Assembly: GCA_026710545.1 (NCBI GenBank)
Contig: JAPOQU010000102.1
Coordinates: 1-64,000 of the forward strand
Length of the DNA: 64,000 nucleotides
Reading direction: 5' to 3'
DNA from: Gammaproteobacteria bacterium
GTDB lineage: Bacteria; Pseudomonadota; Gammaproteobacteria; Eutrophobiales; Eutrophobiaceae
This document shows positions 1 through 64,000 of the stretch, one piece after another. Both the position numbers and the translations under genes were made by a program. The stretch's first letter is position 1. Every line of letters starts with the position of its first letter. The notes under the pieces are model-generated. The model was given only the letters and a program-made list of their open reading frames with translations, did not search any database and was not told the DNA's origin.

Positions 1-466
1 AGCCATCTTCCAGTTTTTTCGGCAGGTCGAACAACTGCAGCCCGGCCGCGCTGCTCCAGGTGGTGCCCTCGCTCAACGGAACCCCGATGACCTGTTCGAC
101 ACTGTCGTCACCAGGTGACCTGCGGCTTATTCCTTGCGCTGACCTGGTATAGAAATATATCCTGCCGTTGGCGTATATCTTCGGGTAGTAGGTGTTGCCG
201 CCCTCGATCCGGGGGCGGAGATTGCGCACGATGATCTTCTGGGTAACCAATCCCTGGAGCGGCGGTATCGTTCTGCTGACATCATAATTCCACTCGTATC
301 CGGGCTGCAGCGGGAAGTAGCCTGCTGCAGGTCCCTCGCAGGCGCAGAGTAACAACAGCGCCGCAGACAGGAAGATGGCGGGATAAACGGAAGCCGCTAT
401 ACCTTGATGTGCTTTCCGGGCCGCAGCAGGGAACATACTGCCCGGGCCGCGCACCGCCCCGGTCAT
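1..466 (-). CDS. Lipoprotein of unknown function, C-terminus outside the window
   Basis: This is a minus-strand reading frame that runs off the left edge. The N-terminal region has a hydrophobic stretch ending in LLLLCAC followed by EGP, which fits a lipobox with acylated Cys, so the product is probably membrane-anchored. The visible mature part has aromatic and glycine-rich beta-like segments (YFPLQPGYEWNYDV) and no motif that I recognise. The ATG at 466 overlaps the TGA of the upstream protease gene as ATGA, which suggests translational coupling; a second in-frame ATG at 436 is possible but has no ribosome-binding site. No function can be assigned. Confidence 0.7.
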   Translation of the reverse strand, partial: MTGAVRGPGSMFPAAARKAHQGIAASVYPAIFLSAALLLLCACEGPAAGYFPLQPGYEWNYDVSRTIPPLQGLVTQKIIVRNLRPRIEGGNTYYPKIYANGRIYFYTRSAQGISRRSPGDDSVEQVIGVPLSEGTTWSSAAGLQLFDLPKKLEDG

Positions 467-1947
467 TTCCTCAGCTTCATCGCGCGTTCAAGTTCCAGTT
501 CCTGTTCCAGGAATGCCATCCGCGCCCTGATCCGTTCCGACTGGTAATAGTCGGGGCGGGGCGCCTGCTGGCGTAACAGGTGCCTGAGCTGTTCTATGGC
601 GACCCGGGTTTCACCGGTAAGAAAGTAATATTCCGCGTTGGCTATACTGGATTCCACCTGGTCGCCCGCTTCGGCCTCGGCCCGGGTCAGGTAGTCAAAA
701 TAAGTGATGTCCGGCGTCTGAAACCTGCCGAACTCCCGCAGCTTGTCACGCGCCAGGCCGGGCTGTCCCGCTTTTAACAGGGCATTGGCGAAGTTCAGCA
801 CCAGCGGCCGGTAATCCGGGTACAACCGTTCCGTCTTTGAGAATATCTCGAATGCTGCATCATAATTTCCCTGCCTGACCTCGATGTCCGCCGCGGCAAG
901 CAGGTAAGCGACATTTTCCGGGTCGCCGGACAACAGCCGCCGCGCCTGTTCCCGCGCCAGCGCATACTGGCCGGCGGCGGTCAGGGCTATGATGTAGCCG
1001 TAGCGGTCTGCCTCACTGGCGCCCCCCCGGCCGGCGCCGGCGAGACGGCGGGAAAAGTACTCGACCGCTTCCCCGGGGGCTTTGTGGGACGACACGATCA
1101 ATTTTGCCTTGACCAGGGGAAAGCTCATGCTTTCTTCCACCTCGAGTGCACCCGAATAGGCCGCTGCCCGGGCGCTTGCGTCCGCGATGCGGCGTGTCGT
1201 CAACGGATGGGTGCGGAGAAACTCCGGCGCCTGCGCGGAAAATCGCGAACTCTGCTGCAACTTTCTGAAAAATCCCGTCATGCCCCGGGGGTCGAACCCG
1301 GAACGCGCCAGCAACTGGATACCGATGCGGTCCGCCTCCTGCTCGTTGGTGCGGGTGAAATTGATCTGCGCCTGTGCCGATACGCCCTGCACCGCCATTA
1401 ACGCGGCTTGTCCGGCCTCCGGATTCTGGGTAGCCACCAGGATTGCGCCCAGCATGGCCGCCAGGGTCGGGATGCTCATCTTTTTTGACATCTCGACCGA
1501 CCTTGCCATGTGTTTCTGGGTGACGTGGGCAACTTCATGGGCCATCACGCCGGCAAGTTCACTTTCCGAGTCGGCGTTCAGGATCACGCCGCTGTTGATG
1601 CCGATGATGCCGCCGGGCGCGGCAAATGCATTGATCAGGGAGTCATTGATAACAAAGAACGTAAACTGCTGCTCGTTGTTATCGCTCTGGGACACCAGGC
1701 GGTAGCCGATAGATTCGATATAGGTGTTGACTTCGGGGTCGGCTACCAGATCCGCCTGTTTCCTCACCCGGCTGAGAAACGCCTGTCCCAGCCGCCTCTC
1801 GAACTCCGGGCTCAGCAGCCCCCCCGTTGAATCGCCGATATCAGGCAGGTCCAGGGTCGTTACTTCGGCGGCGGCCGGGGCACACAGGAATACGATCAGG
1901 ATCAGGCTGATCCCGGTCTGTGCCAGTCGGTAAACGTCCTTAATCAT
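463..1947 (-). CDS. bepA: Periplasmic M48 metalloprotease with TPR domain, BepA-like
   Basis: The 494-residue product starts with a signal peptide (cleavage near AAA-E at about residue 27). It carries the zincin motif HEVAH at 137-141, with the third metal ligand probably E204 in EQEAD. The C-terminal half is helical and repeat-like (about 300-480), matching the TPR region of BepA/YfgC. Family knowledge: BepA is a periplasmic protease and chaperone that helps the Bam machine and LptD assembly and degrades stalled outer-membrane proteins. Length fits E. coli BepA (487). The stop overlaps the start of the downstream lipoprotein gene by 4 nt. The start codon has no clear Shine-Dalgarno sequence. 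Confidence 0.9.
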   Translation of the reverse strand: MIKDVYRLAQTGISLILIVFLCAPAAAEVTTLDLPDIGDSTGGLLSPEFERRLGQAFLSRVRKQADLVADPEVNTYIESIGYRLVSQSDNNEQQFTFFVINDSLINAFAAPGGIIGINSGVILNADSESELAGVMAHEVAHVTQKHMARSVEMSKKMSIPTLAAMLGAILVATQNPEAGQAALMAVQGVSAQAQINFTRTNEQEADRIGIQLLARSGFDPRGMTGFFRKLQQSSRFSAQAPEFLRTHPLTTRRIADASARAAAYSGALEVEESMSFPLVKAKLIVSSHKAPGEAVEYFSRRLAGAGRGGASEADRYGYIIALTAAGQYALAREQARRLLSGDPENVAYLLAAADIEVRQGNYDAAFEIFSKTERLYPDYRPLVLNFANALLKAGQPGLARDKLREFGRFQTPDITYFDYLTRAEAEAGDQVESSIANAEYYFLTGETRVAIEQLRHLLRQQAPRPDYYQSERIRARMAFLEQELELERAMKLRK

Positions 1948-2072
1948 GTTGTATAGAGTTAACCCGCTTTACTTAGTTCCCGCGGCGCCGCATGCCCGGG
2001 TGAGAAGCGTGATATAAACGTGTAACATATCGCATTTTGAACGCCTTTTCATGACTCAGGGGAAATTTTTCG

Positions 2073-3344
2073 ATGGCTGAGGCAAAAAACGCTTTTTACG
2101 CTCAATCCGGCGGGGTAACGGCCGTGATTAACGCCAGCGCCTGCGCCGTGATAGAAACCGCGCGCCGGCACCCGGACAGGATGGCCAACGTCTACGCCGG
2201 CCGTAACGGCATTATCGGCGCATTGACCGAAGACCTTATCGATACGGGACAGGAACCCGCTGCAGCCATCAGCGCGTTACGGCATACACCCTCCGGCGCG
2301 TTCGGTTCGTGCCGCTACAAACTCAAGGGGCTGGATGAAAACCGGGCCGAATACGAGCGCTTGGTCGAGGTTTTCAAGGCCCATAACATCGGTTATTTCT
2401 TCTACAACGGCGGCGGGGATTCGGCCGATACGTGCCACAAGGTCTCGCAGCTTTCCGGGAACTGGGGGTTCCCCATACAGGCCATTCACATCCCCAAAAC
2501 GGTTGATAATGACCTGCCGGTCACGGATAACTGCCCGGGGTTCGGTTCGGTAGCCAAGTATATCGCGGTATCCGTACGCGAGGCTTCCTACGACGTGGCG
2601 GCTATGGCAAAAACGTCCACCAAGGTATTCATCATTGAAGTAATGGGGCGCCATGCCGGCTGGATCGCCGCCGCGGGCGGCCTGGCCGCGGATGCCGACA
2701 ACGATATTCCGGTGGTGATACTGTTTCCCGAGGTCCCGTTCGACCAGGATCGTTTTCTTGCCAAGGTACGGGATTGTGTCACGCGTCATGATTACTGCTC
2801 CGTTGTCGTTTCCGAAGGCGCGCGCTGGCCTGACGGCCGCTTCCTCGCGGAACAGGGCACCACGGACGCCTTCGGTCATGCCCAGCTGGGCGGCGCGGCG
2901 CCCCTTGTGGCAAACCTGGTGAGGCAACAACTGGGGTACAAATATCACTGGGCCGTAGCCGATTACCTGCAGCGCGCGGCGCGCCACATTGCCTCAGGGA
3001 CGGATGTTGAACAGGCCTATGCCCTGGGCAAGGCTGCCGTGGAGTTTGCCCTGGCCGGGCACAGCGCGATCATGCCGGCGATAGTCCGCACCTCCGACGA
3101 CCCGTACTGCTGGGAAATCGGCCAGGCAGACCTGTCAGACGTGGCCAACGCGGAAAAATTCATGCCCGGCGACTACATCAGTGAAGACGGCTTCGGCATT
3201 ACCCGGGCATGCCGCAGCTACCTGGAACCCCTGATCCAGGGAGAAGACTACCCGCCCTATCGCAACGGCATGCCGGAATACGTGCGCCTGGTGAACGCCC
3301 CCGTTGCAAAAAAAACCGGCTCGGGGTTTGAACTTCGCCGGTAA
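2073..3344 (+). CDS. 6-phosphofructokinase, pyrophosphate-dependent type
   Basis: The 423-residue product belongs to the PfkA superfamily. The phosphoryl-donor loop reads GGGDS at 113-117 and the next motif is PKTVDND at 141-147. An Asp in the donor loop and a Lys before TVDND are the features associated with pyrophosphate instead of ATP as donor. MGRHAGWIAA provides the fructose-6-phosphate-binding region. It would interconvert fructose-6-phosphate and fructose-1,6-bisphosphate with PPi, reversibly. A GGGGAAA ribosome-binding site precedes the ATG. The next gene downstream on the same strand is a proton-pumping pyrophosphatase, so both neighbours use PPi. Donor specificity is inferred from motifs only. 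Confidence 0.9.
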   Translation: MAEAKNAFYAQSGGVTAVINASACAVIETARRHPDRMANVYAGRNGIIGALTEDLIDTGQEPAAAISALRHTPSGAFGSCRYKLKGLDENRAEYERLVEVFKAHNIGYFFYNGGGDSADTCHKVSQLSGNWGFPIQAIHIPKTVDNDLPVTDNCPGFGSVAKYIAVSVREASYDVAAMAKTSTKVFIIEVMGRHAGWIAAAGGLAADADNDIPVVILFPEVPFDQDRFLAKVRDCVTRHDYCSVVVSEGARWPDGRFLAEQGTTDAFGHAQLGGAAPLVANLVRQQLGYKYHWAVADYLQRAARHIASGTDVEQAYALGKAAVEFALAGHSAIMPAIVRTSDDPYCWEIGQADLSDVANAEKFMPGDYISEDGFGITRACRSYLEPLIQGEDYPPYRNGMPEYVRLVNAPVAKKTGSGFELRR

Positions 3345-3493
3345 ATCTATAAACTGTCACGTTCTCTGAACAGGCTGCACACCAAGGAGCCTGCCTGGAC
3401 TGCCGTTTGTGGTTATCAGCTTCAGGTTTTTGGTGTGTTGATTCGAAACAGCCCGCAATAAACTGACAACTAAAACTGATTGGGAGCATCACT

Positions 3494-5506
3494 ATGTCGA
3501 CATTGGACATCGCCTTGATTTGCAGTGTTATCGCCATCCTGTATGGCATCTTCTCAGTACGCTGGATACTGGCCCAGCCCGAAGGAAACGAACGCATGCG
3601 GGAAATCGCCGCGGCCATACAACAGGGCGCATCCGCATACCTCAACCGGCAATACGCGACCATCGGCGTGGTCGGCGTGATCCTGTTCGTCGTGCTGGGA
3701 TTCCTGCTTGACTGGTACACGGGGTTCGGGTTTCTGATCGGCGCCGTGTTCTCCGGCGCCGCCGGGTACATAGGTATGAATATATCCGTACGCGCCAACC
3801 TGCGTACCGCCGAAGCCGCCAACCGCGGCATGAATACCGCGTTGACGGTTGCCTTCAGGGGCGGCGCGATAACGGGCCTGCTGGTCGTCGGTCTGGGCCT
3901 GCTGGGCGTAGCCGGCTATTACGCCTTGCTGCAAAGCCTGGGGGCAGACAGCGACACCATCCTCCACGCCCTCATCGGTCTGGGTTTCGGCGGCTCCCTG
4001 ATCTCCATTTTCGCCCGCTTGGGCGGCGGCATCTTCACCAAGGGCGCCGACGTCGGCGCCGACCTGGTGGGCAAGGTAGAAGCCGGCATCCCCGAGGACG
4101 ACCCGCGCAATCCCGCGGTGATCGCGGACAACGTCGGTGATAACGTGGGCGATTGCGCCGGCATGGCGGCCGACCTGTTTGAAACCTACGCGGTGACCGT
4201 GATAGCGACCATGTTGCTGGGCAGCCTGGTAGTCCCGGGAAGTGAAAACGCCATTCTCTACCCGCTGGCGCTGGGCGGCGCTTCCATCGTTGCCTCGGTC
4301 ATCGGCTGTTTCTTTGTCAGGTCCGGAGAGGGCGGCACCATCATGGGCGCCCTGTACAAGGGCTTGATCGTCGCCGGGGTGCTGGCCGCCGCACTGTTTT
4401 ACCCGGTCACGAACAATATGATGGCTGCTATTCCCGGGATGACCGCCGGGGCGTTATACGGTTGCGCACTGATCGGCCTGGCGCTGACCGCGGCCATGGT
4501 CTGGATAACCGAATATTACACCGGCACCGACTACGCGCCGGTCAAACACATCGCCGCCGCATCTGAAACCGGCCACGCCACCAATATCATCGCCGGCATC
4601 GGCGTGTCCATGAAAGCAACCGCCCTGCCGGTGCTGGCCGTCTGCGCCAGTATCTGGGGCGCTTATGAACTGTCCGGGCTGTACGGCATCGCCATTGCGG
4701 CCACGTCGATGCTGTCGATGACCGGCATCATCGTCGCGCTGGACGCGTTCGGACCCATTACCGATAATGCCGGCGGCATTGCGGAAATGGCGGACCTTGA
4801 TGAAAAGATCCGCAATATCACCGACCCGCTGGACGCGGTAGGGAATACCACCAAGGCCGTTACCAAGGGTTACGCCATCGGCTCCGCCGGGCTGGCCGCC
4901 CTGGTGTTGTTCGGCGACTATACCCATGCCCTGGGCCAGGCCGGCATTCACGTGGAGTTTTCGCTGTCGGACCCGCTGGTGATCATCGGCCTGTTTATCG
5001 GCGGCCTGGTGCCTTTCCTGTTCGGCGCAATGGCTATGGAAGCGGTGGGCCGCGCGGCCGGTTCGGTGGTGATAGAGGTACGGCGGCAGTTCAGGGAGAT
5101 CCCGGGTATCATGGACGGGACCGGCAAACCGGATTATTCCCGCGCCGTTGACCTGCTGACCAAATCGGCCATCAAGGAAATGATCATCCCTTCCCTGTTG
5201 CCGGTGCTGGTCCCGGTCATCGTCGGCAAGGTGCTGGGGCCCGTAGCCCTCGGCGGGCTGTTGCTGGGTACGATTGTGACCGGCCTGTTCGTCGCCATAT
5301 CCATGACCACCGGCGGCGGCGCCTGGGACAACGCCAAGAAATACATCGAGGACGGCAACCTGGGCGGCAAGGGGTCGGAAGCCCACAAGGCCGCAGTCAC
5401 GGGTGATACGGTAGGCGATCCCTACAAGGACACCGCCGGTCCGGCAGTCAACCCGCTCATCAAGATCATCAACATCGTTGCCCTGTTGATCGTGCCGTTG
5501 CTTTGA
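3494..5506 (+). CDS. hppA: Membrane proton-translocating pyrophosphatase, potassium-independent type
   Basis: The 670-residue product is a polytopic membrane protein of the H+-PPase family, which hydrolyses PPi to pump protons. The substrate-binding signature is present ([16 protein letters not shown] at 181-196; DNVGDNVGD starting near 212). The diagnostic position after GNTT is Lys (GNTTKA, K454), which in this family marks potassium-independent proton pumps; potassium-dependent members have Ala there. GGGAG lies about 8 nt before the ATG. A 149-nt gap separates it from the phosphofructokinase gene. Length is usual for bacterial members (about 660-700). Confidence 0.96.
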
Positions 5507-5523
5507 TGCCCGGTTACTGAACC

Positions 5524-5997
5524 TTGTTCATTACCTCGCTCATTTTATTTGCCGTACTCAATGAGCCGCACCAGTTTTCCGCGCTCGATTTATGGGAACG
5601 GGAATGTAACGAGGGCGACCAGGTGGCCTGCGAGCGCTTTGCGAACGCACAGGCCGGTGCCGGGAAACTTGAGCGGCTGGACGGCCTGGCGCAGCGCTAC
5701 GGCGTGCGCGCCGACCGGGCTGAACTGGAAGATGCGGGCAGGCCGCGGTTAAACGTCGCCTATAAACAGGTGATGCAGGACTTTATCGGCGCGGAGCATG
5801 CGGCGGGCGAGCTGGAGTTGAACTATGACGAGGAAACCGTCAATTACTGCGCGGACCACTTCCACAATTACTGGATAAACAGGAAACTGTGGTGGCCCAC
5901 CGATGAGAACGGCGCTCCGAGCTGGACGGATATCTACTATTACATCGTCGACCATTACCACGGCATCTGCCTGAGGCGCTATTTCAACCAGATTTGA
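5524..5997 (+). CDS. Protein of unknown function, possibly exported
   Basis: This is a 157-residue reading frame beginning at TTG 5524, the first possible start after an in-frame stop. The N-terminus (MFITSLILFAVL) is short and hydrophobic, and might be part of a signal or anchor. The rest is acidic and aromatic, with four Cys (two near 28-36, two more at about 124 and 150), a YWINRKLWWP patch and a tyrosine-rich DIYYYIVDHYHG segment. I recognise no family. It follows hppA by 17 nt and may be cotranscribed. The start is uncertain because no Shine-Dalgarno sequence is evident. Confidence 0.55.
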   Translation: MFITSLILFAVLNEPHQFSALDLWERECNEGDQVACERFANAQAGAGKLERLDGLAQRYGVRADRAELEDAGRPRLNVAYKQVMQDFIGAEHAAGELELNYDEETVNYCADHFHNYWINRKLWWPTDENGAPSWTDIYYYIVDHYHGICLRRYFNQI

Positions 5998-6035
5998 CCC
6001 GGGTTGGTAGCGAACGCCGTCCGGGGGGCGCCGGG

Positions 6036-6620
6036 TCAGGCCGCCCGGAGCCCGCCGTGTTGCTCCAGTAACTGGGCCGTTTCATACAGGGGCAGCCCCA
6101 TGATCCCGGAATAACTCCCTTCGATTCTTGAAATAAACAGCGCCGCACGGTCCTGTATGCCGTACCCGCCCGCCTTGTCGTAAGGCATCCCGGCATCACA
6201 GTAGGTTTCGCATTCCCGCCGCGTGAGCGGCTTGAAGCTGACCCTGCTCTCGCTCAGCCTGCAGTCAAGCCGTTCATGCAGCAGAACGACTGCCGTGAGC
6301 ACCCGGTGTGTCCTGCCGGACAGAGACATGAGCATCTCAACTGCGGCATGCCGGTCCGGTGGCTTCCCCAGTATCCTGTCATCCAGGACGACCTCCGTAT
6401 CGGCCGCCAGTATCGGCACCGGCCGTGTTATCCGTGTTGCCGCGGCTTCGGCCTTTGCCCTGGCCACACGGATAACATAGTCCGCCGCGGGCTCACCGTC
6501 ACCCCTGCGCTCCTCCACATCAGCGCTTATCACCTGATAGGAAATACCCGCCTGGTCAAGCAGTTGCGCGCGCCTGGGTGATCCGGATGCCAGGTAGATT
6601 CGCTGGTCCGGATCGGTCAT
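6036..6620 (-). CDS. maf: Maf family nucleoside triphosphate pyrophosphatase (YhdE-like)
   Basis: The 194-residue product has the Maf signature ASGSPRR at 11-17, the catalytic Asp in AADTEVVLD (D74) and the LGKP loop. Maf proteins hydrolyse non-canonical or excess nucleotides; the motif spacing is most like the YhdE subgroup acting on dTTP and UTP. The ATG at 6620 overlaps the rsfS stop as ATGA, so I prefer it to an upstream open stretch in the same frame that covers rsfS and part of nadD. In many gammaproteobacteria rlmH follows rsfS; here maf occupies that place. Confidence 0.92.
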   Translation of the reverse strand: MTDPDQRIYLASGSPRRAQLLDQAGISYQVISADVEERRGDGEPAADYVIRVARAKAEAAATRITRPVPILAADTEVVLDDRILGKPPDRHAAVEMLMSLSGRTHRVLTAVVLLHERLDCRLSESRVSFKPLTRRECETYCDAGMPYDKAGGYGIQDRAALFISRIEGSYSGIMGLPLYETAQLLEQHGGLRAA

Positions 6621-6961
6621 GAATGGCTGCCGGCCCCGGCCCTGTCCGATACCGACCACAGTTTTTCCAGTTGGTAATAGACCCGGGTTGCCGGCCGCAT
6701 GACATGGACAATGACGTCGCCGAAATCGATCAGGATCCATTCCCCCTGTTGCTGTCCTTCCACTCCCAGCGGCCTGATTTGTCTCGATTTCGCCATCTCT
6801 ATGACCTTTTCGGCTATGGCCTTGACCTGGCGGTCCGACCGGCCGCTGGCAATGATCATGAAATCCGTCATGGTGGTCAGCGTGCGCACATCGAACGTCT
6901 GCACGTCTTCCGCTTTCAGGTCCTCCATCGCCGCGCTGATCTGTCGGGTGAACTTGTTCAT
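6617..6961 (-). CDS. rsfS: Ribosomal silencing factor RsfS
   Basis: The 114-residue product matches RsfS/YbeB in length and pattern: TLTTMTDFMIIASGRSDRQVKAIAEKV, then GVEGQQQGEWILIDFGDVIVHVM. The family binds ribosomal protein L14 (uL14) on the large subunit and blocks subunit joining in stationary phase. It sits between nadD and maf with 4-nt overlaps on both sides, consistent with one translationally coupled operon (holA-proA-nadD-rsfS-maf). Confidence 0.95.
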   Translation of the reverse strand: MNKFTRQISAAMEDLKAEDVQTFDVRTLTTMTDFMIIASGRSDRQVKAIAEKVIEMAKSRQIRPLGVEGQQQGEWILIDFGDVIVHVMRPATRVYYQLEKLWSVSDRAGAGSHS

Positions 6962-7602
6962 GCGTATAGATTATTCTCCTTGATATAGTCGTAGACCCCG
7001 GGCGGCAGCCGGTTCCCTGTGTCCTGGCGACTGCCCAGCAGTTTGCGTATTTGTGTGGACGATATATCCGGCACGGAAACATCCATTTTAAGAATAAACC
7101 CGCCCGGGTGCTCATGCAGGGCGGCCGCTGAAGAACAGGCGCGTTCGGCATAATGCGCCTGTAGCCGCGCATCCCCGCACCCTTCGTGCTGCAACTTTCT
7201 GTCGACGACCACCAGGTGTGCGTGATCCGTCAGTTCCGGCCAGCGGCGCCACGCCGGCAGTGAGATGAACGCGTCCAGGCCCAGGATGAAACACAGGGGC
7301 TGTTGCTGTTTCCTGCGGCGCAGGTCGATCAGGGTATCAATCGTGTAAGACACGCCGCCCCGTTTCAGTTCCATGTCGTTGACAACCAGCCGCGGATAGC
7401 CGCGCAACGCCAGCTCCAGCATGGCCAACCGGTGTTGCTGTGGCGTGCCGGTCGCCGATTTAAGCGGGGGAATACTGGCGGGGATGAAGTTGACCTCCTG
7501 CAGGTCCAGGGTTTCCATGCAGCCAAGCGCCATGCGTATGTGGCCTTTGTGAACCGGGTCGAACGCCCCGCCGAGCAGGCCGATGGGTTTTCCCTTACTC
7601 AC
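6958..7602 (-). CDS. nadD: Nicotinate-nucleotide adenylyltransferase NadD
   Basis: The 214-residue product has the nucleotidyltransferase motif GGAFDPVHKGH at 11-21 and the C-terminal ISSTQIRKLLG motif. It adenylates nicotinate mononucleotide to deamido-NAD in NAD synthesis. Its ATG lies 35 nt after the proA stop, and its stop overlaps rsfS. The order nadD-rsfS downstream of holA is the classic gammaproteobacterial arrangement. Confidence 0.96.
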   Translation of the reverse strand: MSKGKPIGLLGGAFDPVHKGHIRMALGCMETLDLQEVNFIPASIPPLKSATGTPQQHRLAMLELALRGYPRLVVNDMELKRGGVSYTIDTLIDLRRRKQQQPLCFILGLDAFISLPAWRRWPELTDHAHLVVVDRKLQHEGCGDARLQAHYAERACSSAAALHEHPGGFILKMDVSVPDISSTQIRKLLGSRQDTGNRLPPGVYDYIKENNLYA

Positions 7603-7637
7603 TCGTCAGTTGTTCGTCTGCGGGGGCCGGCAACACG

Positions 7638-8900
7638 CTATTTTCTGATATGGCCGTCGCCGAGAACAATGAATTTCTGCGATGTCAGGCCCTCGAGTCC
7701 GACCGGCCCGCGGGCATGAAATTTATCCGTGCTGATCCCGATCTCAGCGCCCAGGCCATACTCATACCCGTCAGCAAACCGGGTCGATGCGTTCACCATG
7801 ACCGAGCTTGAATCGACCTCGGCCATGAAGCGCCTGGCATGACTCATGTTTTCGGTCACAATGGCGTCGGTATGCCTGGAACCGTAATGCTCGATATGTT
7901 CCATGGCTTCATCCAGTCCGCCGACGATCTTCAGCGACATCACGGGCGCCAGGTATTCCGTGAAATAGTCCTCATCCGTCGCGGCATTTATTCCTGGCAG
8001 GATTTCCCTGGAACGTTCGTCGCCGCGGATCTCGACGCCGGCCTCTTCATACATGGGTCCGAGGCTCGCCAGTACTTTCTCTGCGACCGGTTCGGCCACC
8101 AGCAGGCATTCCATGGTGCAGCAGGTGCCGTAGCGCTGGGTCTTGGCGTTATAGGCGACGATCACCGCTTTCTCAATGTCCGCCTCAGCGTCTATGTAGA
8201 CGTGGCAGACCCCGTCCAGGTGTTTGATGACCGGCATCCTTGCCTCTTTGCTGACCCGCTCGATCAGCCCCTTGCCTCCCCGCGGGATGATGACATCGAC
8301 AAATTCATCGAGGGCCAGCAGTTCACCCACCGCGGCCCGATCGGTGGTTCCCACAACCTGCACGGCATTCTCCGGCAACCCGGCGGCCTGCAGTCCGGCG
8401 CGGATACATTCCGCGATGGCCCTGTTGGAGTTGATTGCTTCGGAGCCGCCTCTCAGGATCACCGCGTTGCCCGATTTTATGCAGAGTCCTGCGGCATCAG
8501 CCGTGACGTTGGGCCTGGACTCGTAAATAATCCCCACCACTCCCAGCGCCACACGCATCTGTCCCACCTGGATCCCGGTCGGACGGTAGTTCATTCCTGA
8601 AATTTCTCCCACCGGGTCGGCAAGGTCCGCAACCTGCCCCAGTCCGTCAGCCATGGCCTCCAGCCGCGCCGGCGTCAGCTCAAGACGATCAAGCAATGCC
8701 GCTGCCAGCCGGTTTTCCCGCGCCGCGGCGAGATCGGCTGCATTCGCTTCGAATAACTGTTCCCGCCGCGCCGACAGGCGCTCGGCGACGGTATTCAGCG
8801 CAGCATTTTTTTTTCCGGTTTCGGCACGCGCCATGGCGCGCGCCGCGCCCCGCGCGGTCCGTCCCATCGCGTGAATGTAATTTCGGACATTCTCCGTCAT
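7638..8900 (-). CDS. proA: Gamma-glutamyl phosphate reductase ProA
   Basis: The 420-residue product is an aldehyde-dehydrogenase-fold enzyme that reduces gamma-glutamyl phosphate to glutamate semialdehyde, the second step of proline synthesis. The nucleophile is Cys260 in [11 protein letters not shown], aligned with the CNTME motif of other ProA proteins. [26 protein letters not shown] and [10 protein letters not shown] are typical. Its start overlaps the holA stop by 4 nt. Placement between holA and nadD is common in beta- and gammaproteobacteria. The last proline enzyme, ProC, lies at the right edge of this window; no proB is present. Confidence 0.97.
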
Positions 8901-9922
8901 CGTGCCTTCTCCAACCTGTGTCCGGCCAGGGCGAACATAAACTTTTCCAGCAGTTGCCAGCCGTCATTCGCTGCCGCGCCCTTCAGGGCCTTGTCAATCT
9001 CCAGCGCCTCCACCAGCAGGGCGGACAAGCTGCCCGGGCTGAAGCGTCTCAGCAACATGTTAAGGCCTTTCCTGTTGCGGCCCATGATCCGGTACGCATC
9101 GAGCACCTGCTCTCTCGGTTTGCCCCGGGCTATCTCGTGCGCAATGGTGCCGGCCCGGCGCACACCCCACATCAGCGCGCCGTACACGTTGAGCGGTTCG
9201 ACGCCCTCATTCATCAGTCCCCGCAGCATCCTGGAGATACGTTCCGGATTGCCCAGGAATACGTTCTCAATCAGGTCGAACACGTCGTAGCGGGCGCTGT
9301 CCACCACCAGCCCCAGAACATCGTCGCTGTCTATATCCGGACGTTCTACAAGCAGCGCCAATTTATCAATTTCCTGCCGCGCCGCAAGCAGGTTTCCCTC
9401 CACCCGCTGGGCAATCAACGCGGCCCCTTCCCGGGTGATGCGTTTATCCTGCCGGCGGCAACGCGCCATGATCCAGGCCGGCAACCCGGCCGGTTCAACC
9501 GGCCAGACCTGAAGCCAGCAGCCGCTCCGGTCCAGCGCCTTGAACCATTTTGCCTGCTGGGTTTTCCTGTCGATACGGCCGGAGGTCAACAACAGCAGGT
9601 TGTCCGGAGAACAGCCGTCCGTGTAGTCGGTGAGCGCCGCGCCGCCTTCCCTGCCGGGTTTCTGGCTGCCCAGCCTGAGTTCGATAATGCGCTTGCTGGA
9701 AAACAGGGACAGGTTGGCGCCGGCTTCATGCAACCGGCCCCAGTCAAACCCGGCATCCACATCCAGGACAACGCGTTCCTCGTACCCAAGGGCGCGTGCC
9801 CGGGCGCGGATCTGGTCGCTCGCCTCCTGTAACTGCAGGGGTTCATCACCGCTGACGTAATAGACCGGCTTGAGTTCGGGCTGGTCCAGGTGCGCCGCAA
9901 GCTGCTCTGCCTTCAGACGCAT
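8897..9922 (-). CDS. holA: DNA polymerase III delta subunit HolA
   Basis: The 341-residue product matches the clamp-loader delta subunit: [34 protein letters not shown] at the N-terminus and [17 protein letters not shown] in the middle. Delta is the wrench that opens the beta clamp. It lies 7 nt after lptE in the leuS-lptE-holA run. Its own clamp gene, dnaN, lies about 4 kb away on the other side of the proposed origin. Confidence 0.95.
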
Positions 9923-9929
9923 GCGCGGG

Positions 9930-10436
9930 TTATTTTGTCAGTGTATTCAGACGCTGGATGATCCGTGCCGCCGCCTGCTCGACCAGCTCTTCCTTGATGG
10001 TCTCCTCCTCGGCGAATTTACCCAGCGCGGCATCTTCATCGAAGGCATAATCACCGCTGACCCTGATGGCCTGGTTCGTTACAAGTTCCTCGCCACCGGT
10101 CTTGCTGATGCTGATGCGGCCCGTGAGAATAACCTGGTACTCCTCAACCTTGCCGGTGGCGGGTGAAACGCTCAGTACCTGGCGCGCAAATTCCTCGGCA
10201 TGGATGCTTAATACGTAATCCGAGCCGTCCCTGCTGTCCGTGATACTGACCCCGGAAACCGCCATTTGCTCTTCTACCGCTGCTGCAAGCTGGCTGGCGC
10301 CGGATGCCGAGATATAAATACTGTATCCGCCTTTGGCCCTGGCTTGCGGGGCCTGGCCGCGCAAATGGTAGCCGCAACCCTGCACCAGGATCATGACGGT
10401 CAGAACGGCATACCATGGAGAAATTCTCATTTTCAC
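9930..10436 (-). CDS. lptE: LPS-assembly lipoprotein LptE
   Basis: The 168-residue product has a lipoprotein signal with lipobox VQGC and acylated Cys21, followed by GYHLRG, the usual N-terminus of mature LptE. The family forms the plug of the LptD outer-membrane translocon for lipopolysaccharide. Position between leuS and holA is diagnostic of LptE. The gap to the leuS stop is 107 nt. Confidence 0.95.
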   Translation of the reverse strand: MKMRISPWYAVLTVMILVQGCGYHLRGQAPQARAKGGYSIYISASGASQLAAAVEEQMAVSGVSITDSRDGSDYVLSIHAEEFARQVLSVSPATGKVEEYQVILTGRISISKTGGEELVTNQAIRVSGDYAFDEDAALGKFAEEETIKEELVEQAAARIIQRLNTLTK

Positions 10437-10543
10437 AAAGGATACGGATTTCCGAATTGCGTTACAAGGAAAACGCGGTCCCGGCGTTTACGCCGCGCAA
10501 GGCAACAATACCTGTAACCCGCGCCTGCCCGGCTTGATTGCAG

Positions 10544-13123
10544 TTAACCGGCAACGATGTTTACCAGCCGCTGCGGCACGACGATGACCCTTTTTACCTG
10601 CTTGCCGGCGATGTGCCGCTGTACGTTTTCATCGCTCAGCGCAGCCGCTTTGATCGTGGCGTCGGACGCGTCCGGTGTTGTGACTATTTGCGCGCGTTTT
10701 TTTCCGTTGACCTGCACCACCAGCCGGGCTTCGTCTTCAACCAGGGCTCCCGTGTCCGCACGCGGCCAGGCGGCGTCGATGAGCGCCGTTTCCTTGCCCA
10801 TGGCGCGCCAGATTGCATCGGTGACGTGCGGGATGATGGGCGACAGCAGCAGGACTGTGACTTCCAGTCCTTCGCGCCGCACCGCAAGATCATTATCCGT
10901 CTGTCCGCCCATGCGGTTCAGCACATTCAGCAGTTCCATCACCGCGGCTATGGCGGTATTGAACGTATAGCGCCGGCCGATATCGTCATTGACCTTGACG
11001 ATAGTCTGGTGGATCTTGCGGCGCGCCGCGCGCTGTTCCCGGGTATATGTGTCCGCTCCCGGCGCAGGGCTGTTCCGATAATTGTCCCGGGCGAATTTCC
11101 ACAGCCGCTTGAGAAACCGGTGCGCACCCTCAATCCCAGTATCCGACCATTCCAGGCTCTGTTCCGGCGGGGCGGCGAACATGACGAACAGGCGCACGGT
11201 GTCCGCGCCGTACTTATCTATCATGTCCTGCGGGTCCACACCGTTGTTCTTCGACTTGGACATTTTCTCCATGTTGCCGATTGTCACAGGCAGGCCGTCC
11301 TCCCTGTGGCGGGCGGAACTGATCCTGCCCCTGGCGTCACGCTCGAATTCCAGGTCGTTGCGGTTGTAATACGTCTTGCGCCCGCGCGCTTCCCGGTAAA
11401 AGGTCTCAGCGACGACCATTCCCTGCGTCAGCAGGTTCCTGAACGGTTCCCCTGAGTTCGTAAGATTTTGATCTCGAAGAAGTTTTTGAAAAAATCGAGA
11501 GTATAACAAATGCAGCACAGCGTGCTCGATGCCGCCGACATACTGGTCAACAGGCAACCAGTAATCGGCTCTTTCATCCAGCATAGCCTCATGATTATCC
11601 GGACAACAGAACCGGGCGAAATACCAGGACGATTCAAAAAACGTATCGAAGGTGTCGGTTTCGCGCCGTCCCGGCAGACCGGTTTCCGGGTGCCGCGCCT
11701 GCAAAAATTCATCCATGTCATCCAACGGCGAGCGCACGCCCGAGAACTCCACGTCTTCCGGCAACACCACCGGCAGGTCCGCAGCAGCAACCGGCGCCGA
11801 ATTGCCTTTCTCATCGGCAATCATGGGAATTGGGCAGCCCCAGTAACGTTGCCGGGCAATGCCCCAGTCCCGCAGCCGGTAGTTGGTCTTGCGCTCCCCC
11901 GTGCCGCGTTCTTCCAGCTTCCCTGTAATAGCGCTGAACGCCTGCTCGAAATCCAGGCCGTCAAACTCTCCGGAATTTATCAGTACGCCTTTCTCCACGT
12001 AGGCGCCGCCATCCAGGTTCAACTCGCTGCCGTCTGCCGGGGATATCACCGGTTTAACGGCGTGGCCATAATTTTTCGCGAATTCCCAGTCACGCTGATC
12101 GTGTCCCGGCACCCCCATCACCGCACCGGTGCCGTAACCCATCAGGATAAAATTGGCTACCCATACCGGCAACGCTTCCCCGGTCAGCGGGTGGCTTGCC
12201 TCAATTCCCAGCGGCACGCCTTCTTTTTCCATGGTCTCCACCAGCGCTTCGGACGCGCCTGCGTTGCGGTGCTTGTGAACAAATGCGGCAACGACGTCGT
12301 TGTCCCCGGCGGCGGCAACGGCCAGGGGGTGCTCCACGGCCACCGCCATGTAGCTGACACCAAACAAGGTATCCGGCCGGGTGGTATATACCGCCAGTTT
12401 GTCGTGCCCGCCCGCAAGCGGGAAATCGATCTCCACGCCCTCCGACCGGCCTATCCAGTTCCTTTGCATGGTGCGCACCGACTCCGGCCAGCCCGGCAGG
12501 TTGTCCAGTTCGTTCAGCAGCTCCTCGCTGTAGTCGGTGATTTTCAAAAACCACTGCGGTATTTCCTTCCTTTCCACTGCCGCTCCGGAACGCCAGCCCC
12601 TGCCGTCAATCACCTGCTCATTGGCCAGCACGGTCTGGTCGACGGGGTCCCAGTTGACCGGCGCGGTCTTCTTGTAAACCAGTCCCTTTTTATACAATTC
12701 AGTAAAAAACCACTGCTCCCAGCGGTAATAATCCGGTTTGCAGGTGGCGATTTCCCGGTCCCAGTCGTAGGCAAAACCCAGCCGCTTTAACTGGGCGCGC
12801 ATGTAATCGATGTTGCGGTAGGTCCACTCCGCCGGCGCCACCCGGTTTTCTATCGCAGCGTTCTCCGCCGGCAGGCCAAACGCATCCCAGCCCATGGGTT
12901 GGAGCACGTTTTTGCCCTGTAACCGCTGGTACCGGGCAATCACGTCGCCTATGGTGTAATTACGCACATGGCCGATGTGCAGTTTCCCGCTGGGATACGG
13001 AAACATTGACAGACAGTAAAACTTGTCCCTGTCGGGGTCTTCCGTTACCTTGAAGGCGTGGTTTTCCTCCCACGCTGCCTGGACTTCGGTTTCGATTTGC
13101 CGGGGTTTATACGCTATATCCAT
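10544..13123 (-). CDS. leuS: Leucine-tRNA ligase LeuS
   Basis: The 859-residue product charges tRNA-Leu. The class I signatures are HIGH at 49-52 and KMSKS at 620-624, and the CP1 editing domain is present ([10 protein letters not shown] and [14 protein letters not shown]). Length equals E. coli LeuRS (860). An upstream in-frame ATG at 13189 would add 22 residues; I prefer ATG 13123 ([11 protein letters not shown]) because it aligns with known N-termini. The region in front of it holds a strong hairpin in the opposite orientation. Confidence 0.97.
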
Positions 13124-13232
13124 CTCGTACGGTTCAGATGCATTGAGCGGCAAAGCATACAGCAGAGGGCTTGGTGCGAACAAGCACAAAAAGTGCCGCC
13201 GTTTGCTCCCCGGGCCGGCTCACATCAATGCG

Positions 13233-13270
13233 CTGCCCCTGTTTTCCGGCAAAACAGGGGCAGTTTTTTT
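13233..13270 (+). terminator. Strong intrinsic terminator with no gene in front of it
   Basis: A perfect 13-bp stem (CTGCCCCTGTTTT at 13233-13245, AAAACAGGGGCAG at 13251-13263) with a 5-nt loop is followed by seven T residues at 13264-13270. The T tract makes it a plus-strand terminator, yet both flanking genes (leuS, comEA) are on the minus strand. Read on the minus strand the stem lacks a T tract, so it would be at best a poor terminator for comEA. It may end a small RNA or block antisense transcription into comEA. Confidence 0.75.
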
Positions 13271-13312
13271 ATACAACGGCAAGTGGTATTGCGGGCCGTT
13301 CTGCCGCCGGCA

Positions 13313-13588
13313 TTACTCTGCCGGCTTTCCGGCTGTCAGAATATCCCTGTTTTTCTCCACCAGGCCAGGGCCAATACCCCGGATATTGGTCAATTCCTGC
13401 ACGGTTTTAAAGCCGCCGTTGCGTTCCCGGTAAGTGATGATCTTCTGGGCGAAGCTCTCACCGACCCCGCTCAGGGTCATCAGGGTTTCCTTGTCGGCCG
13501 TATTGATATCGACCTCGCCGGCGGCGAGAAGCGTCATGGGCATGCCGAGAAAAATGAGGATTATAAGTTTGCGTAATATATGCATCAT
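13313..13588 (-). CDS. comEA: ComEA-like helix-hairpin-helix DNA-binding protein
   Basis: The 91-residue product has a signal peptide (about 1-23, ending LLAAG) and a tandem helix-hairpin-helix domain: VDINTADKETLMTLSGVGESFAQKIITYRERNGG, then NIRGIGPGLVEKNRDIL. The family comprises short periplasmic DNA-binding proteins; the Gram-negative ones bind incoming DNA during natural transformation. It stands alone, first gene left of the proposed origin interval. A role in uptake is inferred; comF, another competence-linked gene, is 5 kb away. Confidence 0.88.
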   Translation of the reverse strand: MMHILRKLIILIFLGMPMTLLAAGEVDINTADKETLMTLSGVGESFAQKIITYRERNGGFKTVQELTNIRGIGPGLVEKNRDILTAGKPAE

Positions 13589-13896
13589 GGTCTCCTTCTG
13601 TTTGATTGTTTATGTTCCGGGTTCCTGAACCACGATCTGAAGCTATACAATAACGGCGGGCCATACAAGACAAAGTTGGCCTGGTTTGTGGGAAAAGTCA
13701 CAATTTGCGTCATTTTCCCGGCTGTTGCCTGAACGCACAGCCTGCAACCATCTGCGCCGTCACAAATCTGCGCGATCCGCACCGGGAATATTCTTTCCCC
13801 GCACAACCGTATAGACCCTGGACTCCTTTGGAGTATGCTATACTTTTACGCCATACCTGAGGCGTCAATCGAATGTTATTAAATCGTCAAGCAAGC

Positions 13897-13905
13897 TGTG
13901 GACAA
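13897..13905 (-). promoter_or_regulatory. Near-consensus DnaA box
   Basis: TGTGGACAA on the plus strand reads TTGTCCACA on the minus strand, one mismatch from TTATNCACA. It is 36 nt from a perfect box, in opposite orientation, with an AT-rich stretch in between. Confidence 0.5.
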
Positions 13906-13941
13906 CCTATTTAAAATAAAAGCCTCCCCGGCAAGAGAAAC

Positions 13942-13950
13942 TTATCCACA
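13942..13950 (+). promoter_or_regulatory. Perfect DnaA box
   Basis: TTATCCACA matches the consensus TTATNCACA exactly. It lies 115 nt upstream of dnaN, immediately before a nine-codon mini-ORF. Confidence 0.6.
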
Positions 13951-13972
13951 GCAAATCAAAAGGAAACAACCA

Positions 13973-14002
13973 ATGAACGAATCCAAAATCAAGCGCAACT
14001 GA
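13973..14002 (+). other. Nine-codon mini-ORF in front of dnaN
   Basis: ATG at 13973 opens MNESKIKRN and stops at TGA 14000-14002. An AAAGGA-type ribosome-binding site lies about 9 nt before the ATG. It follows the DnaA boxes directly, where dnaA would normally begin. It could be a leader peptide, a remnant of a lost dnaA, or chance; the sequence does not decide. Confidence 0.25.
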
Positions 14003-14042
14003 TTGAAAAGTAAGAAGAAAATAAGAGTCAACAGAGTTAACC

Positions 14043-14051
14043 TGGTATAAT
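14043..14051 (+). promoter_or_regulatory. Extended -10 promoter of dnaN
   Basis: TGGTATAAT is a perfect extended -10 element. It ends only 13 nt before the dnaN ATG, and no Shine-Dalgarno sequence is visible between them, so a transcript from it would have almost no leader. No good -35 is present 17 nt upstream. Confidence 0.5.
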
Positions 14052-14064
14052 AACAGCTATAACT

Positions 14065-15165
14065 ATGAATCTAAATATTAATAACAGTATTTTATTCCCT
14101 GCGTTAAGCAAGGTTGCGGGTGTGGTCGACCCCAGACCAACCCTGGCGATCCTTGCCAACGTTCTTCTCAATGTCGGCCCTGACGGCTTGCGCCTGACGG
14201 CAACGGACATGGAGGTCGAACTCACCGCTTCGATTGATGGAAACTTTGGCCCTGCAGGAGACATCACAATCCCCGCCCGTAAATTGTTCGATATCTGCAG
14301 GGCGCTTCCCGAGACCGCGGAAATATCTCTAGTCGTTGACGGCGAACGGGTCAACGTCAGCTCGGAACGGAGCCGTTTTTCATTACTGTCATTGCCTGCC
14401 CAGGAATTTCCCCTGGTGGAACCGGCAGAGACCGAAGTGCAGCTCTCCATTTCCCAGAACGTGTTTAAATCCCTGCTTGAGCAAACGGCTTTTGCCATGG
14501 CCAAGCAGGACGTGCGTTACTACCTGAACGGTGTTTTGCTGGAAGCACAGCAGGACCGGCTGCGCGCGGTTGCTACGGACGGGCACCGGCTTGCACTTTG
14601 TGATGTCGACGTTACCATCCCCACGGAAGTCTCAAGACAGTTGATACTTCCCAGGAAGGGCGTGCAGGAACTGTTGCGGTTGGTCGGAGAGAGCGACGCC
14701 GAGATGCAAATCGTCATGAGCAAAAACCAGGTGCGCATTACAGTGGACAATTATGTATTCACCAGTAAATTGATTGACGGAAAATACCCGGACTATAACC
14801 GGGTAATACCGGAACTCTCCGAAAATGTAGTGCTGGCTGAGCGGGAACCGCTCAAGCAAAGCCTGAGCCGCGCCTCTATCCTTTCAAGCGACAAATACCG
14901 GGGCGTTAAGATCACCCTGGAACAGAACAAGCTGCGGGCACTTGTCCATAGCCCTGACCAGGAACAGGCGGAAGACGAGATCGATGTGGAGTATGCGGGA
15001 GATAACCTGGAGGTGGGATTCAATGTGACCTACCTGCATGATGCCGTCAATATCATCCAGACCGACAAGGTCAGGCTTTCCGTGTCCTCGCCGAAGAGCG
15101 GTTGTCTGGTATTGCCCGAGGATGGGGGGAAATGTAAATATATCGTTATGCCGTTGTTGCTGTAA
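14065..15165 (+). CDS. dnaN: DNA polymerase III beta subunit (sliding clamp) DnaN
   Basis: The 366-residue product equals the usual beta-clamp length. Typical stretches include ATDGHRLALCDV, the KGVQELLRL segment and the C-terminus ending CKYIVMPLLL. It holds polymerase III on DNA. It is followed by recF (start about 41 nt downstream) and gyrB, the standard origin-side order, but dnaA, usually directly upstream, is absent. The ATG has no obvious Shine-Dalgarno sequence. Confidence 0.97.
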   Translation: MNLNINNSILFPALSKVAGVVDPRPTLAILANVLLNVGPDGLRLTATDMEVELTASIDGNFGPAGDITIPARKLFDICRALPETAEISLVVDGERVNVSSERSRFSLLSLPAQEFPLVEPAETEVQLSISQNVFKSLLEQTAFAMAKQDVRYYLNGVLLEAQQDRLRAVATDGHRLALCDVDVTIPTEVSRQLILPRKGVQELLRLVGESDAEMQIVMSKNQVRITVDNYVFTSKLIDGKYPDYNRVIPELSENVVLAEREPLKQSLSRASILSSDKYRGVKITLEQNKLRALVHSPDQEQAEDEIDVEYAGDNLEVGFNVTYLHDAVNIIQTDKVRLSVSSPKSGCLVLPEDGGKCKYIVMPLLL

Positions 15166-15206
15166 AAGATTGAGCAACCCGTGCAATACCAGTGTCTGTG
15201 CAGCCG

Positions 15207-16265
15207 ATGCACATAGAATGGCTGCAAGTCAGAAACGTCCGTAACCTGTCCAACCTGCGGCTCGAGCCTGATCCGTCGCTCAATATCATCTCCGGACCAA
15301 ACGGCAGCGGTAAAACGGCGCTGCTGGAGGCTATTCATATCCTGAGCCGTTGCCGTTCTTTCCGTACCTCCGGAATTAACCGCGTCATCCGCCACCAGCA
15401 ACAGGAATTGCAGATCAGCGCCGGCTTGCGTTTACCCGATCAGTCTCTGGTTGTCACGGGGGTTGAACGCAGCAGGGGCACGATAACTATTCGATATAAC
15501 AACCGCACCATACGTAAGGTATCCGAGCAGGCGGCCCAGGTTCCCGTCATCACTATCACGCCGGATATCCACGGAATGGTTTCCGGCAGTCCCGTGTTTC
15601 GAAGGCGATGGCTGGACTGGGCGATGTTTCACGTGAAACCAAGCTATATCGAGACCTGGAGGGATTACCATAAGGCACTGAAAAACCGGAACAACCTGCT
15701 ACGGAAGAACAATGTTGAGCAGTTGGCAACCTGGGAACAGGCAATGTGGTCGTCGGCGAGGACAATCAATGCGCAGAGGAATGAGTTCATTGCGGAAATA
15801 GCGGAAGAAATGGCAAACACCTCGCAACTGCTTGACATACCACAGGCGGAACTCGTATATGAGCGCGGCTGGCAATCCGGCATTGACCTGGACCGGTTTC
15901 TGTCGGAACACCGGAAAGGGGACCTGGAACGAGGTATGACCCGTCATGGCATACACCGGAGCGATATTGTGATTCGCCAGGATGAGAGAGAGATTGGTCA
16001 CTTTTATTCACGCGGCCAAATAAAACTGTGTATCATTGCCCTGTGTCTGGCCCAGGATCGCGTTTTCAGGCGCAGGACAGGACGTTCCCCGATCATCCTG
16101 GTAGACGATTTGCAGGCTGAACTGGACATGACCGGCCAGCGCCACGTCGTTGAGGTTCTGGCGGGACAGGGAGTCCAGGTGTTTATCACGACAACAGGAA
16201 AGATCCCGTCTCACAAGCAGATACAAAAAAGGATGTTTCACGTGAAACAAGGGTGTCTGATTTAG
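15207..16265 (+). CDS. recF: DNA replication and repair protein RecF
   Basis: The 352-residue product is an SMC-like ATPase that loads RecA at gaps. It has Walker A GPNGSGKT at 30-37, a YSRGQIKLCIIAL signature and Walker B IILVDDLQAELD. I start at ATG 15207 (MHIEWLQVRNVRNL) because this aligns with family N-termini; GTG at 15192 in the same frame would add five residues. Two GTTTCACGTGAAAC palindromes are built into the coding sequence and read as MFHVKP (140-145) and MFHVKQ (343-348), the latter just four residues before the stop. Confidence 0.95.
   Translation: MHIEWLQVRNVRNLSNLRLEPDPSLNIISGPNGSGKTALLEAIHILSRCRSFRTSGINRVIRHQQQELQISAGLRLPDQSLVVTGVERSRGTITIRYNNRTIRKVSEQAAQVPVITITPDIHGMVSGSPVFRRRWLDWAMFHVKPSYIETWRDYHKALKNRNNLLRKNNVEQLATWEQAMWSSARTINAQRNEFIAEIAEEMANTSQLLDIPQAELVYERGWQSGIDLDRFLSEHRKGDLERGMTRHGIHRSDIVIRQDEREIGHFYSRGQIKLCIIALCLAQDRVFRRRTGRSPIILVDDLQAELDMTGQRHVVEVLAGQGVQVFITTTGKIPSHKQIQKRMFHVKQGCLI
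15625..15640. promoter_or_regulatory. parS-type ParB binding site inside recF
   Basis: TGTTTCACGTGAAACC differs from the perfect 16-bp palindrome TGTTTCACGTGAAACA by its last base. That palindrome matches the widely conserved bacterial parS consensus recognised by ParB for chromosome segregation. parS sites cluster near origins, which fits the neighbouring dnaN and DnaA boxes. Confidence 0.85.
16234..16249. promoter_or_regulatory. Perfect parS site at the 3' end of recF
   Basis: TGTTTCACGTGAAACA is a perfect 16-bp palindrome that matches the conserved parS consensus. It lies 609 nt from the first site. It encodes MFHVKQ in the RecF tail, where the protein is least constrained, suggesting that the DNA site is what is kept. 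Confidence 0.9.
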
Positions 16266-16390
16266 GTATCTGCAGCCGTCGCGACAAAGGCGGCAAAGTG
16301 TATCTGAACCCACATTCCAGCAAGCGCTACCGGTGCCGGAGGCTCGGGCGGTTTTGTTGCAGTGAACAATGGCCGCATGTTAAAATGTGA

Positions 16391-18811
<2,421 letters not shown>

Positions 18812-18824
18812 TGAGAATTCCGGG

Positions 18825-19505
18825 TTAGCCGGCAGGCGCGGCCTGCGCCGCGCACCAGACCTGCACGTGCGCAACACCGTTGCGTTTCAGCAAGAGCGCC
18901 AGCTCATTGGCGGTCGCGCCGCTGGTCAGGACATCGTCCACTATAGCGACCCTTTCATAACCTATTGATTTTAATAATATAAAAGCGCCCCTGACGTTTG
19001 TTGACCGCTGTTCGGGAGACAGGTTATATTGTTGCAAGGTGTTCTTTTGCCGGCGCACCAGGCGGTCGTCAACCGGCAGGGACAGGTTTTGCGCAAGCAC
19101 GCCGGCGATTTCCCCGGCCTGGTTGAACCCCCTTGCGCGCAGCCGCGAGCCATGCAACGGCGTCGGCACAAGACAATCCGGCAATGCAACACCCTCATAG
19201 CCGATTCTTTCGATCAATGGCAGGCACAATGGACGAACCAGGTCCAGGCGCGCCTGGTATTTCAGCTTTTTTATCACCTGGTTAACCGGATAAGTATACA
19301 TGCAGCCGGCAATACAGCCATCAAACGCAGGCGTGGGCACAAAACAGCGGCTGCAGACAGCCGCATCGCCCAACACAGTACCGCAGCCCTGGCAAACCCC
19401 CGGGGGGTGGGCCGGCAGATCGCCGAGGCAGGCCCGGCACAGCTGGTCCGCTAAAGCGCCGTCAACCGCGCCGCAAACGGCACACGGGAGAGGTATCAGC
19501 ATCAC
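18825..19505 (-). CDS. comF: ComF family phosphoribosyltransferase-like protein
   Basis: The 226-residue product has four N-terminal CxxC-type pairs (CAVC, CRAC, CQGC, CSRC) that would form zinc-binding sites, and a PRPP-binding loop VAIVDDVLTSGAT near the C-terminus. The family is required for DNA uptake in competent bacteria, though the substrate is unknown. It is convergent with gyrB (12-nt gap) and divergent from bioB. In many gammaproteobacteria comF and bioB are likewise divergent neighbours. Confidence 0.92.
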   Translation of the reverse strand: MMLIPLPCAVCGAVDGALADQLCRACLGDLPAHPPGVCQGCGTVLGDAAVCSRCFVPTPAFDGCIAGCMYTYPVNQVIKKLKYQARLDLVRPLCLPLIERIGYEGVALPDCLVPTPLHGSRLRARGFNQAGEIAGVLAQNLSLPVDDRLVRRQKNTLQQYNLSPEQRSTNVRGAFILLKSIGYERVAIVDDVLTSGATANELALLLKRNGVAHVQVWCAAQAAPAG

Positions 19506-19521
19506 GGCTTCGGTTTGAAAC

Positions 19522-19558
19522 AGTTGTCAACCCAAAGGGAAGGCATCAGTTGACAACT
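19522..19558. promoter_or_regulatory. BirA-type biotin operator
   Basis: AGTTGTCAAC at 19522-19531 and GTTGACAACT at 19549-19558 form a perfect 10-bp inverted repeat with a 17-nt spacer. The arms (TTGTCAACC ... GTTGACAA) resemble the E. coli BirA operator TTGTAAACC ... GGTTTACAA with similar spacing. It overlaps the bioB promoter, so holo-BirA would repress bioBFCD when biotin is plentiful. The comF start is 17 nt away on the other side. Confidence 0.75.
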
Positions 19559-19577
19559 ATCGAGACAACGCTAACAT
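19550..19577 (+). promoter_or_regulatory. bioB promoter overlapping the operator
   Basis: TTGACA at 19550-19555 is a consensus -35 embedded in the right operator arm. TAACAT at 19572-19577 is the probable -10, spacer 16 nt. Transcription would begin near 19584, almost at the annotated ATG (19586). Confidence 0.55.
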
Positions 19578-19585
19578 ATTGATCC

Positions 19586-20608
19586 ATGCTTACCGATAAA
19601 ACAATCCGGGAGAACGATCCCTTGCCTGCTCCGAGACATGACTGGAGCCGTGCAGAAATCATAGCACTTTACGGGCAGCCGCTGAATGATTTATTGCACC
19701 AGGCGCACACGGTCCACAGACGCTGTTTTGACCCCAATGAAATTCAGTTGAGCACCCTGCTTAATATCAAGAGCGGCGGCTGTCCGGAAGACTGTGCGTA
19801 CTGCCCGCAAAGCGTGCGTTACAGGACCGGCGTGGAAAACGAAGTGCTGATGTCCCGGGAACAGGTGCTGGAAGAGGCCCGGCGCGCACAGGAATCGGGC
19901 GCGGGCCGGTTCTGCATGGGCGCCGCCTGGCGCAGTCCGAAAGACAAGGATATCGATCAGGTCGCCGACATGATAACCGGGGTCAAGCAGCTCGGGCTTG
20001 AAACCTGCGTCACCCTGGGCATGCTGAAGCCCGGGCAGCCGGAGCGCCTGAAACAGGCGGGACTGGATTACTACAACCACAACCTCGATACGTCGGAGAG
20101 CTTCTACGGCGCGATTATCAGCACCAGGACCTACCAGGACCGGCTTGACACCCTGCAGCGGGTACGCACCGCCGGCATCAATGTGTGCTGTGGCGGAATT
20201 ATCGGGATGGGTGAGTCCGTTGATGATCGCGCAGCCCTGTTGCAGACGCTGGCCTGTATGCCCCGGCACCCGGAGAGCGTACCGGTCAACACCCTGGTCC
20301 GGGTCGCGGGCACGCCGCTGGCGGAAGAGCAGGAAACGGACCCCATAGATCTGGTAAGAACCATCGCCGCTGCCCGCATCCTGATGCCGCATGCGCATGT
20401 GCGCCTGTCCGCAGGCCGTACCGAGATGAGTGATACGACCCAGGCGTTGTGTTTTTATGCGGGCGCGAATTCCATATTTTACGGAGAGAAACTCCTGACC
20501 ACCGATAACCCGCAATTTTCCCGGGATCAAGACCTGTTCGAGCGACTGGGACTGAGTGCCAGCACGGATATTGCTTCCGGGGGTACGCCGTCCGTACAGA
20601 CAAACTGA
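19586..20608 (+). CDS. bioB: Biotin synthase BioB
   Basis: The 340-residue product is the radical-SAM enzyme that inserts sulfur into dethiobiotin. The [4Fe-4S] ligands are Cys66, Cys70 and Cys73 in [26 protein letters not shown] and the C-terminal [13 protein letters not shown] are characteristic. It heads bioB-bioF-bioC-bioD; its stop overlaps the bioF start (TGATG). The start is uncertain: ATG 19586 nearly coincides with the predicted transcription start, whereas TTG 19622 has GGGAG upstream and gives an N-terminus (PAPRHDW) closer to family members. Confidence 0.97.
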
Positions 20609-21783
20609 TGCGTCACCCCGCGCCGGCCGATCCGTTCTCTCTAACAGGCAGGCTGGACAAAATCAAATCCGCCGGCCTGTTCCGGACCAGGCGCACCATC
20701 AGCTCCGCGCAAGGCGCCGTCATCCATGCCGGCGGCAGACGGTATGACAATTTTTCCAGCAACGACTACCTGGGTCTGGCTAACGACGCCAGGCTGGTTG
20801 GGGCAGTCCAGGACGCGGTAGCGACCTACGGAGTAGGCAGCGGCGCATCGCAGCTGATCTGTGGTCGAAGCAGCGCCCACGAACAACTGGAAGAGGCGCT
20901 GGCGGCACATACCGGCCGCTCACGGGCGGTGGTTTTTTCAAGTGGTTACCTGGCCAACCTTGCCGTGATAACCACCTTTGCAACGCGCCGCGAGGATGTC
21001 GTTGTGATGGACAGGGAAAACCATGCTTCCCTGGTCGACGGCGCATTGCTGGCGCGCGCAAGCCTGCGCCGCTACGGGCACCATGACATTGCCGGGCTGG
21101 AACGGTTGTGCACGGGCAAGCGGGCACTGGTGGCGACCGACGGCGTGTTCAGCATGGACGGCAGTATTGCCGCGTTGCCCGACATTGTCACGGTTTGTAC
21201 AGGACACCAGGCCATGCTTGCGGTGGATGACGCCCATGGGTTTGGCGTACTGGGGGAGACCGGCGGCGGCGCGCTGCAGCATTTCTCCCTGGATCAATCC
21301 CGGGTTCCAATATTGATGGCCACCTTCGGCAAGGCGTGCGGCGCAATGGGGGCCTTCGTGGCCGGACCGGACGCGGTGGTGGAAGCCGTTATCCAGTCGG
21401 GCCGTTCCTATATTTATACCACTGCGATGCCGCCGTCCCTGGCCGTCGCGGCCCGGAGGTCGCTGGCCATAATCACCCGGGAAAGCTGGCGCAGGGAAAG
21501 ACTGCGCGACCTGGTGGGCAGGTTTTGCCGGGGAGCGAAACAGCTTGACCTGCCGGTTCTGGCGTCGGGCACACCCATTCAGGGGTTTCTTGCCGGTAGC
21601 GCCGAGGCTGCCGTCAGGGGCAGCGATTATGCCCGTTCCCGCGGCATCTGGTTGAACGCAATCCGCCCCCCCACCGTGCCGAAAAACACCGAGCGCCTCA
21701 GGATAACCCTGACTGCCGGGCATAGCGATGAGCAGGTGGACAGGCTGCTCGACGCCCTGGCGCAACTGAAAAAGACGTTATGA
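20608..21783 (+). CDS. bioF: 8-amino-7-oxononanoate synthase BioF
   Basis: The 391-residue product is a PLP enzyme that condenses pimeloyl-ACP with alanine. The Schiff-base lysine is K242 in MATFGKACGAMG; DDAHGFGVLG supplies the cofactor Asp and His. Its start overlaps bioB by one nucleotide and its end overlaps bioC by four, so the genes are translationally coupled. Confidence 0.96.
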   Translation: MRHPAPADPFSLTGRLDKIKSAGLFRTRRTISSAQGAVIHAGGRRYDNFSSNDYLGLANDARLVGAVQDAVATYGVGSGASQLICGRSSAHEQLEEALAAHTGRSRAVVFSSGYLANLAVITTFATRREDVVVMDRENHASLVDGALLARASLRRYGHHDIAGLERLCTGKRALVATDGVFSMDGSIAALPDIVTVCTGHQAMLAVDDAHGFGVLGETGGGALQHFSLDQSRVPILMATFGKACGAMGAFVAGPDAVVEAVIQSGRSYIYTTAMPPSLAVAARRSLAIITRESWRRERLRDLVGRFCRGAKQLDLPVLASGTPIQGFLAGSAEAAVRGSDYARSRGIWLNAIRPPTVPKNTERLRITLTAGHSDEQVDRLLDALAQLKKTL

Positions 21784-22664
21784 ACGCAAGCGCTGCGCCG
21801 CACCAGCGGGACAAAACCGGAATACGCCGTAATTTTGACGGTGTGGCCGACAGTTATGACCGCGTCGCCGTGCTGCAACAGGAAATCGGCGAACGCTTGC
21901 TGGAAAGACTGGAGCCGATGAGGTTGCAACCGGCGCTGATCCTCGACCTCGGATCGGGCACGGGCCGCCTGTGTGCGCGCTTGTCGGGCCTGTACCGGGC
22001 GGCGCGCATCGTGCAGCTGGACCTGGCCGCCAACATGTTGATAAAGTCCCGGGATAACAACAGGTTAACTGAACGGCAGCACCTCCTCTGTGCCGATGCG
22101 GAAAACCTGCCCCTGGCCGCCAACAGCGTGGATTTTGCATTTTCCAACCTCATGTTCCAATGGGTCTCAGACCTTGACAAGGCATTTGCCGGGGTTTACC
22201 GGGCGCTTGAGCCCGGCGGGCTGTTGCTGTTTTCCACCTTTGGGCCGGACTCTCTCATGGAGTTGCGAAACAGCTGGGCAGGCGTGGATGATTACGTGCA
22301 CGTCAACACATTCACGGATATGCACGACGTGGGTGATGCGCTGGTGCGCGCGGGGTTTGCCGAACCGGTGCTGGAAACGGAGACGTTTACCCTGGTTTAC
22401 GACGACGGCCTGGCCCTGATGCGCGAGCTGAAACTGCTCGGCGCAGGCAATGTCAACGCGGGCCGGCGCCGATCCGTGACCGGCAAAGGCAAACTGCAGG
22501 CGATGCTGGCGGAATACCGCAGCAGGTACGGTCAGGACGGGATGCCGGCCACATTCGAGGCCGTGTACGGTCATGCCTGGGTACCGGAGACGAAACAGGA
22601 GCGGGCGGATACGCCGGCGCCGGGGACATATCCGCTTACCTTCCGCGCGCACACGGCTACGTGA
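21780..22664 (+). CDS. bioC: Malonyl-ACP O-methyltransferase BioC
   Basis: The 294-residue product is a class I SAM methyltransferase with motif I ILDLGSGTGRL and the BioC-like start RRNFDGVADSYDRVAVLQ. BioC methylates malonyl-ACP so that the fatty-acid machinery can build pimelate. ATGA overlap with bioF. The matching esterase gene bioH is not in this cluster, so pimeloyl-ACP release must depend on a gene elsewhere. Confidence 0.94.
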   Translation: MNASAAPHQRDKTGIRRNFDGVADSYDRVAVLQQEIGERLLERLEPMRLQPALILDLGSGTGRLCARLSGLYRAARIVQLDLAANMLIKSRDNNRLTERQHLLCADAENLPLAANSVDFAFSNLMFQWVSDLDKAFAGVYRALEPGGLLLFSTFGPDSLMELRNSWAGVDDYVHVNTFTDMHDVGDALVRAGFAEPVLETETFTLVYDDGLALMRELKLLGAGNVNAGRRRSVTGKGKLQAMLAEYRSRYGQDGMPATFEAVYGHAWVPETKQERADTPAPGTYPLTFRAHTAT

Positions 22665-22677
22665 CGCACTGGTTCAC

Positions 22678-23379
22678 ATGCACAACCTGTTCATAACCGG
22701 CACCGATACCGGAGTCGGCAAGACCTGGATAACGCTGGGGTTAATGACGAGGTGGCAGTCAGCCGGCCTGGCGGTAAACGGCATGAAACCGGTGGCCAGC
22801 GGCAGCGAATGGAAAGGCGGACAGCTGAGAAACGCCGACGCCGAGCAAATCATGAACCGGTGCAGCAGGCCACCCGCCTATCAACAGGTGAATCCCTACG
22901 CGTTCGAACAACCGATTGCTCCCCATATTGCCGCGCGTAATGAGCAGGTCAAGGTGGAACTCGACGTGCTGGCCGCGTCGTATAACTCCCTGGCCGATGG
23001 CGCGGACAAGGTCATCGTTGAGGGGGTCGGCGGCTGGCGGGTGCCGCTGGCTGACGGAATACAGACCGAAGACCTGGTGCGCCGCCTGGACCTGGCCGTT
23101 GTCCTGGTGGTGGGCTTGCGCCTGGGTTGTATCAACCATGCACTGCTTACGGCTGAATCCATTCTCGCCTCGAAACTGCCGTTCGCCGGATGGCTGGGCA
23201 ACGCTATTTGCCGGGACTATGCGGAGCAGCAGGCAACGCTGGCGTACCTGTGCGGCGAAATTCCCGCGCCGTTCCTGGGCAATATTCCCTGGCTGGAGCA
23301 GCTTGAAGCGGACGCGATCGGCGCCGCGCTGGGGATCGAACGTCTGGACCTGGCGCGGCCGGCGCGGCGCCACGCTTGA
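22678..23379 (+). CDS. bioD: Dethiobiotin synthetase BioD
   Basis: The 233-residue product has the ATP-binding motif GTDTGVGKT at 8-16 and VEGVGGWRVPL, typical of BioD, which closes the ureido ring using CO2 and ATP. I start at ATG 22678 (MHNLFITGTDTG), 13 nt after the bioC stop; the frame stays open further upstream but only through bioC. Last gene of the biotin operon. Confidence 0.95.
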   Translation: MHNLFITGTDTGVGKTWITLGLMTRWQSAGLAVNGMKPVASGSEWKGGQLRNADAEQIMNRCSRPPAYQQVNPYAFEQPIAPHIAARNEQVKVELDVLAASYNSLADGADKVIVEGVGGWRVPLADGIQTEDLVRRLDLAVVLVVGLRLGCINHALLTAESILASKLPFAGWLGNAICRDYAEQQATLAYLCGEIPAPFLGNIPWLEQLEADAIGAALGIERLDLARPARRHA

Positions 23380-23484
23380 ATAATCCTGCAACTGTTATTA
23401 TCCTTTTGCCACTGTAGCGAGAGTAAAATCCAAAATATCATGTCGCGCTGCGGCTAACGGGTTGACATTGACGGATATAAGTGC

Positions 23485-23967
23485 ATGATCCATGAATTAA
23501 AAGCCGCGCCGGATCAACGGCGTACTTTTGTGATTGCGCCCAACCAGTCGATGTCGTGGAAGGAATTACTGCTGGCGTATTGTGCGATATCGGGGGTTTC
23601 CCTTGCAATTGCGGGTTACTTCTGGGTCCATGGACTGACCCTGGTATTGCCGTTCTCGGGGCTGGAGTTGCTGGCCCTGGGCGCGGCGCTCTACACAACC
23701 GCCTGGCGCGGCGGCGCGCGGGAGGTTATCACGATTACCGACGATTCCGTACACGTGGAGACGGGCCGGACCGGACCGGAGCAACGCCATGACTTCCAGA
23801 GGTACTGGACCAGGGTCGTGTTGCGGCGCCACTGGAATGCCTGGCACCCGAGCCGGTTGCTGTTGTGTTCCCGCGGCGTGGAAATCGAGGTTGGCCGGTT
23901 TCTCAACGAACAGGAACGCAGGGGACTGGCAGAGGTTTTACGATCTGCAATTAAACAGTATGCTTGA
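23485..23967 (+). CDS. DUF2244 family membrane protein
   Basis: The 160-residue product has two hydrophobic segments (about 29-70) followed by a soluble part containing RRHWNAWHPSRLLLCSRGVEIEVGRFLNEQER, the pattern of DUF2244 proteins. Such genes are commonly found just upstream of cytochrome oxidase subunit II genes. It precedes coxB by 45 nt. Function unknown; a role in oxidase assembly or expression is suggested only by position. Confidence 0.85.
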   Translation: MIHELKAAPDQRRTFVIAPNQSMSWKELLLAYCAISGVSLAIAGYFWVHGLTLVLPFSGLELLALGAALYTTAWRGGAREVITITDDSVHVETGRTGPEQRHDFQRYWTRVVLRRHWNAWHPSRLLLCSRGVEIEVGRFLNEQERRGLAEVLRSAIKQYA

Positions 23968-24012
23968 TGGTACGGAGCATCAGATGATAACAATGACGCT
24001 GAGGAAAACAGC

Positions 24013-25152
24013 ATGTCTGCTAGAAATTTGAAACTTTTTGCGGGGGCGGTTATTTCCCTGCTGTTATTGGCGATACAGCCGGCCTGGGCCGAGTACGGCC
24101 TGAACCTGCCGGAGGGTGTGACCCCGATCAGCCGTAACATATACGAGCTGCACATGACGATCTTCTATATCTGCTGCGTGATCGCGGCAGTGGTGTTCGG
24201 CGTCATGTTCTGGTCTATCTTCCACCACAGGAAATCACGGGGCGCCAAGGCTGCCCAGTTTCACCACAACACCACGGTGGAGATCATCTGGACGGCCATC
24301 CCCATGGTCATCCTCATACTCATGGCCATTCCCGCCACCAAGTCCCTGATCCTGATTGAATCCACCGGCGATTCAGACATTACCATCAAGATCACCGGCC
24401 ACCAGTGGCGCTGGCAGTACGAGTATATAGAAGAAGATTTCAGTTTTTTCAGTTCGCTGGCCCCGGACAGCAACGAGGCCAGACAACTCAGGTCGGGAGT
24501 AGACCCCGCCACCATAGATAATTACCTGCTTGAAGTGGACAATCCCGTCGTCGTTCCAGTCGGGTATAAAATCCGTTTCATGACCACGGCCGCTGACGTC
24601 ATCCACTCCTGGTGGGTGCCGGCCCTGGGCTGGAAGCGCGATTCCATCCCCGGGTTTATAAACGAATCCTGGGCCATCATCGAAGAGGAAGGCACTTACC
24701 GCGGGCAATGTGCGGAACTGTGCGGCCGCGACCATGCCTTCATGCCGATCGTCCTGAAAGCCGTCAGCGAAGATGAATACTATGATTGGGCGGGAAACAT
24801 GATGGTGGCGGCCATGGATGCTGAGGCCGGCGCCGACCGCGAGTGGGGTATGGATGAGTTACTGGAGCGCGGCGAGCAGGTGTACAGTACGTTTTGCGTC
24901 GCCTGTCACCAGGTCAACGGGATGGGTATCCCGGGCGCATTCAAACCCCTGGTCGGCAGTCCCGTCACCACGGGGCCGGTGGAAGCACATATCGACACGG
25001 TAATGAACGGGGTGCCGGGCACGGCAATGGCGCCGTTCGGCATGCAACTGAATGATGTGGATGTCGCTGCGGTCATCACCTACGAGCGCAACTCCTGGGG
25101 CAATGAAATGGGAGATGCGGTCCAGCCGTCAACGATTGCGGCCAAACGCTGA
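24013..25152 (+). CDS. coxB: Cytochrome c oxidase subunit II with fused cytochrome c domain
   Basis: The 379-residue product has a signal peptide (to about 26), two transmembrane helices (about 45-70 and 90-112) and a CuA domain with H198, C233, C237, H241 and M244 in the CAELCGRDHAFM region. The C-terminal part adds a cytochrome c with heme motif CVACH at 295-299 and Met residues at about 339-344 as axial ligand candidates. The fusion makes this a caa3-like subunit II that may take electrons directly. GAGGA precedes the ATG. Confidence 0.96.
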   Translation: MSARNLKLFAGAVISLLLLAIQPAWAEYGLNLPEGVTPISRNIYELHMTIFYICCVIAAVVFGVMFWSIFHHRKSRGAKAAQFHHNTTVEIIWTAIPMVILILMAIPATKSLILIESTGDSDITIKITGHQWRWQYEYIEEDFSFFSSLAPDSNEARQLRSGVDPATIDNYLLEVDNPVVVPVGYKIRFMTTAADVIHSWWVPALGWKRDSIPGFINESWAIIEEEGTYRGQCAELCGRDHAFMPIVLKAVSEDEYYDWAGNMMVAAMDAEAGADREWGMDELLERGEQVYSTFCVACHQVNGMGIPGAFKPLVGSPVTTGPVEAHIDTVMNGVPGTAMAPFGMQLNDVDVAAVITYERNSWGNEMGDAVQPSTIAAKR

Positions 25153-25194
25153 GGCGGCGCGAACCGAGAACAGAGAGTAAACGAGGGTAACAGT

Positions 25195-26796
25195 ATGAGC
25201 TACGGAACAACGCATGAACGTCACCACGATGATCACGATCACAAGCCGACCGGCCTGGGCCGCTGGCTTTTTTCAACCAACCATAAGGACATCGGCACCA
25301 TGTACCTGGTATTTGCCCTGATCATGTTCTTTGTGGGCGGCGCCATGGCCATGGTGATACGCGCGGAGCTGTTCCAGCCGGGCCTGCAATACGTGGACCC
25401 GCAGTTTTTCAACGCCATGACGACCATGCACGCCCTGGTCATGATATTCGGCGTGATCATGCCGGCCGGGGTGGGGCTGGCCAACTGGATGGTGCCCATG
25501 ATGATCGGCGCGCCGGACATGGCCTTGCCGCGCATGAACAACATGAGCTTCTGGATCCTGCCGTTTGCCTTTATCATGTTGCTGTCGACTTTCTTCATGG
25601 AAGGCGGCGCGCCGGCGGGCGGCTGGACCATGTACCCGCCCCTTATCACACAGCTAGGCGACGGTTTCCCGTTCCTGATTTTTACCGTACATTTCCTCGG
25701 CGTCTCTTCCATCATGGGCGCGATTAATATCATCGCTACCGTATTCAACATGCGCGCCCCGGGCATGGGTTTTATGCAGTTGCCGCTGTTCGTATGGACC
25801 TGGATTGTCACCGCGTTCCTGCTCATCGCGTCCATGCCGGTACTGGCCGGCGCGGTGACCATGTTGTTGACGGACAAGTATTTCGGTACCAGTTTTTTCG
25901 TTGCGGCCGGCGGCGGCGACCCGGTTATGTTCCAGCATATTTTCTGGTTCTTCGGTCATCCGGAAGTGTATATCCTGATCCTGCCGGCGTTCGGCATCGT
26001 TTCGCAGATCATCCCGACGTTTTCCCGCAAACCCCTGTTCGGTTATGAATCCATGGTGTATGCCACCGCGGCTATCGCCTTCCTGTCGTTTTTCGTGTGG
26101 GCGCACCACATGTTCACGGTGGGCATGCCGCTGGCCGGCGAGTTATTCTTCATGTACGCGACCATGTCTATCGCCGTGCCTACCGGGGTCAAGGTATTCA
26201 ACTGGATTGCCACCATGTGGCGCGGGTCAATGACGTTCGAAACCCCGATGCTGTTCGCGCTGGCGTTCGTGATCCTGTTCTCGATAGGCGGGTTTTCCGG
26301 GCTGATGCTGGGAATTACTCCCGCCGACTTCCAGTACCACGACACCTATTTTGTGGTTGCCCATTTTCATTACGTGCTGGTCACCGGCGCCATCTTTGCC
26401 CTGATGGCGGGCGCGTATTTCTGGCTTCCCAAGTGGACCGGCCACATGTATGACGAGAAACTGGGGCAGCTCCATTTCTGGCTCTCCACCATCTCGGTCA
26501 ACGTGCTGTTTTTCCCGCAGCATTTCGTGGGGCTGGCCGGCATGCCGCGCCGCATCCCGGATTACGCGGTCCAGTTTACCGAATGGAACATGATTTCCAG
26601 CATCGGCGGGTTTGCTTTCGGTCTCAGCCAGTTGTTGTTCGTCTGGGTTGTCATCAAGTGCATACGCGAGGGCAAGGCCGCCAGCGAGCAAGTATGGGAA
26701 GGCGCGCGCGGGCTGGAGTGGACCCTGCCCTCACCGCCGCCGTTCCACACGTTTACCGTCCCGCCGAAAGTGGATGCGGCGACCGCCCATTCATAG
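25195..26796 (+). CDS. coxA: Cytochrome c oxidase subunit I
   Basis: The 533-residue product is the heme-copper catalytic subunit. HHMFTVGM and the WFFGHPEVYILILP segment carry the CuB ligands, the crosslinked Tyr and the proton-channel Glu of A-type oxidases. YHDTYFVVAHFHYVL supplies the heme ligands. An N-terminal His/Asp-rich stretch (THERHHDDHDH) is unusual but common in bacterial sequences of this group. Follows coxB by 42 nt. Confidence 0.98.
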   Translation: MSYGTTHERHHDDHDHKPTGLGRWLFSTNHKDIGTMYLVFALIMFFVGGAMAMVIRAELFQPGLQYVDPQFFNAMTTMHALVMIFGVIMPAGVGLANWMVPMMIGAPDMALPRMNNMSFWILPFAFIMLLSTFFMEGGAPAGGWTMYPPLITQLGDGFPFLIFTVHFLGVSSIMGAINIIATVFNMRAPGMGFMQLPLFVWTWIVTAFLLIASMPVLAGAVTMLLTDKYFGTSFFVAAGGGDPVMFQHIFWFFGHPEVYILILPAFGIVSQIIPTFSRKPLFGYESMVYATAAIAFLSFFVWAHHMFTVGMPLAGELFFMYATMSIAVPTGVKVFNWIATMWRGSMTFETPMLFALAFVILFSIGGFSGLMLGITPADFQYHDTYFVVAHFHYVLVTGAIFALMAGAYFWLPKWTGHMYDEKLGQLHFWLSTISVNVLFFPQHFVGLAGMPRRIPDYAVQFTEWNMISSIGGFAFGLSQLLFVWVVIKCIREGKAASEQVWEGARGLEWTLPSPPPFHTFTVPPKVDAATAHS

Positions 26797-26805
26797 CGCA
26801 CGCGT

Positions 26806-26937
26806 GTGGACAGGGAACCGGAAACAGATGAACGCGAGTTTATCGCCCGCCGCCGCAAGGCCAATATCCGCCTGGCCATATGCCTGGCGCTGGCTGCGGT
26901 CGCGGTGTATTTCGGCTTCATACTGAGCTATCTATAG
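26806..26937 (+). CDS. Cytochrome oxidase small assembly protein
   Basis: This is a 43-residue protein starting at GTG 26806. The charged N-terminus (MDREPETDEREFIARRRKAN) is followed by a single transmembrane helix (LAICLALAAVAVYFGFILSYL). Small one-helix proteins of this kind sit between the subunit I and cox11 genes in many beta/gammaproteobacteria and are annotated as cytochrome oxidase small assembly proteins. It starts 9 nt after coxA and ends 4 nt before cox11, leaving no room for another gene. Confidence 0.7.
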   Translation: MDREPETDEREFIARRRKANIRLAICLALAAVAVYFGFILSYL

Positions 26938-26941
26938 CCTG

Positions 26942-27502
26942 ATGACAGACAAAAACGTAAACAGGACCGTGTACAAGCTGCTGCTGGTGACGGCGGGCAT
27001 GTTCGCCTTCGGCTATGCGCTGGTGCCGCTCTACCGGGTTTACTGCGACCTGACCGGGCGCGGCAGCACCACCGCCGTGAGCGAGAGCGCCATCAGGGCG
27101 GGGGACGTTGATGACGAACGGCTGGTGACGGTCGTTTTCGATACCAATACGCGGGACATTCCCTGGACCTTCAAGGCGGAACAGCACAAGACCAGGATTC
27201 GCCCCGGTAAGTTGTCCGAGGCCGTGTTCCTGGTTGAAAACCGCTCCGGCAGGACCGTAACGGGGCGTGCGATCCCCAGCGTGTCGCCGGTACAGGCGGG
27301 CATCTATGTCAGCAAGATGGATTGTTTCTGCTTTTCCGAACAGGTCCTGGCCCCCGGTGAGACCAGGGAGATGCCGGTGCGGTTCATTGTCGATACCGAT
27401 CTGCCGGAACGGTTTTCCTCGCTGACGCTGTCATATACCTTTTTTGACGTCGGGGACAACGCGGCAGGCGCCCCGAAGCAGACGCAAAAAGCCAACTCCT
27501 GA
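26942..27502 (+). CDS. ctaG: Cytochrome c oxidase assembly protein CtaG/Cox11
   Basis: The 186-residue product has one N-terminal transmembrane helix (about 11-29) and a periplasmic copper-chaperone domain. The copper-binding pair is in KMDCFCFSEQ, the conserved CFCF motif; PVRFIVDTDLP is also typical. Cox11 delivers copper to CuB of subunit I. Confidence 0.95.
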   Translation: MTDKNVNRTVYKLLLVTAGMFAFGYALVPLYRVYCDLTGRGSTTAVSESAIRAGDVDDERLVTVVFDTNTRDIPWTFKAEQHKTRIRPGKLSEAVFLVENRSGRTVTGRAIPSVSPVQAGIYVSKMDCFCFSEQVLAPGETREMPVRFIVDTDLPERFSSLTLSYTFFDVGDNAAGAPKQTQKANS

Positions 27503-27538
27503 TAACGAACAATGGTGAAATAATTTCGAGGAATACTC

Positions 27539-28453
27539 ATGTCAAATTCGCAAGACACGTATTTTATCCCTGAGCCGAGCAGGTGGCCGGTATTGTTTTC
27601 CCTGGCCCTGTTTCTTGCCTTTTGCGGCACGGCATTCATGTTTAACCAGTACCTTGCCACCGGCGCGATGCCCGGCTTCGGTTCGCACCTGTTGCTGTTG
27701 GGATTTGTCGGTGTTTTCGTCATGTTTTTCGTCTGGTTCAGGGACGTGATAGATGAAAGCATCAGCGGGGCATACAACAACCAGGTGGATATCAGTTTCC
27801 GCTGGGGCATGGCCTGGTTCATATTTTCCGAAGTAATGTTCTTCGCCGCGTTCTTCGGCGCCCTGTTCTATGCCCGCGTCTACTCCGTGCCCTGGCTCGG
27901 CGGCGAAGGCGCCGGCGCGGCCACCAACGAATTTCTCTGGCCGTCTTTTGACAACATCTGGCCGCTGCTGGTGACCCCGGACATGACGGTAGAGGGGCTG
28001 TCCAGTAAATTCACGGAAATCAGGGACATCATTCCCGCGTTCGGCATCCCCGCCCTCAATACCGTGATCCTGCTTTCCAGCGGCGCGACCGTTACCTTTG
28101 CCCACTGGGCGCTGAAGAAAAACCAGCGTTCCGGGTTGTGCTGGTGGCTGTTTGCCACCGTGTTCCTGGGGTTCCTGTTCGTGGGATTACAGGCCGCCGA
28201 GTACGTCCACGCCTACAATGACCTGGGGCTGACCCTGAACTCCGGCATATACGGCTCGACGTTTTTCATGCTGACCGGCTTCCATGGATTTCACGTGACC
28301 ATGGGCGCTACCATGTTGACCGTTATCCTGTTGCGCTCCATCAAGGGGCATTTCACCAAGGAAAATCACTTCGCGTTCGAGGCGGTTGCCTGGTACTGGC
28401 ATTTTGTCGACGTGGTCTGGCTGGGCCTGTTCATTTTCGTGTACTGGTTGTAA
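27539..28453 (+). CDS. coxC: Cytochrome c oxidase subunit III
   Basis: The 304-residue product has seven hydrophobic segments and family stretches such as WGMAWFIFSEVMFFAAFFGAL, HGFHVTMGAT and the C-terminal FEAVAWYWHFVDVVWLGLFIFVYWL. A variable loop (about 110-150) with WPSFDNIWPLL matches the longer bacterial form. A purine-rich GAGGA motif precedes the ATG. Confidence 0.97.
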   Translation: MSNSQDTYFIPEPSRWPVLFSLALFLAFCGTAFMFNQYLATGAMPGFGSHLLLLGFVGVFVMFFVWFRDVIDESISGAYNNQVDISFRWGMAWFIFSEVMFFAAFFGALFYARVYSVPWLGGEGAGAATNEFLWPSFDNIWPLLVTPDMTVEGLSSKFTEIRDIIPAFGIPALNTVILLSSGATVTFAHWALKKNQRSGLCWWLFATVFLGFLFVGLQAAEYVHAYNDLGLTLNSGIYGSTFFMLTGFHGFHVTMGATMLTVILLRSIKGHFTKENHFAFEAVAWYWHFVDVVWLGLFIFVYWL

Positions 28454-28519
28454 CGCCTGGACCCGGGCACAGGTACGGCCGCGGCCGGGCCGGGCGCGCC
28501 GGCGAGCAGTCATCGAAGT

Positions 28520-28765
28520 TCAGGGTAATGTTCCGGAAGGGGCCGTCGGATTTATGCCGTGGGGCGTGATCAGCCCGGCCGAGAAACCGATGAACAGGAG
28601 GATAAACAGGGCGATGGACAAAACGATCCTGAGCGTAAGTGATTTTACCGTTCGGTCACTTTTCCCCTTGTCCCGGATCAGGAAAATCAGGCCTGACGCC
28701 AGTGAGATCAGGATGATTACCAGGAGTATGACGACAACTATTTTAAATATCGCCGGGCCGCTCAT
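28520..28765 (-). CDS. DUF2909 family twin-transmembrane protein
   Basis: This is an 81-residue protein with two hydrophobic helices (about 6-29 and 45-65) separated by a basic, charged turn (RDKGKSDRTVKS). It matches DUF2909, a family of twin-helix proteins typically encoded on the opposite strand between coxC and the SURF1 gene in gammaproteobacteria, exactly as here. Function unknown. Confidence 0.8.
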   Translation of the reverse strand: MSGPAIFKIVVVILLVIILISLASGLIFLIRDKGKSDRTVKSLTLRIVLSIALFILLFIGFSAGLITPHGINPTAPSGTLP

Positions 28766-28843
28766 GTTCGTGTGTTCGTGGTTGACCGAAGCCAGTATAT
28801 CCTGTTTTCACGGCTTGCGGTCATCGATTTCCCCGCCTGACTG

Positions 28844-29581
28844 ATGCTTCGTCAATTCAAGCCCGGACTGTGGCCCACCCTGGCGACCATCGCGTTGCTG
28901 GCGCTGCTCACCAGGCTGGGTTTCTGGCAACTGCAGCGCGCAGATGAAAAACAGGAATTACAGCAGCGTTACCAGGCACAGGTGGATGCGGATCCCGTAG
29001 ACCTGGGACAGGTTCCCGGTCTGCGCGGCCAGGCGCAGCAGATGCACTGGAGGCGATGCCGGCTGGCAGGGACCTATGACCCCCGGACGACCTACCTGCT
29101 GGACAACCAGGTAATGCGCGGGGTCGTCGGCTACCAGGTGTTCACCCGCTTTGTCCTTGCAGACGGCGCTTCCGTGCTGGTGGACCGCGGCTGGATTGCG
29201 GCGCCCGGGACCAGGGACGAGGCGCCGCGGATAAACACGAGCAGCGAACCCGCGGCCCTGACAGGCGTGGCAAAACCCGAACCGGTCACCGGGATAAAGC
29301 TGGCGGAAGACATTGCCGAAAACCTGGGGGACAACCTGAAGCGGGTCCAGCGCATCGACCTGGCGCAAATCGCCGCGCACAACGGATGGTCCCTGCTGCC
29401 CTACATAGTGCGCCTGGATGCGGATGCTGCGGGCGTGCTGACCTGGAACGGCTCAGAGCCCGGCTTCCGCAGGGAGCGGCACCTGGGCTACGCCTTTCAG
29501 TGGTTTGCCCTGGCAGCCACATTGCTGGTAATTTACCTGGTGGTGAACCTGAGGAAACGAACGGGACCGGGGAACGACTGA
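28844..29581 (+). CDS. SURF1 family oxidase assembly protein
   Basis: The 245-residue product has the SURF1 layout: a transmembrane helix at each end (about 8-28 and 215-235) and a periplasmic domain between. Motifs include GFWQLQRADEK, YLLDNQVMRGVVGYQV and VDRGWI. SURF1 helps place heme a in subunit I. It starts the assembly part of the locus, downstream of the DUF2909 gene. Confidence 0.92.
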   Translation: MLRQFKPGLWPTLATIALLALLTRLGFWQLQRADEKQELQQRYQAQVDADPVDLGQVPGLRGQAQQMHWRRCRLAGTYDPRTTYLLDNQVMRGVVGYQVFTRFVLADGASVLVDRGWIAAPGTRDEAPRINTSSEPAALTGVAKPEPVTGIKLAEDIAENLGDNLKRVQRIDLAQIAAHNGWSLLPYIVRLDADAAGVLTWNGSEPGFRRERHLGYAFQWFALAATLLVIYLVVNLRKRTGPGND

Positions 29582-29587
29582 AACGCA

Positions 29588-30187
29588 ATGACAAGAAAAC
29601 AGGCAATGTTGATCCTGTTGCTGGCGGCGTTTGCGCTGCCGCCGCTGTTGTCCTGGGTCCTGTACAATTTCACGGACCTGGGCAGAGGGACGGGCGCGGG
29701 CGCGCACGGCACGCTGGTTGCCCCGCCCAGACCCGTACCCGACTGGCCGCTGGTGAACCCGGCGGATAACGCCGAAACGGACCGGCGCCTGCACGGCATG
29801 TGGACACTGGTATACCTGCTCGACGGCAAGTGCGGCGAAGCCTGTCTGGGGAACCTGTACAGGATGCGCCAGTTGCGGCTGGCCACCGGCAAGTACGCCC
29901 AGCGTGTGCAGCGGGCCGTGCTGGTTGTCAACAACGACCGCAGTGCGCTGACGCAGGAACAGTTGACCGATTACCCCGGCCAGCTCGTTGTGTACCCTGA
30001 GGGAATTGACAGCGGCAGCCTGCTGTCCCTGTTCAGCCTCGCGCCGGACGACCTCCCGCTCGCCGAGGGCAGGTTGTACCTGGTTGATCCGCTGGGCAAC
30101 CTGATGATGACCTATTCCGCCGCGGCGCCGCCGGGCGGGATCATCAAGGATCTGACCCGGCTGCTCAAATATTCCCGCATCGGATGA
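29588..30187 (+). CDS. Membrane-anchored thioredoxin-fold-like protein of the oxidase locus
   Basis: The 199-residue product has one N-terminal helix (about 5-27) and a periplasmic domain with LVYLLDGKCGEACLGNLYRMRQLRLATG. The CGEAC pair (CxxxC) and context resemble SCO-type copper or thiol proteins, and similar genes lie between SURF1 and ctaA in gammaproteobacteria. The end overlaps ctaA by 4 nt (ATGA). Metal or redox activity is inferred; the distal His found in SCO proteins is not evident. Confidence 0.75.
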   Translation: MTRKQAMLILLLAAFALPPLLSWVLYNFTDLGRGTGAGAHGTLVAPPRPVPDWPLVNPADNAETDRRLHGMWTLVYLLDGKCGEACLGNLYRMRQLRLATGKYAQRVQRAVLVVNNDRSALTQEQLTDYPGQLVVYPEGIDSGSLLSLFSLAPDDLPLAEGRLYLVDPLGNLMMTYSAAAPPGGIIKDLTRLLKYSRIG

Positions 30188-31197
30188 GAACGGGCTTTCT
30201 TACGCTTACTATTACCTGTTTCCTGCTGGCGTTTTGCGTGGTGATCCTGGGCGCATACGTGCGCCTGTCCGACGCTGGCCTGGGTTGCCCCGATTGGCCC
30301 GGCTGTTACGGCAGGATGGTGGTTACCGAAGAACTGCAGGCGGCGGCAACGCAGCAGGAGTATCAATCCCGGCCGTTTAACAGAGACAAGGCAGTCAAGG
30401 AAATGGCGCACCGCTATGCCGCCGGGGCGCTGGGCATGCTGGTTCTGCTGTTGGCCCTGTTGTCCTGGCGCCGGGGACACGGCGACAGGGTCCCCTGCAG
30501 TATTCTCCTTTGCCTGGTTGCGCTGCAGGCCCTGCTCGGCATGTGGACGGTCACCGAACTGCTCAAGCCCCTTATCGTCGTGGCCCACCTGCTGGGAGGC
30601 ATGATGATACTGGGCCTGCTCTACTGGATCATACTCAGGAATACACCGCGTAACAGCCCGGGGCCGGGTGTTGCGCCCGGTGTGGACAAGCTGGCGCTGG
30701 CAGGACTGGTCGTGCTCGCCGCGCAGATGTTCTCGGGCGGCTGGACCAGCGCCAATTATGCCGCGCTGGCATGTCCGGAGTTTCCTGCCTGCCGGGATGG
30801 GTCGTGGTGGCCGGACACGGATTTCAGGGAGGGATTTACCGTCTGGCGTGACGGCCGTCTTGATTACGAAGGGGGGATACTCGATGCGCCGGCGCGCACG
30901 GCGATACACCTTGCCCACCGGGTGGGCGCGGCGCTGACGTTCCTGGTGCTGTTGTACGTGGCGCTGCGCGCGTTTGGCCGGGGCGGACGGGTCCTGCGCC
31001 TGCACGCGGCGATCCTGTTATGTCTCCTGTGCCTGCAGGCGTCCCTGGGTATCGCCAATGTAATGCTGCGTCTGCCCCTGCCCGTTGCAGTGGCGCATAA
31101 TTCCGTTGCCGCGCTGCTGATGCTGTCGTTGCTGACCCTGTACCGGTATGCCCGGGTCGAGCAGGCGAAGCTGTTATTCCACGGATTTCGCGAATAA
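30184..31197 (+). CDS. ctaA: Heme A synthase CtaA/Cox15
   Basis: The 337-residue product has eight hydrophobic segments in two related halves and the family motifs [28 protein letters not shown] and [14 protein letters not shown]. It hydroxylates heme O to heme A, the cofactor of the oxidase encoded upstream. A ctaA next to ctaB gives a complete heme A route. Confidence 0.96.
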
Positions 31198-31202
31198 AGA
31201 AT

Positions 31203-32096
31203 ATGGCTGCGGCGATTTCCACCTGGCGCGACTATGTCGCATTGTGCAAACCGAAGATTGTCTGCCTGATCGTATTTACCGCGCTGGTCGGTATGTTGAT
31301 GGCGACCCCCGGCCCGGTGGCGCTTTCCCTGCTTGTTCCGGCAACGCTGGGAATTGGCCTCGCCGCGGCGTCCGCCGCGGCTGTCAACCACGTTGTTGAC
31401 CGAAAAGTAGACGCGCTGATGGCGCGCACGCATAAACGGCCGTTACCGAAGGGCGACCTGTCCGCGCGTAACGCCATCTGTTTTGCGGCAGTTCTCTGTG
31501 TCATTGCCATGGCTATCCTTGTTCTCCGGGTGAATATGTTGACGGCGCTCCTGACATTTATCTCGCTGATCGGCTATGGCGTGATCTACTCCATGTTCCT
31601 GAAACGCGCCACACCACAGAATATCGTTATCGGCGGGGCCGCGGGCGCCGCGCCCCCGGTACTTGGCTGGACCGCCGTGAGCGGCAGCCTGGAACCCCAT
31701 GCGCTGCTGCTGTTCCTGATCATATTTGCCTGGACGCCGCCCCATTTCTGGGCGCTGGCCATTGCCAGGCGCAAGGACTACGAGAATGCGGCGATCCCCA
31801 TGCTGCCGGTAACCCATGGGCTGGAGTTCACCCGGCTGCACATCCTGTTATACACGCTGCTGTTGTTTATTGTCACGCTGTTGCCGTACCTGACAGGGAT
31901 GAGCGGCATCACTTACCTGAGCGGCGCGCTGGCGCTGGGTGGCGGGTTTCTCTATTTTACCGTCAAACTGATGAGGCGGCCGGAAGAGGCAACGGCCATG
32001 AGCACCTTCAGCTATTCCATATGGTATTTAATGGGGCTCTTTGCCGTCCTGCTGGTAGACCATTACATTCCCGCGCTGGCGCAGCTGGTGCTGTAA
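31203..32096 (+). CDS. ctaB: Protoheme IX farnesyltransferase CtaB/CyoE
   Basis: The 297-residue product is a UbiA-type prenyltransferase with about nine membrane segments. The prenyl-diphosphate motif reads [20 protein letters not shown], and the second polar loop is around [16 protein letters not shown]. It converts heme B to heme O, the substrate of CtaA. It starts 5 nt after ctaA and ends the oxidase locus. Confidence 0.97.
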
Positions 32097-32135
32097 TCAA
32101 CCCGGGAAGGGGGAAACAGGAAGAGGGAACAGAAA

Positions 32136-32160
32136 GGGGACAGAATTGAATTCTGTCCCC
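32136..32160. repeat. Palindromic intergenic element GGGGACAGAATT / AATTCTGTCCCC
   Basis: Two perfect 12-nt arms (32136-32147, 32149-32160) flank a single G. It lies between the convergent ctaB and rpoH genes. A closely related palindrome occurs at 45734, also between convergent genes, so this is a repeat family, perhaps REP-like. There is no T tract on either side, though the hairpin may still help end transcription from both directions. Confidence 0.7.
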
Positions 32161-32171
32161 GGCTAGATCGG

Positions 32172-33023
32172 TTAATCGGCAAAAGCCAGGCGCATTTTTT
32201 CCATTGCATTCGACTCAAGCTGGCGGATGCGCTCTGCGGAGACGCCGTATTCCGCCGCCAGGGTGTGCAAGGTGGTCTTCTCCTCGTTTAACCAGCGATG
32301 CCTGATGATTTCCCGGCTGCGCTCATCCAGAGACTGTAAAGCCGTAGTCAGTTTTTGCCGGTTGAGGGTATCGACCTGGTCCGTTGCCAGCTGTTCCTCC
32401 GGGGAGACGCGCCCGTCTTCCAGGTAACCGGCCGGCCTGAAATTATCGGTTTCAGGATCGTCGCCAACGGGGCCGTCGTAAGATGCGTCGAAGGCGCCCA
32501 GGCGTTTTTCCATTTCAATCACGTCGGCGGCGCTGACCCCCAGGTCGCGGGCAACGGCGTTCACCTCGTCCTGGTTCATCCAGCCCAGGCGTTTTTTGCT
32601 TGAGCGCAGGTTAAAGAACAGTTTGCGCTGGGCCTTGGTGGTCGCCACTTTGACAATGCGCCAGTTGCGCAGGATGAATTCGTGCATTTCCGCACGTATC
32701 CAGTGAACCGCAAAGGAAACCAGGCGCACGCCCAGTTCCGGGTTAAAACGCTTCACTGCCTTCATCAGGCCGATGTTCCCCTCCTGGATCAGGTCTGACT
32801 GGGACAGGCCGTAACCGCGGTAGCCGCGCGCGACCCTGACCACGAAACGCAGGTGGGACATGACCAGTTGCCGTGCTGCCTCGAGATCATGACCGTCTCG
32901 CAGGCGGCGGGCCAGGGCCTGTTCTTCCTCTGCGCTGATCATGGGGATCTCGTTTACCGCATGGACATACGCTTCGATAGAACCGATCGGGAACGCCGGT
33001 TGCAGGGCCATAATGTTGTTCAT
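32172..33023 (-). CDS. rpoH: RNA polymerase heat-shock sigma factor RpoH (sigma-32)
   Basis: The 283-residue product has sigma region 2 ([38 protein letters not shown]... split over 59-95), the RpoH box QRKLFFNLR at 132-140 and a region 4 helix-turn-helix near the end. Length equals E. coli RpoH (284). It follows ftsY-ftsE-ftsX, the conserved order, but has its own promoter carrying a CIRCE operator. A strong GGAGGT ribosome-binding site lies 7 nt before the ATG. Confidence 0.97.
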
Positions 33024-33052
33024 AACGGTACCTCCACAAAAATCATGGCACT

Positions 33053-33082
33053 ATTTTAGCACTCTTCTTATCAGAGTGCTAA
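33053..33082 (-). promoter_or_regulatory. rpoH promoter overlapping CIRCE
   Basis: On the minus strand, TTAGCA (33082-33077) and TAAAAT (33058-33053) form a plausible sigma-70 promoter with an 18-nt spacer. The -35 lies in one CIRCE arm, and the -10 shares its first two bases with the end of the other arm, so HrcA binding would block RNA polymerase. Confidence 0.6.
33056..33082. promoter_or_regulatory. CIRCE operator (HrcA binding site) upstream of rpoH
   Basis: TTAGCACTC, nine spacer bases, then GAGTGCTAA: an exact match to the CIRCE consensus. CIRCE is bound by the HrcA repressor and is normally found before groESL or dnaK operons. Here it sits 33 nt upstream of the rpoH start codon. Confidence 0.95.
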
Positions 33083-33130
33083 CAGTTTTTTACACTCCCG
33101 CGTGTGGTTGTGCAAAATACGGGTTATCGG

Positions 33131-34096
33131 CTATATGGGATCGATGGCGCGCAGGTGGCGTTTTACCGACAGCCAGGAACCGGCCAGACCCAGTCCGGCG
33201 CCGATCGATACCAGCCAAAGCGCCTCTGTTGCGTTCAGGGAAGCCGGCGTAAACGGACTGCCGTATAACTCCGACAGGCGGATGACCGGTCCCTGCAACA
33301 ACACCATGGATACCTCAAGCATGAGCCAGGCAAGCAGGCTGCCGGCAGCGCCGTGCAGCATCCCCGAGTAAAGAAAAGGCCGGGTAATGAACGCATCGGT
33401 GGCGCCGAACAACTTGTGTATTTCAATTTCCTGACGGCGGTTATAGACAGCCATGCGTATGGTGTTGCCCACGACCAGGACGACGGCGCAGGCGAACAGG
33501 GCTGCCACTATCAGCACCGCGCGCTGGAACACCTCGATAATCTGGTGCAGCCGCTGTGCCCACTGCCAGTCGAACTGGGCGGAATCCACCAGCGGCAGTG
33601 AGCGCAGCGTTTCGAGCAGCGCCGCGTTACCGGGCGCCACCAGGGTTTTGACCCCGGGCCGGACCACGAGCACATAGGGCAGCGGGTTTTGTCCCAGAGT
33701 ATCAAGCGCCGCGGCAAACCCGGAGTTCTCCTTGTATTCGGCCAGGGCGCGCCCGGGGTCGATCACTTCAACCCCGTCAATGTCGGCGCGCTCCTGCAGC
33801 ACCCCGCTCAGCTCAAGCGCGCGTTGCTCATCGACATCCGGGACCAGGAACAGGGATATGTGAGAGGCCGCATCCAGGTGTGAGGTGATGCGTTGCGCGT
33901 TTTCAAGCAGGGAATAAAATCCGGCCGGCAGCGCCAGGGAGATGCCGATCACGGAGATGCTGAACAACGAGTTTCCCGGGTATTTGTATAACTGACCCAG
34001 GCTGAGAAACAGCGCGCGCAGGTGTTGCAGAGCCCATTGGCTGGCGTGTCTGCCCGGCGAATGCCCCGGTCTGTTCCTGTCGGACTGCTTTTTCAT
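33131..34096 (-). CDS. ftsX: Cell division protein FtsX
   Basis: The 321-residue product has four membrane helices (about 45-65, 185-212, 235-260, 285-310) and an extracytoplasmic loop between the first two, the FtsX topology. The FtsEX complex controls periplasmic peptidoglycan hydrolases at the septum. Family stretches include NTIRMAVYNRRQEIEIHKLFGATDAFI-type sequence. It follows ftsE by 9 nt. Confidence 0.94.
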   Translation of the reverse strand: MKKQSDRNRPGHSPGRHASQWALQHLRALFLSLGQLYKYPGNSLFSISVIGISLALPAGFYSLLENAQRITSHLDAASHISLFLVPDVDEQRALELSGVLQERADIDGVEVIDPGRALAEYKENSGFAAALDTLGQNPLPYVLVVRPGVKTLVAPGNAALLETLRSLPLVDSAQFDWQWAQRLHQIIEVFQRAVLIVAALFACAVVLVVGNTIRMAVYNRRQEIEIHKLFGATDAFITRPFLYSGMLHGAAGSLLAWLMLEVSMVLLQGPVIRLSELYGSPFTPASLNATEALWLVSIGAGLGLAGSWLSVKRHLRAIDPI

Positions 34097-34105
34097 CCCC
34101 CCTCA

Positions 34106-34768
34106 CTATGCCGTGCCGGGCAGCAGACAGCCGTCCTGCAGGGCAATGGTTTTTTTGTTCATCTTCCCGATCGTGGCAAGATCATGGGTTGCAATCAGTA
34201 CGGTGACGCCGACCTGGTTGAACAACTCGAACAACTTCATGGTTTCCCAGGACAGCGCCGGGTCCAGGTTGCCCGTGGGTTCATCACCCAGCAGCAGGGC
34301 CGGCCGGTGAACCACGGCCCGGGCGATACCGACGCGTTGCTGTTCTCCCGTGGCCAGCGCGCTGGGCAGGGCCTTTTCCTTCGACAGCAGGCCCACCTTT
34401 TCCAAGACGGCATGGGTGCGTTTTCTTATGTCCTGGTAGCGGTACCCGGCAATGGTCAGCGGCAGGGCCACGTTGTCGAACACGGTGCGGTCGTTCAGTA
34501 ACCGGTGTTCCTGGAACATGAAGCCGATATTGCGCCGGAACAGCGGGATGCGCCTGCCCGAGAGCCGCGCCAGGTTCTGGCCGTTGACGACGATCTGGCC
34601 GCGGGAATGCCGCTCCGCCAGCGCGACCAGGCGCAACAAGGTCGTTTTCCCGGCGCCGGAATGGCCGGTCAGGTAAACCATCTCACCCTGCTCCACCTGC
34701 AGGTTGATGTTTTTCAGGACATCCCTGCCGCCGGGGTAGTGCATGAATACGTCGCTGAAACTGATCAC
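34106..34768 (-). CDS. ftsE: Cell division ATP-binding protein FtsE, with altered ABC signature
   Basis: The 220-residue product is the ATPase partner of FtsX. Walker A is GHSGAGKT at 35-42 and Walker B with the D loop reads LLLGDEPTGNLD. The ABC signature, LSGGEQ in other FtsE proteins, reads LATGEQ at 138-143, changing two normally conserved positions (Ser to Ala, Gly to Thr). The rest (QQRVGIARAVVHRPALLLGDEP) is intact. Its start overlaps the ftsY stop by 4 nt. Confidence 0.95.
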   Translation of the reverse strand: MISFSDVFMHYPGGRDVLKNINLQVEQGEMVYLTGHSGAGKTTLLRLVALAERHSRGQIVVNGQNLARLSGRRIPLFRRNIGFMFQEHRLLNDRTVFDNVALPLTIAGYRYQDIRKRTHAVLEKVGLLSKEKALPSALATGEQQRVGIARAVVHRPALLLGDEPTGNLDPALSWETMKLFELFNQVGVTVLIATHDLATIGKMNKKTIALQDGCLLPGTA

Positions 34769-35712
34769 GGGCGCAGGTCCAGCAGGGCTTGTACGAACTG
34801 TTCGGCATCGAAAGGCTGAAGATCGTCGATGCCCTCACCGATGCCGATATAGCGGATGGGCAATGCAAGCTGTTGTGCCAGCGCAAAAGCCATCCCCCCT
34901 TTTGCCGTGCCGTCGAGTTTGGTCAGCGCCACCCCGGTTACGCTGACAAGCTGCTGAAACCGCCGGGCCTGTACCAGCGCGTTCATGCCGGTGCCGGCGT
35001 CGATAACCAGCAGGGTCTCGACGACTATCCCGGCATCAAACTTGTGGATGGTGCGGTGTATTTTTTTCAGCTCCTCCATCAGGTTGTCCTTGTTATGCAA
35101 GCGACCGGCGGTGTCGGCCATGACGATATCCGTTCCCCGGGCGACGGCTGCCTGCAAGGCATTGTATAACACTGCGGCGGAATCCGCTCCCGGTTGCAGG
35201 CTGATCACCGGTGCGCCGACCCGTTCCCCCCAGTGCTGAATCTGTTCAATGGCGGCGGCCCTGAACGTATCGCCGGCTGCCAGCAACACCGACAGGCCAT
35301 CCTGTTGCAGGAGATGGGCCAGTTTTCCAATGGTTGTCGTTTTCCCCACGCCGTTGACGCCGACAACGAGGATAACGAACGGTTTTTTTCCGGGTATCGC
35401 CAGGGGTTGTTCAGAGTGCCTGAGGACGGATACCATGCTTTCGCACAGCGCGGCCGTTAAATCCGGCTGCCCGGTTGCGCGCTGCTTCAGGGTCTGCTCA
35501 AGACCGGCCAGGATGTCGGCGCTGGTTTCGACGCCGATGTCCGCGCCCAGCAACTGCATTTCAAGGTCCTCGAGCAGCGTTTTATCAAGGGCCGGTTTGC
35601 CCTTTATCAGGCCGGGTTTCCCGCTCAGTAAACGGGCGCGGGTTTTCTCGAGGCCTTTTGCCAGGCGACGAAAAAATGTCTTCCCCGGAGTGCGTCCGGT
35701 GGCTTCACTCAT
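34765..35712 (-). CDS. ftsY: Signal recognition particle receptor FtsY
   Basis: The 315-residue product contains the NG domain: GTPase loop GVNGVGKT at 118-125, DTAGRLHNKDNLMEEL and TKLDGTAKGG. It receives ribosome-SRP complexes at the inner membrane. The acidic A domain of E. coli FtsY is missing, giving a compact form. First gene of ftsY-ftsE-ftsX-rpoH. The 276 nt upstream, shared with the M16 protease genes on the other strand, show no feature I can support. Confidence 0.96.
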   Translation of the reverse strand: MSEATGRTPGKTFFRRLAKGLEKTRARLLSGKPGLIKGKPALDKTLLEDLEMQLLGADIGVETSADILAGLEQTLKQRATGQPDLTAALCESMVSVLRHSEQPLAIPGKKPFVILVVGVNGVGKTTTIGKLAHLLQQDGLSVLLAAGDTFRAAAIEQIQHWGERVGAPVISLQPGADSAAVLYNALQAAVARGTDIVMADTAGRLHNKDNLMEELKKIHRTIHKFDAGIVVETLLVIDAGTGMNALVQARRFQQLVSVTGVALTKLDGTAKGGMAFALAQQLALPIRYIGIGEGIDDLQPFDAEQFVQALLDLRP

Positions 35713-35988
35713 GGTAGTTCAGGCTCAGCAGGGCGGGGCCGTAATTCTGTTAAGGGAACGGTTCACGGAACGGGCATCCGGCGCCATGGCTGGTTAATCG
35801 CTTCGCCTGTTGCCGGTATCTCGTATATCTGACAGAGGCAAGGTAACATGGTAATGTGATGTTTCTGCAGTGATGGTCTTCATGCGGGCGAAATGATAGC
35901 ACATGAAGGCCTGCCGCCGTGATCGCGATGGAACAGAAACCAATGAAGAATAAAACAGTCTAACGATGCTATTAGCTGGTTATATGGT

Positions 35989-37386
35989 GTGGATGCAATG
36001 ATGAGATACGCGGTATATGTTTTTTACCTGGTTGCAGCGCTGGCGGCTGCCCCGTCAACCCATTCCCAGGTACATGAATTCAACCTTGAAAACGGCCTGA
36101 AGCTGCTGGTAAAAGAAGACCGCCGGGCGCCGGTGGTGGTGTCCCAGATCTGGTACCGGATCGGGTCAAGCTACGAGCATGACGGCATCACCGGGATCTC
36201 CCACGCGCTGGAGCACATGATGTTTCAGGGAACGGAAAAATACCCCGACGGGGAGTTCTCCAGGATCATCGCGGAAAACGGCGGCAACGAAAACGCCTTT
36301 ACCGGAAAGGATTACACCGCGTACTTCCAGATGCTGGAAAAATCCCGGCTTGAAGTCAGCCTCGAACTGGAAGCCGACCGGATGCGCAACCTGTTGCTGT
36401 CGGAGGAAGAATTCAGGAAGGAAATCGAGGTGGTGAAGGAGGAGCGGCGCCTGCGCACGGAAGATAACCCGGTTGCATACCTGTATGAGACCGCATTGGC
36501 CACGGCGTTCCAGACCGCGCCCTACCGCCACCCGATAATAGGCTGGATGGCGGACCTGGACGCCATGCAGATTGGCGACCTGAAAACATGGTATGACCGC
36601 TGGTATGCGCCGAATAACGCCACGCTGGTGGTGGCGGGCGACGTCGAACCTGACCTTGTCCACCGCTTGACGCAGAAACATTTCGGACCGCTTGAGGCCA
36701 GCATGGTGCCGGCGCCGCGCACCCTGCCGGAAGTTACCCAGCAGGGCATGAAACGCGTCACGGTAAAGCGCCCCGCGGAATTGCCGCACCTGCTCATGGC
36801 GTATAAAACACCGGTATTGAGGGACCAGGCCGCAGCGCCCGCATCCTGGGAGCCGTATGCGCTGGAAGTCCTGGCCGGCGTGCTGGACGGCGGTAACAGC
36901 GCCAGGCTGGCGACCCACCTGGTGCGGGGCGAGGAGGTGGCGGCCAGTATCGGCGTTTCCTACGACCTGGCCGGCAGGCTGGACGGCCTGTTTATCATCC
37001 AGGCGGCGCCTGCGCGGGGCCGGACTGTCGGCGAGGTGGAACAGGCCGTCAGGGAACAACTGGATAACATCGTTAGCGGGGAAATCAGCGAGCAGGAACT
37101 GGCGCGGGTGAAAGCGCAGGTCGTGTCGAGTGACGTCTATGAACGGGACTCGTTGTTTTACCAGGCCATGATACTGGGCATCTTTGAAACGACGGGGTTG
37201 CCCTGGCGCCTGGCGGATGAGTACGTGGCGCGCATCCAGGCAATCAGCGCCGGGCAGGTAAAACAGGTCGCAGACAAGTATTTGCGCGATGACGGGTTGA
37301 CGGTTGCCGTGCTTGAACCACAGTCCAGGCAGGCCCCGGGCACTGTGCGGCGGCCGGCAGGCGGGGATCAGCATGCGGGTGGATAA
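35989..37386 (+). CDS. M16 family zinc metalloprotease, catalytic partner
   Basis: The 465-residue product has a signal peptide (about 1-27) and the inverted zinc motif HxxEH: H72, E75 and H76 in SHALEHMMFQG. The downstream glutamate ligand is in LELEADRMRNL. It is thus an active pitrilysin-type periplasmic peptidase. It overlaps the next gene, which encodes a related chain lacking the motif; such pairs form heterodimers. GTG 35989 is the longest start; ATG 35998 or 36001 would serve equally well. Confidence 0.9.
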   Translation: MDAMMRYAVYVFYLVAALAAAPSTHSQVHEFNLENGLKLLVKEDRRAPVVVSQIWYRIGSSYEHDGITGISHALEHMMFQGTEKYPDGEFSRIIAENGGNENAFTGKDYTAYFQMLEKSRLEVSLELEADRMRNLLLSEEEFRKEIEVVKEERRLRTEDNPVAYLYETALATAFQTAPYRHPIIGWMADLDAMQIGDLKTWYDRWYAPNNATLVVAGDVEPDLVHRLTQKHFGPLEASMVPAPRTLPEVTQQGMKRVTVKRPAELPHLLMAYKTPVLRDQAAAPASWEPYALEVLAGVLDGGNSARLATHLVRGEEVAASIGVSYDLAGRLDGLFIIQAAPARGRTVGEVEQAVREQLDNIVSGEISEQELARVKAQVVSSDVYERDSLFYQAMILGIFETTGLPWRLADEYVARIQAISAGQVKQVADKYLRDDGLTVAVLEPQSRQAPGTVRRPAGGDQHAGG

Positions 37387-38758
37387 CGGGGTGACGGCGC
37401 GCAACGCGGCAGGTGCCCGCCTGCAGGGGCGCAGCCTCATACCGGCAGTTGCGGCGATACTGTTGCTGCTCGGCGCGCAGGCCGCCCGCCCGGCCCCGAC
37501 ACTGGAACACTGGCAGACCGCGGCGGGCAGCCAGGTCTTTTTTGTGGAATCCCATGAATTGCCGATGGTCGATGTGCGCCTGCTGTTCGATGCAGGCACG
37601 GTACGGGAGCCTGCCGGCAGGAACGGGCTGGCGGTCCTGACAAACAGCTTGCTGGATGAGGGCGCCGGCGAGATGGACGCCACCGCCATCAGCTTTGAAT
37701 TCGAGCGTCTGGGCGCGCAATACGGGGCGGCGTCGGGCTATGATTATGCCTCCGTAAGCGTGCGCTCATTATCAGACCCGGCATTGCTGGAGCCGGCCTT
37801 GCAGAATTTGCGCAGGGTTGTCGCAGAGCCGGCATTCCCCGGGAAAGCGGTTGAGAGACAGAAACAGCGCCTGCTGGTGGCTATCGAGCGCAAACGGCAG
37901 TCGCCGGGCGAGATAGCCCGCGACGCGTACCACGCGGCAATATACGGAGACCATCCCTACGCGTTGCCTAACGACGGCACCCTGGACAGCGTCATGTCCG
38001 TGCAGCGCCGTGATATCGTCAATTTCCACCGTGACAGGTACGGGGCGCGCAATGCGCGGCTGGTGATCGTCGGAGACCTGGACCGGGAGCAGGCTGAGGC
38101 ACTGGCCGGGGAGTTGACCGCGGGGTTGCCCCGGGGCCGGGCGCCGGAACCGTTTCCGGCGTTAACGCCGGTGGAACAAGGGGGCGAGATCCGTGTCGAG
38201 CACCCTTCGTCGCAGGTACACATCCTGCTCGGCCAGCCCGGCATCAGGCGCGGCGACCCGGATTATTTCCCGCTGTACGTGGGTAACCACATCCTGGGCG
38301 GCGGCGGGTTTGTCTCGCGGTTGTACGAGGAAGTGCGGGAAAAGCGCGGGCTGTCGTACGGCGCGTACAGTTATTTTTCACCACGGCGCGGACCCGGACC
38401 GTTCACGGCGAGTTTGCAGACCCGCGGCGACCAACAGGAACAGGCGTTACAGGTGATGCGGGATACGATCCGCGACTTTATAGACCGGGGACCCACGCAG
38501 GCGGAACTGGAGGCGGCGCAAAACAACATCAGCGGCGGCTTTCCCCTGCGCCTGGACAGCAACGGCAAGATTCTCGGTTACATTGCCATGATAGGGTTTT
38601 ACGACCTGCCGCGGGACTACCTGGATACGTTTGTCGATAAGGTGAATGCAGTGACGATCGAACAGATCAGGGACGCATTCAAACGGCGCCTGCAGCCGGA
38701 ACGGTTCGTAACCGTCATGGTGGGGCCGAACCCGCCCGCCGCCCGGGAGGCGGACTGA
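37373..38758 (+). CDS. M16 family protease-like protein without the zinc motif
   Basis: The 461-residue product is homologous to the preceding gene product but lacks HxxEH: the aligned position reads GLAVLTNSLLDEGAGEMD. Further family features are present (KRGLSYGAYSYFSPRRGPGPF, as in the R/Y segment that completes the active site of heterodimers). An N-terminal hydrophobic stretch (LIPAVAAILLLLGAQAA) suggests export. I start at ATG 37373, 14 nt before the upstream stop. Confidence 0.88.
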   Translation: MRVDNGVTARNAAGARLQGRSLIPAVAAILLLLGAQAARPAPTLEHWQTAAGSQVFFVESHELPMVDVRLLFDAGTVREPAGRNGLAVLTNSLLDEGAGEMDATAISFEFERLGAQYGAASGYDYASVSVRSLSDPALLEPALQNLRRVVAEPAFPGKAVERQKQRLLVAIERKRQSPGEIARDAYHAAIYGDHPYALPNDGTLDSVMSVQRRDIVNFHRDRYGARNARLVIVGDLDREQAEALAGELTAGLPRGRAPEPFPALTPVEQGGEIRVEHPSSQVHILLGQPGIRRGDPDYFPLYVGNHILGGGGFVSRLYEEVREKRGLSYGAYSYFSPRRGPGPFTASLQTRGDQQEQALQVMRDTIRDFIDRGPTQAELEAAQNNISGGFPLRLDSNGKILGYIAMIGFYDLPRDYLDTFVDKVNAVTIEQIRDAFKRRLQPERFVTVMVGPNPPAAREAD

Positions 38759-38803
38759 AGCCGTACCCTGCCCGGGAGACGGCAGGACAAGCAGCGATCA
38801 GGA

Positions 38804-39361
38804 ATGCGGGGCGCAGGAAAAGTCAGGATCATCGGCGGGGAGTGGCGCGGCCGGAGGCTGGCGGTAGCCGGCCATCCCGGCCTGCGTCCGACCCCGGACC
38901 GGATCCGGGAAACGTTATTCAACTGGCTGGCGGAGATTGTACCCGGGTCCCGTTGCCTGGACCTGTTTGCAGGAACCGGGGCACTGGGTTTCGAAGCCCT
39001 GTCCCGCGGCGCCCGGTGCGCGGTGCTGGTGGAAAAAAATAAACAACTGGCGCGGAAACTGGAACAAACCCGGACTGCCCTGAACGCACGGGATGCGGAA
39101 GTCGTCAACGCGGACGCCGTCACCTGGCTGGCAAACAGCCATGAACCGTTCGATGTCGTCTTTCTCGACCCGCCGTTTCACCAGGATTTCGTGAAAACTA
39201 CTTGTGCCCTGCTGACAAACAGGGGACACTTGGCGCCTGCTGCCTGCGTCTATACGGAAACCGAACCGGGAGTCCCGTCCCGGCTTCCGGGATTGACGGC
39301 GCTGAAACAGGCCCGCGCGGGCCAGGTTGAATACAGACTGTATCAATACGAGGTTCCTTGA
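38804..39361 (+). CDS. rsmD: 16S rRNA (guanine-966 N2)-methyltransferase RsmD
   Basis: The 185-residue product has SAM motif I DLFAGTGALGFEALSRGA and the catalytic DPPF in VVFLDPPFHQDF, plus the RsmD N-terminus VRIIGGEWRGRRL and RPTPDRIRETLFNWL. It methylates the small-subunit rRNA during ribosome assembly. rsmD-coaD is a common pair; the coaD ATG is directly after the rsmD stop. Confidence 0.95.
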   Translation: MRGAGKVRIIGGEWRGRRLAVAGHPGLRPTPDRIRETLFNWLAEIVPGSRCLDLFAGTGALGFEALSRGARCAVLVEKNKQLARKLEQTRTALNARDAEVVNADAVTWLANSHEPFDVVFLDPPFHQDFVKTTCALLTNRGHLAPAACVYTETEPGVPSRLPGLTALKQARAGQVEYRLYQYEVP

Positions 39362-39844
<483 letters not shown>

Positions 39845-39911
39845 ACAGCCCGCAACAGGCCGGAGTCGGACAACGACTTTATCGAAAACCTCTCAACCGC
39901 AGCATAGCCCT

Positions 39912-41612
39912 ATGATGTCCATAACAAAAAAAATACTCATCCTGACAGCCTGTATCGTTGTTACCGTTTCACCCGGGTTCGCCGCCGGGCCGCCGGCCCA
40001 TGCCGTTGCCAGCGCACACCCCCTGGCGACCGCGGCAGGGGTTGAAATCCTGCAGCAAGGAGGAAATGCCTTTGACGCGGCCATCGCGGTCAGCGCCGCG
40101 CTGGGAGTGGTTGAACCGTACAGCTCAGGTTTCGGCGGCGGCGGGTTCTGGCTGGTGCACCGGGCCGGCGACGGCAAACAGGTCATGATCGACGCCAGGG
40201 AAACCGCTCCGGGACTGGCGCACGCACGGATGTACCGGGATGCGCAGGACAACGTGATCAAGGACGCCTCGTTGAAAGGCCCCCTGGCGGCCGGGATCCC
40301 GGGGCTGCCGGCAGGACTGGTTCACCTCGCCGAACACTATGGCCGCCTGCCGCTGGGCCAATCCCTGGCGCCGGCAAAACGCTACGCCGAACAGGGTTTC
40401 GAGGTAAGTTCCCGTTACCACCAGCTGGCCGGTTTCGTAGCCGGGTCGTTGCGGCAGAATCCGGCCGCGGCAGAGATATTCCTGCAGGACGGCAGACCGC
40501 CGCGCATAGGTTACCTGGTCCGGCAGCAGGAACTGGCCGCGACCATAGACGCCATTGCTAAGCAAGGACGGGACGGGTTCTACCGCGGACCGGTTGCCGA
40601 GACCATGGTGCGGGAGTCGCGCAAATACGGGGGCGTGTGGAGTCTCAAGGACCTGGAGGCTTACCGGGTAGTCGAACGGGAGCCGATCGTCACCCACTAC
40701 CGCGGCGCGAAAATAGTTTCCGCGCCGCCGCCGTCATCGGGCGGCATCGTCATGGCGCAGGCGCTGCAGATACTGGAGACATTTGACCTGGACGGCATGA
40801 GCAACGTACAGCGCAAACACCATATTATCGAAGCCATGCGGCGCGCCTTCCGCGACCGCGCGGTATTCCTGGGAGACCCGGATTTCGTGGATGTTCCGGT
40901 GGCGCGCCTGCTGGACAGGTCTTACCTGGAGGGACTGGCGCTGACGGTTGACCCGTCGAAGGCGACGCCCAGCGACGTCATCGGCGGCGGCCCTGCCCTG
41001 CAGCAGACCGGCACGCAGACCACGCATTTTTCCGTCATGGACAGGGAAGGCAACCGCGTGGCGGGTACGCTGAGCGTCAATACCCTGTTCGGAGCGTGTT
41101 TTGTTGCGGCGGGCACGGGCGTGTTGTTCAACAACGAGATGGATGACTTTTCCATCAAGCCGTTCACCCCGAATGCCTACGGACTGATCGGCAATGAGGC
41201 CAACGCCATTGCACCGGGCAAACGGCCGTTGTCCAGCATGACGCCCACGTTCCTGGAGTTGCCGGACCGGGTCGGTATCGTGGGCACGCCGGGCGGCAGC
41301 CGAATCATCAGCATGGTGCTGCTGGCGGCGCTGGACTTTGTGGACGGCCGCTTACCCGAATCCTGGGTCGCCCTGCGCCGTTTCCACCACCAGTACGAAC
41401 CGGATCAGGTGCAGTTTGAACTGCACGGGCTGACTGAATTTGAACAGCAACGCCTCGCCGGACTGGGCCATGAGTTGAGGGAGATTTCCCGCCGCTACGG
41501 CAATATGCAAGCCATTTTGTGGGACAAAACGGAAAACCGTGTCCACAGCGCCAGCGACCCCAGGGGCGAGGGTCTGGCCGTCGTCGTTCCTGCGGAAGCA
41601 GGAACCCAGTAA
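39912..41612 (+). CDS. ggt: Gamma-glutamyltransferase (periplasmic)
   Basis: The 566-residue precursor has a signal peptide (to about AAG at 25). It would cleave itself before T370 in QTTHFSVMDREGNRV, which becomes the catalytic nucleophile of the small chain; NNEMDDFS and PLSSMTPTF complete the active site. It transfers or hydrolyses gamma-glutamyl groups of glutathione. Start at ATG 39912; the frame is open further upstream but only through coaD. The last residues (VVVPAEAGTQ) are encoded by a repeat-like hairpin sequence, so the C-terminus is probably a recent extension. Confidence 0.94.
   Translation: MMSITKKILILTACIVVTVSPGFAAGPPAHAVASAHPLATAAGVEILQQGGNAFDAAIAVSAALGVVEPYSSGFGGGGFWLVHRAGDGKQVMIDARETAPGLAHARMYRDAQDNVIKDASLKGPLAAGIPGLPAGLVHLAEHYGRLPLGQSLAPAKRYAEQGFEVSSRYHQLAGFVAGSLRQNPAAAEIFLQDGRPPRIGYLVRQQELAATIDAIAKQGRDGFYRGPVAETMVRESRKYGGVWSLKDLEAYRVVEREPIVTHYRGAKIVSAPPPSSGGIVMAQALQILETFDLDGMSNVQRKHHIIEAMRRAFRDRAVFLGDPDFVDVPVARLLDRSYLEGLALTVDPSKATPSDVIGGGPALQQTGTQTTHFSVMDREGNRVAGTLSVNTLFGACFVAAGTGVLFNNEMDDFSIKPFTPNAYGLIGNEANAIAPGKRPLSSMTPTFLELPDRVGIVGTPGGSRIISMVLLAALDFVDGRLPESWVALRRFHHQYEPDQVQFELHGLTEFEQQRLAGLGHELREISRRYGNMQAILWDKTENRVHSASDPRGEGLAVVVPAEAGTQ
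41586..41605. repeat. Repeat-like hairpin in the 3' end of ggt
   Basis: GTTCCTGC (41586-41593) and GCAGGAAC (41598-41605) pair perfectly around GGAA. The sequence with its flanks reads as PAEAGTQ, a tail I have often seen where dispersed extragenic palindromes run into coding frames in proteobacteria. Confidence 0.5.
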
Positions 41613-41619
41613 ACCATCA

Positions 41620-41634
41620 GTCGCCTTTGGCGAC
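41620..41634. terminator. Short hairpin between convergent ggt and mutM
   Basis: GTCGCC (41620-41625), loop TTT, GGCGAC (41629-41634). The 27-nt gap between the two stops holds nothing else. There is no clear T tract, so it is a weak or bidirectional terminator candidate. Confidence 0.4.
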
Positions 41635-41639
41635 ACATT

Positions 41640-42455
41640 TCAACGCTGGCACTGCGGGCAGTAATAGGTTGAACGCTGGCCCTGGCGGATCTGCCGGATA
41701 CCGGCCCGGCAGGTGTTGCAGGGTTCCCCGGCGCGATCATAAACGTCAAGTTCCAGCTTGAAGTAGCCGGGCGCGCCGTCTCCGCCGACAAAATCCCGTA
41801 ACGTGGTCCCCCCTTTTGCCAGCGCCGCGTTCAGTACGTTCCTGACGGAACCGGTCAGTTCAGCGTAGCGCGCCGGGGAAATATTTCCCGCCTTGCGCAA
41901 CGGGTGGATGCCGCTTTTGTACAAGGCCTCATTGGCATAGATATTACCCACGCCGACGACAGTACGGCTGTCCATGATGAACGTCTTGATGGATTGCGTC
42001 CTGCGCCGGGAACGCGCGTGTAAATACGCGCCGGTGAATGCCGGACCCAGAGGTTCCGGCCCCAGGTGGCGCAACAGGTGGTGTTCCAGCGGATCCCGGC
42101 TGGTCCAGTGGATGGAACCGAAACGCCGGGGGTCGCGGAAGCGCAGGCAGGTACCATCGCGGAATAAAATGTCAACATGGTCATGCTTGTCTGCCGGGAC
42201 TGCCGGATCCAGGATACGGAGACTGCCGGACATGCCCAGGTGCAGGATGACGCAGCCGTGCTCAAGGTAAAAAATCAGGTATTTCGCGCGCCGGCCGACT
42301 TCTGTGATTTGCCGGCCGATGATCTCGTCTCCCAATGACGGCAGAACAGGCCAGCGCAGTTGGTGTTGCCGAATTACAATATCCCTGATCGGCTTGTTGA
42401 CGATATGAGGGAAAATACCTCGCCGCGTCGTTTCAACCTCGGGTAATTCCGGCAT
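41640..42455 (-). CDS. mutM: Formamidopyrimidine-DNA glycosylase MutM (Fpg)
   Basis: The 271-residue product begins MPELPEVETTRRG, with catalytic Pro2 and Glu3 after Met removal. A C-terminal zinc finger has Cys pairs CNTC and CPQC. GNIYANEALYKSGIHP is the family helix-two-turn-helix region. It removes oxidised guanine from DNA. mutM near coaD is a common gammaproteobacterial order; here ggt intervenes. Confidence 0.97.
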   Translation of the reverse strand: MPELPEVETTRRGIFPHIVNKPIRDIVIRQHQLRWPVLPSLGDEIIGRQITEVGRRAKYLIFYLEHGCVILHLGMSGSLRILDPAVPADKHDHVDILFRDGTCLRFRDPRRFGSIHWTSRDPLEHHLLRHLGPEPLGPAFTGAYLHARSRRRTQSIKTFIMDSRTVVGVGNIYANEALYKSGIHPLRKAGNISPARYAELTGSVRNVLNAALAKGGTTLRDFVGGDGAPGYFKLELDVYDRAGEPCNTCRAGIRQIRQGQRSTYYCPQCQR

Positions 42456-43065
42456 TTCTATACAATATTTTCATGGTATCATCGGTCAAAACCGTTGCCG
42501 ACGGGGGAGAGTATTCCCCCCCTTTGACAACCCTCGCGGCAGTTGTCAGACTGACCGGCAACGACGGCCTGTTGAGACCCGGTGGTGCGCACGGGGAACG
42601 CGCCGCCGGGGCGAAACCGGCACTGACGAAATCCTGGGTCTCGCCACGTTCTCGCGCGTGATGTCATTGCGATGCGTCATCTGCCCTCCCGGACCCTGCG
42701 CAAAAACGCGGTGCAACACGGGATGCCTAAGGCCTTGAGGCCGAATTCTGCCTCAATAATCTGAACGGGCTCCAACTGTAGCGGTCTATCGTGTGGATTT
42801 TTCACAAATTTCCCGAAAAACTCACAATGATGAATGTGTTTTCCCAACTCATTCAGTTTTACTCTTACTGGAAAAGATGATATAATAAGCGCCTTATTAG
42901 AAGATATGTGTGTGATTCTCTTAGTGTTGTGGTCAAAATGGGGGTATCAATATTATTGAGGTCAGGTTGGCGGAGGATCGGGTGACCACACTTTGGATAA
43001 CACCGCCTGACATTCGTTCTTTTGCATCTGACAATTTCTTACAACCCTACTTAAAATCAAGGTAA
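42456..43065. other. 610-nt intergenic region between mutM and the TonB-dependent receptor
   Basis: No credible gene was found. It contains a hairpin GGGGGA (42503-42508) / TCCCCC (42515-42520), an inverted repeat TGACAAC (42525-42531) / GTTGTCA (42542-42548), and a good promoter for the receptor at 42858-42886. The last 200 nt are AT-rich and would form a long leader of about 170 nt with no obvious riboswitch that I can name. Confidence 0.5.
42858..42886 (+). promoter_or_regulatory. Promoter of the TonB-dependent receptor gene
   Basis: TTTACT (42858-42863), 17-nt spacer, TATAAT (42881-42886), preceded by TGA so the -10 is extended. The palindrome TAATAAG (42883-42889) / CTTATTA (42893-42899) overlaps the -10 and start site and could be a repressor site. 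Confidence 0.65.
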
Positions 43066-45711
43066 ATGGCAATGAGAATATCACAGAGATTAAGTTATTT
43101 TCTTTTGGCAGTTCTGCCCATATCACCGATAATGCTCCCGACCGCCCAGGCCCAGCAGTCGGAAGCCACGGTCATCGAGGAGATTGTCATTATCGGCAGC
43201 AGGCGCCAGGACGGGCGCTCCCAGGTCGATTCGCTGGTGCCGGTGGACGTGTTCGGCGGTGATGACCTGTCCAACATGGGCTCCACCGACATGGATGCCA
43301 TGCTGTCCAACCTGGTCCCGTCCTACAAGGTTGACACGCAGGCCATCAACGACGCGGCCACCCTGGTGCGCCCGGCCACCCTGAGGGGGTTGCCGCCGGA
43401 TTCCACCCTGGTGCTGGTGAACGGCAAACGCCGCCACAGGGCGTCCGTGATCACCTTCCTGGGCAACGGCGTGGCCGACGGCTCCCAGGGGCCTGACGTC
43501 TCCGTTATCCCCTCCATCGCGGTCAAGCGGGTGGAAGTTCTGCGTGACGGCGCCGCCGCCCAGTACGGTTCCGACGCCATCGCCGGCGTGATCAATTTTG
43601 AACTGAAGGATGACGCCGAGGGCGGCACCGTGGAGGCCCGCTGGGGACAGCACTACGAGGGTGACGGTGACGGTTACAACTTTGCCGGCAATGTCGGCCT
43701 GCCGCTGGCGGACAGCGGCTTTCTCAACCTCAGCATGGAATACAAGGAGGCCGACCCCACCAGCCGCGCGGTCCAGCGCTCGGACGCCCAGGCCCTTATA
43801 GACGCCGGCAACCCGTATATTGAAGATCCCAGTTATGACCACCTGTTTCATCCTACCGTGATGGTCTGGGGCGCGCCGGAGTTCGAGTATGAATACAAGT
43901 TCTTCGGCAACATGGGCATTGACCTCAGCGACAGCTTCGAGGCCTACGGCTACGGCAACTACGCCAAGCGCAAGGTGGAAGGTGGTTTCTACTTCCGTAA
44001 CCCGCACACCCGCGGCGGCGTATTCGATGGCCCGGAAATCACAGTAGACGGGGTAACCTACGACACCGTCAAGGTAGCGGACATAGATGGTATCGGTGTC
44101 GGTGGCAGTTGTCCGGACATCCGTATCATCGACAACGTGGCCAGCCCCGAGGACATTGCCGCAGTCGAGGCGGACCCTAACTGCGAATCGTTCATCACCC
44201 GTTTTCCCGGCGGCTTCGTGCCCCGCTTCGGCGGCACCATGGAAGACTACAGCGCGGCCTTCGGGGTGCGTGGAGACCTGCCCGGTGACTGGCACGTGGA
44301 CGTGAGCGGCGTGTACGGGCGCCACAAGGCGTCGTACTTCATGCGCCATACGATTAACCCGCAACTGTTGGCGAAGCCCGATATTACCGCGGCAAATATT
44401 CCTATCGAGTACGTGCCCGGGACTTACACGGAAACGGATTACTCCATCAACCTGGACGTGAGCAAGCTTCTCGACCTGCCCATGTTCCATGCGCCGGTGA
44501 ACGTGGCTTTCGGTCTGGAACATCGCCAGGAGAAGTTCAAGGTAACCCCGGGCGGCGAGAACTCATGGTTCATTGATAATGACGATTTTATGCCGGGCCG
44601 AAGCACAATAGGTCTTGCTGCGCAGGGCTTCGGCATCGGCTCCAACGGCTTTACCGGGTTCAGCCCGCGCATTTCCGGAACGTGGTCGCGTAACAGCTAC
44701 GCCGGCTATATCGACGTGGAGGCCGAGCTTACCGACCGCATCGTGATGGGCGCGGCGGGACGCTATGAGGACCACAAGGGCGTCGGCGAGACCTGGGATT
44801 TCAAGATCAGCGCCCGCGCTGACGTGACGGATGCGCTGGCCTTGCGCGGCGCGGTGAGCACCGGTTTCCGGGCGCCCACGGTGGGCCAGGCCAATGTACA
44901 GAATGTGACCACTGCCTTCACGCAGGGCATGCTGGCGGATGAGGCCACGTTGCCCCCCACGCACCCGGCTTCGGCCCTGGTGGGAGGCAAGGCGTTGACA
45001 CCGGAGGAATCCACCAACTTTACCCTTGGCGCGGTGTTCAACGTGGGCGATATGGATGTAACCATAGACTATTTCAACATTAACGTGAAAGATCGCATCT
45101 CCCGCAGCAGTGATAAAGCGCTGACGGACGAAAACCGTCAAACGCTGCTGTCTCAAGGCGTGGCGGATGCGCTCGCGTTCACGAATGTTCGTTTCTACGT
45201 CAATGATTTCGAGACCACCACCCAGGGCATCGACATCGTCGCCACCCTGCCATTCGAGATGGCCGGCGGCAATTCCAACCTCAGCTTCGCCGGCAACTGG
45301 ACCGAGACGGAAGTGGACGAACGCAATCCTGAACTGATCAACGACAAAAGGGTCACGCAACTGGAAAAGAATAATCCGGAATTCCGCTTCACCACCACGC
45401 TGAACCACACCGAGGGGCCCTGGAGCATGCTGCTGCGGGGACGCTTCTATGACGGCTTCGTGGAATTCTCTACAGATGACGGAAGCGCCCGCCTGAATGC
45501 CGGTTCACGCTTCCTCATGGACGCCGAACTGGGTTATTCGTTGAACGACAACATCACGCTGGTGGCCGGCGCCGAGAACTTCGCCGATACCACCCCCACC
45601 AACCAGAGGAATAATGCCTCGCCCTACCCCTCAGGCATGCAATACGCCGAGACCTCGCCGTACGGCTTTAACGGCGGGTTTTACTACTTCAGGGCGATCT
45701 GGGACTTCTGA
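43066..45711 (+). CDS. TonB-dependent outer-membrane receptor
   Basis: The 881-residue product has a signal peptide (cleavage near AQA-QQ at about 30), a region ATVIEEIVIIGSR that could be the TonB box, a plug domain (about 45-190; LVNGKRRHR, VEVLRDGAAAQYGSDAIAGVINF) and a beta-barrel ending in the aromatic YYFRAIWDF. The plug and barrel motifs fit large transporters found in marine and oligotrophic gammaproteobacteria. The substrate is unknown; no neighbouring transport or catabolic genes help. ATG 43066 and ATG 43072 are both possible, the second better spaced from AAGG. Confidence 0.93.
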   Translation: MAMRISQRLSYFLLAVLPISPIMLPTAQAQQSEATVIEEIVIIGSRRQDGRSQVDSLVPVDVFGGDDLSNMGSTDMDAMLSNLVPSYKVDTQAINDAATLVRPATLRGLPPDSTLVLVNGKRRHRASVITFLGNGVADGSQGPDVSVIPSIAVKRVEVLRDGAAAQYGSDAIAGVINFELKDDAEGGTVEARWGQHYEGDGDGYNFAGNVGLPLADSGFLNLSMEYKEADPTSRAVQRSDAQALIDAGNPYIEDPSYDHLFHPTVMVWGAPEFEYEYKFFGNMGIDLSDSFEAYGYGNYAKRKVEGGFYFRNPHTRGGVFDGPEITVDGVTYDTVKVADIDGIGVGGSCPDIRIIDNVASPEDIAAVEADPNCESFITRFPGGFVPRFGGTMEDYSAAFGVRGDLPGDWHVDVSGVYGRHKASYFMRHTINPQLLAKPDITAANIPIEYVPGTYTETDYSINLDVSKLLDLPMFHAPVNVAFGLEHRQEKFKVTPGGENSWFIDNDDFMPGRSTIGLAAQGFGIGSNGFTGFSPRISGTWSRNSYAGYIDVEAELTDRIVMGAAGRYEDHKGVGETWDFKISARADVTDALALRGAVSTGFRAPTVGQANVQNVTTAFTQGMLADEATLPPTHPASALVGGKALTPEESTNFTLGAVFNVGDMDVTIDYFNINVKDRISRSSDKALTDENRQTLLSQGVADALAFTNVRFYVNDFETTTQGIDIVATLPFEMAGGNSNLSFAGNWTETEVDERNPELINDKRVTQLEKNNPEFRFTTTLNHTEGPWSMLLRGRFYDGFVEFSTDDGSARLNAGSRFLMDAELGYSLNDNITLVAGAENFADTTPTNQRNNASPYPSGMQYAETSPYGFNGGFYYFRAIWDF

Positions 45712-45733
45712 GGACCGAAACAACGGAAACGAT

Positions 45734-45757
45734 GGGGACGGATTTAAATCCGTCCCC
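45734..45757. repeat. Palindromic intergenic element GGGGACGGATTT / AAATCCGTCCCC
   Basis: A perfect 24-bp palindrome with arms at 45734-45745 and 45746-45757, located between the convergent receptor and yaaA genes. Both its outer GGGGAC and GTCCCC and its setting match the element at 32136, with changed central bases. Confidence 0.7.
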
Positions 45758-45767
45758 TTGCTGTTGA

Positions 45768-46541
45768 CTACTTGCCGGGGCGGGTGAACACCGGCCTGTC
45801 AGCCCCCGACAGGTCTGCGTTGTAGCGGTAGCCTTCCAGGTCGAAACCTTCCAGTTCTTCCGGGTCCTCCACGCGGTTGCGGATAATATAACGGCTCATC
45901 AGGCCGCGCGCCTTCTTGGCTGTAAACGAGATGAATTTGTACTCCCCGTTACGTTCTTCCTTGAAACCCGGGGTGATAATGCGCGCATCAAGCTTTCCCG
46001 GCTGCGCGGATTTGAAATATTCGTTGGACGCCAGGTTGACCAGCACCGGGTTGTCCTGCCCGGCCAGTTCCCTGTTGATGGCCGCATTGATCCGGTCATC
46101 CCAGAAAGCATACAGGTCGCCTCCACGGCGGGTTTTCAGGCTTGTGCCCATTTCCAGCCGGTAGGGCTGCATCAGGTCGAGCGGTTTCAATACGCCGTAC
46201 AGGCCCGACAGTATGCGCAGGTGTTCCTGGGCGTACTCCAGGTCGTCGGCGCTCAGGTTGTCGGCATCCAGCCCGGCATAGACGTCGCCCTTGAACGCCA
46301 GCACGGATTGCTTGGCGTTGTCGGCGGTGAACGGCAGGGACCAGTTATGGTAGCGATTTGAGTTCAGATCGGCCAGCTTCGGGCTGATGCCCATGAGATC
46401 GCTCAGCCTGTGGGGTTCGAAGCCCCGCAGTTCGTCGATAAGTTCCGCCGAATCATCCAGGAACTCCGGGATGGAGAATGCCGGAACTTTGGGCGGGGTC
46501 TCGAAATCCAGCGTCTTCGCGGGGGAGATGACAGTCAGCAT
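45768..46541 (-). CDS. yaaA: Peroxide stress protein YaaA (DUF328)
   Basis: The 257-residue product starts MLTVISPAKTLDFETP and contains LSGLYGVLKPLDLMQPYRLEMG, both hallmark YaaA stretches. In E. coli YaaA lowers free iron under peroxide stress. Standard length. It marks the left edge of the accessory island: the next gene to the right is not shared housekeeping. Confidence 0.95.
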   Translation of the reverse strand: MLTVISPAKTLDFETPPKVPAFSIPEFLDDSAELIDELRGFEPHRLSDLMGISPKLADLNSNRYHNWSLPFTADNAKQSVLAFKGDVYAGLDADNLSADDLEYAQEHLRILSGLYGVLKPLDLMQPYRLEMGTSLKTRRGGDLYAFWDDRINAAINRELAGQDNPVLVNLASNEYFKSAQPGKLDARIITPGFKEERNGEYKFISFTAKKARGLMSRYIIRNRVEDPEELEGFDLEGYRYNADLSGADRPVFTRPGK

Positions 46542-46868
46542 AATATTCAGGTTTCCAAGGTTGTGATGAAAATGCCTTGGTCAGATAGGATAGACTTTAT
46601 GGCATATGGTTTTGGGGTTGTATTTACGATACAAAAATAGCTGATTTTTGCTTGTGAATCCACCACCTTGCAGAATTAATTTTGACGAAAAAAAATGAAG
46701 ATTATAGAATAAGCCAATGCTAGTTAGTATTTGACAAACTATTGTTTTATTTGTGATTGTTGTCATAACCGCAAATAAATTAATGTTATCATACAGTTAC
46801 GAAACTACGGCACGGAATCTAAGTAAGCTGGCGTTATTGTTTTCGATCTATGAGATTAAGCAGGGAAC
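46542..46868. other. AT-rich island boundary region
   Basis: This 327-nt gap is clearly richer in A and T than the flanks and holds no gene that I can support. TTGACA at 46731-46736 and TTGTCA (46760-46765) with TGTTAT (46784-46789, spacer 18) are possible promoter elements for the methyltransferase gene. No direct repeat or attachment site was seen. Confidence 0.45.
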
Positions 46869-49835
46869 GTGATCTCTCCTCCCCTACATAGCGTTCTGGA
46901 AGCAACCGGTTATCTTCTGCCGGATGGGCAGCCCGCTCCTGGTGTCTATCTCGGAGAAGATACCCAGCAGGAACGTCGAGGTCGCCGTTCATTCTCTCCT
47001 GACGCCTTATGGCGTAGTAAATCTACCCCTCTTACCGTCTATTTCAAGTATGCATCTACAAGGCCGTCAGGCGAGGAGATCGGTATATGGAGACAGGAGA
47101 TTTGGAACGAAGGTTTTGCCCCGCTCCTATGGGTAATCTCTCCTGACCGGATTGATCTCTATAATGGATTTGCCCTTCCTGAACAGACGGCTGATGCTGA
47201 CGTAAATCGCCTGAAAACTTTCCGCAACATCGTTGCCGAGCTGGATAAACTTGACCAGTTCGCCGGCCGTCTTGCAATGGAGACCGGCCAGTTCTGGAGC
47301 CAGGCGCCTTCAGTCACTCGAAAAACAAGTGTTGACCATAAGTTGCTGTCAGACCTTGCTTTTCTGGAGGGCGATCTGGCAGGACTTGAGCATATTGAAG
47401 CGCAGGGATTAATCGGGAGAACTATTTTTACACAGTACCTGATTGACCGGGAAATAATTGGTGAGAGCAAGCTAAAGGCTATCTGTGGTTATTCTACTTT
47501 GCCTGAGGTTTTGCATGATCGCAGGGCTACGAAGAAATTGTTTACATGGCTCAGTGAAACTTTTAATGGTGACATGTTCCCTTCGTCTGCTGCGATGACA
47601 CCCGCCACCCGCCATCTTGAAAGGATAGCAAAATTCCTTGAAGCGGTGGACCCCGAAACCGGACAAACCACGTTTTTTCCGTACCAGTTTGACGTAATTC
47701 CAGTCGAACTTATCAGCGCCATTTACGAACAATTCGTGCATACGGAAGCGAAACAGTCGGCAGGGAACGACAGCCGCTCCAGTGCCAGACAGATGGGTGT
47801 CTATTACACCCGTTTGCCGGTCGTCTCCCTAGTGCTTGACGAAGTGATGGATGGTCTGACAGGAAAAGAAACCGTACTGGATCTTACTTGTGGGTCGGGC
47901 GTTTTTCTCGTAGAAGCGTTGCGAAGACTTGTCAGGCTTAAATCGGACGATTCATCACCTGATCGCAAATTGATCAGATCGACATTGTACGAACAAATCT
48001 ACGGTGTGGATATCAGCGAGAATGCGGTACGTATAGCAGCATTCAGCCTTTATTTGGCGGCCTTGGAACTTGATCCTGATCCTCGACCACCTCATGCCCT
48101 CAAGTTCGCCCCCTTGATAGGTAAAACTCTTTTTGTAGGTGATGCACATGATGTCGAAAACACACCTGATGGAAAAAAGGTTTTTACCACACAAACCGGG
48201 CTGAGGAATTTTGATGTCATAGTTGGTAATCCGCCGTGGAGTTTCAGAGGAAAGAAGGGCACAAGTATACGCCGAAGTCGAAAAGTTAACATTCCTCAGC
48301 AACCTCGCGGCGAAGGTCTTGATTTTGTCAGACGAGCGATGGAATTCTCTCATGACGATACGCGGTTCGGCCTGATACTCAGTGCAACTCCATTTTTTTC
48401 GCGTAGCCAAACAGGTTTGAATGCTTCACAACAAATTATCAAGTCACTCTTGCCGGTAACTCTGGTTAATTTATCCAACCTTTCTTCTTGGCTGTTTCCA
48501 AAGGCCACTATGCCGGCAGTCGCATTCTTTGCGCGACACCGCCCCCAACAACCTGAAGACCGGGTAACTCTTGTGCAGGTTCCATGGACACCAACCGGGA
48601 ATCAGAGTCATACTTTTAAGATTGCTCGTAGTGACATTATGACGCTGTCATTCACTGATTGGAAACGTCAGCCGGAGCGATTAAAAGCAGCGATTTGTGG
48701 ATGTCGTCGGGATCTTTCGCTGTTGGATAGGCTGACAACCACTCATGCTACACTCAGCCACCAGCTTGAGGCGCTACAGACAAAACTCAGTGCGGGCCTG
48801 AAATTTGGCGACAGGAGTCGCGATGCAACATTCCTCAAGGGCCTGCCATTGCTTCACAGGCAAGATCAACAACGTTTTTTCGTATCTATTGACAGCTTGG
48901 CTTTATTTTACGAAGACGATGCCGAAAGACCCCGCAAACGCGATATCTATCGAGCTCCGCTGCTCGTAGTGAAAGAATTATTAATAAAAGGGGAACCGCG
49001 TCTTGTCGCGGCCGTGGCAAATCATGATCTTGTGTTCACTGACGCATATTATGGTGCCGCCTTGTCTCCTGATAGAATTGACATTGCCCACCTCCTGGCA
49101 GCAATCCTGAATTCTTCGCTTGCTTCCTGGTATTTTATTATGACAGCTTCCACTTTTGGATTATGGATGCGGCGCATGCTGCTTAAGGATATAGCCAGGC
49201 TGCCAACGCCTGATCTGGAAAAAGCCGCGCAGTCTGATGCTGGTAAAAACATATTGCGGCTTATGAAAACCTTTCAACGAACCCACTTGAGTGACAGTGA
49301 TTGGAAAACGCTTGATGAATCTGTTCTTGATTTATACGGACTGGACGAACCTGATCGCATTGTTGTACGTGACGGCTTCTTTCGCGCAAGCTGGGAATGG
49401 AAGCAGGGCCGTCTTGCATCGGTTAAACCTGCCGGTATTGAAGATCACATGTCTGACTATGCCCACGCGTTCCTTTCCACAATCGGCGTTTGGCTGTCTG
49501 CACGCAAGCGGAAACGGATGTGTGCTGAGATATTCAATCTTTCCCAACATGACCCGCTTAGAGTTGTTCGATTTATCCTTGAAGATAGGCCCGGTGCCTC
49601 CGAGGCGAAAATAATTAAACCGCATGCCCCACTAAAAGAACTTCTATTACAAATCAGCGAACGCCTTAATGTCTCACTCACCGACTCGCTGACTGGTGAG
49701 CGGGAACTACGAGTATACGGCCCTGATGAAGTTGTGATCATAAAACCTGCGGCACGTCGGCATTGGCTGGGTGTATCAGGGCTGGAAGATGCGGATACAG
49801 TTATTGCAGAAAGCATTACAAGGATGACCATGTGA
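46869..49835 (+). CDS. Large N6-adenine DNA methyltransferase, restriction or defence type
   Basis: The 988-residue product has SAM motif I DLTCGSGVFL starting at D338 and the amino-methyltransferase motif NPPW at 454-457. The first 300 residues form a separate region containing LTVYFKYAST and WNEGFAPLLWVISPDRIDLYNGF, which looks like a PD-(D/E)XK-related fold without the catalytic Glu. The C-terminal third (about 680-900; LLLKDIARLPTPD) resembles target-recognition regions of type IIG/ISP enzymes. GTG start. AT-rich relative to the backbone, consistent with transfer. It is coupled to a small nuclease-like gene. It is not a recognisable BREX PglX or type I HsdM. Confidence 0.85.
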   Translation: MISPPLHSVLEATGYLLPDGQPAPGVYLGEDTQQERRGRRSFSPDALWRSKSTPLTVYFKYASTRPSGEEIGIWRQEIWNEGFAPLLWVISPDRIDLYNGFALPEQTADADVNRLKTFRNIVAELDKLDQFAGRLAMETGQFWSQAPSVTRKTSVDHKLLSDLAFLEGDLAGLEHIEAQGLIGRTIFTQYLIDREIIGESKLKAICGYSTLPEVLHDRRATKKLFTWLSETFNGDMFPSSAAMTPATRHLERIAKFLEAVDPETGQTTFFPYQFDVIPVELISAIYEQFVHTEAKQSAGNDSRSSARQMGVYYTRLPVVSLVLDEVMDGLTGKETVLDLTCGSGVFLVEALRRLVRLKSDDSSPDRKLIRSTLYEQIYGVDISENAVRIAAFSLYLAALELDPDPRPPHALKFAPLIGKTLFVGDAHDVENTPDGKKVFTTQTGLRNFDVIVGNPPWSFRGKKGTSIRRSRKVNIPQQPRGEGLDFVRRAMEFSHDDTRFGLILSATPFFSRSQTGLNASQQIIKSLLPVTLVNLSNLSSWLFPKATMPAVAFFARHRPQQPEDRVTLVQVPWTPTGNQSHTFKIARSDIMTLSFTDWKRQPERLKAAICGCRRDLSLLDRLTTTHATLSHQLEALQTKLSAGLKFGDRSRDATFLKGLPLLHRQDQQRFFVSIDSLALFYEDDAERPRKRDIYRAPLLVVKELLIKGEPRLVAAVANHDLVFTDAYYGAALSPDRIDIAHLLAAILNSSLASWYFIMTASTFGLWMRRMLLKDIARLPTPDLEKAAQSDAGKNILRLMKTFQRTHLSDSDWKTLDESVLDLYGLDEPDRIVVRDGFFRASWEWKQGRLASVKPAGIEDHMSDYAHAFLSTIGVWLSARKRKRMCAEIFNLSQHDPLRVVRFILEDRPGASEAKIIKPHAPLKELLLQISERLNVSLTDSLTGERELRVYGPDEVVIIKPAARRHWLGVSGLEDADTVIAESITRMTM

Positions 49836-50506
49836 GGATACCAGACGAAGATAAGGTCACATTTGGTCAAGGATTAATCCCTCTCTCGGATGAGATCGCT
49901 GCCGCAATTCTCCTGACACTTGAAGCCGGTTGGGAAATTGCAACTGCTTACCCTGAGGTACATGCTGATGCAGGAGAAGTGGAGATTACTGAACGTCTCC
50001 GTGATGGTATGCGGCAAGCGTTGGACAGGAATGAGTTTCAGTGGAGAAGGGAGATGACTGTCCTCCCGGGAACAGAGTCTCGTTCGCGACCGGAAATTCT
50101 GACGCCAGATGGTAGGACGGACATACCAATATTGATGTCTGAAATACGTTTAAAATTTCAGGTGCACGACCCCCATGCGATTATAGAATGTAAACGAATA
50201 GCGGGAAACCACGCCAGTCTCTGCCGTTTGTATGTGATTTCAGGAATTGATCGTTTTCAAACCGGGCAGTATGGACGAAACCACAGGGTCGCTTTTATGG
50301 TGGGATACCTTATATCCGGCCAAGCAGCCGCTGCTGTCTCTGGTATAAACCGGTATCTCACCGGTAAGGGCCGACAAGAACAGCACCTTGAACCATCCAA
50401 TATAATCAAGGAACCGTGTACTTGGGAAAGTGACCATCCGCGCGCAGGATCATCTTCCATCGAACTGTACCACGCTTTTTTCAGACTCAAAGCAGCGTCA
50501 TCTTAA
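49832..50506 (+). CDS. Putative PD-(D/E)XK nuclease coupled to the methyltransferase
   Basis: The 224-residue product starts at GTG 49832, overlapping the methyltransferase stop (GTGA). E74, D97 in GRTDIPI, and E119-C-K121 in AIIECKR have the spacing of a PD-(D/E)XK nuclease core, followed by CRLYVISGIDRF and YGRNHRVAFMVGYL. I know of no named family for it. The gene order suggests that it cleaves DNA lacking the partner's methylation, or modulates it. Nuclease activity is an inference from the motif. Confidence 0.65.
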   Translation: MRIPDEDKVTFGQGLIPLSDEIAAAILLTLEAGWEIATAYPEVHADAGEVEITERLRDGMRQALDRNEFQWRREMTVLPGTESRSRPEILTPDGRTDIPILMSEIRLKFQVHDPHAIIECKRIAGNHASLCRLYVISGIDRFQTGQYGRNHRVAFMVGYLISGQAAAAVSGINRYLTGKGRQEQHLEPSNIIKEPCTWESDHPRAGSSSIELYHAFFRLKAASS

Positions 50507-50533
50507 GCTTGGCTATTCTGGTCCTCGTAGAAT

Positions 50534-51679
50534 TTATAACTCGCCTTTGAATGCCTTGTCGAGTATGGCGGGGAGCAGAGCGTCAAGTTCAGTCTGGTTT
50601 TCTGAATGAGCTTGTTTGATCGTGGCAGATTTGGATTGCAAATTGTCGAACCATAGCTGTTTGTTGTAATTGGGGACCGGGACCTCGATTTTCTCCAGCT
50701 TCTTGAGGCCAAGTGTGCGGTTACGTCCGGCGCCGCCTGGTGATGCTTCCCTTACTTTTTCAATGCCTTCACCTGTCAGCAGATAGAACCACAAAAATTC
50801 CGCCGTTGCGATGCCAGCTTTCGGCACACAGGTAATGAAACGATGAGAACCAACCCGGCCTTCATCTTCCGGTTGTACGACGGCGATCGCGCCTTCCCAT
50901 GAGAAGACATTACTAAATACCAGATCACCGGGCTCAATGCTGTAGAGCTTTTTCGTTCCTACGTCAATTCCATTCAAGACAGGCTTATGGAAAGTTCCCT
51001 TGCCAAATGATCGGACACCCAATTCCGGGTATTCGCAATCCATCTCAACCTCAACTTTTCGCCGTACAATAGGCGCCACTTCGGCTATGGGGTAGTATTC
51101 GGCGCACTCAATTATCTGTTGAAAGGCGCTGTATAACATTATTTGGGCATCGGCCTGGATTTCCGACTGTAGTAGCTTGGCTTTGTCAATTTTGGCTATC
51201 AGCGATTCAAGTTTGGCAGCTACTCGCCGTTGGTCGTCGAGCGGAGGTAGAGGAATAGTCATATCAAGAAATTTTGTCTCTTTCAGACGAACCCTATTTG
51301 TCGAGCCTTCGCTTACACGGCGACACAAATCTACAAAATCATATGTACGGGCGTACCATTCAAGATAGTTCGGTAGCACGATTTCTCGGTTGATTTCGAA
51401 GCACGGAAAGTCGTTACTCACTAAAGCTCCGTCAAGTGTAGGGGGCACAATACCAAACGCACCGTGACGTGCGTCAATCCGAGAAACCAAAAATTGTCCG
51501 GCTTTTACCCGTATTTGACGTGTTGCCTCAATTTTCGATCCGTGAATCTTCCCTCGAAGGCTGAGCCCCTTCCCCCATAGTCTTACGGTGATTTGTTTAT
51601 ATGTTTCATCGGGTAAAGGCTCTATCCAGCTATCAGATTTACGGAGGAAAAGTCTGATGGGTACTTCTCTGAAATTCAT
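50534..51679 (-). CDS. hsdS: Type I restriction system specificity subunit HsdS
   Basis: The 381-residue product has two target-recognition halves, each ending in a helical spacer: PLPPLDDQRRVAAKLESLIAKIDKAK at about 142-168 and VPVPNYNKQLWFDNLQSKSATI near the end. It sets the bipartite DNA target. It is shorter than many HsdS proteins but both domains are present. Its start overlaps the hsdM stop by 4 nt. Its end faces the nuclease-like gene with 27 nt between. Confidence 0.93.
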   Translation of the reverse strand: MNFREVPIRLFLRKSDSWIEPLPDETYKQITVRLWGKGLSLRGKIHGSKIEATRQIRVKAGQFLVSRIDARHGAFGIVPPTLDGALVSNDFPCFEINREIVLPNYLEWYARTYDFVDLCRRVSEGSTNRVRLKETKFLDMTIPLPPLDDQRRVAAKLESLIAKIDKAKLLQSEIQADAQIMLYSAFQQIIECAEYYPIAEVAPIVRRKVEVEMDCEYPELGVRSFGKGTFHKPVLNGIDVGTKKLYSIEPGDLVFSNVFSWEGAIAVVQPEDEGRVGSHRFITCVPKAGIATAEFLWFYLLTGEGIEKVREASPGGAGRNRTLGLKKLEKIEVPVPNYNKQLWFDNLQSKSATIKQAHSENQTELDALLPAILDKAFKGEL

Positions 51680-53247
51680 CGAATTCCTTCCGCCAGCGAG
51701 GTCCTGATCTCACCCATAAGGTCCAGAAGGTTGTGTTCCTTTTCGACTATGGCGTCTATAATCTCAGCGGGGGCGCGTTGATCCGTAGCTTCAACCGAAT
51801 GAGGGTTTTTAATATCCAGATTGCAGGCGACCACGCGACCTTGTTCGTCTCGCTGAATCAGATCCTTAGTATCTATCCTCCAAGCGTGTTCATTCTGCTT
51901 TCGGTTTTTCCACCACTTGAGACAATCAGCAAACTCGGCGTACTCCATAGCCATGGTCTTGGTATATTTACGTCGCCCCTCAGGCAGTGGAATCTGGTAA
52001 TACCATATTTCATTTGTAGGGCGTGATCGGTCAAAGAACATGAGGTTGGTCGGGATATCGGTATAGGGCGAGAACACACCTTCGGGCAGTCGAACGATGG
52101 TATGCAGGTTGAAGTTCTTCAACAATTCTTCCTTGATGCGCGCGCAAACCCCGTCACCGAACAACATCCCGTTGGGCACTACCACGGCGGCCCGGCCGCC
52201 TCGTTCTGTTCCGTGGCCGGGTCGTTTCAACTTGCGCATGATGAGTTGCAGGAACAGCAGCGCGGTTTCGGCGGTCTGCATATCTTCCGGAAAATTGCCG
52301 AGGATGCCTTTTTCTTCCTCGCCGCCGAAGGGAGGATTGGTGAGGATGATGTCCACCCGGTCTTTGTCGCCGATTTCCCGTAGCGGATGCCTCAGACTGT
52401 TTTCCGGGTCAATGCGCGGGTACGCCAACCCGTGCAACAGCAGGTTCATTTGCGCCAACAGGTAGGGAAGCGATTTGGCTTCCCCGCCGAAAAGCGTTCT
52501 GTCCTGGAGTATTTCCCGATCCTCCACGATGCGGCATTGTCGTTCCAGGTGGTTATAGGCTTCCACCAGGAAGCCTCCTGTGCCGCAGGCGGGATCAAGA
52601 ATCGTTTCGCCCAGTTTTGGATTTGTTGCCTCAACCATGAAACGCACCACCGGCCGCGGCGTGTAGAACTCTCCTGAATCGCCGGCTGCATCTCGCATTT
52701 CCCGGAGCAGGGTTTCATAAAGGCGGCTCAGGACGTGGATTTCTTCGGATGCGTTGAAATGGATACTGTTGACCTTGTCGATTACGTCCCGTAGCAGGTA
52801 GCCGTTGATCATGCGGTTGTATAAATCCTTGAATACGGTGGCGACCACGTCCCGCCGGTCGCCGCCACCGGTTCCTTGCAATGACCGCAGGCAGGCAAAC
52901 AAGCCGGGACCGCGCGCGCCGTCCGGCCTCATGGCCTCGTCATTGTTGATAAAGGCGACCAGCTCATCGCCGGTTATGCCTCCCTCAATCGCCGCCCAGT
53001 CGCGCCAGCGGTAAGGCGCCTCAATGACAGGCTGAAAAGCCTTCCCCTCCAGGACCGCCTCGGTCTCGCGCAGCTGTTCGAGGTCATCGAGGAATTTCAG
53101 GAACATGATCCAGGTGAGCATCGGCAAGCGGTCGAGGTCGCCATTCAGCCCTTTGTCCTTACGCATGATCTGGCGCGATGATTTAATGATGGTCGCCAGT
53201 TGCCGGGCCGTTGTCATCGGTTGCTCTGTGTCTGACTTTTTTGCCAT
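51676..53247 (-). CDS. hsdM: Type I restriction system methyltransferase HsdM
   Basis: The 523-residue product has an N-terminal HsdM helical domain, SAM motif I LDPACGTGGFL at about 217-227, and NPPF at 304-307. It adds N6-methyladenine at the site chosen by HsdS. ATG 53247 (MAKKSDTEQP) is my choice; TTG 53259, which overlaps the hsdR stop as TTGA, would add four residues. The order R-M-S with an HsdR of this size fits the EcoAI/EcoEI (type IB) group. Confidence 0.95.
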   Translation of the reverse strand: MAKKSDTEQPMTTARQLATIIKSSRQIMRKDKGLNGDLDRLPMLTWIMFLKFLDDLEQLRETEAVLEGKAFQPVIEAPYRWRDWAAIEGGITGDELVAFINNDEAMRPDGARGPGLFACLRSLQGTGGGDRRDVVATVFKDLYNRMINGYLLRDVIDKVNSIHFNASEEIHVLSRLYETLLREMRDAAGDSGEFYTPRPVVRFMVEATNPKLGETILDPACGTGGFLVEAYNHLERQCRIVEDREILQDRTLFGGEAKSLPYLLAQMNLLLHGLAYPRIDPENSLRHPLREIGDKDRVDIILTNPPFGGEEEKGILGNFPEDMQTAETALLFLQLIMRKLKRPGHGTERGGRAAVVVPNGMLFGDGVCARIKEELLKNFNLHTIVRLPEGVFSPYTDIPTNLMFFDRSRPTNEIWYYQIPLPEGRRKYTKTMAMEYAEFADCLKWWKNRKQNEHAWRIDTKDLIQRDEQGRVVACNLDIKNPHSVEATDQRAPAEIIDAIVEKEHNLLDLMGEIRTSLAEGIR

Positions 53248-53255
53248 GTGAATCT

Positions 53256-55643
53256 TCAATGCGCGTATAGTAATGTTTGCATTTGGTCAACTGCCTGCCG
53301 CATCCTTGTCGCGTTGCCAAAGAAGTTTGTTATTTCCATGACGTTGCCCCGTTCGGATATGGGAGGCACCTGCAAACTATCCGGTATCTCAAATTGTCGG
53401 GGTCCGAACTCAACATACTTGTCGAGCAATATGTCCAGTACCTCACGCGCCTCCGGACCGTACAGGTCGAAGAAATCGGGATTGTTCCTGCGCAGGTAGT
53501 CAGCCCGCTCGCGACGGGTTCGCAATGGCGCATCGAAGGCAAGGTGGCAGAGCAGGTCCAGGGGGTCTGCATCGGGATTATTGGTGGTTTCCGCCAGGCG
53601 CTTGAAGTCGATGCCGCGTTCCTCCAGAAGCGCTAGGATATCCTCGCGTTGTACCGGATTGGCCCAAAGGTCGCGTAGCTTCTCGTCGGATACGAACAGG
53701 GTGCGAACCTTTTCAGCAGTGTAATCGGTGTACTGAATAACGCGCAGTTGTGTCCCGTCGGTATCCAGTTCATAAACCAGGTGAGAAGCGATTTCGAAAA
53801 CGCCGTCATCAACGTAATATTTTCGTGGGGTATGATCATCATCTCCCAATTTAATATATCCTCCTTCCTCCTCTGCCTGGGCATCCTCTCCGGGGCCAAG
53901 GTCCAGTTGATCGGTTGTTTCTGCTTCTTCTCCTCCTTCAATGACATGACCTTGATCGTCAATATGGATTTCTTCGTCGATGTCAGGAAAACCGTCAAAA
54001 TCCGGGTCGGCAAAGTTACTTGTTGCTGAGCCTGTGTAATCAATGATGTTAAACCAGTACTTGCCGTAATCTGAGCGCAGACGAGTCCCGCGCCCGATAA
54101 TTTGTTTGAATTCCGTCATCGAATTAACCATTCGCGCCAACACCACGTTTTTGCAGGTAGGGGCATCCACTCCCGTAGTCAGCAGGTGGGATGTGGTCAG
54201 GATAACAGGAGATATGGTCTCAATCTCCTGGAAACGGCCGAGGTGTCCTTTGCCTACCTGTCCTTCTTCAGACGTGACGCGGACCACATAGTCCGGATAT
54301 ATTTTCACGAGGTCGGCGTTGAGATTATTGAGCTCGCGGCGCATTTCGTCTGCGTGTTCCTGATTGACGCAAAAGACCACGGTTTTGGCAAATCGGTCGT
54401 TACGTTTCAGAAAATCGCTCAGGTGACGGGCAATAACCCGGGTTCGGGCGCGCAATGCGATGATGCGCTCAAAATCCCTGGTCTGATATTCGCCGTCCGG
54501 AATTTCCCGCCCATAGCGATCAAGTTCATCCTTGCTTGGCCGCCAGCCGCTTGCGTCCACGTCCGTGATTACCCGATGAACCCGGTAAGGAGCGAGGAAA
54601 CCATCATCTATTCCCTGCCGAAGACTGTAGGTATATATGGGGTTGCCAAAGTAACGGTAGGTGTCGCGATTATCCTCCCGAAGCGGTGTGGCGGTCATGC
54701 CGACCTGGTAGGCCGGCTCAAAGTACTCCAGCAGTTCCCGCCAGTTGCTGTCGTCCCTGGCGCTGCCACGGTGGCACTCATCCACGATGATTAAATCGAA
54801 AAAGTCCGGCGCGAACTCTTTAAACAGCCCCGGCCGGCGGGCATCCTTGGCCAACGCTTGGTAGATGGCGAAATACATTTCACGGCCTTTGCTGATGGTC
54901 CCGTTTTCAATCTTGTAGCGAGCCTCGCCGAAAGGGGTAAAGGTTTTGTCCTTCGGGTCGTCAACCAGCACGTTACGGTCCGCGAGAAACAGGATTTTCG
55001 GCTTGCGATATTGGGCAGCACGGTTCCAACGGGCGTTCCACAGTTTCCAACAGATCTGAAATGCCACCAATGTTTTCCCTGTGCCCGTCGCCATGGTGAG
55101 CAACACGCGCCGGTTTCCCTGTAATATCGCTTGTACCGAGCGATTGATGGCAATTTGCTGGTAATAGCGTGGTGTGAGGCCGCTGAGATGGTGATAGGGT
55201 GACAATAACGCGTTGGACATGTTGTCCGACAGACCCTCAGCCTGTTTCAAGCGCGCGAAAAGCTCTGTGGGCGCCGGATAGTCAGCGATTTTCTGTTCCA
55301 GACCGGTGAGAAAATCAAACTCCAGGATGTCCTTCCCATTGGTGGCATAGGCAAACTTCAGGCCAAGGATTTCAGCATAGTCTTTGGCCTGTTGCATACC
55401 ACTCCCTGCAGAGTCTCCTTCCGGTTTTGCCTCGACAACTGCTATGGGGTAATCGCGATTGTAAAGAAGCAGGTAATCTGCCCGTTTTCGCTCTTCCCTG
55501 TCAACGTTTTCTCCGGTGAGCTTCACGCGCCCATCGGTAAAGGTGTATTGCTCAGTGAGTGAATGGGGTGAAGTTTCCCAACCCGCCCCGAGCAGTTTGG
55601 GAGTTACGTAGATTCGGCAAGTATCGGCTTCGTTCAGGGACAT
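53256..55643 (-). CDS. hsdR: Type I restriction endonuclease subunit HsdR, EcoEI-like
   Basis: The 795-residue product has an N-terminal nuclease core (D56; E71-A-K73 in VVEAKPEG), helicase motif I ATGTGKT at 185-191, DECH at 288-291, and motif VI region IGRGTRLR. An acidic linker (about 560-620, rich in Asp and Glu) precedes the C-terminal HsdM-binding domain. Translocation-driven cleavage of foreign DNA is the family function. All key residues are present, so the system appears intact. Confidence 0.96.
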   Translation of the reverse strand: MSLNEADTCRIYVTPKLLGAGWETSPHSLTEQYTFTDGRVKLTGENVDREERKRADYLLLYNRDYPIAVVEAKPEGDSAGSGMQQAKDYAEILGLKFAYATNGKDILEFDFLTGLEQKIADYPAPTELFARLKQAEGLSDNMSNALLSPYHHLSGLTPRYYQQIAINRSVQAILQGNRRVLLTMATGTGKTLVAFQICWKLWNARWNRAAQYRKPKILFLADRNVLVDDPKDKTFTPFGEARYKIENGTISKGREMYFAIYQALAKDARRPGLFKEFAPDFFDLIIVDECHRGSARDDSNWRELLEYFEPAYQVGMTATPLREDNRDTYRYFGNPIYTYSLRQGIDDGFLAPYRVHRVITDVDASGWRPSKDELDRYGREIPDGEYQTRDFERIIALRARTRVIARHLSDFLKRNDRFAKTVVFCVNQEHADEMRRELNNLNADLVKIYPDYVVRVTSEEGQVGKGHLGRFQEIETISPVILTTSHLLTTGVDAPTCKNVVLARMVNSMTEFKQIIGRGTRLRSDYGKYWFNIIDYTGSATSNFADPDFDGFPDIDEEIHIDDQGHVIEGGEEAETTDQLDLGPGEDAQAEEEGGYIKLGDDDHTPRKYYVDDGVFEIASHLVYELDTDGTQLRVIQYTDYTAEKVRTLFVSDEKLRDLWANPVQREDILALLEERGIDFKRLAETTNNPDADPLDLLCHLAFDAPLRTRRERADYLRRNNPDFFDLYGPEAREVLDILLDKYVEFGPRQFEIPDSLQVPPISERGNVMEITNFFGNATRMRQAVDQMQTLLYAH

Positions 55644-55747
55644 ATTCCGGTCTTGCTGCAGGTGGTTTTTTCGTTCTGCCTACCAAACTGAATCCAACCG
55701 CTACCAGAATACGGGGGCAGTACGAACCTGCCCCGCAGGTCACGCAG

Positions 55748-55915
55748 CTATTTGATCTTGCCTTCCTTGTAGAGCACGTGTTTGCGTACCACGGGGTCGT
55801 ATTTCATGACTTCCATCTTGTCCGGCGTATTCCGCTTGTTCTTCGTGGTGGTATAGAAATGCCCGGTGCCGGCGGAGGAATTCAGGCGGATCTTGTCGCG
55901 TGCGCTGTTTGCCAT
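55748..55915 (-). CDS. rpmG: 50S ribosomal protein L33
   Basis: This is a 55-residue basic protein, [20 protein letters not shown] at the start and YKEGKIK at the end, with [21 protein letters not shown] in between. It belongs to the zinc-free L33 form (no Cys). It lies 9 nt after rpmB, the usual pair. It is too short for most gene-length cut-offs. Confidence 0.95.
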
Positions 55916-55924
55916 TGTCGTCTC

Positions 55925-56161
55925 CTATACTTTTATGCCGCGTGACCGGACATCAGCCAGCACCTGGTCGATCCCCAGCTTGTCGATGGTGCGCAGTCCC
56001 TTGGTGCTGACGCGCAGTTTCACCCAGCGGTTTTCACTTTGCACCCAGAACCTGCGCTCGTGCAGGTTGGGCAGGAAGCGCCGTTTGCTCTTGTTGTTGG
56101 CGTGGGACACATTGTTCCCCGACATGGGTTTTTTTCCGGTTACCTGACAGACCCGTGACAT
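55925..56161 (-). CDS. rpmB: 50S ribosomal protein L28
   Basis: The 78-residue product starts [29 protein letters not shown], the standard L28 N-terminus. Same length as E. coli L28. It heads rpmB-rpmG with its own promoter located between it and radC. Confidence 0.97.
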
Positions 56162-56195
56162 CGCAGTGCTCTCAAAACGTTACAAAAGGATGCGG

Positions 56196-56225
56196 ATTAT
56201 ACACCCATCTTGCCGCTTACATCAA
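56196..56225 (-). promoter_or_regulatory. rpmB-rpmG promoter
   Basis: On the minus strand TTGATG (56225-56220), 18-nt spacer, TATAAT (56201-56196). The -35 lies in the last codons of radC. The start codon is 35 nt further on. Confidence 0.65.
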
Positions 56226-56891
56226 GCCCCGTTCCGCCATGGAAGTTACCATTTTGTCTCCCACCACCAGGTGGTCCAGCACGCGCACGTCCAGCAGGGC
56301 CAATGCCTGGGTCAGTTTCAGGGTGATCTGCCGGTCGGCCTGGCTGGGTTCGGCAATCCCCGAAGGGTGGTTATGGGCAAATATTATCGCCGCGGCGTTC
56401 AATTCCAGGCAGCGCTTGACCACCTCGCGCGGATAGACGCTGGCGCCGTCGATGGTCCCGGTAAACAGGATTTCACTGTTGATGATGCGGTGCCGGTTGT
56501 CCAGGAACAGGCAGGCGAACACCTCGTGCGGGAAGCGGCACAGCCAGGCCTTGACGTAGTTCTTGGTCTTGTCCGGGTTGCTCAATACAGGCCTGGCCCG
56601 CACCTCCGCCTCCAGGAAGCGCCGGCCCAGCTCCAGGGCGGCCTGTAATAATACCCATTTGGCTTCACCCAGCCCCTTGGTATTCAGCAGGGTCTTGCGG
56701 TCCTGTTCCAGCAGCGGCCGCAGCCCCTGGGCCCTGGTGAGCATGTTCCTGGCCATGTCCACGGCGCTGTGGCCGTTGTAGCCGGAACCCAGGAAGATGG
56801 CGATCAGTTCCGCATCGGACAGGCTGTGCGGCCCGTTGTGCATCAGTTTGAAGCGGGGTTGTTCGGCCTGCGGCCAGTGGCGTATTGCCAT
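56217..56891 (-). CDS. radC: RadC family JAB/MPN protein
   Basis: The 224-residue product has the JAMM metal motif HNHPSGIAEPSQAD with a helix-hairpin-helix region near the N-terminus (NTKGLGEAKW). The name reflects an old repair assignment; the true role is unsettled. radC upstream of rpmB and divergent from coaBC is the standard gammaproteobacterial order. Confidence 0.96.
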   Translation of the reverse strand: MAIRHWPQAEQPRFKLMHNGPHSLSDAELIAIFLGSGYNGHSAVDMARNMLTRAQGLRPLLEQDRKTLLNTKGLGEAKWVLLQAALELGRRFLEAEVRARPVLSNPDKTKNYVKAWLCRFPHEVFACLFLDNRHRIINSEILFTGTIDGASVYPREVVKRCLELNAAAIIFAHNHPSGIAEPSQADRQITLKLTQALALLDVRVLDHLVVGDKMVTSMAERGLM

Positions 56892-57000
56892 GGTGAACCT
56901 CCTTGTTCGCGGTTTCGGGATGTGTTGTCAGTTGAGTATACAGGTGGCAGCGCCCGGACGCAAACATGCATTCACAGCGGATATCGGCTAAACTGACGCC

Positions 57001-58242
57001 ATGAAATCGCTTGCCAATCAACGAATTCTGCTGGGGATTACCGGGGGTATAGCCGCTTACAAGAGTGCGGAACTGACCCGGCGGCTGCGCGATCAAGGCG
57101 CTGAGGTGCGGGTGGTCATGACCCCGGCAGCCACCGAATTCATTACGCCGCTGACGCTGCAGGCGCTGTCGGGCAATCCTGTTCATACCGATTTGCTGGA
57201 CCACGCGGCGGAAGCCGCCATGGGGCACATCGAACTGGCCCGCTGGGCCGATACCGTCGTTGTTGCGCCGGCCACGGCGAACTTTATCGCACGCCTCAGC
57301 AACGGCATGGCTGACGACCTGTTATCAGCCCTGTGCCTGGCGACGGCCGCGCCGTTGCTCGTTGCCCCGGCAATGAACCAGCAGATGTGGCAGAATCCGG
57401 CCACGCAGGAGAACGTCGCCCGTTTGCAGGCCCGGGGGATTACCCTGCTTGGCCCCGCCAGCGGTGACCAGGCGTGCGGCGAGACGGGACCGGGGCGCCT
57501 GCTTGAACCCGATGAGATCGTCCCTGCGATCATCGCCGCCGGCAGGACCAGCCGGCTTGCCGGCGTCAAGGTGATGGTCAGCGCCGGGCCGACCCGCGAG
57601 TTTATCGACCCGGTGCGTTATCTCAGCAATCGCAGTTCCGGCCGCATGGGTTACGCCGTTGCCCGGGCTGCCGAGCAGTCCGGCGCGTCCGTCACCCTGG
57701 TCTCGGGGCCTGTCACCCTGGCGCCGCCTGCACGGGTCCGGGTCGTTGAGGTGGTCAGCGCCGCGCAGATGCATGACTCGGTTCTGGCAGAGGCCAGGTC
57801 CTGCGATATTTTTATCTCGGCGGCAGCGGTGGCGGATTACCGGAGCCGCGAGAAGGCGCCGCAGAAGATGAAGAAACGGGACGCGGGCATCTCGCTGAGC
57901 CTGGAGAAAACGCCGGATATCCTGGCCGAAGTCGCGGCGCTGGCTAATCCTCCCTTTACCGTAGGATTTGCCGCGGAAACGGAAAATCTTGCACGCAATG
58001 CGAAACAGAAACTGGCGAAAAAAAACCTGGACATGGTAGCGGCAAACCGGGTCGGTGACGGACTTGGCTTTGACAGCGACCGGAATGCCCTGGAGGTCTA
58101 CTGGCGGGACGGGTCACAGTCGCTGGGGACCGCATCGAAGGAGTTACTGGCCCGGCAACTGCTGGAAATAATCGTTGCCCGCTATCGGGAACAAACTTCG
58201 GAGCAATCGCACAAGCCCGCCGTAACTGAAGTGTCAGACTGA
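57001..58242 (+). CDS. coaBC: Bifunctional CoaBC (Dfp), pantothenate metabolism
   Basis: The 413-residue product joins 4'-phosphopantothenoylcysteine decarboxylase (N-terminal, FMN: GITGGIAAYKS, active His in GHIELARWAD, Cys in QACGETGPGRL) to phosphopantothenoylcysteine synthetase (C-terminal, from about 190; SAGPTREFIDPVRYLSNRSSG). In many gammaproteobacteria dut follows; here it is absent and the phosphomutase gene follows after 4 nt. Confidence 0.97.
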   Translation: MKSLANQRILLGITGGIAAYKSAELTRRLRDQGAEVRVVMTPAATEFITPLTLQALSGNPVHTDLLDHAAEAAMGHIELARWADTVVVAPATANFIARLSNGMADDLLSALCLATAAPLLVAPAMNQQMWQNPATQENVARLQARGITLLGPASGDQACGETGPGRLLEPDEIVPAIIAAGRTSRLAGVKVMVSAGPTREFIDPVRYLSNRSSGRMGYAVARAAEQSGASVTLVSGPVTLAPPARVRVVEVVSAAQMHDSVLAEARSCDIFISAAAVADYRSREKAPQKMKKRDAGISLSLEKTPDILAEVAALANPPFTVGFAAETENLARNAKQKLAKKNLDMVAANRVGDGLGFDSDRNALEVYWRDGSQSLGTASKELLARQLLEIIVARYREQTSEQSHKPAVTEVSD

Positions 58243-58246
58243 CCCG

Positions 58247-59641
58247 GTGATCCATTCCGCAGTACCCGCTTCCATCTTTCGCGCCTACGACATTCGGGGG
58301 GTAGTGGGCGAGACGTTGACTGCCGGCATCGCCCGTTACATCGGGCTTGGCATCGGCGCGGAGGCCGGGGCCAGGGGTGAACAGGCGATCATCGTCGGGC
58401 GTGACGGCAGGCACTCCAGCCCGGAACTGGCCGGCGCCCTGGTTGCGGGCCTGCGCGAGAGCGGGCGGGACGTGGTGGATATCGGCATGGTGCCGACGCC
58501 GTTACTGTATTTTGCCACGCACTGGCTGCCGGCGACCAGCGGGGTGATGGTGACCGGCAGCCATAACGGCCCTGAATATAACGGCATGAAACTGATCATG
58601 GCCGGCAAAATCCTGTTCGGGGACGCACTGCAGACCCTTTACCGGCGCATTGTTGCAGGGGAATTCAGCGCCGGGCAGGGCAACCTGTCAAGCGCGGACG
58701 TCCGGGCGGACTATATCGAGCGCATTTGTGACGATGTCGTCCCTGCAACAGGGGGTACGGCATTGAAAGTCATAGTGGACTGCGGCAACGGCGTAGCGGG
58801 CATCGTGGCCCCGCGCTTGTTGCGCGCGCTGGGCCACCAGGTAGTGGAAATGTATTGCGAGGTGGACGGGGCGTTTCCCAACCACCACCCCGACCCCAGT
58901 CAACCGGAAAACCTGGACGCGCTGGTCGCACAGGTAAGGGAACAGCAGGCCGACATAGGACTTGCCTTTGACGGCGATGGGGACCGGCTTGGCGTGGTAG
59001 ACAGCGGCGGGCACATTATCTGGCCGGACCGCCAGTTGATGGTGCTGGCAAGGGACGTACTGTCGCGCAACAAGGGCGCCAGCATCATCTATGACGTGAA
59101 GTGTTCGCGCCACCTGGAAACCGTGATCAGGGACAGCGGCGGCGTACCGCTGATGTGGAAAACAGGTCATTCCCTGATCAAGAGCAAAATGGAGGAAATG
59201 CAGGCGCCACTCGCCGGCGAGTTGAGCGGCCACATCTTCTTCAAGGAGCGCTGGTATGGGTTTGACGATGCGATTTATGCCGGCGCCCGCCTGCTGGAGA
59301 TCGTGGTCCGCCGCGGGATGGGTTCGCAGGACTTGTTCGCGGAAATGCCGGAGGGGGTTTCGACACCTGAATTGCGGGTCAGGCTGCCGGAGGATTCGCA
59401 CCGGGCCTATATGAAGAAACTCAAGGCCAACGCCGTTTTCCCCGGCGCGCAGGTGATCGATACCGATGGCGTGAGGGTTGAGTTCCAGGATGGCTGGGGC
59501 CTGGTGCGGGCCTCCAATACTTCGCCCGTGCTCACCCTGCGCTTTGAAGCGGATAACCAGGGCGCACTGGAACGGGTGCAGGAGCGGTTTCGCCGCTTGT
59601 TGCAGGCGACGGCGGACACGCCCTTGCAGCTGCCTTTTTGA
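58247..59641 (+). CDS. Phosphomannomutase/phosphoglucomutase (AlgC-like)
   Basis: The 464-residue product has the phosphoserine motif VTGSHN (S105), the metal loop DGDGDR and the sugar-binding ELSGH. It interconverts hexose 1- and 6-phosphates for LPS and exopolysaccharide synthesis. Length and the N-terminal FRAYDIRGVVGETL match AlgC. GTG start. Confidence 0.94.
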   Translation: MIHSAVPASIFRAYDIRGVVGETLTAGIARYIGLGIGAEAGARGEQAIIVGRDGRHSSPELAGALVAGLRESGRDVVDIGMVPTPLLYFATHWLPATSGVMVTGSHNGPEYNGMKLIMAGKILFGDALQTLYRRIVAGEFSAGQGNLSSADVRADYIERICDDVVPATGGTALKVIVDCGNGVAGIVAPRLLRALGHQVVEMYCEVDGAFPNHHPDPSQPENLDALVAQVREQQADIGLAFDGDGDRLGVVDSGGHIIWPDRQLMVLARDVLSRNKGASIIYDVKCSRHLETVIRDSGGVPLMWKTGHSLIKSKMEEMQAPLAGELSGHIFFKERWYGFDDAIYAGARLLEIVVRRGMGSQDLFAEMPEGVSTPELRVRLPEDSHRAYMKKLKANAVFPGAQVIDTDGVRVEFQDGWGLVRASNTSPVLTLRFEADNQGALERVQERFRRLLQATADTPLQLPF

Positions 59642-59742
59642 TGGATTAAACGTACAGTATTGCCCGTAAAAAGGCGTTACAGCACGTTTCAAAAAACCCC
59701 GTCCCGGCTACCGGCACCTGACTGCCCGGCGCTCGAATCCGG

Positions 59743-60429
59743 TTACGACCGGGGAACACCGGTCTGGTTATTGCGCCGGCGCCGGATTCCCTGTTCCTTT
59801 CTGTAGTTGAGGATATCCTCCAGCGGCGCTGAATAGGCCGGGTCGTCCCGCAGGAATTCGACCAGGTCGTCCAGGGTGATGATGGGGACGACCGGAATGC
59901 CGTAGCGCTGCGCTATCTCGTCAATGGCGGATATTTCCGCATCATCCCGGCCGCGTTCCTGCCGGTCCAGGGCGATCACCACGGCCGCAGCCCGGGCGCC
60001 GTTACGTCGGATCAGGTCCATGGAAAGATGGACCGAGGTGCCGGCCGTGATAACATCGTCGATAATCAGCACCGAGCCATGCAGGGGCGCACCGGCAACC
60101 GTGCCGCCTTCGCCGTGGTCTTTTTCCTCCTTGCGGTTGAAGCAGTAGGGCAGTGAACGGCCGCGTTCGCCGGAGTAGGCGATGGCAACCGCGGCCACCA
60201 GCGGGATGCCTTTATAGGCCGGCCCGAACAACATGTCGAACTGCAGGCCCGCATGTTCGATGGCCTGCATATAGAATGTCCCCAGTTGCCTGAGACTGCT
60301 GCCGTCGTTGAACAGGCCGCTGTTGAAAAAATACGGGCTGATGCGGCCCGATTTCAGCGTAAAGCGGCCGAATTGCAGCACCTCGTTGCGGATGGCGAAG
60401 TCGATAAATTCGGCTTGATAGTCTCTCAC
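59743..60429 (-). CDS. pyrE: Orotate phosphoribosyltransferase PyrE
   Basis: The 228-residue product has the PRPP loop VLIIDDVITAGTS and GPAYKGIPL, converting orotate to OMP. The GTG start at 60429 overlaps the stop of the upstream glutathione transferase gene (GTGA), so its translation may depend on that gene. The Pseudomonas neighbour of pyrE, an ExoIII-fold gene, is also close by, divergent. Confidence 0.96.
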   Translation of the reverse strand: MRDYQAEFIDFAIRNEVLQFGRFTLKSGRISPYFFNSGLFNDGSSLRQLGTFYMQAIEHAGLQFDMLFGPAYKGIPLVAAVAIAYSGERGRSLPYCFNRKEEKDHGEGGTVAGAPLHGSVLIIDDVITAGTSVHLSMDLIRRNGARAAAVVIALDRQERGRDDAEISAIDEIAQRYGIPVVPIITLDDLVEFLRDDPAYSAPLEDILNYRKEQGIRRRRNNQTGVPRS

Positions 60430-61274
60430 GATACACTGTGCGCGGCCACGCGCGGCCGGGAGGGCGCAGGTCCGCCTCTTTGCAAGCGGGATTTAACCCG
60501 CAGCATCAGGCAGACAAGCGGGGCATACCAGGGTTGTAGTCTGGCAACACCGCCGTTGAACGACGGCCGCTGCACGATGCGATCCCCCCACCGGCGGATG
60601 TTGGGATATTCCCGAAAGTCCACCGCGCCGACGCGGCGGTTCATGAAATACGTGACGAACCAGGCGATGTCCGCGTAACTGAACTCATCGCCGACCAGCC
60701 ATTTATGCCGGGTGAGTTCCTTTTCTATGTCGTCGTAGAAGGCAAACAGGTTGCGCTCGGCTTCCAGCACCCTGGATTGATCGAACCCCGAGAGAGATTG
60801 CTGGTGAAAGTCAATCAGTTCCTGGTCTTTCTGCTTCCTGGTGTAGCCGTCCATCATTCCGGGTTTCTTCGAAGCGCCCAGCACCGTGGAGTACATGAAG
60901 GTCTTGACCACGCGCAGATGGTTTTCCGTCGCGGCATCCATCCAGTTGTCCGCCTCCCGGCGTTGTTCCGGATCAGACGGATAGAGCGGCGGGTTCGGAA
61001 ACTGCTCCTCGATGTAACGCAGGATGTCTATCGATTCGGTGACGACCACGCCGTCGTGCACCAGCGCCGGCACCAGTCCCTTGGGGTTGATCCTGAAATA
61101 TTCGTCCGCGGTGTTTTCCTGGGTAAACAGGTTTATTGCGTGGGGTGTCCAGTCCTGCCCTTTTTCTTCCAGCGCAAGGGTCACGCGCTGGGCGCAATTC
61201 GACAGGAAGTAATGGTACACATGGATACCTTTCATGGACTTGATGTCAGGGTCGGCATTCTCGTAGACAGGCAT
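60426..61274 (-). CDS. Glutathione S-transferase family protein
   Basis: The 282-residue product has a thioredoxin-fold N-terminal domain (YHYFLSNCAQRVTLALEEKG, then NPKGLVPALVHDGVVVTESIDILRYIE with the cis-Pro and the glutathione-binding ES pair) and a long helical C-terminal domain with an R/G-rich tail. The strong AAAGGAGG site 9 nt before ATG 61274 fixes the start. Substrate unknown. A GST gene coupled to pyrE is unusual. Confidence 0.88.
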   Translation of the reverse strand: MPVYENADPDIKSMKGIHVYHYFLSNCAQRVTLALEEKGQDWTPHAINLFTQENTADEYFRINPKGLVPALVHDGVVVTESIDILRYIEEQFPNPPLYPSDPEQRREADNWMDAATENHLRVVKTFMYSTVLGASKKPGMMDGYTRKQKDQELIDFHQQSLSGFDQSRVLEAERNLFAFYDDIEKELTRHKWLVGDEFSYADIAWFVTYFMNRRVGAVDFREYPNIRRWGDRIVQRPSFNGGVARLQPWYAPLVCLMLRVKSRLQRGGPAPSRPRVAAHSVS

Positions 61275-61342
61275 GGTCTGTCCTCCTTTCAAGCGTGATG
61301 AACCGATTGATTTTTCAGATATTCCGGTCAGTATACCTCAGC

Positions 61343-62110
61343 ATGAAGATTATCACATTAAACGCCAACGGGATCCGTTCGGCAGGCAGAAAGGGCTTTT
61401 TCGACTGGATGCTGAAACAGGATGCAGACGTGGTCTGTCTGCAGGAAATAAAGGCGCAGACCGGACAACTGGACGCCATGACGCTGCAACCGGATGGGTA
61501 TTGCGGGTATTTCAACAGCGCCGAGAAAAAAGGCTACAGCGGCGTTGCCCTGTACTCTCGCCGGCAACCGGATAAGGTAAGTAATCGGCTCGGCTGGGAC
61601 ATTGCGGACCGGGAGGGGCGCTTTCTCCAGGCGGATTACCAGGGCCTCAGCGTCGTGTCCCTGTACCTGCCGTCCGGCACTTCCGGTGACGAACGCCAGG
61701 CGGTGAAGTACGATTTCATGGCGCGCTTCGAGCAGGTGCTGGCTGCAATGCGCCGCAAGCGGCGCGAATTCATACTCTGCGGCGACTGGAACATCGCCCA
61801 CAAGGAAATCGATTTGAGGAACTGGCGCAGCAACCGGAAAAATTCAGGCTTCCTGCCCGATGAGCGGGCCTGGATGGACAAGGTGTTCGGCGAACTCGGG
61901 ATGGTCGATGCCTTCCGCGTGGTGAACCAGGAGGCTGAGCAATATACCTGGTGGTCAAACCGCGGCCAGTCCTGGGCAAAAAACGTGGGATGGCGTATTG
62001 ATTACCAGGTGGTGACCCCCGGCCTGGCGGACCGGATAAAGGCCGTTTCCATTTACAAGGATGAGCGCTTCTCGGATCATGCCCCGCTGACCGTCGAATA
62101 CGAAATATAG
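61343..62110 (+). CDS. xthA: Exodeoxyribonuclease III (AP endonuclease)
   Basis: The 255-residue product has the complete active site: N7 in TLNANG, E35 in LQEIKA, the D and N in GDWNIAH, and the D and H in SDHAPL. It incises abasic sites and degrades 3' ends. Because it lies next to pyrE, it occupies the place of the Pseudomonas Crc gene, but Crc lacks these residues, so this is the true nuclease. I start at ATG 61343; the frame is open 16 codons upstream. Confidence 0.94.
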   Translation: MKIITLNANGIRSAGRKGFFDWMLKQDADVVCLQEIKAQTGQLDAMTLQPDGYCGYFNSAEKKGYSGVALYSRRQPDKVSNRLGWDIADREGRFLQADYQGLSVVSLYLPSGTSGDERQAVKYDFMARFEQVLAAMRRKRREFILCGDWNIAHKEIDLRNWRSNRKNSGFLPDERAWMDKVFGELGMVDAFRVVNQEAEQYTWWSNRGQSWAKNVGWRIDYQVVTPGLADRIKAVSIYKDERFSDHAPLTVEYEI

Positions 62111-62125
62111 CGCACGCAGTGCGCT
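62109..62125. terminator. Hairpin between convergent xthA and the DUF4426 gene
   Basis: AGCGCAC (62109-62115), loop GCA, GTGCGCT (62119-62125), beginning in the xthA stop codon. No T tract, so only a weak terminator candidate. Confidence 0.4.
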
Positions 62126-62147
62126 GACGCCGGCTGTACCCGGCAGG

Positions 62148-62591
62148 CTAGTCGGTAAAAAACTGCTGCTGAAACGAGAAGCTTAATGCCACGGACTCGC
62201 CTTCCGGGGTGATGCTCAGGTTAAAGTCCAGGGTTTCCTCGTTGTTGACGGCTGTCTCGGCGATGTAATAAATCGCCCCGTTTCCCTGCAACTCCCGGGT
62301 GGTCAGGTTTTTCAACTGCCGGCTCAGGTTGGTCGCGGTGGCCTCAACCTGTGCCTTGACCGGCTGACCCGTCGTTTCCATGACTTTCTTGAGTACGGAA
62401 ATATTGAGGATGGCCCGGTTTTTACTGCGGCGGATCTTGTATTGACGGGCAACTTCCGTAGACAGCATGTCGGTAGTGAATGCTGCGTAATGGATAGTGT
62501 AGTCACCAAAGGTTTTTGACTGCTCGGCGTTGACGGTCAGTCCGGCAGTCATTAACAACAGTGCAAACAGGGCGGTGATTATGCGGGGCAT
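62148..62591 (-). CDS. DUF4426 family exported protein
   Basis: The 147-residue product has a signal peptide (to about AEQ at 23) and a compact beta-rich domain (FGDYTIHYAAFTTDMLSTEVARQY; SLSFSFQQQFFTD-like end). DUF4426 genes lie beside yggT and proC in many gammaproteobacteria. Function unknown. Confidence 0.85.
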   Translation of the reverse strand: MPRIITALFALLLMTAGLTVNAEQSKTFGDYTIHYAAFTTDMLSTEVARQYKIRRSKNRAILNISVLKKVMETTGQPVKAQVEATATNLSRQLKNLTTRELQGNGAIYYIAETAVNNEETLDFNLSITPEGESVALSFSFQQQFFTD

Positions 62592-62664
62592 CAGTTACTC
62601 CTTTTTGCTGGAGCAGTTAGAATACTATACCCGTTGCGAGACTGGCAACCGGGAAGTTCAGGGC

Positions 62665-63246
62665 TCAGACTGCCAGTGCCCGTCCCAGGTCGGCCAGGGG
62701 CCGGACCAGCAGCATCAGGGACAATTGCAGAACGACAAATACCAGGATGGGCGAGAAATCAATACCGTGGGTCGCAGGCAATATGCTGCGCGCCGGTCTC
62801 AGCAAGGGTTCGGACAGTTGATAGAGGATAACGGTGATCGGGTTGTACGTACCCGGGTTGATCCAGCTGAGTATGATCTGCACAAAGATGACGAACATGA
62901 AGATATAGATGATCAGCTTCAGCAATGCGGCGCTGCTTAGCAGCAGCAGGCCGGCAAAGGCGAAAGAAGCGCCATAGCTGAGCAGGCTGCTGAGGGACAG
63001 TTCGATGGCCTGCAGGGCCAGCATCAGGACGATGCACGACCAATCGACCCCGGCAAAGCCCGGGATGAAGCGGCGCAACAGGCGCAGCGGCGGGCCGGTG
63101 GCCGATAACAGGAACTGTGAAACTGGGTTGCGGGAATCGGCCCGGACCAGTTGCAGCAGGAAACGCAGGACCACCAGCAGGATGTAGATGGAAAAAATCG
63201 TGTTGACCAGGAACAGCAGTGCATCGGTCAGGTAGGAGCCGCCCAT
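62665..63246 (-). CDS. yggT: YggT family membrane protein
   Basis: The 193-residue product has two YggT repeats, each a pair of hydrophobic helices ending in (R/P)-rich turns: LLLVVLRFLLQLVRADSRNPVSQFL-type and VIFVQIILSWINPGTYNPI. The family is membrane-embedded and has been linked to cell division or membrane organisation without a defined activity. It lies 3 nt after proC, its usual partner. Confidence 0.93.
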   Translation of the reverse strand: MGGSYLTDALLFLVNTIFSIYILLVVLRFLLQLVRADSRNPVSQFLLSATGPPLRLLRRFIPGFAGVDWSCIVLMLALQAIELSLSSLLSYGASFAFAGLLLLSSAALLKLIIYIFMFVIFVQIILSWINPGTYNPITVILYQLSEPLLRPARSILPATHGIDFSPILVFVVLQLSLMLLVRPLADLGRALAV

Positions 63247-63249
63247 TGC

Positions 63250-64000
63250 TCAATCCGCCTGCTTTGCCAGTTCCACCGAACGGGACCGGCAGGCCGTCAG
63301 CGCCGTGCGCAGCAACTGCTCCAGACCCCCCTCCTCGAATGCCTGCAACGCTTTCTCGGTAGTGCCGCCCGGCGAGGTAACCCGCTGCCTCAGAGTGGCC
63401 GCGTCCTCGCCGGATTCCTTCAGCATCCTTGCCGCGCCCAGCGCGGTATCAACGCTGAGCAGGTGTGCCTGTGCCCGGGACAAGCCCATGTCGACCGCGA
63501 TCTTTTCCAGCAGCTCAACAATCAGGAAAAAATAGGCAGGGCCGCTGCCGGAGACGGCGGTTACCGTGTCCAGCAGTGATTCATCATCGAGCCAGACCAC
63601 GACACCGACTGCCTGCATGATATTTGTCGCCGCTGCGCGCCGGGATGCATCGACGTCCCCGGCGGCATAGAGGCCGGTCGCGCCGCTACGCAGCAATGCC
63701 GGCGTGTTGGGCATGGCGCGCACCACCGGGCAGGCGCCGCCGAGTGCGTTGCTGATCGCATCGGTGCGAACACCGGCCGCGATGGACAGGACCAGGGGGT
63801 TGTTGTTTTGCAGGGCATCCCTGGTTAGCGCCAGGGCGGCCATGACCGTTTGCGGTTTGACCGCGAGAACCACGACGTCCGCCGTTGGGACTGCTGCGGC
63901 AGCCTCAGCCGAGGTACGGATGCCATAGCGGGTTTCCACCCTGGTGCGTTGCTTCTCGTCAGGGTCAATAGCGTGCAGGTTGGTTGCGGGGTGGCCATTG
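63250..64000 (-). CDS. proC: Pyrroline-5-carboxylate reductase ProC, N-terminus outside the window
   Basis: The frame is open to the right edge, with about 25 N-terminal residues outside it. The visible part has VVVLAVKPQTV, RAMPNTPALLRSGATGLYA and VTAVSGSGPAYFF, then the P5CR signature SPGGTTEKAL. It performs the last step of proline synthesis with NAD(P)H. With proA at 7.6-8.9 kb, two of three proline enzymes are present. Confidence 0.96.
   Translation of the reverse strand, partial: NGHPATNLHAIDPDEKQRTRVETRYGIRTSAEAAAAVPTADVVVLAVKPQTVMAALALTRDALQNNNPLVLSIAAGVRTDAISNALGGACPVVRAMPNTPALLRSGATGLYAAGDVDASRRAAATNIMQAVGVVVWLDDESLLDTVTAVSGSGPAYFFLIVELLEKIAVDMGLSRAQAHLLSVDTALGAARMLKESGEDAATLRQRVTSPGGTTEKALQAFEEGGLEQLLRTALTACRSRSVELAKQAD

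Follow-up and report, generated by a model that had tools for sequence, protein, structure and literature searches.

Two predicted parS sites embedded in recF of a gammaproteobacterium and conserved at the same codon positions across the class

We identified within the recF gene of Gammaproteobacteria bacterium two palindromes that are predicted, with a probability of about 95%, to be chromosomal parS sites and the centromere of this bacterium. The host gene (15192-16265, plus strand; a 357-amino acid ORF scoring 329 bits against TIGR00611, cut-off 172) sits in the 64-kb window, the whole stretch of DNA that was analysed, between dnaN upstream (14065-15165, plus strand; TIGR00663) and gyrB downstream (16412-18811, plus strand; TIGR01059). 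Site 1 (TGTTTCACGTGAAACC, 15625-15640) spans recF codons 145-150 and encodes MFHVKP; site 2 (TGTTTCACGTGAAACA, 16234-16249) spans codons 348-353, among the ten C-terminal residues of RecF, and encodes MFHVKQ. Neither site is assigned a strand. Their cores are exact copies of the 14-mer GTTTCACGTGAAAC (15626-15639 and 16235-16248), both in frame and spaced 609 bp apart. The 16-bp parS consensus TGTTYCACGTGRAACA is matched by the whole of site 2, a perfect palindrome, and by the core of site 1, which is perfect over 14 bp and keeps 15 of the 16 positions of the full palindrome. An initial annotation of this DNA had claimed the two palindromes, the perfection of the second, the peptides that they encode and their fit to the ParB consensus; the palindromes and the reading frame were confirmed, with exact GTTTCACGTGAAAC cores and a 357-residue product, and the assignment to parS is supported by sequence match, uniqueness and comparison with other genomes.

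The meaning of the recF palindromes rests on their specific sequence and not on their being palindromic. Four perfect 16-bp palindromes were found in the window where about one is expected, which makes palindromicity as such uninformative as evidence. The window also contains two perfect 18-bp palindromes elsewhere, at 4043-4060 and 45737-45754. When up to two mismatches were allowed, GTTTCACGTGAAAC matched the window twice, both times exactly, against 0.14 matches expected from shuffles. Across the whole genome (4,425,347 bases in 129 contigs, 100% complete), the recF pair accounted for every match with at most one mismatch, and the nine additional matches with two mismatches are best regarded as background, because a reversed control pattern also returned nine. 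The genome count suggested in the initial annotation thus showed that the 14-mer is not scattered, the 4.43 Mb containing it exactly twice, both times in recF and clustered near the origin. The slight over-representation of perfect 14- and 16-bp palindromes in the window could favor a chance occurrence of a 14-bp palindrome twice in one gene, yet this specific 14-mer is expected far less than once per genome and the same two recF positions are occupied across the class, so that coincidence is exceedingly improbable.

The probable origin region was placed at 13589-14064 (no strand assigned) from a sign change in GC skew and an exact DnaA box. The skew turns from negative to positive at about 14 kb of the window, and the DnaA box (TTATCCACA, 13942-13950) falls inside the 475-bp gap that precedes dnaN; a single box is not above chance in number, and its position at the skew switch is consistent with an origin. 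The region preceding dnaN (13300-14065 of the window) holds a comEA-like ORF on the opposite strand, and farther upstream is a long minus-strand ORF that reads, by eye from its translation, as leuS. With an assembly in 129 contigs and no dnaA adjoining dnaN in the window, proximity to oriC was judged from the local skew, box and genes, and the skew switch, the DnaA box and the dnaN-recF-gyrB array support it for the predicted parS sites. The earlier proposal that the sites were placed in this locus to keep them close to oriC therefore stood as far as proximity is concerned, whereas the purpose ascribed to the placement stays interpretive, if compatible with the competence zone described in Pseudomonas aeruginosa (PMC5098823).

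A cognate chromosomal ParA and ParB are both encoded in this genome. We found one ParB, at a single chromosomal parA-parB locus on contig C8 (L203); parB follows an ORF for a ParA-type ATPase, which is itself preceded by an RsmG-like ORF, both ORFs being recognized by eye from their translations. The specificity residues (R173 and G201) and DNA-contacting residues (S172, N178 and R204) of this ParB are all of the parS type (numbering after PMC7383237). The related palindrome NBS is bound by Noc, a ParB paralogue with specificity residues Q173/K179/K184/R201 (PMC7383237). NBS carries A1 and C6 (PMC7383237), whereas the recF sites carry G1 and A6 and are accompanied by a ParB with the parS-type R173 and G201. 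A Noc/NBS reading was rejected on account of these two bases and of the ParB residues, all of them parS-type. By analogy with the ParABS family and with experiments in P. aeruginosa, we infer that ParB binds the two recF sites and that they serve in chromosome segregation in this uncultured organism. The single ParB would nucleate on both sites, load and then spread as a CTP-dependent clamp, and ParA would move the ParB complexes so that segregation begins with the origin region.

The presence of parS within recF is not new, for it is already known from P. aeruginosa, whose parS1 and parS2 lie within the gene (PMC5521831). ChIP-seq demonstrated ParB binding in vivo to parS1-4 of that species and an origin-linked competence zone (PMC5098823), one of these four sites is necessary and sufficient for segregation (PMC4368675), and ParB binding is sensitive to the CACGTG core (PMC4368675). 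Like the pair described here, parS1 and parS2 (TGTTCCACGTGGAACC and TGTTCCACGTGGAACA) are two parS sites in recF near oriC (PMC5098823, PMC5521831), and in both organisms site 1 ends in C and site 2 in A. The half-sites differ, being GTTTCAC here and GTTCCAC in P. aeruginosa, and the latter also has parS3 and parS4 nearby plus six weaker sites, whereas we found the recF pair only. Pseudomonas saliphila (L257) carries both sites as well, at recF offsets 425 and 1058. The Bacillus subtilis consensus TGTTNCACGTGAAACA, bound by a ParB/Spo0J-family protein, is the same palindrome (PMC7022226), but it occurs as ten parS sites, eight of them in the ori domain (PMC7022226), rather than as two in one gene. 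A literature search, in a scope that excludes the parS survey of Livny et al. (2007), returned statements on parS in recF for P. aeruginosa only, and no paper stating that the pair is conserved class-wide, that its sites change jointly or that they are linked to ParB residue 204.

Comparative analyses indicate that the pair of predicted parS sites in recF is ancient and conserved at two codon positions across the Gammaproteobacteria. Among 58 relatives we recovered 14 exact copies of GTTTCACGTGAAAC in 12 genomes, all 14 inside recF. For a wider search we used GTTYCACGTGRAAC, a fourfold degenerate palindrome expected 0.015 times per Mb. It was present in 159 of 185 genomes sampled class-wide and occurred exactly twice in 112. 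In the 149 of these genomes for which a recF locus was retrieved, 239 of 294 palindromes were inside the recF ORF and nine were just past its stop codon; 88 of the 149 genomes carried exactly two palindromes, both in recF. Alignment of 175 RecF proteins placed the palindromes at the same two codon positions, with GTTYCACGTGRAAC at both positions in 126 of the genes, at one in 33 and at neither in 16. The recF placement of parS is, thus, common and not obligatory (16 of 175 genes have neither canonical site). The named-locus set was picked with patterns containing the site-1 motif, which biases its site-1 frequencies, and these were left out of the counts. In seven genomes with one site lost (L174, L134, L129, L141, L075, L079 and L137), a replacement palindrome lies 4-32 bp past the recF stop, which suggests a turnover that keeps two sites per genome. 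The strength of positional conservation also means that parS in draft genomes could be found by checking two recF codon positions. Outside recF, one genome whose recF sites are gone carries a canonical GTTTCACGTGAAAC separated by 4 bp from a variant GTTTCATATGAAAC (G083:C2:65081-65112), and a 2.6-Mb genome without a recF match (G153) carries twelve GTTYCACGTGRAAC palindromes, far over the usual two.

Conservation of RecF as a protein offers a different explanation for the palindromes, as a by-product that would arise if FHV[E/K] were needed by the protein and its codons happened to be palindromic. In its favor, a 35-sequence RecF alignment has 30 invariant columns, which include the F, H and V of both sites, and an FHxE-like motif is retained at site 1 in Enterobacterales. 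Synonymous codons could encode the same residues, yet CAC GTG RAA is used at 286 of 297 xFHV[EK] sites, where codon use in these genes predicts 19.7 (relatedness of the genomes ignored), and the last codon is invariably GAA for Glu (242 of 242) or AAA for Lys (55 of 55), never GAG or AAG. Because of this excess, the constraint lies on the DNA, and protein-only conservation was ruled out as the cause of the palindromes. The same codon counts answer the comparison of relatives' RecF proposed in the initial annotation, for the codons that make the palindrome are kept. Further evidence against a protein requirement comes from the replacement palindromes beyond the recF stop, which are outside the protein altogether, and from the sampled Enterobacterales, whose site 1 reads FHNEP in codons that vary freely among synonyms (CAT or CAC, GAA or GAG). 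The solved RecF entries 5z67-5z69, which we take to be from Caldanaerobacter, align without an FHVE motif at site 1. A by-product of RecF conservation is therefore very unlikely, and the FHV[E/K] motif appears to be mostly imposed by the DNA. As parS sites, the palindromes would have been fixed by DNA selection at two recF codon positions since early in the Gammaproteobacteria; they would lie inside recF because that selection held them there, and RecF would for that reason have an F-H-V-E/K motif imposed on it at each site. Such a centromere would constrain the sequence of a DNA-repair protein across a whole bacterial class, and the parS DNA beneath would account for invariant residues of gammaproteobacterial RecF that are puzzling without it.

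In the sampled lineages without ParB, the sites have decayed. Seven of eight sampled Enterobacterales genomes gave no match to TIGR00180 and the eighth, an Escherichia coli, gave a weak one only; E. coli is stated to have no ParB/Noc homologue (Jalal et al., PMC7383237). In these genomes site 1 reads FHNEP or similar and site 2 has decayed, as in Rouxiella (GTTCCGCGTGGAAC), Xenorhabdus (GTTTCGCGTAGAAC) and Kluyvera (GTTTAACGTGGAAA). The two best parS matches in recF of E. coli K-12 (L229:3149-4222) coincide exactly with the two homologous positions and have 5 and 4 mismatches, and decayed remnants of both sites were found in recF of seven further loci (L273, L293, L299, L302, L304, L305 and L308; e.g., GTTTACCGTGGAAA and GTTCCGCGTGGAAC). 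Such remnants are consistent with loss of ParABS, leaving in the relatives of E. coli what look like fossil centromeres. Outside this order, a 1.0-Mb genome (G208) has no ParB and degenerate recF sites, and a member of the same genus (G063) has a ParB and two intact recF sites. Conservation at the DNA level and loss together with ParB were, hence, both observed, in the codon test, in the Enterobacterales and in G208.

This covariation also bears on whether the palindromes belong to some other palindrome-binding protein, such as a regulator of the dnaN-recF-gyrB operon. The palindromes do lie within the operon, and a repeated palindrome could act as an operator. However, the 16-mer is the consensus of ParB and not of Noc (PMC7383237), the equivalent sites of P. 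aeruginosa are bound by ParB in vivo (PMC5098823), loss of the sites tracks loss of ParB in the lineages checked, and altered sites accompany a change at a ParB residue that contacts DNA. We consider it highly improbable that a different protein owns the sites, and we retain their identification as predicted parS.

In some genomes the two sites are altered as a pair. Related changes affect both recF sites in six genomes from different families. Four of these carry an identical altered 14-mer at both sites (GTTTCATATGAAAC in G133, GTTCCACATGGAAC in G060, GTTCCACGTAGAAC in G201 and GTTCCATGTGGAAC in G215); in G039 the centers CACATG and CATGTG are mutual reverse complements, and in G067 the two sites, GTTCTACGTAGAAC and GTTCCACGTAGAAC, are both of the GTTC[C/T]ACGTAGAAC type. 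The same type recurs in a seventh genome, G278, with GTTCCACGTAGAAC at recF site 1 and GTTCTACGTAGAAC a short way downstream of the gene. Genome scans with the variant patterns returned only the two recF sites in G039, G060, G067, G201 and G215; in G133 they returned two GTTTTATGTAAAAC matches besides the recF pair. Canonical sites are present in G052, which is congeneric with G201.

We compared the ParB proteins at the residues that Jalal et al. list as contacting parS (PMC7383237). The three discovery genomes with a site of the CACGTA type, the C-to-T/G-to-A change, all have Lys at residue 204 (G046, G201 and G067), as do two of 102 other genomes, one of them G052 (Fisher 5e-5, not corrected for relatedness); elsewhere the residue is Arg, which contacts parS. 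Both new genomes with CACGTA-type sites also have Lys204 (L240/G220 and G278), as does one more primary ParB among the other new genomes (G287). Lys204 is found, in addition, in G060 and at L277, L278 and L290, with CACATG or CATGTG sites, and it may mark relaxed or shifted ParB specificity in general. Its link to CACGTA-type sites is a post hoc hypothesis with a small validation. For centers changed to CATATG, CACATG or CATGTG, a specific ParB change was sought and set aside, as there was no consistent substitution: K171L and S172A were seen once each, and both positions are also changed in ParBs with canonical sites. We give even odds to a scenario in which the recF pair and ParB evolve together as one unit, R204K permitting or following the altered centromere and the pair preserving a natural record of the change. 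Natural parS variants and candidate compensating changes in ParB would make the evolution of ParB-parS specificity testable, and the parS-like sequences that bear on the question of R204K and the TACGTA half-site are TGTTCCACGTGGAACA, TGTTCCACGTAGAACA and TGTTCTACGTAGAACA. The ParB loci that go with the concerted variant pairs are L219, L205, L216, L224, L225, L226, L402 and L432.
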